This document shows positions 1 through 45,324 of a stretch of 45,324 nucleotides of DNA, piece by piece. Location of the stretch: assembly GCA_025201365.1 (NCBI GenBank), contig JAIXMF010000078.1, forward strand, positions 1 to 45,324, given 5' to 3'. A program made the translations under genes and the position numbers. Within the stretch, counting starts at the first letter, position 1, and each line of letters begins with the position of its first letter. A model generated the notes under the pieces. That model was given only the letters and a program-made list of their open reading frames with translations, ran no database searches and was not told the DNA's origin. This stretch comes from Syncephalis plumigaleata. Lineage: Eukaryota; Zoopagomycota; Zoopagomycetes; Zoopagales; Piptocephalidaceae.

Positions 1-73
1 AGGAATAATACGGTAAGCAAAGCAGTTATCAGAGCTGGCATTTAAAGCTAATAAACGGTGTTAATGCAAATGC

Positions 74-478
74 TTAGAATACGACATATTTATTCAATAT
101 ATGATTGTATGATCTTGTAAATGTAGTTGTGATTGTTGTATCAAGGAATAATAACTTGAATGGCATGGGCACTAAAGGATCTTGCAGCACCAATCCATTC
201 TTGGTTTGAATATCTATATCTACTTGATGATGTCCTCGTCTTGCTTGCTTAGTTTTAGTTAGGCCAAGGAACGGTAAGATCGGTATCACCACACTAGTGT
301 GATCAATGACGCTGTTGACAGCTGTTTGTTCAAAAGGAATGCCAGCAACATTGCCAGTGGCGCTGGTTAGAGGTTCATGCCCTTTAGGAGCACGACGATC
401 CAGAGCAGGTGCTGCTTCAACGGCGACCAGACTGGCGACAACGGCGACGGCAATAGCGATAATGGCAGAGAACTTCAT
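74..478 (-). CDS. small secreted protein A (signal peptide plus dibasic propeptide)
   Basis: Single-exon protein of 134 aa with a hydrophobic signal peptide (about residues 1-22) followed by LDRRAP, a Kex2-like dibasic site, so the mature chain probably starts near residue 30. The first ~60 residues match secreted protein B (19325-19555), including the SATGNVAGIPFEQTA block. A carries one nucleotide fewer than B just after VIDHT, so A reads on into a long C-terminal module (about residues 70-134) while B stops. That module is homologous to the terminal exon of the microexon gene (21353-21539); the four indels between the two are each exactly 3 nt, which suggests coding constraint. The start context AATATCAAC-ATG is shared by all three loci. 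Function unknown; an extracellular peptide or effector role would be inference. Confidence 0.75.
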   Translation of the reverse strand: MKFSAIIAIAVAVVASLVAVEAAPALDRRAPKGHEPLTSATGNVAGIPFEQTAVNSVIDHTSVVIPILPFLGLTKTKQARRGHHQVDIDIQTKNGLVLQDPLVPMPFKLLFLDTTITTTFTRSYNHILNKYVVF

Positions 479-1122
479 GTTGATATTGGCCTAGCGGAAT
501 CGATAGCTAGATAAATAATATACGAGTAGTAATAATAACTAGAGTAGAGTAGAATAGAGTAGAAGAGCGAGTATGAAGATGGCAAGTCGAGTGTGTCAAA
601 AAGTGCTCGATTTATAGCCGAGATGATGATGATGATGGCGGATATTCCTAGTGAGCATAGCAGGATGGTCATAGGCCACAGTCAGACTATCTTCATACAA
701 TACTCTCCTCTGTACGTGGATTGTACTCGGAATGATGGAATATCCATCAGACTGCACGTTTGCCATCCCATCCATGTGGATATTGACCAGTAGATTTGCT
801 ATCTGAATGATGGCGCAATACTGTTCCAATAGCATCATGCAAGTCAGTAGAGGATATTGATATAACCGAGTTGTCAATTTGCTGCCTGTAAACAGCATAT
901 TGGATAAGCAAGTACCAATTAGATGAATGATGAATGTCTGTCATGTCGTGTAACCGCATGCTCTGTCAATTGTCTGAACTAATACATCATCATCAATATG
1001 TCATGATTGTATTATTGCATTTACTAGCATTAATAGCAGAGTAAGCATACTTCACAATGCTCCAAATATTGATAAAATAAGCACAAAGTTTATCTTTTAT
1101 TTATCGTAGTCGTAAATGCCAG
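479..1122. other. intergenic: 5' region of secreted gene A and 3' flank of TTLL12
   Basis: No convincing gene. The part next to A resembles the leader of paralog B (CTATCGATTCC..CTAG..AATATCAAC before the ATG). A minus-strand AATAAA near 1096 probably serves the TTLL12-like gene. The short open frames here are unsupported. Confidence 0.5.
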
Positions 1123-3643
1123 TTACACCACTGATTCGAAATGTTCATTACCTTCATCAAGGTAGAGAAAAGCGAATAGTTCAGCCATTAATGGCGGATG
1201 TAAACGAATAGGCGTTTTTAAATCGGGACAGAACGAGACTAGACAATATAGCAAGAGGTTAGTACGATCAGTGTGACCTAGACAGTAGTCTATTATAAGA
1301 TGTAACTTGCCTTCAATTAGATGAGGACACAATGTATCATCCAACATGACATCAACTCCATAGATGGCACGCGATCGTGAATAGGGCCTTAATCCACCAA
1401 CTGTGCTAGGGTGAAGTTCCCTAATGTCTTTGTTTTCATTTGTATTGGTTGTCGATGACGTATGCCGATCACCGCGTACCACCGTGGCTAACAATACATC
1501 ACGGATACATCGACGAATTGCCGGCCAGGCATACTCATCAAACTTGCCCGCACCATAATGTTCATCAAGTTGTGTGCGTAGCGTACTATAATCTGCCTGT
1601 TGTGCTGCACCTACATCTGAGCGATAATTCATTACGGTGAAGTGCTGTTGGAAATTGTCCCAACTAGTAGTGTCAGATGATGTGTATGAGTGATTAGCCA
1701 CACGAGCATAACAAGGCACAGATTTTAGAGTGTAGGCACGAAGTGGATGTAACGACTTGACCGCCACGAGTATACGAAGATCAAACTTGCGAGTATTCAA
1801 CAACGCGGGTTGTATCAAATCTACCATTGACATTATAACGGAAATTAATACAACCCTTGGTCATGAGTATTTTGCTTACATTATAGTTAACCTACACTGC
1901 TGTATAATACGTGGTCCCATTGCTAATTGCTTAAGAAGTTCGGGTAGATTATCACTTACGGCGCATCCCTCGCTACGTGTTCCATTCCATGGCTTAGTAA
2001 TCCAGGCAGATGCCTCGTTTAATTGCTGTTGTTTCTCGTGGTAATCAGCGAGGAATGCCTCGGCCTCATCGTTTAGATTGTAAGTACGTGGTATCCATGT
2101 GGTGCCCAATCCATACACTTCATTCAATGTTTTGGCAAGTAAATCCTTGACCGTAATCCACCTCTCTCCAGGAAATTGATTCAACATAGGTAACAGTGCT
2201 GTCGAATTACTAGGTACACCAGATTGACGTGTTTTCGACTTTTGCTTACGATTCTTCTTTGAACTAGGACGAGACGATGCATTGTCACGTTGTGTTTCCG
2301 GTTCGAATGAGTTCATAATATCGAATACCCATACGATATCGGCTTCCTCTGGACAAGATGCTGGAATGAATCGTTCTGAAGTACGAATACTAGCATCTTG
2401 CACTTGTCGATATGCCGGATCAAGCCAATAGCTAATCTTCTTTCTTCCGCTTAATGGCGATGTCGCATTAGTATCGTTCATTTGAGCATGCTTAGCCAAC
2501 GATAATGCCGTTTCAAGTGCGGGTGCATAGGATTCCGCCGATGCTTTGAATGTATTCTGATAATTGCCAAGACACGCTTTGAAATAGGCGTATTCCTTGG
2601 ACAATGCATTAGGCAAATAAGCACAAGACAATATACGTCGATCAGCGTCGTTCTTCGCCGCTTGACATTTGCATGAATAAACAGTGTAGCATACGTATAT
2701 CATTACATGAATACTTACTAACAAGTAAATCAATTGTGCACAATTGATCTGGAGCAATATGCGATACTGGCCATATTAAAGTGTAAGCTTTACCGGTTGT
2801 TAATTCCATAAAAGACGTGCTACGAAGATTGGGCTGATCACTATGCTGTAGGGCTGATCCCAACTTGTCCATGATATCTAATTGACATTGATTAGTTCAT
2901 TATTATATCTCATTGTCATTTCTTGACTTACACCAATACCAATGTACAGTGGGTTTACCATTCTCATCCGCCATCGATAGCGAATAAGCATTAGCAAAAT
3001 ACCAAAGACGTCGAATCATCTCTTCAACAATGGTAGGCGTACAAATAACTAATGCATCATCATTCTCAGTAGGAATCATAGACTGTATGTATAACAGTAA
3101 GTATTAAGCATTGATGATTACAACTGCTTACCATGGCCAATCCACGAGCTGCCAATACTGAACTGTTAAGACTATCCAACAATGCTTCCATTCATCATTA
3201 ATTTACTTATTGCTAGTTTGCATTAATTTGTAGTTACCTGGCTGTTCCAATAACTGTTGTCGTAGCTGTTCCCGTTCAAATGTGAGCATATGCTCGATCT
3301 ATCGTATTATAAGTAATGCATGCATACACGTACATTAGATATCACATTAACCTACAATAAATACATTGCTTTTTGGTTCTATTGGTGTTGAAGCAACATA
3401 GCGAACTGTGTGCTCAATGCCGGAATAAAGCGAATTCTCAGCTACTGGTAACACGACAGATTCCACTTGAAACTCTGGCTCATCTCGCGCAAGTTGGTTC
3501 AATAAGAGTTTACGGTGTAGCTGACGCCACAATTCTCTAGGAAACCCGATAGCTTCCAACTGTCCTTGGTGAATGTCCAGGAACTGTTGTGGATCTACTA
3601 TACCTGTTAGCATTATAGGTCGAAGAATAAAAAAAGAAGACAT
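1123..3643 (-). CDS. TTLL12: tubulin-tyrosine-ligase-like protein 12 (TTLL12 family)
   Basis: Eight exons: 3643-3356, 3298-3238, 3184-3132, 3082-2932, 2877-2719, 2660-1896, 1820-1311 and 1238-1123; about 700 aa, close to animal TTLL12. The N-terminal region matches the SET-like half (WYIMDKLGSALQHSD, AYTLIWPV). The C-terminal half is TTL-like (NQFPGERWITVKDLL, WITKPWN, KFDLRILV, QQHFTVMNY, SRAIYGVDVML). TTLL12 is generally treated as a pseudo-ligase. Here the metal-site motif, normally E-V-N-x-N-P, reads E-V-S-F-C-P, so the asparagine is lost, in line with a non-catalytic protein. The intron at 1239-1310 is GC-AG; removing it restores the E-V-S-F-C-P block. The start is uncertain: an in-frame ATG at 3670 is also possible and is preceded directly by a stop. 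Confidence 0.87.
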
Positions 3644-3670
3644 CTCAATATGGAAATGATAAACATTCAC

Positions 3671-4535
3671 TCTCTTTATTTCGAATATATCTTCTAGATG
3701 GATGCTAGCTATTGTCTTCTCGAATGATACCTGTTTCTTTATCGATAGATTCTATTGTATTGAATAGCTGCATATACATCTCATCGTCTCGCCTTCATTT
3801 ACCTGCACTCGTACATGGACGTACATCATAGTGATGGCATGATGCGTATTAGACCGCGACTAGTATTTATCCGAGCTAGATGCCAACCATGTCTATGGTT
3901 ATCAACGCTCAACGAGAATGACTCGTTCACGAAGGATATGATATAATAGTCCAGACTATCATCTATCGCGTCATAAACCGAATAAACGATGCCGTGCAAC
4001 CAAGAAGTAACTGCAGTCAATATCATATGACCAGAATAATGGTGAGGAAAGGGTTCATGAAGTTAATTCACACTAAACATGCCATTCGTAGTTGTCCAAA
4101 TGCATACAAGAGCATTACGTAGTTTGGTCTATCATACCGGTTAATATGAAGGGAAGCATGTTCGTTCTATGCATACCATCTTTTATTGCAAGTAGACGCA
4201 GTCTCAGAAATCACAAGTTGTTCGGGTTACACGCTGCTTCCATACGACCATGTGCAAGAGGATGTGATGTGCACACAGTGCAAATATCGATTTACCAAAA
4301 AGAAATGCACACATATCAGTATCGTATTAGCATGCATGGACTGTTGCTAGCGGTTGCTTTCTCTCATGTATTTATTGCTACCTGCTCTTCTCGCTTCTGT
4401 CCTCTCTCCTCTACTCCTCTCCTCTGTTCTGTTCTCTCTCTTATGGTCATACTCATTGTTATATTTATTATAGTATAGTATAGTATAGTATAGTCGTCAT
4501 TAGCATATACACGCCTCACATCTTCCTAGTTAAAC
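3671..4535. other. intergenic, divergent promoter region
   Basis: Lies between the diverging TTLL12-like and repeat-domain genes. It contains a pyrimidine-rich tract (about 4380-4440) and a short TATAG tandem repeat (about 4470-4493). The plus-strand open frame at 4092-4478 has no recognisable domain and low-complexity codons; I do not call it. Confidence 0.4.
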
Positions 4536-7500
4536 ATGACGTGTCGTGTTTCGTTAAGTATTGCTCACTCGTCAATTAAAATTTGTAATTTGCAACTACG
4601 GAATGTCAATGGCGTTGCACTTCCGCTGTCTATCCAGCAGGAAAACTCGGTTGCCTATTGTGAAGTACCCACGCAGGGTATGCTATTCTATGAGGTGAAG
4701 CATGTAGCACATGTACCGGCAAAGGAGGATCCTATTATTTATTTCGCCATGGCCTGGCTATTCATCGATGGCAAACGGAAGATGTTCTTCGCCGATATCG
4801 TTTATATAGAGCGTACCATGAGTACTAGTGCCAATGATATTGCCGCTCTTCTCGCCATAGAGATTCATCGATGCGGTATTGGACATCCTTACTGGCAGGG
4901 CTACCTCACGCTAAGTGACAACACCTCGGTGGGATGTGCACTGCGAGTTCGATGTTCGAATATACTACCCGCCACCATTGACATCTCACTATCCGAATTA
5001 TCCGTTGTGGTATCGACCCTACGAAGTAATTTGACCTGGGAACCAGCACTTTGGCATACACCAGCCACTCTACCGTAAGTTGCTACTTGTTATAACAAGA
5101 CAATGACGATGATGATAATTATTATTAATTCACCATGTATTAGATTTGGTCTACTAGCGGGAGAATGTGCCGCTAAAGTATTGGAGAAACATCTGCTTGA
5201 CAATCTATCGGCGCAGATACGTCCACCCACCATGGTGGTTCTAGAGAATCTACACTCGCAAGTGTGTCTGCATCAGATGACACAACATCCTCAGTTATTG
5301 TCGGATAGCATGATATTCGAGGAGAAACCAGGTGCGACAATGATAGGATTGAATCAGGCCAAGGCATTCGCTGCTTATTATGATACGACATTGCGTACTT
5401 CGATCTATTATCTCATTTATACAATTACTAGAAATATATCAGATGATACGAACGACGACATTAGTTCAGATATGCATTCTGATACCCCATACACCTATCT
5501 AGTTATTACTTGGACAACAGCGGGTACAAGTCGTCAATTCTATGCGGTTGAAATACTCAACACACGATTACCCTTGGATCCACACACGCACGAAGGTATC
5601 AGTGCATTATCCCTGATAACTGCCCTTAGTCGATTGGAGCGTGGTCATTGTGTTCAACGGGATATGACCCTAGCCTTGCCCACGAGGACAACCGTGACCA
5701 TGGCGACTTATCTTAGTCTGGCATGGTTGCCCACCTTACTAGTAGTAGTGGCATCTATTGAGAAATCGGTAAGTGTGCTTTTGTAGTTACCGCATTATCT
5801 ATACATGTACACTAACCTGCATGCTCACTCTAATGATTAGACTGAACTATCACGTCAGAACTCGCAACTCTCTCGGAGATCTACAAATGGTACGTTGATT
5901 GCATCCAAGCTTGTCGCATCTATTCTCTAACCGTGTATCTAATGCTGCAACTATAGTAAAGAGAAACGTGTTGCCCAGTATAAAGATATCGATCGAGAAT
6001 GCTCATCCATCGTTGGAATTACTTGATTTCCAATGTCTCACCACCGAGAATGACTATATACACAATACAGATGGACTAGATAACGAGATTGGAGTAATTG
6101 CCAGTGGTGGATTGCACACGTTCACATTTACACCACGATCTAATCGTCAAATAGGCATTCTACTGTTCAGAGTACAAGCGGCACAACCTATAGCGCGATC
6201 ACCATTACTCGTAGTGGCATGGCGTCAAAATTCGGAAACAAGTAACGATCTATTCTTCTACTCGCATATTATGGAGGAGAACACACTCGGTGATCGATCG
6301 AACATGCTAGCATTGGATAATCTATTCACTACGGTCAATGATCATCGTAAGAGTATGTTTGCCAAACAATCTGAAGGTAAACTAGCCAATGGAATGGAAT
6401 TTACAATTACCACAACACTACGACGACATACGAGTCGTAAGGAATTGGAGGCTACTGTATGTTTTACGGGTAATATCTCAGTAAGTAATTTAGTGATCTA
6501 TTTAAATTACTGATACATGTCTACTAATCGTATCTTCTTGTTTTTCAAGGGCAGTGAGAACGAGGATATATTGAGTCAAGTACGCCAAATGGCAGAAGAA
6601 GAAGCAGGTAAGTAGTGATGCTGACTACAGATGGGATTCTCCTTATCTAATGAACAATTTGTATTAGGTGAAGAGTTGGTCGTTGCACACCAAAGTAATC
6701 ATCCAGATTTGACCCTGCTCAATGTTCAAATGTACTCATTCACGGGAAAGGTATTGGAACGACCAAAGACTACGGTTGGCACTGATGACACGATTATGGC
6801 ACGTATGCGATACGATAAGAAAGCGGTGGATGCACTAGAGGGTTCAGTGAAGGGATTCATCCTAGCACAGATAGCCGATAAATTCGGTAATCCTATCCCG
6901 GGACATGCCCATATCATCATTGCATGGCGGTTAAAAGGACCGAAACGTACCTTCTTCGTTAACGCGCTCACCTTCACGAAACCGCCCATTCCACGACTCA
7001 AGGACAGACAAATACAGGGACGTTTCTTTCGTCAATTGATACAACGACGCTTATGTCTAGCCGGTCAGGATATCATTCATCATCGATTGTTGCTTCAAAG
7101 TGCACCGGGTATCTTTTTAGGCGCTACACTCACGCATCGATCATTAGCGCAAAAGGGTTCCAGTATCACACTACTGCATGTCGCATTAAGGAAAGCGTCC
7201 AATCTACCCTTGCACGCTTTATCGGCTGCACCAACATTGGCCAAACAACGTAGAACTATTAGGAATCTAAGACGGAATGGAAGGGGAGTCTCGCAACAGG
7301 TGCCCACCAGTCCATCCGTCAAGATCATCGATAGTGAGAGTTTACATGATATGGATCAATTATGGCCACAAATGGAGGTGGCACAACCAATGAATAACAG
7401 AATATACACTACAATAGAGGAGGATGCAGCGAGTGCTGAGCGTTCCATCTTCGTTGTTAATGGTTCAATAACCATGCTCAATGATGATAATTCGATATGT

Positions 7501-8733
7501 GTTCAGTTATACGCCAATGACGAGGAGAATATGCAGCCTAATACAAATGCATTACAAGCAATTAATCATGACCATGAGCATCAACATCATCCAACTAATG
7601 GTAACTCATTCAATAACAGTACCGCTATATAGTAAGTAATTATGAATGATTATTATTATATACATCACATATACTTACACTATGATAATAATAGTAATAG
7701 TAGTAGTAACGAGAATACGATAAAGTATATGAATGCTGCAACAAGACAAGTAGATAATAACATCGAGACATTACATAACAAATCATTCAATGTGGATCAG
7801 TCAAAAATGACCACAGATAATCCATTAGACGAAGCAGGCTTAATACCAAATGAACCACCCATGCTAGATCCATTAGAATTCTCGAGTAATCGATTAGAGG
7901 ATGCATTGAACATGTTCTGTAATCTCTCTAACACGACACCTACTACCATACAGACAACTACTGATAATCGAGGTGAATAATAGATACTATACAGATAATA
8001 GATAGTGTAGATATACTAATACTACTCTCTCATTCAAATAGGCATTATATCAACTGATATAAGTCATTCAGATACTATTACACCCACCACTGCTGATTCA
8101 TATCCACCTGATATGCTACCCTATTTACTAGGAGGTGATGTTGTACCGCCTTCTCTACGCTCAACACCATCTAATACGACAGTTAAAGAAGAGTTCAATT
8201 GTCGTATTGTAGTCATCAATAATATGGATGATGTCGTTGTAAGATCAGTAGGACATTATGTAGAATCTGGATTACAAGTATACTCACCATCGATGCAACC
8301 ATCTACATCACGAGTGAATTCATCACCATCAATGAATAAATCACTCGAATGGACATTTGTATCAACAAGTAACAATAGCAATATCAATAGTAGTTACAAG
8401 GTGGATGCCACTATTGCTTGTAGTATACACGCCAACAACGAGAATGACAGTCTATTATGGGCAATAAGGGTGATGGCCATAGAGAATGTAGTCTATATCG
8501 GTATCGTGTCAAAGAGAACAAGTCAACGGACACCGCTTAGATTGAATACGGAATCATTGAGACAGATACAACAAGTGATTATATGTAGTCCTGTACTTAC
8601 CGGGAATATCTATCGTGAATTGAAATTCAGTCAACATCGTATACTAGTCATTCGTGGTTCACTAGTCAATGGTCTATCCACCAATGTACAATTAGTACTA
8701 GAGGAACAAACGAGACAACTAGTAGATGTTTAA
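4536..8733 (+). CDS. unrecognised 1,242-aa protein made of diverged repeats of one domain
   Basis: Eight exons: 4536-5074, 5144-5768, 5841-5889, 5957-6480, 6550-6607, 6668-7631, 7695-7972 and 8042-8733; the spliced length is divisible by three. The protein repeats a bipartite block about five times. Each block opens with a beta-like segment (SIKISIENAHPSLELLDF; FNCRIVVINNMDDVVV), runs to a hydrophobic -W- strand before an F/Y-rich strand (YFAMAWLFIDG, YLVITWTTAG, LLVVAWRQN, IIIAWRLKG, LLWAIRVM), and ends with a second half of amphipathic strands. There is no signal peptide or TM segment. The pattern faintly recalls actinoporin- or lectin-like beta sandwiches, but this is not a family assignment. 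An AATAAA lies at about 8761. The 3' splice site of exon 7 could shift by 6-12 nt within a TAG repeat without changing frame. Confidence 0.7.
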
Positions 8734-9139
8734 TATATAATATCAAGTGTCATTATTTGTAATAAAAAGCTATTATTATTATTATTATTCGTAAAATGAA
8801 CAGTGCAGGACATGTCTTTGTTGTATTACTACAATAGAACAAGGTAGACAGGTAAACATGTTCAACGCTGATAACATCTTCTCAAGGTCATGCTTGTGTC
8901 TATACTTGTTATGTTAACCGGTTTTAATGGGATAACAATATTGAGAATCTATTAATGTGCAATGTTTGCCTTCCATTAGTCTCGATATATCATCCAACAT
9001 CTATTCATCTCTTTCCACTTTACCTCACCGCATAACCTTCTATTTGTTTATTTATTTCTGTATTGGTACACTCATTAGTATTGCTCACCACTATTCTTGT
9101 TCTATTTCATATAAATATTGATAACTATTCTACTATAAA
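8734..9139 (+). other. intergenic between tandem plus-strand genes
   Basis: Contains the polyadenylation signal of the upstream gene and AT-rich, TATA-like sequence (ATATAAATAT near 9110) just before the downstream start. No other feature seen. Confidence 0.4.
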
Positions 9140-10176
9140 ATGGGATACTATATGGAGCATAACCGTAATATTACGATATCTGACATGTATCTAATAAACT
9201 TGTCACGAGAGGCACTTATTGCAGGACTAGTATTATACAGTATTATTGGTCTATTGTATCTATGGCGTTTATATCGTACACGAGAACGTGGTTATCTATT
9301 TTGTTTAGGAACCATTTTACGTAAGATGTTGATGCTGATATATCATACTCTATATATATGTATATTAACTAATCGTTCTATAGTACAATGTAGCGAGTTT
9401 GCCGTATTAATATCTCCACGTAGAAATACGCTACAATTACAACCAATCATCATGAGTGCTCTACTAAGTATTCCTGTATTCTACGGTGCACGATGGTAAG
9501 CAGTCATCAAAAGACATGATCAATACTAGACATCTGTTCTCTATGACTAATCTACATATACATTTACATATATATATATGTGTGTATCAATAGGATACGC
9601 TCAATGGAGGGACATATCAAGTATGAATCATTACGTAAAGCACTTATTGCATCCATTGTATGGTTAATATTATATCAAAAATTGACTATCATCATTATTA
9701 CTGCATTACTTATTCTTTCCTATCCAATCAATGCAACACTCGCTTATAACTGGACAATTGCCGGTATGGTATGTCATGCCATTCTATTATTGGGTCTATT
9801 ATTCAATGCTTGTCTATGTATTTGGTATCTCATTGCATTACCGCAATCCATTCCTGTGATATATGGTATGAAATTGGCTGTAAGTAATAATGAATAGGAT
9901 ACATAATGCTTCTTACTAGTCTTTCCCTATAGAATCACTCTAATATTCATTCTATATATCTCTATGTATGTATTCTAGCAAGCATTATCATTGCTTATAC
10001 TTAATGTCATTCTATTCATATCGATGACTGTTATGATGACACGTATTGCCTCTTACGCAGCATTCTTTTACTTTCTTTTCTTCATTCCTCCATTAACCCA
10101 ACAAATGTCATTTCAGTATTACACCATGACGGTAGATCCAAGTGAACCAGAAGCGATTATTATAGACAAACGATAG
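9140..10176 (+). CDS. polytopic membrane protein, unknown function
   Basis: Modelled as four exons: 9140-9320, 9384-9495, 9594-9879 and 9979-10176; 258 aa. The N-terminus has a glycosylation sequon (NIT). Strong hydrophobic segments follow (ALIAGLVLYSIIGLLYLW, ALIASIVWLILY, MVCHAILLLGLLFNACLC, ALSLLILNVILFISM, and a C-terminal F-rich one), suggesting six or seven TM helices. The 63-nt segment 9321-9383 has a GTAAG donor, a CTAATC branch and a TATAG acceptor, but is also open in frame, so a 21-residue longer form is possible. There is no convincing similarity to the seven-TM pair elsewhere in the window. Confidence 0.68.
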
Positions 10177-10307
10177 ATAGTATTCCTATTCTATTCTATT
10201 CCTTCATTGTATTATCTATGTTATACTAATAATAATAATAAAAGTTGTAATCCATTCATGATTTGCAAATGCATATTTATTATACGTTAAATAGGCCATA
10301 AAACAAA

Positions 10308-12574
10308 CTACAAATCGGCAATGTCTACGCCTCCATCATCATCATTATCGCTGCCTACGCCATTAGTCTTTAGTAGTGATGGCTGTTGTTGTTTTCGATT
10401 GTTATTGCTATGTCGTAGTGCTGCTATTTGAGGTATTGTCGCACCGGTCTTCCATGTCAATGATACGATACGTGTCGCATTTCTCGCCTTGGATAATCTG
10501 AGCCATCGACCATCTTTGTGTTCTTGTCCTAGACCCACCACCAGTTGTATACGCAATGTATCTGATAATTTCGTATTTTGTATCTCAACAAATTGTAATG
10601 CATTCACGAAACCTGGCTATATTTACAATGTCATTCGTTAATATATGTCAAATGATTATTACTTGTGTTGTCATTAAGAACTTACCATTGCAATGCTAGT
10701 GTATAGAGAGAAGCTTCGTTTGTCATCAGAGAGTTGCCATAATCTCACACTACCATCCCATGATCCACTGGCAAATAGATCGGTATAGGGTAGTGCGGCT
10801 ACTGCCGTGATCCATCGTGGTCTATCACATCCGGATTCCTCGTCAACGCCATGAGCCATCGGTTGTGTGTACACTGGTCGTTTACGTCCAATATGCCATA
10901 AGGCTAATAGACCGGAATCACCACCTGTCACCGAGTATTCCTCATTCAATAATGCCACACAATCCATGGATCCCTCCACCGGTAGATCCGGTGTCTTTCC
11001 CTCTTCTTCCGTCACAATCTCACTCTTCTTTACACCGGTACCACCGCCACGGAATACCAATTGTGTTTCATCGGGTATCTTCCATAGACGTAGAGTACGG
11101 TCACGACCACCCACAGTAATACATTGCTCCTTGCTCAGCGTATCAATACCTGTAATGATGTCTTGATGTCCAAATCTAATGATGTATTACATTGTTAACT
11201 ATGAATATATACACACACATATATATATGTAAATCACTTACAGTGTTTCAACATAGGATAGTTGATCTATATTCCATACTTTAACTGAACGATCAAGCGA
11301 TGCCGAATAGAGTTGGTTAGCACCTTTACGAAAGGCTAAACCGGATATGCCATCTTTATGATGACGGAATGTCGTTAACAATTTGTCATCGATCACTGAC
11401 CATACATGAATGGCACGATCAAGACCACCGCTTGCCTGTCATAATGATTAGATTAATTAAATACATGTCTATATACACATACCATATATTTATCATCACT
11501 ACTAATAGCCAACGCCATTACTTGATCTGTATGACCAGAAAAGTTCTTGGTACCTTTACGACCAGCACGGAATATCTTGACCTTCTTATTCGATGACAAA
11601 TCCCCTATATTGTTATATAGTTACTATTACTGCTATTACTATCACTACTACTCTTATAGTGACATACATTTAATAATGGTTCCATCTTTTGCACCAGAAT
11701 ATAGATATTGTCCATTTGATGAGGCAGCTACACAAGTAACAGATAATTGATGTCCACGATACACTTGTATACTACTCTCTTCTATGGGCAGTGCCAACTA
11801 ACTAGTGTTAGTCATGCTCATTGATATCATTATCATAGTAATTACTTACTTGATCGGCAACCTTTCTATACAATTTACCAATAGTTTCTAACTATATATA
11901 TATATATATATCATGAGTATTGTCATTAGTATTGCTAGAAATAGTTGTACACTTACTGCATCTTCTCGAAGTCGATCGGCAATAATATCACGATCTAGAT
12001 CAGCTGCATCTACTTCACCATCATCCTCAACTATTTACATGTATATATATATTAGTATATATAAAGAAATATAAAGAGATGTTCACTTACCAGTATCTGT
12101 ACGTAATCGATCAATATACTGCTTCGCTAATCTTAATCGTTTTTCTGCTGCTGTCTCTCGTTGCTCCAACTCTTCATCAGTATCTAGTCCTCCATCCGAC
12201 TCGCTCATTTCCAAGTCGGAATCTGCCGCGTTAATGCCCATGTCATTGTCAGAGGCATCATTGGCATTACCGTATATCAAGTCGTTATCGCTACTCTTGT
12301 TGACAGATGCACGCTTAGTCGGCTTCTCCTTTCTATTAATACCACGATGGCGTAGATAGCCTGCACCACCGGGACGTCCGGATTGCGTTACTCCTGCCTC
12401 TGGATTCACTACATTCGTCGAGCGTTCCTCATTATTAGATGCACGACGTCCTCCATTACGTCCCACTAGACTGGTGAGTCCTCGCTTTGCCGGTTGCTGC
12501 TCATCACCCTCGGCAATAGCAGGATTCGGTTGTCTACGTTTACGTGATTTCTTGGCAAAGAATCGATCAGACAT
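10308..12574 (-). CDS. RRP9: U3 snoRNP-associated WD40 protein Rrp9/U3-55K
   Basis: Eight exons: 12574-12091, 12030-11957, 11891-11850, 11797-11668, 11604-11483, 11435-11242, 11175-10686 and 10616-10308; 614 aa. The N-terminus is basic (FFAKKSRKRRQ), as in Rrp9, followed by an acidic linker and the helix AEKRLRLAKQYIDRLR, then LREDALETIGKLYRKVADQ, which is characteristic of Rrp9. WD repeats follow (GHQLSVTCVAASSNGQYLYS, GHTDQVMALAIS, SGGLDRAIHVWS, SASLDRSVKVWN, VGGRDRTLRLWK, SGSWDGSVRLWQ). Rrp9 binds U3 snoRNA in the nucleolar SSU processome for 18S rRNA maturation. It shares a 333-bp divergent promoter with PRE1. Confidence 0.93.
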
Positions 12575-12907
12575 GACAGAATAGAAGAAGAGAAAAAAAC
12601 GATTAAGCAGTAGTAGTAGTAGTAGGAAAAAGAAAGTAAACTGTAGCTACAACAACAACAACAGTAGTAGTAGCAGTATTACAATATCGAACTAGAAAAA
12701 AAAGAAAAAAACATCGTTTTTCCTATTATTTTTTATCAAGTTAAAGTTGACATGAACTTGTCTATTCATTTGAAATGCTACGTAAGCACATTATTTGCTG
12801 TACCAGTTTACTTTCCGCAATCTATCGCTTTTCTCCTATAATTTATCCATCTCATCTCATCCTACTTCCTAGTCGATATAACCGCTACCACTTGATATTG
12901 TCAGATT
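12575..12907. promoter_or_regulatory. bidirectional promoter between RRP9 and PRE1
   Basis: A 333-bp divergent spacer with GTA/CAA triplet repeats and an A/T-rich core (about 12690-12735). It must drive a ribosome-biogenesis gene and a proteasome gene in opposite directions. I see no exact proteasome or RRPE box. Confidence 0.5.
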
Positions 12908-13579
12908 ATGGAATTCCTCTTAGGCATTGTTGGTAAGGACTTTGTCCTAACTGTTACCGATCCAATGGTATCACGTTCCATTACGGTGATGAAGTCGGAT
13001 GCAGATAAATCACGCCAACTGTCATCCAACTGTCATATGGTGTTCTCGGGCGAAGCTGGCGACACTATCAGTTTCTCTGAGTATATCCAGGCCAATGTTC
13101 GTTTGTATAGCATTCGCAATCAGGTTGACCTTAGTACACGTGGTACTGCCAACTTTATTCGAGGCAGTCTTGCTGAATCACTTCGTAGTCGAGTAAGTTA
13201 ACGAATAACTATTATAGTAGTGGTAACAGCAGTAGTGATAACACCTATATATATATATATGTAGTCTCCTTATCAAGTCAATTTGCTAGTGGCAGGTGTA
13301 GATCCAAAGGCACCAGAAGGCGAACAAGCCGGTCTCTACTGGATTGATTATTTGGCCACACTCGCCAAATGTCCATTCGCTAGTCATGGCTATGGCTCCT
13401 TCTATTGCATGTCTCTATTAGATCGTTATCACAAGCCTGACATGACGTTGGATGAGGTGAAGGCTCTAGCACGTCTATGCGCGGAAGAGATGCGTCGTCG
13501 TTTCATTGTCAATCTAGGCGATTTTGTCTGTAAAGTAGTTGACAAGGATGGCATACGTGAAATCCCTCTATTTGATTAA
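12908..13579 (+). CDS. PRE1: 20S proteasome subunit beta-4 (Pre1/PSMB2)
   Basis: Two exons (12908-13192, 13265-13579) giving 199 aa, the size expected for Pre1/PSMB2. The chain begins directly with MEFLLGIVGKDFVLTVTD, with no propeptide and no catalytic threonine, as in this non-catalytic beta subunit. GEAGDTISFSEYI, NVRLYSIRN and VNLLVAGVD are family blocks. It forms part of the inner ring of the 20S core particle. The intron has a (TA)n tract before the acceptor. Confidence 0.95.
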
Positions 13580-13748
13580 ATACTATAGTCAAACTTGCAC
13601 ACTACCATTACTATCATTACAACCACTACTACAATTGAAGCAAACCACGTTTATTAGTAAAACAAAGTCATGACTTTATTTACAACAATAGAGAGAAAGA
13701 TAGAAAGATAGAAAGAAAGAGATTATCAATGATGATGATGATAGCGAT

Positions 13749-15285
13749 TTAAATGCGAATGACTAGTTTGCCATAATGATCCCTTGAACTATATTCATGA
13801 ATTAGTATGATATGTACACTTGATATTCACTAGTATCACTATTACTTACAGTAGAGCATCAAATGCTGCGTCTGTATGCTCTAATCCTTCAATTACCGCG
13901 TCAACATCTACAGGTACTCGATGCTTAGCGACAAACTCGATCATTTCGCCAAACTCTTGCCGACTTCCCATCGTGGAACCGCGTAGCTCGATGTTCTTCA
14001 TCACGCCTAGCATGTTGATCGACATTAAGCCTGACCCGGTACCGCCATAACAGACGATACGTGCACCGGTGTTGAGTATTCGACATAGTGGACCTGCATC
14101 ACCACCGGCACCATCGATAATAGCGTCGATTGGACCGGAAATACAGTCCTTTAACTTTGCCAGATAGTCTTCTACATTCCATTATTGTTGTTGTTAGTAA
14201 TACCATTTGTATATTGTTGAATACGCACCGTCTTTATAGTTTACACCACACTTGGCACCTATCTCCATGGCTCGTTGGATCTTCTCTGGTGATGAACTCG
14301 TGACGTAACATTCAGCACCAAGTGCTATACACATTCTTAATGCAGCCAATGCTACACCACCACCTAGTTATACAATAAAAGATAGATTAATAATAAGCTA
14401 GTGTTTACATCGTTACAAACAGTAAATTACCAATGCCTGTAATGAGTACACGATCGCCTGGTTTGACTTGTCCCTTGGTGACAATGGCACTGCTCATCAT
14501 ATTGTATTATAATTAATCATTCTTATTAGTGAATGCTTTCGGACAAACTTACCGGTAAGCGGTCAAATGAGCCAAAGGCAATGCTGCTGCCTCCGCATCA
14601 TTCAAATGTTCTGGTGCAGGATATATGTCCTCGACGGGAACAGCGATATACTCGGCGAATGTTCCTATCCATCAGAGGTAGATTGCATTAGTACATGTAT
14701 AATAGCATCAATACAATAGCTATTGCAACCTACCTGGATTCGGTAGTAGACCTAGAATGGAGAATGCACCTTCAGGTCGACGTGGATCCTTGTCCCATCC
14801 TACACCGGGCTGAATAACGACACGTTTCGATAAGAGTTCCTTATAGCGTGGATTCTCGAGCACACAAGGATCAACTTGCGCGTCAGTTGTTTGTGGTGGC
14901 ACCACATAACCTACGCCATCAGCTCCAAGGATAGAATTGAACTAGTCATTGTTAGCAATGTATGTGCGTATACACCTATGTTGAGTAGAGCTAGTTTACC
15001 TTGATGCCCGGATAGAGACCACGACGAATCCATTCATCGCTAGAGAGTAGTGCATTGATGTATTAGCGAGAACAATGGTTCAACGGTGATATTAGCACTA
15101 AATACATACCGATGGTTGAGTGCTGCCGCCGCTAGTTTAACGAGTGCTTGACCTGGTTTTGGTATGGGGAGTGGCACCGTGACATGCTTGATAGGATAGC
15201 GCTTTACTGGTTCGTCAGTACCAGTGTTTACCGGTTCAGATAGAATAATAGCTTGCATGGTGAATGACGAGGTATTCTTTAGCAT
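13749..15285 (-). CDS. MDR-superfamily dehydrogenase (zinc-type / quinone-oxidoreductase-like)
   Basis: Eight exons: 15285-15110, 15039-15000, 14941-14734, 14664-14553, 14489-14431, 14363-14229, 14171-13850 and 13788-13749; 363 aa, a normal MDR length. GroES-like N-terminal segments (PGQALVKLAAAALNHR, LGADGVGYVV) precede a Rossmann nucleotide-binding motif (VLITGIGGGVALAALRM) and a typical C-terminus (RDHYGKLVIRI). The PGVGWDKDPR block resembles fungal YNL134C/YogA-like members. The classical Cys/His zinc ligands are not evident. Substrate unknown; NAD(P)H-dependent oxidoreduction is inferred. The initiator could be ATG 15285 or ATG 15258 (MQAIILSEP). The 14553-14489 acceptor has two in-frame choices. 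Confidence 0.85.
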
Positions 15286-15574
15286 CAATTCAGCTAATTA
15301 GTCGATAGCAATAAGGAATGTTAGATATCAGTCTTAGACAGAAACAAACAAGCAAGCAAACAAATAAACAGATACAGTCTCGCGTCAATTAATGAATGTC
15401 TAAGCCTGTGTTGTCTTAGCAGTATCAGTAGAAGACACGTCATCCCTCTCATCTTCCTCTTTTACTAATCAAATCTCACGTGATTTACTCTACAAACTGG
15501 CATTTTATTCGGCAGTATTTTTATGCAAACAACAGCATTTTTTCCGTTTTATTTGTCTCATTCTAATATTCTTC

Positions 15575-16317
15575 ATGTTTCGTCGTCTAGTCTCTGGTTC
15601 TTTGTGGAATCGTACGAGTACCGCTTTGTCGCCGACAACACTTGCAGTCACTCGCGGTCATTTCTCTGTTTCTCGTATTGCTCTATTTTCCACGCGTAAT
15701 AACGTCATGTCCACTCCAGGTCCCCTTCAACAAAGTATGGAGGAGAAGGTGTGTAGCAGTAACAGCAGTAGTTGTACACCTGTAGTACTTGTCGCTAGTT
15801 GTACTTATATACTACACCGTTTATAGATTCGGAAGCTGTTGAATCCAACCAGTTTGGAAGTAAAGAATGAGTCGCATCTCCATCGACACCACGCTCCTAT
15901 GCAAGGTGTCACTAGTACTGAGACACATTTCCGGTAAGTTAGGCAACGTGCTTACTATACATTTATGTTAAATTTCGGTCGTCTCACATTGCGAGGCGCC
16001 ATTTAGTATGACAATCGTATCAACTTCATTTGAGGGTCAGGTAAGGCGGCAACACTGGAACTAAGGCGACAATAGTCGTGGATAGACAACACTGTCCGTT
16101 CTATCATTCTTCTATTTCCTTTTACTGTAATCAAGTAAATTAGATACTAATATCATTTATTATGTGTACATTACTCCTTCTCTAGACGCTAATGCAACGA
16201 CATCGAACAATCTACAAATTACTAGACGATGAGTTGGCCATGCAAGATGGTGTACATGCCCTGGCACTAGTAACGAAAACACCGCAAGAATACGCTAAAA
16301 TGTCGTTATCATCCTAA
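15575..16317 (+). CDS. BOL1: BolA-family protein, probably mitochondrial (Bol1/BOLA1-like)
   Basis: Four exons: 15575-15748, 15827-15933, 16007-16040 and 16186-16317; 148 aa. The basic, Ser/Thr-rich N-terminus ([18 protein letters not shown]) looks like a mitochondrial presequence, and an internal [14 protein letters not shown] could start a cytosolic form. The BolA core is clear: [48 protein letters not shown] and [12 protein letters not shown]. BolA proteins work with monothiol glutaredoxins in Fe-S cluster trafficking; the conserved histidines are present. It is divergently transcribed from the MDR dehydrogenase with 289 bp between starts. Confidence 0.92.
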
Positions 16318-16807
16318 TGGTCGCGCTTTTTCTGGAATATTTATTCGTCGTGAGTAACACACACGCGCGATGGTAACACGGAGACACTAAACAACACGCG
16401 AGTGTGCTGCCAGGTGATGTGCGTGATCAAGAAGTAACGTGAATTCTACACAAATATCCTTGAGCCGTTAGGTCTTCTTTCCCAATTTGATGTTGCCAAC
16501 ATGTGCAATGCTCTAAATAAATCTAGTTCTATATTAGAATGCAGTAACATGCCTCTGATGTTGATGGATTGATTATCAGCCAGTCTAGAATCGAATGTAT
16601 TCTTTACCATAAACAGAGATCGAACAGTTACTATTTAAACGCCGATACATAAAGTGGAATCGACGACAACATCAAATATCCATCAATAATTTTTAGCGCA
16701 TTCTTCTCTAGTCGTGTTCTTTTCTTTCTTTCTTTCTTTCTTTCTTTCTCCTTCTTTCTGGTTTTCATTTCTTGCTTTACGCTTACGATTATTCTCGATT
16801 CATCATT
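16318..16807 (+). other. intergenic between BolA gene and secreted-protein gene
   Basis: No gene seen. A (TTTC)n tract occupies about 16723-16750 just upstream of the next start and probably belongs to its pyrimidine-rich promoter or leader. Confidence 0.4.
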
Positions 16808-17413
16808 ATGCATCTCCAGAATCTACTCTTAACGATACTCACCTACTTGTTTGTACTATCCGTGTTTGATAGTATTGAAATGGTTGGATCGACACTCACC
16901 AGCGAGTCTATAAAAGATTTGTCACGCAAAGAAATACTTGACCGTCTGGCCAGTCAGAAAGCACCATCATTACCCCCGGGATATAATGTGGTTGAGCGTA
17001 TGCAAAATATTATGCCTATAGGAAAGGTCCTGGGATCCCACGACTCTACGATGCTCATTCAAAAATGGTGGTCCTCCGGGGACATCTGGGCTATCGGCTA
17101 TGGTAGCTACAAGAGCCTTACTAATATGCAAATGGAGGGTATTCCCGTTAGAAATGTACCAATGTACATCGTTTGCACCGCTCACCTCAAGTACTACTCC
17201 AGATTGGCAGTGGGACGCAAAGTAAGTTGGAATAATAGTGTTGATATGAGTACTATCAGCTAATCTAATGCTTACTGCTAGCTCTTACGTGATGATTTTA
17301 ATAACGTTTCCATTGATATACCTGGTACAAATCATGTAAAAGTTATGGATACCCTAAAGTCATTCATGGCTGATAAGATGCACGCCTGTAATATTCTTTT
17401 GCCCGAACCGTAG
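16808..17413 (+). CDS. putative secreted protein, unknown family
   Basis: Two exons (16808-17221, 17282-17413) giving 181 aa. The N-terminus (MHLQNLLLTILTYLFVLSVFDS) is a strong signal peptide; I prefer this ATG to the one 36 nt upstream because it puts the hydrophobic core at the start. The rest is a soluble mixed-composition domain (MLIQKWWSSGDIWAIGYGSYKS; VPMYIVCTAHLKYYS) with two cysteines. The intron has a CTAATC branch near the acceptor. No family recognised; secretion is inferred from the leader only. Confidence 0.7.
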
Positions 17414-17709
17414 GGGTAAATCCAGTAGCCAGCTAGTTTTTTTTTGTCTTATTTGTTGCTGATATTGCAAAATGATCATTAGTAATTCTTATAAACTTGT
17501 AAACAAACACTATTAGTCTACAGTTTGATCTCAATTCGCAAATAATGAGCATGGCATGTGTAATTTAATGTGCAAAAGAATATTACGCATCTAACATTAG
17601 TGTGATTGTTGTTTAATCTAGTAAGTGACAAGAATTGCATTGTATAGCTAATATATGTATGAGTATGAGCACAGAAAAATAAAAGAATGCAATTTGTTGC
17701 TAAGCAATA

Positions 17710-18723
17710 TCATTTATGTATAAATAATTCGGATGTCTTCTTGATAGCTAGTCCCACTTTGATGCTAATATAGTTGGAACTTTGTTTCTTACGCTTATTT
17801 CTCATATTACGACAATGTCTAACTAGTATGGTGTTGACGATCATCCTGTAAAATCATTATTGTTATTATTAGTACGCATTGCTAATATCGTCTAATAATA
17901 ATATTGGCACTTACCAGTCCATAGGATAATAATAATCCGGGCTAATAATCTCCAGTTGCAATGCGACAAGTATCGTAAAGATAATATTGCACAATAAGGC
18001 TAGTGTAATGGTCTGAATACCATCCTGCGCTAGTTGCTTCCACGTATCCGAACCATATTTGCGATACTCCTTGTAGGCGGTAGAACAGAAGAGCACCGAG
18101 AAGAACGTGTTGAGTGGCGCGTTGATTCCCGTCCAACACCATATGAATCCGTATGGATAGTAGAATACGCAGCCAAGCTCTTGATCTACCTTGGAAAACG
18201 TGTAGAGCATTAGCACCGCTGGAAATGACAATTGTATTAGCATAAGCGGAATACTGATATAGATTATTCAGCGCTGTTTGTCAAGTACTATATACGCTTT
18301 TTGAGCAAAGATCGTGCTATTACACAGCGAAGCGATGGTCGTGCCACATCCGATAGCCCATATGATTATCCTACAATTAATGAGTACACCCATGTCGGAC
18401 ATGATGGCCATCACCGAAACGATGAGGCCAGTAATGGATGAAATGAAACAACACCACGATGGCATGACTTCCGGGCGGGATATGACCATTTTACTAGAGA
18501 TGATCGAATTATACGCGAATACATGGCACATAATTATGCTGACCACAAGCGACTCTTGAATGCAAAATAGCCGAGCACGTTGATCTAGCATGCTTCCGGA
18601 TAATCCTGCAAAGTAATCGAGAAAATTCACCTCGCCCAGCGGATGAAGTGGGATTCCCCATAGCTTTTCCGCGTCTTGCTTCCATGCCAGCGTTTCTGAG
18701 CTGCTAAAGTGATCTATAGGCAT
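17710..18723 (-). pseudogene. seven-TM receptor-like gene interrupted by one in-frame TGA
   Basis: Full-length homolog of the intact gene at 32287-33243 (same start block with KLWGIPLHPLGEVNFLDYFAGL, same TM order, same NDGIQT/QDGIQT motif). Exons 18723-17915 and 17845-17710. The second exon begins by completing a Trp codon and continues WMIVNTILVRHCRNMR, matching the paralog's last exon. The only lesion seen is TGA at 18268-18270 where the paralog has Leu, between DKQR and IIYISIPLML. TGA is not read as Trp elsewhere here. A recent nonsense mutation, read-through or a sequence error would all fit. No intron removes it. Confidence 0.75.
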
Positions 18724-19324
18724 TGTTGCGGACTAGTAGCGATATTGATAGTGATATAGGAATTGGTTGCTAAACAATTGAAAGGTCGTGTAATTGGAAA
18801 TGCTTGCGAGATAATAGATATTATAATTCCACTTGCATATCGCTTAATAGTAAGTCATAAAGTCCTTGTACATGCTTACTCTACTGATTGTGGCATTGAC
18901 TCCCTTTATCAAGCGTCAACTTGTTTTCTTTTTTGACAATAGTAGTGGTTCTCTAAAATTTAGTATAGCAATAATGAAAGGTAAATATGTGTACATCTAG
19001 CGTAGATAACCAAGTAGAGATCTTTATAGATATCGATAGAGATATATGTTTTTTGCGAGGTGGAGGTGTAGTTGGGAGAGGCTTGGATGTTGTCAGCATT
19101 CTCTCTCTCTCTCTCTGGTGGGCTATCTCTTTCTATTCTGATGTAGCAAACTGGTTTACGATGTCACACAAACCAATTATCGTTTACGATTGTGGTGAAT
19201 ATAGGCAACAATGCTCAACGCCATCAGTATCCGCGTTACGTGCTCCAGTTTAATACTCTCTCTATTTTCTACTCTCGTTCTAGTCAACTTATCTGCCTAT
19301 CGATTCCACTAGACTAATATCAAC
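18724..19324 (+). other. intergenic, upstream region of secreted gene B
   Basis: Contains a (TC)n run near 19104-19116 and a leader similar to that of gene A (CTATCGATTCCACTAG before AATATCAAC-ATG). No other gene supported. Confidence 0.4.
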
Positions 19325-19555
19325 ATGAAGTTCTCTGCCGTTCTCGCTATTGCCGTCGCCGTTATCGCTGTCGCCAGTCTGGTCGCTGTTGATGCTAGTC
19401 CCGTCCTGGATCGTCGTGCCCCTCAAGAGCATGATCCTCTAACCAGCGCCACTGGCAATGTTGCTGGCATTCCTTTTGAGCAGACAGCTGCCAACGGCGT
19501 CATTGACCACACCCAACTTGGTGATATCGATCTTACAGTTCCTTGGCCTAACTAA
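19325..19555 (+). CDS. small secreted protein B, short paralog of protein A
   Basis: 76 aa: signal peptide (about residues 1-24), LDRRAP dibasic site, then the block shared with A (SATGNVAGIPFEQTA). Compared with A, B has one extra nucleotide after the VIDHT codons, which brings an early stop (TVPWPN-stop). The sequence after the stop is still recognisably the C-terminal module of A but has lost about 47 bp between two ATTCAAGTCA direct repeats. B therefore looks like a C-terminally truncated copy whose processed N-terminal region is still intact. Confidence 0.7.
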   Translation: MKFSAVLAIAVAVIAVASLVAVDASPVLDRRAPQEHDPLTSATGNVAGIPFEQTAANGVIDHTQLGDIDLTVPWPN

Positions 19556-19971
19556 AACTAAGCAAGCAAGACGAGGACACCATCAAGTAGATATTATAGG
19601 TATTCAAGTCATTATTCCTTGATACAACAACAAATGCATTTACAAGATCATACAATCATATATTAAATAAATATGTCGTATTCTGACCATTACACGCATA
19701 ACTAATGTCTATTTCTTTATTACAACTAATCTAAGCGATCATTAATATTAATTGCGAATCAAAGTGTTGCTGTATACTACATTGTTTTTCCATCCAATTA
19801 GCCCAATGATCAGTGGAAACGTAATTTCAATACTCACTCCTTGCACTGTAATAAAATGTCTCACCTTTCGTAGATCTTCAATGACTACATGTACACAGTT
19901 TTTCTTTCCCTCCTTTGTTGCTTTCACCAGCATTATCCACTAAGAGATATTCGGCCTTTTTCGTTATCAAT
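19556..19971 (+). other. 3' flank of gene B, relic of the shared C-terminal module
   Basis: About 19556-19690 aligns with the 3' part of gene A and with the terminal exon of the microexon gene, ending at a matching AATAAATATGTC polyadenylation context. The remainder is the upstream region of the TMBIM gene, with no other feature seen. Confidence 0.6.
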
Positions 19972-20916
19972 ATGTCAACCAATTATCACAGTATTCAGCA
20001 GGTACCGCCACCTGCCTATGACTCCATAACCAGTGAGGATATTCAACCGGTCAACGAATCCTCCGGTTCGTATCAAAATACTGACCGTCATTTACCCGAC
20101 GACTTCAAGTATGGCGTCAATGTAGCCGAATCTGACGTGGAAATACGTCAAGGTAAGTAGTGCCCGCCTTTATAACGCCTATAACACTTGTTGCGAACTA
20201 ATGAACTCCATTGATATATGACAATACAGCATTTGTACGTAAAGTCTACGGTATATTGACCATGCAATTATTGGGCACCACGGCCATAAGTGCGCTATGC
20301 ATGTTCAACGAAACCGTAAAGACTTGGGTACAGAACAGCCCGTGGGTATTGCTTGGCAGCTCCCTCGGTACATTTGTCGTTCTATTGGCGCTACTGTACT
20401 ATCGTGAATCGCATCCAAAGAACATGTATCTACTTGGCTTGTTCACCGTAATGGAAAGCTACACCATTGGCACTATCGGTAAGTAGATCAACACTGAAAT
20501 GGCATACAATTCTAATCGTGCCTATTTATATCATCATTATAGTGAGCTTTTACGACGCGGCCATCGTCCTGCAGGCATTACTTATCTCTCTGGGCGTTTT
20601 TATCGGTTTGACGGCTTTCACTATGCAGACAAAGTATGACTTTTCCGGAATAGGACCATTCCTCTACGCAAGCATATGGGGAATTGTCATTGCAAGCATT
20701 GTTCAGATCTTTTTGCCATTCTCAAGATGGCTCGATCTGGGCATTGCTATATTCTCGGTCCTCGTGTTCTCGGGCTACATCATCTACGACACGCAACAAA
20801 TTATGAAGCATCTGTCGTGTGACGAGTACATCGTGGCAGCTGTCGATTTGTACCTCGACTTTATCAATTTGTTCCTCAACATTCTTCGTATTCTGAATGA
20901 ACTAAATCGCGATTAA
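19972..20916 (+). CDS. Bax inhibitor-1/TMBIM (lifeguard) family membrane protein
   Basis: Three exons (19972-20152, 20230-20478, 20543-20916) giving 267 aa. The cytosolic N-terminus is Pro/Ser-rich and contains PPAY, a possible WW-domain ubiquitin-ligase (Rsp5/Nedd4) docking site. The core begins FVRKVYGILTMQLLGT and has about seven TM helices with family blocks (SLGVFIGLTAFTMQTKYDF, GYIIYDTQQIM, DLYLDFINLFLNILRIL). The acidic C-terminal region and YDTQ-type motif are diagnostic. The family acts as ER/Golgi/vacuolar calcium leak channels that restrain cell death. An AATAAA follows at about 20938. Confidence 0.93.
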
Positions 20917-21352
20917 TCAAGCGGAACATTGTGTTAATAAAATGTTTATTCTCTATGCTTAAAAGATCATGGCCAACATTCCGGCAGTTGCGTGAGATAA
21001 TACATACTATCATGCTCCCCATTGCAAAATACATCGAATAAATGTACTTGCAATGCTCTAGTTTCATTGCCCATGCCATAAATAATCGGCGAGTGTTATT
21101 GACATGGTTCTACTTGACAGCAACATTATGATTACTTTCTTATTACAAGTGTTAACGTGTCTATTCTAATAGTTATACCTTTCTCTCTCTATTCGTTCAC
21201 TTCTCTCTGCTCTTGGATTCCTCGCTGACTCTACCTGCTACACTCCTTCTGCTCTGCTCTTTACTACATTGTGCCAGCATCACTATTTAACACTTGTATA
21301 CACAGGACATGTTCCGTTTAATCATTGTTATTAATAAATGTTAATAAAATAT
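20917..21352. other. convergent 3' intergenic region
   Basis: Separates the 3' ends of the TMBIM gene (+) and the microexon gene (-). AT-rich with TTAATAAA-like repeats around 21330-21350. No gene seen. Confidence 0.4.
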
Positions 21353-21539
21353 TTAAATTGACTCAATAAGCAGATTGACATATTTATTCAATGAATGATT
21401 GAATGATGATCTTGTAGATATGTATGTTGTTGGTCCAAGGAATAATGACTTGAATGGCATGGACACTAAAGGGTCTTGCACCAATCCATTCTTGACTTGA
21501 ATACCTATAATATCTACTTGATGCTGTCCTTGTCTTGTT
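21353..21539 (-). other. terminal exon of the microexon gene, homologous to the 3' module of genes A and B
   Basis: Follows a final 53-nt intron (21592-21540, GTAAGG...TTACAG). The sequence aligns with the last ~65 codons of gene A. In A's frame it is open to 21353 (HQVDIIGIQVKNGLVQDPLV, MPFKSLFLG) and differs by four indels, each of 3 nt. In the preferred reading of the array, translation stops just before this exon, so it would be 3' UTR. It becomes coding only if the 15-nt exon is skipped and the irregular unit at 22527 contributes 8 nt. A polyadenylation-type AATAAATATGTC lies at about 21376-21386. Confidence 0.65.
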
Positions 21540-24500
21540 CTGTAATCATAATGGATTAGTATGAGTATAATCATTGTGGATTATTGCCTTACCATTCCTC
21601 AAGATGTCTAACAATTAACGTGTATTCCATTACAATTAATGCGGCATTTGTTATCGTCGTACTGCCCACTTACAAGCTATCATACAATCATACGCATATC
21701 GTATTTATATTGATTGTAATCAGTGTATAGTCTATGGTAATCGGAAAGATAGCTTACAATCTGATGTATGCCAACATACGTGGAGAACATGCCACATTGC
21801 AATGAGTAATGCGTATACACTGATTGACATGCCCACTTACTTCCTATTATTATTATTATTTACAATCCACATGGATCGAGTAGCACATTATGGTTGAGTG
21901 ATCATACACTGTCATCGGGAATACTAGCTTACTTGCTATTCGATATGATTGTATCGAATTGCATATCGCACATCGATTAGTCGTCCATCATCATGCATCA
22001 TGGCTATGCCTTCTTTTGACTTACATCCTGTGTTGTGCCATTGTGAGTGAGCCATGTTACATGTTGCAATCAATGAATCATCCATCGTAGTCGAGATGAT
22101 AGCTTACTTTCTATTGCCCATTATCGTATATTAGTCCAGTCGTATTGCATTTAGCATAGCATAGCTTGTCATCAATCCATTGACTTGCCTCCTGTTGTAT
22201 GTGATTATGCATGGATTGCATGTCGTATTGCCATTAGCATATGACATATCACGATCGAATCACTGGCTTGCCTTCTGTTTATCCGGTAATACGTGAATCG
22301 TATGCCACATATCGTCATTAGCATGTCACCTATTGCAAGTAAAAGTGCTCACTCACATGCTGTTATACGTGAGTATACACGATCCATATGGCGTACATTG
22401 CAATTAGCACGCCATAGATTGTCATTAGAAATGCCAACTTGCCTCCTGTCATTCACAATCATATGTGAATTGAATGTCGCAATGTAATTAGCGTATTGCA
22501 AATTGCCATTGAAATGCTCCACTTGCCCTTTATTCTACGTAATCAAATGTGAGTCGTATGTTGTCTCATGATTAGTGCACCATAGAATGCAACAGCACTA
22601 TCGACTTACATCCTATCGTATAGAAGTGCACATGAATCGTGTTTGCATTACAATGAGCACATCGTCTATTCTGATCGAAATACTAGTTTACCTTCTGTTC
22701 AATAGTTATACGTCAATCATATGGCATGGTGATGTTGTTGTTAGCACGACATACACGGCAACAATGCGTCAACTTACTTGCTATCATACGCAATCATATA
22801 GACATGGATCGTATCCCGTATTGCAATTAGTGGAGAATACGTGCTACTAGAATTCTAGCCTACCTTCTTCTATCATACATGACCATGCATGGATCGTATG
22901 CCATACATTGCCATTAGCATGTCATATACCGGTATAAGAGTGCCTGCTTACTTCCTATCACGCATAATCATAGATGAGTTGTATGTCGCATTACGATTAA
23001 CATATCGCACGTTGTAACGGTAATGCTAGCTTACAGTCTATCATCCGTAATCATACAAAAGTCGTAGCATTACGATTAGCCCAGCACATATTAAATCCTG
23101 TCTATTGACTTACTTTCCCCCGTTCAGTAATCTATGGAATTGTAAAGCGCATTCTAATGAGTTGATTGCAGTCTGTAATCCTCATGCTAACTTACAACCT
23201 ACAAGGCATAATCATGTTAGTACTTTATCGTATACTAAAATCGTATGTTAGCTTACTCCCTGTTCCGTATAATCGTGTAGAAATCGTGTATAACCATACT
23301 ATTAGTTCATTACACGTCATGATCAATACTCAGCCTTACCTCCTGCCATGCGTAATTATTAGTGAATCATACGTTAATTACAGTTGAACTATCGTAGGAT
23401 GAAATTGATTTGCTAACTTACTCGCTGCCAAATAGAAGCATATGTGGATTGTATGTTAACTCATAGTATTCTGCAATTATCACGCTAACTTACTAGCTGT
23501 TATGCATAATCATACGCGGATTCTGTATATTAATTCATCGTATTTTGTAATCATCATAATGGCTTACAAACTGTCATGCATAATCATATTAGTACATCGT
23601 ATGCTGCAATCGTACATTGACTTACTTGCTGCCACGTAAAATCGTATGGAGATCGGGTAACATAATACGGTTAATCCATTAAATTCACAATCAACATGCT
23701 AGCTTACCTCCTGCCATGCGTAAGTATAAGCAGACATTTGTTAATCATAATTGAACTATCGTATGTTGTTATCGACGTGCTAACTTACTAACTGCCGTCC
23801 ATAATCAGAAGTCATATGTTAAATTCTAACGAGTTCACGTGCTACCGTCCATATAGCAACTTACCGGCTGCCAAGCATAATCGTACATGATTTTTTTTTG
23901 TCAATTTAGAGTAAGCTCATTGCATGTGAAATTTGATACGATTGCTTACAGGCTATCATTCATAATCATGCGGAAATTGTATACCGCGTTCTAATTAGCA
24001 CATCGCCCATTGTCATTATAATACTTGTTTACCATTTGCTGTACATAATTTCATGTAGATAGCATGTCGTATTCCAATTAGTACATAGTCCGATTGTCAT
24101 TAGAATGCTTGCTTACAGGCTATCATTCATAAATGCATAGGGATTATACGCCACACTACAATTAATGCATCGCTTATTATCAGCATACACTAGCTTACTC
24201 TTCGCTGTGCATAATCGTATACAAATCATGTGCCACATTACAATTAGTGCACTGTCTATTGTCATTATAATGTTGGCTTACCTTCTATCGTACGAGATAG
24301 TACGTGGATTGATTGTATTCCATACTCCAATTAATGTCTTGTATGCTTCAATCGAAATAATAACTTACGGCCTATTGTATTCCATAGGCATAGGTGAGCT
24401 ATATTTTGGGATTGTAGTCCACGTGTTAACTTACCGTCTATGTCGTGTGATCAACATACACACAAATGTATATGAATTGTATGTTCATTATGATTATTGT

Positions 24501-25826
24501 GATTATTATTGGAGTGCTAACTTACTTTCTTCTGCATGTATTGTTACAAGTCAATCATGTATCATGCTACAATCAGCATATCGTATTCTATAGTCATCAT
24601 AATGACTTGCCTCCTATTATTCGTAATAATAATAAATACTATGATTAGTATGCTGTATACTGACACTGGAATGTCAACCTACAATCTATGTCGTGTAATC
24701 ATCCATCATGATCCATGTTCCTCATTTCGATTAACACATCGCATATCACGATAGGAATGTCTAGTTACCCTCTGTTACATGGATGCATACGTGAATTGTC
24801 AATCAATTTGTAATTAACTGATCACACATTGCAACGATGATCACTTACAACCTATTACTCGTAATCATATGTGAATCATATGCCATAAGGTAATGAGTAC
24901 ATCGACTAGTAAGACTGGAATGCTAACTTCTTACAATCTATTATGTATGTATGAGTGTGTGTGATGCATTGCTATTAACACTTTATGCATTAGTATGGAA
25001 ATGCCCACTTACATACTAGTGCAATCATATGCGAAGAGAATGATGATGATTGTTGTTATTGTTGTTAGTGCATTATACGGTAATGCTAGACTAGCAACTT
25101 ACATCCTGTTACAGGTCATCGTACATGTATCATGACATGTCAACTTGTAATGAGCACATCGTATGCTATGATCGAAATGATCACCTACATGCTGTCATGT
25201 GTGTGTGTGTGTGTGCGTGTGTGTGAGTGGAATGACAAGTGAGGCAATTGTGCCATTGCAATTAGCATGACGTATACTGCAATCAGAATACCGCCCACTT
25301 ACAATCTATTACACGTCATCATCGGTGAATCGAATGCCACATTCCAACGAGTGCTCGCTTACCCACTAATACATGCAATCATACGTGAATCAAATGGCTC
25401 ATTACAATGATACTAGTAGCTTACAGATCCCTATGCACGATAATCATACGGGAATCGATTGTCACATTCCAATGAGCGTATGCTATATGATCATCGTGAT
25501 TCACAACTCACCTCCTATCACACAAGTATTGCAATCAGTACATTGTATGTTTATTTAGACAGAATATTAACTTACGTCTGCTTCTATAATAGTGACATAT
25601 GATTTTGATTTACATTCCAGTCAACACGATAGATGTCATCCTCACTCGTTGTTTAACTCACCAGCTATGATTGACACATTGTATGTGGCATCATCATCAG
25701 TATCGCAATCAATGTCATACGATATAGACTTACCATCTATTGATTGTCATTAGAAAGACCATTAGATAGTAGCATTACGATTAGTATGTTGACTAGTATC
25801 GATGGTGATGATGATCATAGAAATAC
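21540..25826 (-). repeat. tandem array of ~80-bp intron units with variable 3-nt exons
   Basis: Unit, minus strand: GTAAG.TAGC..TCTAAT.. then GTGCTAAT.., a CATACG-n5-CGTATG hairpin, ..YAG, then the exon. Candidate exons by lowest plus coordinate, 5' to 3': 25734 ATG; 25662 CTG; 25576 AC; 25512 GAG; 25425 GGATCT; 25363 TGG; 25303 ATT; 25189 CAT; 25103 GAT; 25013 TAT; 24935 ATT; 24849 GTT; 24769 AGG; 24683 ATT; 24611 GAG; 24526 AAGAAA; 24435 ACG; 24369 GCC; 24282 AAG; 24199 CGAAGA; 24117 CCT; 24033 CAAATG; 23950 CCT; 23865 CCG; 23789 TTA; 23708 GAG; 23626 CAA; 23568 TTT; 23494 CTA; 23422 CGA; 23340 GAG; 23257 GGA; 23196 GTT; 23114 AAA (acceptor GGG); 23035 ACT; 22952 GAA; 22864 AAGAAG; 22778 CAA; 22692 AAG; 22610 GAT; 22527 (8 nt or dead); 22443 GAG; 22357 CAT; 22272 AAG; 22189 GAG; 22108 AAA; 22025 GAT; 21933 CAA; 21841 GAA; 21758 ATT; 21674 CTT; 21593 (15 nt). 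Most introns are 55-90 nt. Confidence 0.85.
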
Positions 25827-25911
25827 CAGGGGAATTTGATGATACGGATGTTGTAGCATTGACTATAGGCTGGCCATTATTGTTATTGTTATTATCAGCA
25901 GATGATTCCAT
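21599..25911 (-). CDS. microexon gene: about 50 single-codon exons between ~80-nt introns
   Basis: Predicted 84-aa protein. Exon 1 (25911-25827) encodes MESSADNNNNNNGQPIVNAT and eight more residues, ending in phase 1 at a GTATTT donor. Then come 3-nt exons ATG and CTG, and a third exon at 25576 that is 2, 5 or 8 nt by three possible acceptors, all of which shift the frame to phase 0. From there each 3- or 6-nt exon is one or two whole codons: EGSWIHDYIVRIEKK, then TAKRRPQMPPLEQFLREGV, then a charged tail (TEKKQKD, EHKEKDQEILTS), with TGA inside the 15-nt exon. No internal stop occurs in about 55 codons. Two units (23114, 22527) have damaged acceptors and are assumed skipped. The start context (CAATATCAAC-ATG) matches genes A and B. 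No family recognised. About 255 coding nt span 4.3 kb. Expression and splicing are unproven. Confidence 0.6.
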
Positions 25912-26285
25912 GTTGATATTGTCCTTATGGAAGAGCAAGAGAAACAAACAAACAAACAAACGAAATGGAGTAATGAGTATAGAATAGAATAAAAAGAGTG
26001 GATACGCTTGATGATGATGGTAAGATGAATCGATTAGCATTGTTTATTTATAGGTGGAATAGGCGTAATACAACAATGTCCTGCAGAATAGACAAATCGA
26101 TATCATCGCATATCCAATAATTGCTTCTGAATGATGCTGCCATGCATGAATGTCGCCTTTGTCCTAATGAACATCAAACAGGCTACAATTGTGCCATGTC
26201 AATCATATGGATATTGAACAGTAGATACACAATCGAATTGATCACATCTAGACACTCATTTTTGCTTCATTCTAGCGTTAATATC
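25912..26285 (-). promoter_or_regulatory. 5' leader and upstream region of the microexon gene
   Basis: On the minus strand the leader has a (GTTT)n run (about 25945-25960) and pyrimidine-rich sequence before CAATATCAAC-ATG. The retrotransposon begins only about 380 bp upstream of the start codon, so it sits in or next to the promoter. No other gene seen. Confidence 0.5.
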
Positions 26286-26290
26286 GCGTT

Positions 26291-26480
26291 TGTAACGACC
26301 TCACATGCACACACGAATTCGAAAAGTAAGATATCGTTTTTTATTAATAAAAGTATAATCGTATTTATAATTGCTTATGCTTACTAATTCTCTGTAAACG
26401 AAGATGTAAATATACTCACGCTTCGGTAGTGGTTACCGAGCTTTTCCCATAAGAATATAAATAAAAATTGTTTCGTTACA
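26291..26480 (-). repeat. 3' LTR of the Ty3/Gypsy element
   Basis: 190 bp, TG...CA ends, preceded on the minus strand by the purine tract AAGGAGGGAGG. Target duplication GCGTT at 26286-26290. Confidence 0.95.
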
Positions 26481-26489
26481 CCTCCCTCC

Positions 26490-27404
26490 TTAGATTGATG
26501 CCGACTCGGCATTATCATTAAAAGCTTGAACTAGCTCTTTAGCATTTGCTAGATCGTCCGTGGATTGCCATGTCATCTCGTGGTCTGCGTATCCTTTCCA
26601 TTTGACTAAGTATTGTGTCTTACCGCGTCTTGTACGTTTACCGACGATTGCTTCAACTTCGTATTCTTCTTCGTTATTAATAATAATTGGTGGAGGGGGA
26701 GGCGGATATCGGTTAGCGAATTCGACGGGATTGTTTTCGTACGGTTTTAATAAACTAACGTGGAATACATTATGTATTCTCATGCTATCTGGTAATTGCA
26801 ATTTGTACGCTACCGTCGATACACGCTCGATGATTTTGTAAGGGCCTGTAAATTGATGCGACAACTTACGCTTAGGTCGATCACGACTTACTTCCGGTGT
26901 CAAGTTCTTAGTTGATAGTAGAACTTGTGTACCAACCTCGAATTCCACTTCTCGTCGCTTTTGATCTGCATGTTGCTTTTGTCGTTCTTGTGCCGTTTCC
27001 AGCGCATCCCGTGTCGTTAAATAAATATCGTTCAACTTCTGTAAAAAGGTTGCTGTGCTTTCTATGTTAGTGTCTTTGTTGAAATCGTGACGTCGAGCTA
27101 GGTCGTCAGGCATGTAGGGATGATGGCCTAAATCGGTGTAAAAGGGCGAGTAACCGGTCGATGATTGTTTAGCGTTGTTGTAAGCGAATTCAACAAGTGC
27201 CAAGTGCTGATCCCAATCATTTTGTTGATGGTTAACACATGTACGCAGAAGTTGTTCCAATGTGCGATTGGTGCGTTCCGTCTGGCCGTCTGTCTCGGGG
27301 TGGAAGGCTGTAGACATAAGTATGCGAACGTCGAGTATCTTGTGTAATTCCTGCCAGAATTTGCTTGTGAATTTCGCATCGCGGTCGCACACAATCGAAC
27401 GGGC
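26490..27404 (-). CDS. retrotransposon Pol: integrase C-terminal part with chromodomain (frameshifted)
   Basis: Continues the integrase core in the -1 frame: second catalytic Asp (VCDRDAKF) and Glu ([16 protein letters not shown]) of the D,D,E triad, then the GPY/F-type module ([13 protein letters not shown]) and a C-terminal chromodomain ([30 protein letters not shown]). Chromodomain integrases steer insertion toward histone-marked chromatin. No slippery heptamer sits at the break, so it reads as a mutation or sequence error rather than programmed shifting. Confidence 0.92.
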
Positions 27405-30030
27405 ATACCATGTAAACGCATGATGTTGTTGACAAACAGCTGCGCAACGTCAACTGCAGTCGCCGTCGTCTTCATAGGTATGAAGTGGGCTCGTTTCGTG
27501 AAACGATCTACGACGACGAAGATAGCGTCATAACCTGCCTTAGTACGCGGTAATTGTACTATGAAATCCATGGAAATGTCGCGCCATCTTCCTTCTGGTA
27601 TTGGTAAAGGTTGTAGAAGACCACCAGGTAACTGCTGCGAGTGTTTCGTGCGTTGACATATCTCACAAGATTTGATATATCGTTTAACCATGCTTGATAG
27701 ACCGGGCCAATAGTATTTGCGTTTGATTGCCGCTATTGTCTTTTCTTCACCGAAATGTGCAGCTAGTGGTGCATCGTGATGGTCGTTGAATATATCTAAA
27801 TAAAGATCATCGTACTTGGGGATGCATAGCCTTGGTTCTATTCCTTTCATTTCATAAATTAGCCCATAATCGTCACACCTGAAATGTCGTAATATCTTTC
27901 GCGTTGTCTTATTACTAATTTTCTTCCCTCCCAACAAAACAGACTTTACACCCGTAAAGTAATCGTCATGATCGTAACCTGTTAGGATTCGTTGCTGGAA
28001 GGTGGTGAGATCGACTGAGTATAACGTGTTGCAGATGTCGGCCATACGACGAGACAACGCGTCCGCTACGACGTTAGTACGGCCAGGTTTGTAAACGATA
28101 TCGATATCATACCCGCGCAGGAGTGTAAGCCAACGTGATTGTCGCGCTAATAGTACATTTTGTTGTTTAAGTAGGTGTGTGAGTGGCTCATGGTCTGTAT
28201 AGAGAACAAAACGGCCATAGCTGAGGTAAGGGCGCCATAGACGCACCGCTGTAAGTGCTGCTAACATTTCCTTGTCATACGCAGCGTATTTCTTCTCGGC
28301 AGTTTGTAGTGTACGCGACATGAAAGCAATAGGGTGTTCGATGTCATCTATCTCTTGTGATAATACAGCACCGATTGCGTAATCAGATGCATCGGTAGTG
28401 ACAATGAATGGTACGGTAACATCAGGTATCGCTAAGACAGGTGCAGTGACTATAGCTTTACGCAATGTATCGAACGCTAATTGTTGTGCTTCCCCCCATG
28501 TAAACGGTACATCCTTCTTAGTCAATTGACTTAGATGTCGTGCAATATCAGCATACCCACGAATAAACCGTCTATAATAACCGGTTAATCCCAAGAATGA
28601 TCGTAATTCTTTTAAATTACTGGGTATTGGCCAATTAGTAATGGCCGTTACCTTATCATGTAGTGGTTTTATACCCTCGCAACCAATATTATGTCCCAAG
28701 AATTCCACCTCCTCTTTACCGAACTCACACTTGCTCAGTTTCGCATAAAGCTTATGTTCCCGTAACAGTTCTAATACCTGTCTCAAATGCAATTCATGTT
28801 CCGCATGATTTTTACTAAATACAAGTATATCATCTAGGAATATCACTACACATTTGTCTAACAATTTGTGAAACACGTTTTGCATTAAACGCATAAATAC
28901 AGAGGGCGCGTTAGTTAGACCGAATCCCATTACTGTCCACTCGTAATGCCCATAGCGTGTTCTAAACGCTGTCTTGTGAATATCATCCTCATGTACTCTA
29001 ATTTGATGATATCCACTTCTCAAGTCGATCTTTGAGAACACCTTAGCCCCATGTAGTTGATCAAACAATTCGTCGATCAACGGTAACGCATAACGATCAC
29101 GTATCGTTTGCGCATTTAGCATTCGATAATCCACACACATTCGCAAATCACCCCCTTTCTTTTTAACAAACAGTACAGGTGCACCAAATGGTGATGTACT
29201 TGGCCTAATAAAGCCTTTTTCTAACAAATCATCTAATTGTCTTTTTAACTCATCTAATTCTTTCTTTGCTAAATGATAGGTGGGCCTGAATGGTGGCTGC
29301 TGATGTGGGATTAGATTGATACGTATATCAATATCGCGCTTAGGCGGTAATCCCGGCGGTAACTCGTCAGGTCCCACATCTGCAAACTCACTCAATAATC
29401 GAGCATAGCGCCCGTGCAATGGATTATTATTTTCTTTTGCCTCTTTTGTTTCTTGTACCATTGCTAATAAAAATATATCATCATCTTTTAACTTCTTAAC
29501 CTCTGCTAATGTCATCAAAGTGGATTCAACGCTGCGATGATTTGATTGCTCAACCGTGGAATTGGCCATTGATTCAATGATGCCAGAACTCCAATCTATT
29601 TGTGCCTCGTGTCTTCGTAACCATGGCATACCTAGTATTGCGTCATAATTGCCCAATTTCATTATAGTGAAGTCAACACTTTCTTCAAAATGATTGTAGA
29701 CTGTAGGCACTTTATTTGCAACACCAGATACGCTACATTCCGCACCATTACCCAATTTTACGTTTGATCGCTTGGCTGTTGTATTCACATGTACTTGTGC
29801 TTTTCCAGCAAATTCTGTGTCCATGAAATTTGCAGATGCGCCTGAATCGATAAGTACATGGGCAGTAACACCGTTAATGATAGGTGTTACCGTGAGCAAT
29901 CCGGAACTAGTGTTTCCTTGGATGAGCGAGAACAGCTCGAATCCAGGTGGGATCTTGGGTGTTGGAGTAGTAGCGGCGACCTGGCCGTCAGTAATAACGC
30001 CGCATTCGATTACTGACGGTCGTCGTTTCC
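27391..30030 (-). CDS. retrotransposon Pol: protease, RT, RNase H, integrase N-terminal part
   Basis: Open in the -1 frame relative to Gag from the slippery heptamer onward. Domains in order: aspartic protease (LIDSGAS), reverse transcriptase ([10 protein letters not shown]; catalytic FLDD in place of YxDD), RNase H ([15 protein letters not shown]), integrase HHCC zinc motif ending CEICQRTKH, and the first catalytic Asp region ([11 protein letters not shown]). The frame breaks at about 27400, just before the second catalytic Asp, where one C appears to be missing from a CCC run on the minus strand. Confidence 0.92.
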
Positions 30031-30843
30031 CTGGTTGTCGTCCGCGTTCGGTGGGTGTTGTATGTTATTGGCTTGTTGTTGATTGTTGTTGAAGTTACGA
30101 TTGTTGTTGTAATTGCGGTTGTTGTTGAAGTTACGGTTATTATTGTTGCGGTTGCGACAATTCCGAGCTATGTGACCGCGTCCATTACACTCATAGCATC
30201 GTATGGCGTTGTTGTTGTTGTTGTTACGATTGTTGCGGATTCCTAGGCTGTTTAAAGCTTGCGCTAACACGTCCAAGTCCATAGGTACCGGTCCGTTTTG
30301 TGGTTTAGGTTGGGCTCGCGCTAATTGTTGTAATCCATGCTTCCTTGAATAATAAAAAGCTCTTGTTACCGTGAAAGCCTCGTTAATATTGTGAACATTG
30401 TTCCGGAATGAATCAGCTAAGTACTCGGGTGGCAAGGTGAGACGGAACGATGTTACAAGCTCCATATCGCCTGCATCTGAAATTTTACTGCGTAGCGCGG
30501 TAAATTGGGTGATATGTTCTTCGATGTCTTGATCTTCTGTCCAGCGTAGTCTGGTCAACTCTAAGCGCGCGATATCGGCGGATTTGTTACCGTTGAAACG
30601 GTCCATAATACCGTTTCTCATTTCTTGCCATGTGGTGTACGGTGTGGCTCCTCCTCGTATTGATTGGTACCAGACAGCAGCGGCACCAGATAGTTGTTGA
30701 GCTGCTATCACCAATTTCTGAGCATCGGTCCATTCTCCTAGCGTCCATGCATCATCAACCATGTTACACCAATGATCCACTGGAATCGAGGAATCACCGG
30801 TGAACTTCTCGGTGTGGGTGAGTGGTGATCGAGCGGGATTCAT
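30010..30843 (-). CDS. retrotransposon Gag with CCHC zinc knuckle
   Basis: 277 aa from ATG 30843. The capsid-like region ([39 protein letters not shown]) is typical of Ty3/Gypsy Gag. It is followed by one CX2CX4HX4C knuckle ([14 protein letters not shown]) and a very Asn/Arg-rich tail of RNFNNN-type repeats that probably binds RNA. The heptamer GGGAAAC (30025-30031) lies in the correct Gag frame five codons before the stop and overlaps Pol in the -1 frame. Confidence 0.93.
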
Positions 30844-30918
30844 GATGTAATAATCTGATGTTACGTAGATGGTGAATTCAAGAATCTTGGACGACTGGAA
30901 CTGGAATATTATTGCTAA

Positions 30919-31125
30919 GCGACTAACGCAATGACGGTGCGACTAACGCAATGTAACGGTACGACTAACGCAGTGACGGTGCGACTAACGCAATGTAACG
31001 GTACGACTAACGCAATGACGGTGCGACTAACGCAATGTAACGGTGCGACTAACGCAATATAGCAGTGCGACTAACGCAGTATGACAGTACGACGAACGTA
31101 AAAATAGCAATGCGACTAACGCAAA
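30919..31125 (-). repeat. tandem ~20-22-bp repeats in the element's 5' leader
   Basis: About ten copies of a unit containing CGACTAACGCA (plus strand) alternating with variants of ATGACGGTG and ATGTAACGGT. They lie between the primer binding site and the Gag start, in the expected packaging/leader region of the genomic RNA. The copies nearest the LTR are the most diverged. Confidence 0.85.
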
Positions 31126-31158
31126 TAGGGCGATGGAAAGTAGGTCCGTTGCTACCAA

Positions 31159-31348
31159 TGTAACGACCTCACATGCACACACGAATTCGAAAAGTAAGAT
31201 ATCGTTTTTTATTAATAAAAGTATAATCGTATTTATAATTGCTTATGCTTACTAATTCTCTGTAAACGAAGATGTAAATATACTCACGCTTCGGTAGTGG
31301 TTACCGAGCTTTTCCCATAAGAATATAAATAAAAATTGTTTCGTTACA
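31159..31348 (-). repeat. 5' LTR of the Ty3/Gypsy element
   Basis: 190 bp, TG...CA ends, same as the other LTR by eye; contains AATAAA-like stretches. Target duplication GCGTT lies outside at 31349-31353. Confidence 0.95.
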
Positions 31349-31353
31349 GCGTT

Positions 31354-32286
31354 AAACAAAAGTCGCTTATCAATGCTGGTATTTATAAATACGCTAGTGC
31401 AGACATAGTACATTTGCTAATAGAGCACTAACAAACAAACTGGTACCTGAACCGTATTCCTTCTATCCTTGCATTGAAGTAATCAATTGTACTATTTTGA
31501 CATTATCGACTGCTAAGCATCAATGCGAAATCACATGTGTCAACATCATACTAACGGTGTTCATTTCAGGATGAGCGTTAACAGTATATTGGTTTGATTG
31601 AATTCAGAGACACAACCGAGTAAACCTGTTCATAACGTTTACAACGAACGAATCATCTCATTGTGTGTGTATGCACGTATGAATTCCAAAGGCTATAATG
31701 ATAAATATTGATCAATGCTTTTTTGTTACCTTTGAATTGCACAGTTGGCTGGTCAGCGCATTATACTGGATAGCACATGTTGAGTGACCGGTATTTAGCA
31801 ATAACATGCATGACAAACTAATTGCGCTTCATCCACCGGTTCCTATTACCTGACTAATCCATTGTTTCCATACGTTTAATAATATATATGTAACATATCC
31901 GAGCTATTATTATTACTACACATTTATGTAAGCTAAATTTATAACAGCATCATCAATGCAAGGAGCAAATCATACATGATAGATAAATACTTGATGGCAT
32001 AACGTGATTTGCGTGTGCAATGCAAAGTGTAGATTTAATGGATTCAAGCAGGTAACAAATGGTCACATGGTCGTTCATGCGTTAACATGCATGAGTCAGG
32101 CCAGGATCATTGGGGTTTGCTGCACGCCAAGTAACGATATCAACTAACAGGTATCTTTCTTGTCAAGATACACGTGATAATGTCATCACTCGTTCTAATA
32201 TCAATACTCGGTCATTCTCTTCTTCTTCTCCTTCTCCTCCTTCCTCCTCTCTTCCTGTCGATATACACATGTAACACTGTACTATT
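31354..32286 (+). other. intergenic, right flank of the retrotransposon
   Basis: No gene seen. Ends in a pyrimidine-rich (CTTCTTCTCC-type) tract at about 32216-32260 that looks like the promoter or leader of the seven-TM gene. Confidence 0.4.
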
Positions 32287-33243
32287 ATGCCATTAATCGA
32301 CTTTAATAATTCGAATAATACGAGTTGGATGGAGAATGCTTCGAAACTATGGGATATTCCACTTTATCCACTTGGTGAGAGTAACCTTCTCGATTACTAC
32401 GCGGGGTTGACGGCTAGTAGCATGGAGGAGCAACGTGTTCGATTAGCAGGTATACAAAAGGAATTGCTACTAGCGATCCTTGTAGTGGGTGTGTTCACCT
32501 ATAATTCCAGTGTATCCATCAGGATGGTCATGGCACGCTCACAGGCCATATCATCGTGGTGTTGCATCATTACATCGATTTCGGGATTAGTTATCGGAAT
32601 AATGAAGGTATTCACCATGATTGGCGTGCTAGTCAACTGTCGAATGATTATATGGTCAGTTGGATTCGGTATCGGAATAGGCACATTTTGCAATAGTATC
32701 ATTTTGTTGCAAAAGGCGTACATCATACTTGATAAACAAAAGCTACTAGTCTATATCAGCTTCCCGTTCATGCTGCCTCAACTATTCTTCTCACTAGTAA
32801 TGATGCGGTTCACCTTTATTGGTTTGGAAGTAAAGGACGGATGCACGCTGTATTATCCGAGTTTTTTCGTTTGGTACTGGATTGGCATAAGCGCGCCTAT
32901 TAATACAATTTTCTCGTTTATCTTTTGTTTCTTCGCCTATAAGCAATATCGTCGATTTGGTTCTGGTACTTGGAAGCAGTTGACGAACGACGGCATACAA
33001 ACCATTGCACTAGCACTATTCTGTAATGCACTATTCAGTGTTCCCATTGTTCTTCAGCTAAAGTCATTTAATGCCGATCATTTATATGTCGTTGACTGGT
33101 AAGCGATAATGGTTGAGCGATATCGATTGAGCTAACGAATACACCTACGTACAACTAGGATTGTCGTATCCACAATATTAATTAATCATTGCAATAGAAT
33201 GCGAAAAATGATCGGATTTAGATATCGATCACAAAGTTATTAA
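32287..33243 (+). CDS. seven-TM receptor-like membrane protein (intact paralog)
   Basis: Two exons (32287-33098, 33159-33243) giving 298 aa. The soluble N-terminus (KLWDIPLYPLGESNLLDYYAGL) is followed by hydrophobic segments (LLLAILVVGVFTYNSS, CCIITSISGLVIGIM, MIIWSVGFGIGIGTFC, ISFPFMLPQLFFSLV, WYWIGISAPINTIFSFIFC, IQTIALALFCNALFS) and, after the intron, WIVVSTILINHCNRMRK. That last exon matters: without splicing the frame would stop right after the Trp codon, but donor and downstream exon are both conserved in the 17710-18723 copy. The topology is GPCR-like but no DRY or NPxxY is obvious. Ligand unknown. Confidence 0.8.
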
Positions 33244-33526
33244 GCATCTATGCCGTCATCCATATAATATTGAAAATAATACATATATATATGAGTAGAC
33301 CGTTATTATCAGCAATGACTTTGTAAATAAATACTAATTAATTTAAGTTTGTAATCATGCGCGTGTTCCATAGATGTTGTTTATTATTAAAATAAATAAT
33401 AACAATAGTATTAAACTGCAACAGCAGTCCTGATTATAACACAACAGCGATAACAACAATAGTGACAGATTTTTTCAAAAAAAAAGAGAAAGAAAGACAT
33501 GTACATACGTACATACGCGCACGCAC

Positions 33527-35734
33527 CTACAAAACTTCGAATGTAGGACAGTCTCCCTGATTGCCCCACCAATCGAGGCTGATCTCGGAGTACTGGAAGG
33601 CAAAGAAAATAACGACACCGGCAATGGCGACTCCAGAATCCATACCAGCGGATAGAATATAGTTGAATCGGCTCCACCATCCATTGTGGTAACGATAGAT
33701 GTAGAACTGGAAGATAAAGGCCGCGAGGAACCAACTGGTGTACATACCAGCCTGAGCGGGTGGCATAATAGCGGTACCGCCCAGGAACACCGGGATATGC
33801 ACGTATTTGACCCACGAGTTGGGATAACGACGAGACAAGAGCCAGAATGGAATTGGTAAAAGGAAACCGATGAGGAAGTACCAGTTGAGCGCAGTGTAGA
33901 GACCCTCGGAGCCGAACATACGCTGTGGACCGATAACACCCCAGATGACGGAGGCAGCGTAGAAGACACGAGCGCTAGAGCAGTTCCAGACTTTCTCATC
34001 TTCATGGCAGATGTTGGGAATCAAGTTGAACATCAGGTAGGCGGTGGAAAGATTGACGAGACCGGCGATGAAGGTGCCGACAGTCTGGGCGATGAACATA
34101 TGACGTGGCGGGATCTTCATGTAGTGACCGAGCTTCAAATCGCCCAGGAAAACGATAGCCTGATACATGGAAATATAGCCGTACGTTTTGAAGGTGACAT
34201 TAGCGATGGCACGACCCGGTAGAATGAAACCGATGATCATTTCCGTGATGATATTAAGACCGGGTGTCTGATTAGTGACGGCCGTGATAATACCGATCGG
34301 AATGACGAAGATGGCGGCAAGTGCCACGGCCATGAGGAGACCCCACCATGGTAGATCGATGCCGAATACCTCGCACACGACGATGGCCACTGCGGTGTTA
34401 ACGACGAACATGAGGCCGTACCACCAGTCGGGCACTTCGTCGTAGCGATCCATCAACTTGGCGTGGATGTCATCGGTGGAGGAGCGCGCGTCACGGAAAC
34501 GAGCGACAATTTCCTTGCCATGATAAAGCATGGTATGCGAGATGACGGCGGCTAGACCAGCGAAACCAACACCGTAGGCTGTGGCGAACAGGAACGACAT
34601 GCGTGGAGCACCGAGTTGAGCGTATTTCTCCTGATCGAGTTGCAACTCGCTATTGAGCAAATCCGTAACTGGATACCTTTCGCCATCGACGGTGAACAAG
34701 GCGCTACTGAAGATAGGCAATCCGTTGCTGCCCCAGATATCATTGAAGTAGCCCAATGGAACGATAACGTAGACGACAATAATGAAACCGGCAAAGATGT
34801 TGGCGGCGGCCCAGAATGGCACGGACAACGGGGACATGAGGAAGGACACGATGTAGTTCCAGTCGAGTGACACGCTAAGCAGACCGAGACCACGACTGCC
34901 GGAGCCAATTTGATTGGCAACTCGATTGTTTGGAGCAATGTAGCAAAGCAACGAGATGGTACTGAGGAAGGATGCCAAGTATCCCGGAAGGAAGTAGTAC
35001 AGGAAGCTGCAAAGTGTGGCGAGACTGAAGAAACGAAGACGTGTCATTTTACCGGCGCCAACTTCTTCCACCTCGTGCAAAGTACGGAATAGCGTGACGT
35101 TAACCAGCTGAGTTGGCCAGATCATAGCGGCGGGACGGATTAAGAAACGACGCGCCATACCGGCAAGACCGTAGCCAAGACATTGCGTGGTGACGACGAG
35201 CAAGAATGAAGGGAAGAAGCCGAGGTCTTGATGGTAGAATACACGCTTGATGGTCACGATATCGATGGCGTACGCGGTAGAAGCGGCAGCATTGGCACAT
35301 CCAGTGATCAATACGTGTTCCTTGATGTTGAACGGACCGGGATTGAGGTTGAATGAGAATCGACCAACGCCGACAACCTTGTTAGGCAGGGCTTTGGCCA
35401 TCAGCATACCAAGTGGATAGGAGAGCAACTGAGCCACGAGAACCGTGATGGTCATGGGCGTCTCGCGGAACCAGAAGAACTGGTTGACGAAGGAGAGCAC
35501 GATAGTGAAGAAGGTACCCAGGACCCAGAAACGGAAAGTCATCGAGTTCAACGAGGGATCATCCTTGTTGCTTACGGTAGCGCGTACAATGTCGAATGGC
35601 GAGTCCTCCTCTTCGATGTCCTTTGCGGATAGGTTGAAGTTCTTTTCGATATCCCCTTGCTGCGCCTTCTCTGAGGGATGCACCTCACGCATGGGAGGTG
35701 CCATGTCATATTCATTTTTATCGGGTGGACTCAT
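33527..35734 (-). CDS. OPT-family oligopeptide transporter
   Basis: Intronless 735-aa protein. The acidic cytosolic N-terminus (MSPPDKNEYDMAPP...) precedes about 12-16 TM helices with the OPT signature NPGPFNIKEHVLI, plus PTQLVNVTLFRTLH, PNNRVANQIGSGSRGLG, RPGRAIAN-type LPGRAIANVTFKTYGY, KLGHYMKIPPRHMF and WGVIGPQRMFG. The family imports tetra/pentapeptides or glutathione across the plasma membrane by proton symport. An open extension upstream exists, but ATG 35734 begins the recognisable N-terminus. Its base composition is more GC-rich and codon-biased than its neighbours, suggesting high expression. The many open frames on both strands across it are codon-bias shadows. Confidence 0.95.
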   Translation of the reverse strand: MSPPDKNEYDMAPPMREVHPSEKAQQGDIEKNFNLSAKDIEEEDSPFDIVRATVSNKDDPSLNSMTFRFWVLGTFFTIVLSFVNQFFWFRETPMTITVLVAQLLSYPLGMLMAKALPNKVVGVGRFSFNLNPGPFNIKEHVLITGCANAAASTAYAIDIVTIKRVFYHQDLGFFPSFLLVVTTQCLGYGLAGMARRFLIRPAAMIWPTQLVNVTLFRTLHEVEEVGAGKMTRLRFFSLATLCSFLYYFLPGYLASFLSTISLLCYIAPNNRVANQIGSGSRGLGLLSVSLDWNYIVSFLMSPLSVPFWAAANIFAGFIIVVYVIVPLGYFNDIWGSNGLPIFSSALFTVDGERYPVTDLLNSELQLDQEKYAQLGAPRMSFLFATAYGVGFAGLAAVISHTMLYHGKEIVARFRDARSSTDDIHAKLMDRYDEVPDWWYGLMFVVNTAVAIVVCEVFGIDLPWWGLLMAVALAAIFVIPIGIITAVTNQTPGLNIITEMIIGFILPGRAIANVTFKTYGYISMYQAIVFLGDLKLGHYMKIPPRHMFIAQTVGTFIAGLVNLSTAYLMFNLIPNICHEDEKVWNCSSARVFYAASVIWGVIGPQRMFGSEGLYTALNWYFLIGFLLPIPFWLLSRRYPNSWVKYVHIPVFLGGTAIMPPAQAGMYTSWFLAAFIFQFYIYRYHNGWWSRFNYILSAGMDSGVAIAGVVIFFAFQYSEISLDWWGNQGDCPTFEVL

Positions 35735-38472
35735 GATGTAAATAGAGAGACGGAGAGACGAAGGGAGAGAGAAAAAAGAGAAAGAGATTAGTTTGACGTG
35801 AATACGTACACGAACCAAGTAACTTGGTGTATACTAAAAGAAGGATAGATAGTCGTGTGACTGGTTAGAAGAATGGCATGCACATGCAAGTGCAAGATAT
35901 GATGGATGACTTGTTTGGCGTCAACTGATTGGCAGATAAAGCAGTAACGCAGCAAGAGGAGTCGTACAAACAGGTAATAGTATTAAATACTCGAGAGCAC
36001 GTTCAAGGGTAGCAGTGCACACACTCAAATAGGTGTGCAAAGTAGAGGGATAAGCTAGAAAGAGAAAAAGACGTAATCAACGAGAACCGTAATGATCAAT
36101 TCGTTAAGGTAATCAAGTAGACTAAGAATAAAGAGACTTGAAGATTTACACCAGTCACTTATCGATGTCGTATCCGATACGTACTACTAGTGAGAACTTG
36201 ACGTTAAGAAACTACAAAAAGCAAAAATAGAGACGAGGAAAACGTTAACTGGTAAAGATAATGAGAGGTGAAGGTGGTCGTTTCAATAATGATAATAGAT
36301 GAGCGAGTACTCTAAGAAGTTACAACATGCTGGATATTGTGATCTTTATATAGTGATGACCTATGGCGATGCTTACAAGATAATATGATGCTAATTCGTA
36401 GCGTACCCATACTAGTATGCGTCGGTGATTGCTTGACTGATCTGCAACCCGTAGCGTATACGCTGAGCGGTACATTCAGTTAATTACGCCAGACAAAGGG
36501 TAATTCAGGTGTAACTGTACTTCGACAACACGTGAATAATGGGGAACAACGGTTCTCTAACGAGATGGGCGAGCGGTTTTGCTTGTCGACTTAGGCCTAA
36601 GTGGATGGCAAGTACATCTAATGAATTGGCCATTAATGCCGCGCCTGGGCTGCACAATAGATGAACTGCACAGTAGATGAGTGTTCACCGGTATTTGCCC
36701 CCGTTCGTTTTGTTGCTTATTTGCTTATTTGCTTGCTTGCTTATTTGCTTGCTTGTTCGTTCGTTTGCCCTTAGACTGATCATTTGTGCATGAGTACGTA
36801 CATTACTATTGAGGTCGTATGCTTTGGTAAACATAAATCGTGATTGCTTGAGCTAATTTGTGACGTATTTCCCTCTCAATAAGCTTTGTACGACAATTCA
36901 AGTAAATTGCGCAATTTATGCCATATAACCGAAAGAGAACATTAATATGATTACATTAACAATGACTACTTCTACAATGACTATGGTTGTCATTACTAAA
37001 AATGAACGTCGTTATACACTTTCCCCGTTCTAGACATTTGTGATTACTTCCGAGTAAAAGGGTATACGCCCATTTCTAGTATCTTTTTTGTTAAATTGAT
37101 TTATTACAGACTAAGGCCACTATTAGCCAATTGGCACTCGGTGTCTTGCAAGCGTCATGTGAACATACAGATGGTGGTAACACACGCGCACGCAACACTA
37201 ATAATGCACAAGTGAAAGGCGATGGTCCCATTTCAAAATGAACATCACCCTTTAGAGCGACACATCACTTTTTCCTTCAGCATACATAAGTGTCCGGTGT
37301 CACCAGACGTCGTCGGCAATTTGAGAGGCGTACACACGCGCGTATACGTGAGCATGTAATTTGCCGAATACTACGCTGATAGGCAACACGACGAAGATAA
37401 GTCAAGAAAGATGACCGTATCAGATCCCGAAGTAATTCGGTATATGGTTCAAATCCACACACACGCGCGTGCGTGCCTAGGTGCGCGCGTGTGCCTATGT
37501 GCGTGATAATCCACTTGTTGTTCTAAACGTGTCTTCCGCTTGACTTCTAGTCGAGGCCGATGTTACATTTTTGACGTTTCACACTTTTGTGAACATTATT
37601 GTCGTTGTTCTTGTTGTGCTTGTGCTTGTTGCGCTTGTTGATGGTAAGTGTGTCAAACGCGCTACCAATGAATAATGACCTTCCTTAACTATCTAGCCTG
37701 GATCACATAACAATAGTATGGACAATGAACAATAACCGCGTACAACTGACTTTCCCATTGTCCTAACCATTGACACTCATGTTACCTTTAGTGCCAATAC
37801 CGTTTTAACCGTTCTTTCTTTCAATGAACTGCAGAATAGATTTTCGCACTAGGCCTCTATTGCGATATGCCGGAACTCAATGCCATTTTCTTTTCTTGTA
37901 GTCAACAGCTAAGTTGATCGCGAGTAATGTGTCAAGATAATGCCAAGTTTCATCACATCTATCAGCATCGATAATCGATTAATCCATCTATTTACATCAG
38001 TCAACAAGAATTAGAATGCCATGCCCACACTTTGCTACGAAATGATTGTGGTGGACCGTTAGTTTTGTTTTATTTACAATTTCTATTATTATTACTATTG
38101 TTGTTGTCGTTGTTATTTATGCAGGATGGTACAGGCATCCGTTGAACTCCTTATAGGGAGTAAGGCTTGGGTTTGTTGTTATTAGCATTGCTATTCTCAT
38201 AACTTCTTCTTCTTCTTCTCTTCCGATATCCGATGTACCCCACGACTATCAATGATGTTACTATTGTAATAATAATAATAATAATAACGATTGCTCCTGC
38301 ATTTTAAAATGATAATAAAAGTAGGACATGCTACAAGCACGCGAACACATCATCATTCCATAAGTTTTCGGTATCGAATACATCATAGTAGTAGTTGTAG
38401 TAGTCATTAGACGTGAACCTTTTTTCTTTGCTAAATAGAATTACACCTTAATAACAACTGACAATACAAACA
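35735..38472. other. 2.7-kb gene-poor region between divergent genes
   Basis: I find no supportable gene. It holds purine-rich sequence next to the OPT start, a TTGCTTA/TTGC repeat tract (about 36713-36770), a CG/CA-rich inverted repeat (about 37456-37496) and a (TAA)n run (about 38268-38286). It serves as the upstream region of both the OPT transporter (-) and the cysteine-rich secreted protein (+). A non-coding RNA cannot be excluded by eye. Confidence 0.4.
37456..37496. repeat. alternating purine-pyrimidine inverted repeat (Z-DNA/cruciform-prone)
   Basis: ACACACGCGCG and CGCGCGTGTG arms face each other across GTGCCTAGGTG. Nearly every step alternates purine and pyrimidine. Confidence 0.7.
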
Positions 38473-39285
38473 ATGATACATCCTCGTCATTCTATCATAG
38501 CTGTTTCAGCTATACTTTGCACCATACTGATATCATCATCGTCCGCCGACCAATTGAACGCAAGGAATCCATTTATACCCGGCAATGGTATGTCGTTCAA
38601 TGTATCTCGACAAGGCGGTATTTGTGGTGTAGGGCCAATGGCGGCAATGTATCCGTCGTGTGCATTCGGTCTCGTTTGCCGTATGGATCGAGTTAGGCCC
38701 GACAATAGGGGCGTTTGTCAGGAGATGAGTCGTGACACTAGCGGGATGATGTCGCACGCTACCGAGGGTGAACTATGCGGCGGATCAACCGTGCCAATGA
38801 GACAATGCGCTGCAGGACTTGTTTGCCGAATGACATTCCATTCGGTAGCGGACAACGTTGGAAGATGCACGAGAGCAAGTGTGCCACCACGTATCGTGTC
38901 ATCACCATTCCCTGCTCGTGGTGGCGACAAGCCGAAAGAACAACCGAGCAATGACGTGTGCCCACCTAATCAGAAACTGTCACCGGCAACCGGTAGGTGC
39001 ACTAGTAATTTGGCTAGCGTGCCAGCTCAGGAACACGAGGAGTGTGGCGGTCCATTCTCGGATGCTCGTCAATGTGCGACAGGGTTGATTTGTCAATTCC
39101 AAATACCCACACCACCCGACGCCACCGGTCGATGCAAGGTACCGCCCCCTCAGGTGTTTTCGAAAGAAGGGGAGGAATGCGGCGAATCATTCTTCTTGGC
39201 TAATCAGTGTGCGGCCGGTCTTGTTTGTAAATACGAGGAGAGCGAGGTTTTGAATGTATTTGGTAAATGTGTTCGTAGTACATGA
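38473..39285 (+). CDS. secreted cysteine-rich protein with four related repeats
   Basis: Intronless, 270 aa, with a signal peptide (about residues 1-25). Four repeats share the pattern C-G-x(7-12)-C-A-x-G-L-[VI]-C-x(10-16)-G-x-C: GGICGVGPM...FGLVCRM, ELCGGSTVPMRQCAAGLVCR, EECGGPFSDARQCATGLICQ and EECGESFFLANQCAAGLVCK. A separate CPPNQKLSPATGRC segment sits between repeats 2 and 3. Each repeat has four cysteines, suggesting a small disulfide-knotted module reminiscent of Dickkopf or IGFBP-like folds, though I make no family call. Probably cell-wall or extracellular. Confidence 0.8.
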   Translation: MIHPRHSIIAVSAILCTILISSSSADQLNARNPFIPGNGMSFNVSRQGGICGVGPMAAMYPSCAFGLVCRMDRVRPDNRGVCQEMSRDTSGMMSHATEGELCGGSTVPMRQCAAGLVCRMTFHSVADNVGRCTRASVPPRIVSSPFPARGGDKPKEQPSNDVCPPNQKLSPATGRCTSNLASVPAQEHEECGGPFSDARQCATGLICQFQIPTPPDATGRCKVPPPQVFSKEGEECGESFFLANQCAAGLVCKYEESEVLNVFGKCVRST

Positions 39286-40744
39286 ATAAAATTCATTACA
39301 TTTCATGCAATTGTATTCTGTTTCTAGGTGTGAGTGTGTGCGAATATGCTACACAATAACATCATCCTACTTTGATACGTGTAAAAATAGTTGCTACAGT
39401 AGGTAGATTTGAATTACAAATAGACGGATGAATCCATTAACAAGCAATAAATATAGTAAATGAATATCATATTGTATAAACGCGCTACATTAAGCATTGC
39501 TAAATGAATTATTATCGATGACAGATTTCTCATTGTTGTGCTAATAACATTTATTCAATTAAGCTGCGGGTGACGTTACTAGTCTTGCGGTTAGTTTGCA
39601 ATATTACATTCGTGAAAACCAAGGCAAAGGAAAACGCTAATTATTCAGCACAAATCACATGTAGTACATTTGCTATCATGCGACACATAACGGTTGTAGT
39701 CAATATGCAATGCCAAGGTGGGGGAGATGACATGGCACGGCGCGACGCAGTAGAGCAGAGCAGAGCAGAGCAGAGCATAGCAAAGCAGAGTAGAGCAGAG
39801 TAGAGTGTAGTATAACATGGAATATCACAGAACCGCACAACACGACACAATGCAGCATAACATAGCATAGCGCGGCACGGCACGCGATACTACGGTTGAC
39901 AGCATGATCAACCTATGCACCAAAGACCACTCGTGTGACTCTGCTCTTCTACGTTCATCTGACCCATTGTAGTGGTTAATGGCATTTTATTGACCGTGCG
40001 GCATTAGTCAAATGCGAATATAACATACGCACTCGTTCTTCATGAGTATGTGTATTTATCGAATGAACAAGGAGGTTTATCATATAGTAATGCACGTACA
40101 CTTACTTCCACTACATGTGTTTGCTCTATGCTCGAGGCTAATCCCACTGAATGATACCTTTCCTTTCACACTAGTACAAATCCGGATATTGAGCATGATT
40201 GGTAGTGCCGCTGCTGCTACTGCTGCTGCTACTGCTGCCACCGCTTATTATTGCAGTTACTATTATTATTATCATCACCACTGTTATTATTATTATCCGT
40301 AGCACATGAATATTTCAGTCCTTGTAAATTTATTGCAAATACCACACGATACATTTACAATTTTTAGTGCAATTCCTAATGAACCACATGCTCGACCAGA
40401 GGCTTGAGATTTGGTAGCGTCATCACATACACGCTAGTAGGTGATGAACGAGGAGAGAAGGTCGTGCATGGCACGTTGCTTGTAGCGTCACACTTCATCC
40501 ATACGACTTATAAAGCAATAGCTTACAGTAATGATTGTCCTTTTTTAATAAATAACATTTGCTTCATCCTTTTGTTTTGGTTACTTTGTTAATTCCATTC
40601 TAATACATTTTGTATAAATATCTACCTTACTACCATTACTACCACTACTACTACTATTACTATTATCGTTACTGCTATTATTATATCTACTATATTTTTA
40701 TCCATTATCTACAAATCGACTTGATCGCATACACTTTTATCAAT
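39286..40744. other. intergenic with short tandem repeats
   Basis: Contains an AGAGC minisatellite (about 39750-39810), degenerate ACGGC/ATAGC repeats (about 39850-39885) and triplet runs (GCT/ACT at 40206-40250, TTA near 40260-40290, ACT/TAC at 40628-40675). The last of these is probably in the leader of the F-box gene. No gene supported. Confidence 0.4.
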
Positions 40745-42814
40745 ATGTTTTGCCATCTTAGTCAATTGATCCCGGCGAAATGTCGGAAACAATACGCTCG
40801 AATCAAGCGTATCTGTCGTCGGAAGAAAGGCAAAAGCGTCCACGGTACTACGCAGAGTCAACTGTCTCGTCGTACCAAACGTCGTGACACCGGTCTTTCA
40901 AGTCTGACCAACTGCCAATTTTGTCTGGAGGCCATTAGCGGCGTGTTTCCCAGTCTGCCCAGAGAGTTAATCCTGCAAATTTCCAGCTGGCTGGATCCTG
41001 CCTCGGCACTGGCACTCTCACGTACCTCGAAGAAGCTTCGTGAGATAATAATCAATGACAACGTGGCCTGGCGTCGACGTTACGAGGAGGCCTACCCGCC
41101 CACCAATCATCGCGAGCGCGAATTTCTCGCCAAATTACGACGTAACAAATATGTGACCGCGATCACTCGATTGGGGTTTAGGAAAAGCGATGACAACTGG
41201 TTGGAAGCTATGGCACGACGTGCATCGACCGAGCATCATTGGCGCACCGACACGGGCGTCATCAATGTTACGTCATTGCAACCGTTAACGATCTCGGCCA
41301 ATCGCAGAAATGGGAAGCAATCTTTGGAGCAAAATGACAATGAAACGGTAAACAATAACAAGCATAATATGAAAAGGTTATTTCGTAACAGTCAACAATC
41401 CAACGATACCATCCTTAACAGGTTATCCGTAGAGTCGTTGTTCCCCTCGTCACTCTGGCTACACGCGGCGGTCGAGTTCACCGTGGCTCTCTATAATGGA
41501 CGACTTTACGTGCGCTACCGACACACGCGTACATGGCGTCGTTTGTTGCCCGTTATACCCGTCGAGATCACCGGTAATCCGTTAATTACTCGGCCTGGTG
41601 ATGCGCTCATTGAATTGGATCAAATTTCAATTGAAGGCGTCAAAGTACATGGTCGTTACGTACGCGGACTTGGATGCCTCGACACGGGCGAGTACTGGGA
41701 TTTCTTTTGGGATGCATTGCTTGACATAAGCGCTACAAGTACAGAAAATGAACACGCTCCTAAAAGCAATGTTGTACCGCATCAATACTCATTTGCTGCC
41801 TTTAGAGAAGGTGTAATGGAAATAGTAGATGATAAGCTTTTATTGCAAGATTTCGGCACCACTTCCTCGTTGGCTATCTACGATTTACGCGCGATGGCCA
41901 ATGGAGACACGAGTGATCCTTGCATTCCACCATCACCCTTGCCTGGTTGGCTGCAAGGAGACCAGGCGCCTCTTGCCTCCTACGTATCATCGGAAAGTCT
42001 GCCTGGTTATTTGCTCGCCGTCAAGTTACACGCTACCGCCACGGTGCTACGCTGTTTCTCGCTCGATCTGAATTACTGGGCCGATCTGCAACAATTCATG
42101 GTTGCCGTCGACATTCCAATGTACGCCAACGGCCCGTGCTCCTGGGTTGAGCTCGCTGCCGGTGGATTCAACAAGGAATGCGCCATTGTTCACGGGCATC
42201 GTTTGAGTTTATCGGGTGACCATAGCTTTCTCATGAGATTGAATCCGACGCTAGGTCGATGCAACTGGTACACAGAAATCACGCAATTAGAAATTGCAGC
42301 GGTACGCGTGGCACTCGATCACCGTCGGATCACCTTGCTCTCCAGCGAGAGTCAGTTGCTAATTCACGATTTGGCCACCGGTCAACCGTTGCATTGTTTA
42401 TCGCTTCAGGTGCCACGAGGCCCGAGACTCGATCGACTCGATCACATACTAGGCCCGCTACTTCTTATATCCGATCATGCCGTGAGCACTGAGGATCCAT
42501 CCGGACAAACGATCGTTCTAGTGGATGTCACGCAAGGTCGAGAATTATGGCGTCGACGTATTCAGCGTACCGAGACTATGGGCAGTAATCTAAAGACATC
42601 AATTACTACTACTACCACTACCACTACTACTACTACTACTTCTGCTATTATCAATCAGCATCAGCATCAGCATCAGCATCCTTCGCAACGTGTATCATTT
42701 ATTAGTACGAATCCACCGGCGATACCACCTCGCCTTACAGTTTGTGCCACGCATATGCTTGTCGCTACACTCTCCAGACGTACAATTATTGAATTAGTTT
42801 TTACTGGCAAATAG
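40745..42814 (+). CDS. F-box protein with possible C-terminal beta-propeller
   Basis: Intronless, 689 aa from ATG 40745; an open TTG-initiated, Tyr-rich extension upstream is a read-through of a triplet repeat and not used. The basic N-terminus (RIKRICRRKKGK) is followed by an F-box (about residues 68-115: FPSLPRELILQISSWLDP, SRTSKKLREII). F-box proteins recruit substrates to SCF ubiquitin ligases through Skp1. The C-terminal half has repeated strand-rich units (RITLLSSESQLLIHDLATG; ETIVLVDV-like TIVLVDVTQGRELWRR) that suggest a propeller. Near the end are a poly-Thr run of about 12 and a (His-Gln)4-5 run from unbroken triplet repeats. Confidence 0.85.
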   Translation: MFCHLSQLIPAKCRKQYARIKRICRRKKGKSVHGTTQSQLSRRTKRRDTGLSSLTNCQFCLEAISGVFPSLPRELILQISSWLDPASALALSRTSKKLREIIINDNVAWRRRYEEAYPPTNHREREFLAKLRRNKYVTAITRLGFRKSDDNWLEAMARRASTEHHWRTDTGVINVTSLQPLTISANRRNGKQSLEQNDNETVNNNKHNMKRLFRNSQQSNDTILNRLSVESLFPSSLWLHAAVEFTVALYNGRLYVRYRHTRTWRRLLPVIPVEITGNPLITRPGDALIELDQISIEGVKVHGRYVRGLGCLDTGEYWDFFWDALLDISATSTENEHAPKSNVVPHQYSFAAFREGVMEIVDDKLLLQDFGTTSSLAIYDLRAMANGDTSDPCIPPSPLPGWLQGDQAPLASYVSSESLPGYLLAVKLHATATVLRCFSLDLNYWADLQQFMVAVDIPMYANGPCSWVELAAGGFNKECAIVHGHRLSLSGDHSFLMRLNPTLGRCNWYTEITQLEIAAVRVALDHRRITLLSSESQLLIHDLATGQPLHCLSLQVPRGPRLDRLDHILGPLLLISDHAVSTEDPSGQTIVLVDVTQGRELWRRRIQRTETMGSNLKTSITTTTTTTTTTTTSAIINQHQHQHQHPSQRVSFISTNPPAIPPRLTVCATHMLVATLSRRTIIELVFTGK

Positions 42815-43610
42815 CCATTACTTTGATTCTTCTATATAACTATTCTGGCCCTACTGTGCTCAGAAACTATGGAGAAATCCATCTTTCCTTTTGTTTCTTT
42901 TTCATTTTTCGTCATTAAATAATATATATTTTTGTTTTATCACTAAATATAAAAGAGCAATCAAGGCATACGATATTACACTTTGCAGCATGATGCACTA
43001 AGTCAATTTGCATGCTTAGATTTATATGGCTAGCAAATGGCATATGAAGCATTTGCAAAACTGACACAATATCCATACAAGTGTGATATAAAATCATTCA
43101 TAAATGTGTTTATTACTCGTAAACCATGTACTCACTCTAGCTTGTCATATTGAAACTAATTAGAATGGAATAACCATCCGGAAGCTGTAAAAATACAGGA
43201 ATATCGCATTGCAATACAATCAATATTGGTATATAAGCTAGATAAATAGCCATTGACTTCTTGCATGATACACGCCTTGTAGCAGTATGTTGCAATCATA
43301 GTATTGCATCTAACGTAACAAGTATACTTCATTATGCCAGTGACATTCGTATTCATACCTATATATTATGGCAGATTGTTAGCATGCTACGATAGCTAGC
43401 GTGTCAGCTGCATCGAGTAATTGGTTGTGAAGCCATGAGTTTGTGCTAAAACCAGCCACACGTCTTGCCTTTGCAGCAACTAAATGTTAGTCGGCCTTTC
43501 TTGGCTCGACTCTTTCCTTCCTGTCAACAACCAAAACTGTCGCTTACTTTATCGCTTTATCGCTTTATCTCTTTATCGCTTATTCTGTCTATACTCTTGA
43601 ACACAACTAA
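42815..43610 (+). other. intergenic between F-box and annexin genes
   Basis: AT-rich 3' flank (AATATATATTTTT near 42922) and a pyrimidine-rich TTTATCGCTTTATC repeat (about 43548-43580) just before the annexin start. No gene seen. Confidence 0.4.
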
Positions 43611-44788
43611 ATGTCGGCCAGTGACGATGCAGAAGCCGTTTACCGTGCCTGTAAAGGCTTCGGCACAGATGAGAAGGCGCTTATTCGCATTCTCGGCCAT
43701 AGAGACTGGGCTCAGATTCAGTCTATAGCTCAGTGGTACCAGCACAAGCATCACGAAGACATGCTGATTCGCTTGCAAAAAGAGACTAGCGGGGACTTTG
43801 GCAGGGCGCTCGTCAACGGCTGTAAACACCCGTGTGTCTATGATGCAGAGCTGATACGCGAGGCCAGTAAGGGAGCAGGCACGCGTGAAGGTGTTATTAT
43901 CGAGGCAAGTGTCGTTGTCGCCGTAGTTACAACCATTGTCCATCGATAGTGCCATGTATACTAATGACAGTGCATTCCAGGTAATGATACGTCGTCCCAA
44001 TGCTGACATGCAGTATCTGGCGCAGACATATCGTGGATTATACAACAAGGAACTCGAAGCAGAGATGCGTAGTGAATTCAGCGGAAATGCTCAGTATTTG
44101 TTTACAATTCTATGTCAGGTAAGCTCGATGCTGTCTATTAATGGGAAGTGACACTAGACTAATTGGTGCGATAACAATGCTGAGAAAGGCACGACGAGAT
44201 GAGCATGGCTTGTACGATCCTATTCCCGATGCGGACACCATTCAGCGCTGTCTGCACGGAGATGTTCGACGAGATGAGGTCACCCTAATACAGCTGCTAG
44301 CCGGTCGATCAGATGCTCATCTGCGCAATGTATTCAATGCGTATACACAGCGGTATCAACGTAGGATCGAGGATGTCATCAAGAAGGAGCTAAGCGGTGA
44401 TTTGCAACGAGGTCTACACGCACTAGGTGGGTGGGATAATGCGTAAGAACAATGACATGTCAACCAACACTCATCCTCTACCTAGTTCAATGTGTTCAAA
44501 ATGCGCCACTCTATGTTGCTGAACTGTTGGAGTCGGCAATGGCGGGACTAGGCACGAACGAGCGTCGATTGTCGCGGGTGATCATACGCAATCGTGGTCC
44601 ATTCATGGAACATGTCAAGCTGGCCTATGTTCAGCGATATGGGAAATCACTTCGCAAGCGAATTGAGGTAATTACTGATGCCATTGACACCAAGCTGTAG
44701 ATATAATAATGCAATCATGATAATCTAGGGGGAAACATCTGGTGATTATCGACGGCTGCTGCTCGCTTACATCAATGATGACCAGTAG
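43611..44788 (+). CDS. annexin
   Basis: Five exons: 43611-43904, 43981-44118, 44189-44426, 44486-44667 and 44729-44788; 303 aa, a standard four-repeat annexin without a long N-terminal tail. Repeat landmarks: KGFGTDEKALIRILGHRD, GAGTREGVIIEVMIRR, DEVTLIQLLAGRSDAHLRNVF and AGLGTNERRLSRVIIRNRG. Type-II calcium loops (GxGT...E/D) are clear in repeats 1, 2 and 4 and degenerate in 3, as is common. Annexins bind acidic phospholipid membranes with Ca2+. The first intron (43905-43980) is GC-AG with a CTAATG branch; the last intron is short (61 nt). Confidence 0.93.
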
Positions 44789-44965
44789 CGATGGTGATGG
44801 CAGTAACAATTGCTATATCATTCCGTGTATATGTTACATGTACCGATATTGTGCATGGTGTTTATCTATTAAACAGTGATATTACTGACATTTACTAATT
44901 GAATACACTATGTACAAATTATGCGCAACACATTTACAAACGTAATATGATGAATGAGATTATAT

Positions 44966-45319
44966 TTACAGATCAACTACTGATAAAAGATCAGCATCCG
45001 ACAAGAATATACTTCTGGCCTGTTTGGCCTCTCTATCTCGTCTCTCTTGCTCCTTTGTATCGTCGATCATTTGCGATGGATCTTGTCGTTGACTATGACG
45101 ATCCCGTACTGTTGGCGTGAACTTTACCCCACCAGCCCCTAGTTGTTGATATTGATGGCGAGATTGTGAAGCAGTATCATTCTCATTGTATCCAGTGGTA
45201 CGCTGTGAAGAGAAGGAAGAGGAAGAAGAAGGAGAGGATGCCGTCTCTTGTTGGATGATAGAACCGAGTTCTTCATTCGATGTTCCTACTGGTATTTCGG
45301 CCACAGCAGCATCTGACAT
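44966..45319 (-). CDS. hypothetical Ser/Gln-rich protein, 117 aa
   Basis: Starts at ATG 45319, five bases from the window edge, and ends at 44966. The N-terminal half is low complexity (EELGSIIQQETASSPSSSSS), and the C-terminal half is charged (GGVKFTPTVRDRHSQRQDP, KEQERRDREAKQARS). No signal peptide or TM. It may be complete or may be one exon of a gene that continues outside the window. No family recognised. Confidence 0.45.
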   Translation of the reverse strand: MSDAAVAEIPVGTSNEELGSIIQQETASSPSSSSSFSSQRTTGYNENDTASQSRHQYQQLGAGGVKFTPTVRDRHSQRQDPSQMIDDTKEQERRDREAKQARSIFLSDADLLSVVDL

Positions 45320-45324
45320 AATCG

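Follow-up and report, generated by a model that had tools for sequence, protein, structure and literature searches.

Syncephalis plumigaleata is a fungus parasitic on other fungi. In a 45,324-nt stretch of its genome, here called the window, a 4,372-nt array of short units on the minus strand raises the question whether a gene can be written largely with one codon per exon, or whether a repeat imitates splice sites. Judged from the DNA sequence, the locus is very probably a protein-coding gene, and it would belong to a large family whose members are split into dozens of mostly one-codon exons.

Exon-intron layout of the window gene

We tiled the window gene allowing exons of 1–18 nt and imposing neither length nor frame. 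Between exon 1 and a terminal exon this yielded 52 microexons, 43 of 3 nt, five of 6 nt, two of 8 nt and one each of 18 and 15 nt (Table 1), which reproduces the approximately 52 units, 43 of 3 nt and five of 6 nt, of a preliminary description of this DNA. The bracketing of the array by these two outer exons, with AATAAA in the terminal one (best read as 3′ UTR), was also borne out. The same description took every exon to be a multiple of three (3n); this holds for 50 of the 52, the exceptions being the 8-nt exons, each of which changes the phase. Introns between microexons number 51, with a median length of 79 nt. A 97-codon ORF is open across the whole tiled gene, and with introns allowed up to 180 nt the best tiling has one exon fewer (51) and the frame is still open. 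In the preferred frame the stop codon TG^A is split across the junction after microexon 52.

Reading the gene in frame 0 throughout was rejected, since the phase-shifted frame of the full tiling is open and matches the intronless homologue P0135. The frame beyond microexon 41 depends on this one 8-nt exon; its sequence is identical in five other window-type loci, those where the pattern was found. No hydrophobic leader was seen in window exon 1 on inspection by eye. In family copies, for example L001 and L005, GGCTATAAATCGAGCAC stands 5′ of their own exon 1.

Table 1. Features of the window discussed in the text (window coordinates).
Feature	Position	Strand	Description
TATA-like box	26046..26052	-	5′ of exon 1; putative promoter element
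Exon 1	25827..25911	-	85 nt, ATG...CCCCTG/GTATTT; predicted to encode MESSADNNNNNNGQPIVNATTSVSSNSP; ends in phase 1
Array of 52 microexons	21593..25736	-	introns of 55–111 nt
Microexon 3	25576..25583	-	8 nt; frame passes from phase 1 to phase 0
Microexon 34	23114..23131	-	18 nt; from the unconstrained tiling
Microexon 41	22527..22534	-	8 nt; second phase shift
Microexon 52	21593..21607	-	15 nt; predicted last coding exon
Terminal exon	21350..21539	-	read as 3′ UTR; AATAAA at 21388-21383; 3′ end approximate
Isolated piece of the same terminal exon	19597..19683	+	match in terminal-exon search
Intronless family member	74..478	-	1-nt frameshift against near-identical copy L001; ORF enters 3′ UTR

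The splice pattern is specific to the array and to a spacing of 3 nt. YAG-N3-G[TC][AG]AG occurs 39 times in the array, compared to 0–3 times for any of the remaining spacings between 0 and 12 nt. Outside the array the pattern was found twice on the remaining minus strand and twice on the entire plus strand. Dinucleotide shuffles of the array contained it 0.39 times on average and twice at most, and none of 100 shuffled arrays could be tiled. Genome-wide, the two-unit pattern gave 2,171 matches versus 12 in the control.

A family of microexon genes

Across the genome, 150 matches to the window terminal exon were scored, including partial ones; its own match to the family (terminal exon HQVDI) spans 21377-21523 with E=2.1e-11. 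Microexon arrays were present in 44 of 50 loci examined, which are not a random sample. Twenty of these loci were taken from the terminal-exon matches ranked 31–57, of which seven were omitted: three with long open frames, which became separate intronless candidates, one with short upstream sequence, two that were already in the set (one being the window locus), and one that was passed over. When exons were called without regard to length, 612 of 623 were 3n and 562 were exactly 3 nt long. On the opposite strand chains never exceeded one exon, except in the mis-oriented locus L088. This locus contributes none of the 623 exons and no query units to the unit-pair comparisons below, and is counted among the array loci because of a 12-exon chain on its other strand. 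A stop in L021 and some odd exons at window-type loci (lengths of 12, 18 or 22 nt) were put down to caller errors or decayed units.

Tiling without length or frame rules succeeded for 19 of 22 loci and failed for three; five loci without the terminal-exon pattern lay outside these 22, loci lacking the exon-1 pattern were not entered, and L026 and g026 are a single gene. Fourteen of the 19 models (13 distinct) are open from the ATG across up to 44 microexons, with the stop in the last one. Since the other five are out of frame and three loci could not be tiled, some family copies may have decayed. All 14 in-frame models have exactly one 3n+2 exon, near the 5′ end, and no 3n+1 exon. Their main microexon runs are in phase 0, as is the window gene until it is shifted after microexon 41.

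In relatives read at their 5′ end, the gene encodes a leader, in almost every case an RR site, and a hypervariable peptide with one codon per exon. The RR site is present in 16 of 17 aligned relatives, all of which were found via, or chosen for, the leader. Window exon 1 (MESSADNNNNNN...), judged by eye, has neither the leader nor the RR site of the studied relatives, and the window gene therefore is a second type of the family with the same architecture. Together with its intronless relative, also leaderless, it probably represents a non-secreted type. Pfam and PDB searches returned nothing convincing, and no protein family was recognised.

Reading frame and terminal exon

Only one stop was found among 500 distinct 3-nt exons (8.6 expected), while the shifted frames of the codon runs give 61 stops (+2 frame) and 8 stops (+1 frame) out of 489 each. 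In 27 of 47 called last exons TAA is followed by three further bases, and the other 20 chains end at a 3-nt exon. TAAGC[AG] ends all 14 in-frame models, and intronless copies with an intact frame have their stop at this position or shortly before it. With these stops placing the end of the coding sequence in the last microexon, we prefer to read the terminal exon as 3′ UTR.

Alternatively, with splicing as proposed, translation might extend through the terminal exon in a different frame, so that the proteins would share the C-terminus HQVDIIGIQVKN... Almost all listed terminal-exon matches are open in this frame (they had been selected by protein similarity), the public models P0134 and P0140, among others, extend into the terminal exon, and stops are few in the +1 frame of the codon runs. 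We nevertheless regard a coding terminal exon as unlikely, given the termination signals in the last exons and in all in-frame models, the stops of the intact intronless copies, and the AATAAA within the exon itself. A coding C-terminus had been suspected from the ORF at 74-478; it was set back because L001 and other intact intronless copies stop earlier.

Intronless relatives and public protein models

The predicted window protein matches the intronless homologue P0135 with E=3e-11 in a single comparison. The joined window microexons alone score 76 against P0135, while the best of 5000 order-shuffles of the 3-nt exons reached 62, other frames of the array 19–20, and the unspliced array 28–36. 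The open frame of the joined exons thus matches a relative, as in a spliceosomal split gene. Elsewhere in the family, the mature peptide of microexon gene g027 matches intronless L001 (E=1e-8), and seven predicted 5′ junctions are spelled exactly, with 36 identical nt, in intronless L019, L064 and L066. Of 15 intronless candidates, five have an intact frame to the stop, and these five hold the full mature part. Only four of the 19 tiled models (L094, L030, g013 and g012) match the 15 candidates over six or seven junctions; the matches lie in conserved 5′ exons, outside the hypervariable codons.

Predicted codons recur in public protein models as well. In P0128, 38 residues each correspond to one predicted 3-nt exon, and P0140 and microexon gene g009 have 26 post-leader residues in common. 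Some called microexons are absent from P0128 and P0140.

These data bear on the idea that a single giant intron, or a set of stacked alternative exons, lies between exon 1 and the terminal exon, with most codons never included. Skipping would keep the frame for every window exon except the two of 8 nt, and the two public models do omit some exons. We consider this very unlikely, however: each of the 14 in-frame models has its frame set by a single 3n+2 exon and its stop in the last microexon, the intact intronless copies contain a full mature part, and the homology depends on the order of the window codons. Open frames, intronless relatives and a public protein model together support the one-codon-per-exon gene put forward in the preliminary description.

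Splice dinucleotides are constrained while introns drift

In 179 pairs of related units from the whole family, which are not fully independent, the acceptor A and G and the donor G never changed and the donor T changed three times, against about 10.6 changes expected per splice-dinucleotide site. Between related units, introns change at ~6% per site and exons at 15–26%, and single exon changes were non-synonymous in 30 cases and synonymous in two. We also compared the window array with its near-duplicate L061 in the 35 of 52 units with alignable flanks. None of 140 splice-dinucleotide positions differs, compared to 166 of 2398 intron-flank positions (p=1.3e-4). The exons differ at 12 of 136 positions, a rate not significantly different from that of the introns (p=0.39); these differences are confined to five exons, so that 30 of the 35 are unchanged. 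We take diversifying selection to act on the codon exons.

A comparison of AG and GT with the surrounding repeat had been suggested as a test of free drift, and between these paralogues the dinucleotides do not change at the rate of their surroundings. The donor and acceptor dinucleotides behave as sites under selection, as in a spliceosomal split gene, and the array does not show the lack of site-specific constraint of a tandem satellite. The preliminary description had named a satellite mimicking splice sites as the alternative to a gene. The units are indeed repetitive, with 73% mean identity of adjacent introns in the tiled models, and the arrays are numerous. The satellite was rejected because AG and GT are frozen in the paralogue comparison, and is extremely unlikely also in view of the mostly non-synonymous exon changes, the long open frames, the failure to tile shuffled arrays, and the agreement of joined exons and codons with intronless copies and a public protein model.

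Alternatively, the family may once have been coding and be partly decayed, the window array being a pseudogene kept by recent duplication while some relatives are expressed. The five broken frames among 19, the three untileable loci among 22 and the frameshifted intronless copy at 74-478 fit such a history, to which we give a small probability; the window gene tiles fully with its 97-codon ORF, most of its alignable exons are unchanged, and its splice dinucleotides are intact where 6.9% of intron sites have changed.

Proposed mechanism and implications

If the window gene and its relatives are spliced as predicted, the short introns would be recognised as units (intron definition), because exon definition could not operate on only 3 nt. 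Introns would be removed largely 5′ to 3′, each codon being joined to the spliced exon ahead of it before its own downstream donor comes into use. In relatives with a read 5′ end, the constant leader and the RR site, which we take to be Kex2-like, would lead to release of a hypervariable secreted peptide, plausibly an effector against the host fungus. Each codon would form a cassette between homologous introns that could be gained, lost or exchanged in frame. We give an even chance to the further idea of a genome-wide class of codon-cassette genes, in which each residue of a hypervariable peptide can be swapped, gained or lost between conserved introns, variation is concentrated in the exon while AG and GT stay fixed, and in-frame skipping can yield many isoforms.

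Such genes would take exon organisation down to a single codon per exon, for whole genes and a whole family. With dozens of 3-nt exons to be joined without loss, they would put intron definition and the order of splicing to a natural test, and likewise ideas on how hypervariable proteins evolve. Automatic annotation will miss or garble them.

Comparison with known systems

We found no earlier report of a one-codon-exon gene family in the literature searched. That a spliceosome can include exons of 1–15 nt is known from plants, for example the 1-nt exons in APC11 and VPS55, where intronless relatives likewise reveal intron loss (PMC8831610). Plant microexons are, as far as described there, isolated (two adjacent in one example) and conserved, in contrast to the arrays seen here. 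In filamentous fungi, Trichoderma Xlr2 has a functional microexon, but this is one regulated microexon in a transcription factor gene (PMC11121469), compared to dozens per gene here. In recursive splicing at zero-nucleotide sites, an acceptor is directly followed by a donor and very long introns are removed stepwise with no exon between (PMC13149111); here 3 nt are retained between short introns, and the array has spacing 3 in 39 cases and spacing 0 in none.

Schistosome MEGs are also a parasite gene family with many tiny exons, mostly 3n, that encodes secreted variable proteins and splices its central exons alternatively (PMC10526429). They have 10–20 exons, mostly of 15 bp (range 6–81 bp in the body text of that paper, 3–81 bp in its abstract), and introns of 0.1–5 kb. 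The genes described here differ in having up to 52 microexons, mostly of one codon (43 of 52 in the window gene), and introns of about 80 nt (55–111 nt in the window gene), and no homology is claimed. Aphid bicycle genes are fast-evolving putative effectors with about 17 exons on average and many small internal exons of one phase, almost all phase 2, compared to main runs in phase 0 here; the aphid megacycle gene has >100 microexons (PMC9168663). The earlier statement that known microexon genes have far fewer exons is not quite right. Since the megacycle protein has about 2000 aa spread over >100 microexons (PMC9168663), its exons are longer, whereas in S. plumigaleata, in a different kingdom, the exon is the codon. 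This suggests that, besides schistosomes and aphids, a third lineage builds parasite secreted proteins from tiny exons, and that it represents the extreme case.

Exon Count and Spacing in the Window Array

We placed splice sites by tiling, which scores donors, acceptors and branch-like motifs and is blind to frame and exon length (1–18 nt permitted). This recovered the 43 exons of 3 nt and five of 6 nt that a preliminary description had read in a microexon array on the minus strand. In this tiling, 52 microexons altogether separate exon 1 from the terminal exon (the others being two of 8 nt, one of 18 nt and one of 15 nt), and the median intron was 79 nt. When the intron ceiling was raised to 180 nt, tiling favoured 51 microexons, with one lost. 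The array holds 39 copies of the motif YAG-N3-G[TC][AG]AG, compared to zero to three for each of the other spacings within 0–12 nt, and beyond the array the motif was found twice on the remaining minus strand and twice on the entire plus strand. Dinucleotide shuffles gave a mean of 0.39 matches to this motif, and none of 100 such shuffles could be tiled.

Exon 1 of the window gene is MESSADNNNNNNGQPIVNATTSVSSNSP and does not contain a leader. The terminal exon is the same as that of the family, where it is read as 3′ UTR; the open reading frame has 97 codons, and the stop TG^A is split by the last junction. Within the family, this gene represents a second type. Its neighbours are included in the table; the window also encodes an OPT transporter, whose top-scoring relatives are from S. 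pseudoplumigaleata (86%) and S. fuscata (77%).

Positions of the microexon gene and of other features in the window
Position	Strand	Feature
25911–25827	−	Exon 1 of the microexon gene
21540–25911	−	Microexon array
from 21539	−	Terminal exon of the microexon gene
26490–30843	−	Ty3/gypsy-like retroelement ORFs, chromodomain-like end (by eye), immediately upstream of the microexon gene
30919–31124		Minisatellite, 22/42-nt units, adjoining the retroelement
74–478	−	Intronless family member, frameshifted relative to its near-identical copy L001 (contig C250)
19597–19683	+	Stray piece of the family terminal exon
18268–18723	−	Membrane-protein ORF, alike by eye to that at 32287–33102
32287–33102	+	Membrane-protein ORF, alike by eye to that at 18268–18723

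Relatives across the Genome

A search of the 32.6-Mb genome with the terminal exon yielded 189 candidates, of which 150 are scored matches, including partial ones and others on possibly duplicate contigs. A pattern of donor plus two more consecutive units matched 2,171 times, versus 12 for the reversed control. We examined 50 terminal-exon loci (the 30 best matches and 20 hand-picked from ranks 31–57, with long-open-frame copies set apart), and 44 of them (26/30 and 18/20, respectively) had four or more microexons in a chain; L088 is counted here only after reversal of its orientation. With a flat prior on exon length (1–30 nt), the chain caller found 623 exons in 47 loci, of which 562 were 3 nt long, 612 were multiples of three and 11 were not, a result that depends partly on the splice-site weights since these were trained on 3-nt units. 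Apart from the mis-oriented L088, the caller found no chain of more than one exon on the opposite strand of the examined loci.

Relatives whose 5′ end was read begin like MKFSAVIAIAVAVVALTSLVAVEASPVLERR, ending in phase 1, with a leader that by eye resembles a signal peptide and an RR site, which we take to be Kex2-like. After the leader exon come 3n exons, few in number, and then a single 3n+2 exon, with which phase 0 is restored. The codon exons follow, the final microexon has 9–15 nt and finishes with a stop and three bases, and behind it lies the terminal exon; 27 called last microexons carry a stop. Without any rule on length or frame, complete tilings succeeded for 19 of 22 loci. Five of these 19 models were out of frame. 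The other 14 (13 distinct genes, L026 and g026 being the same) have 15–44 microexons apiece and a frame that stays open from the ATG until a stop in the final microexon. All 14 have exactly one 3n+2 exon, no 3n+1 exon and a last exon ending in TAAGC[AG]. Alignment of 17 proteins (13 from microexon genes, four from intronless copies) revealed a leader common to all and little similarity beyond it. Comparable leaders with an RR site were seen in the metagenome proteins P0143, P0149 and P0156, which are probably environmental relatives of the family, and P0152 of S. pseudoplumigaleata has a leader resembling that of the family (E = 1.9e-5).

Coding and Selection Tests

Among 500 distinct 3-nt exons one stop codon was observed, versus 8.6 expected from positional composition, and it belongs to L021, a locus with an interrupted 3′ UTR exon. 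In shifted frames, stops made up 61/489 in +2 and only 8/489 in +1. We compared 179 pairs of related units, counting a partner unit even if the chain caller had not called it. The acceptor A and G never changed, the three exon bases changed 47, 26 and 26 times, and the donor G and T changed 0 and 3 times, while each flank site changed about 10.6 times. Single-base exon changes in these pairs were non-synonymous in 30 cases, synonymous in two and involved a stop in two (29% synonymous expected, p = 0.0016).

The preliminary description had asked whether AG and GT drift as freely as the surrounding repeat. Between paralogues they are near-frozen: in the 35 of 52 units alignable between the window and L061, a near-duplicate of its array, 0/140 splice-dinucleotide positions changed, versus 166/2398 intron flank positions (about 7%) and 12/136 exon positions. 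All 12 exon changes are confined to five units, and the overall exon rate in this comparison was indistinguishable from the intron rate (p = 0.39). The central codons and introns of the two arrays cannot be aligned, and the sequences look as if this part had been swapped by unit exchange.

Joined Exons in Intronless Copies and Public Proteins

Five of 15 intronless candidates (L001, L028, L067, L071 and L073) have an intact frame to the stop. The protein of one intronless family member shows 100% identity to the hypothetical protein BDF22DRAFT_672195 of Syncephalis plumigaleata. L001 is not a plain retrocopy, because it has an upstream TATA region in common with the microexon gene L005. Joining the 5′ exons of L094 (tiled without supervision), or those of L079 (two of them read by eye), gives 36 contiguous bases that span seven junctions and are present in the intronless L019, L064 and L066, and matches over six or seven junctions were also obtained for L030, g013 and g012. 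Such matches are confined to the conserved 5′ exons; past exon 1, the remaining tiled models had only short stretches in common with the 15 candidates. The mature peptide of the microexon gene g027 matched L001 with E = 1e-8.

The window protein matched P0135 (BDF22DRAFT_742100), an intronless relative, over 40 residues (E = 3e-11). The matched segment is contiguous at two places in the genome, and the copy on C318 has a terminal-exon match about 60 nt downstream. Window microexons without exon 1 scored 76 against P0135. Shuffling the order of the 3-nt exons 5000 times gave at most 62, other frames gave 19–20 and unspliced DNA gave 28–36.

The annotated S. plumigaleata protein P0128 (BDF22DRAFT_685685) agrees with an independent 47-microexon tiling at PPIHWKD, KTYEMHFENGKGCMFSNG, PGWISPSD and IGPVQ, that is, 38 residues with one 3-nt exon each. 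Three called exons in between are absent from P0128, and both ends of the mature part differ. A contiguous genome search with its post-leader part found the last 25 residues alone. P0140 and the microexon gene g009 have 26 post-leader residues in common. Neither the predicted mature peptide of g009 nor the mature part of P0132 had a contiguous genome match, although such empty searches are weak alone. The mature part of P0130 is mostly contiguous, in two pieces, and therefore the codon type is not universal among annotated members. We infer that the codon-type public models rest on transcript data.

Discussion

Taken together, the sequence data strongly support the view that the window locus is a real gene of the family, mostly with one codon per exon. 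An exon-definition complex cannot fit on a 3-nt exon, and direct pairing across introns of about 80 nt is possible. If introns were removed in 5′-to-3′ order, every codon would become the end of the growing exon before its own donor is used.

Neighbouring introns have a mean identity of 73%, and neighbouring codon pairs are identical in only 22/286 cases. These figures fit array growth by duplication of an intron-plus-codon unit, with most later change falling in the codon. Either selection or mutation targeted to exons is able to produce such codon-focused change; we favour selection because of the excess of non-synonymous changes.

Syncephalis species are mycoparasitic (PMC6784888). We found no literature linking Syncephalis with microexons, a provisional result as subscription literature lay mostly outside the coverage, and S. 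plumigaleata was mentioned as a reference genome for a binning step. For 3-nt or single-codon exons, only microexon work on mouse and plants was found. The known kinds nearest to the codon-exon family are the schistosome MEGs and the aphid bicycle genes.
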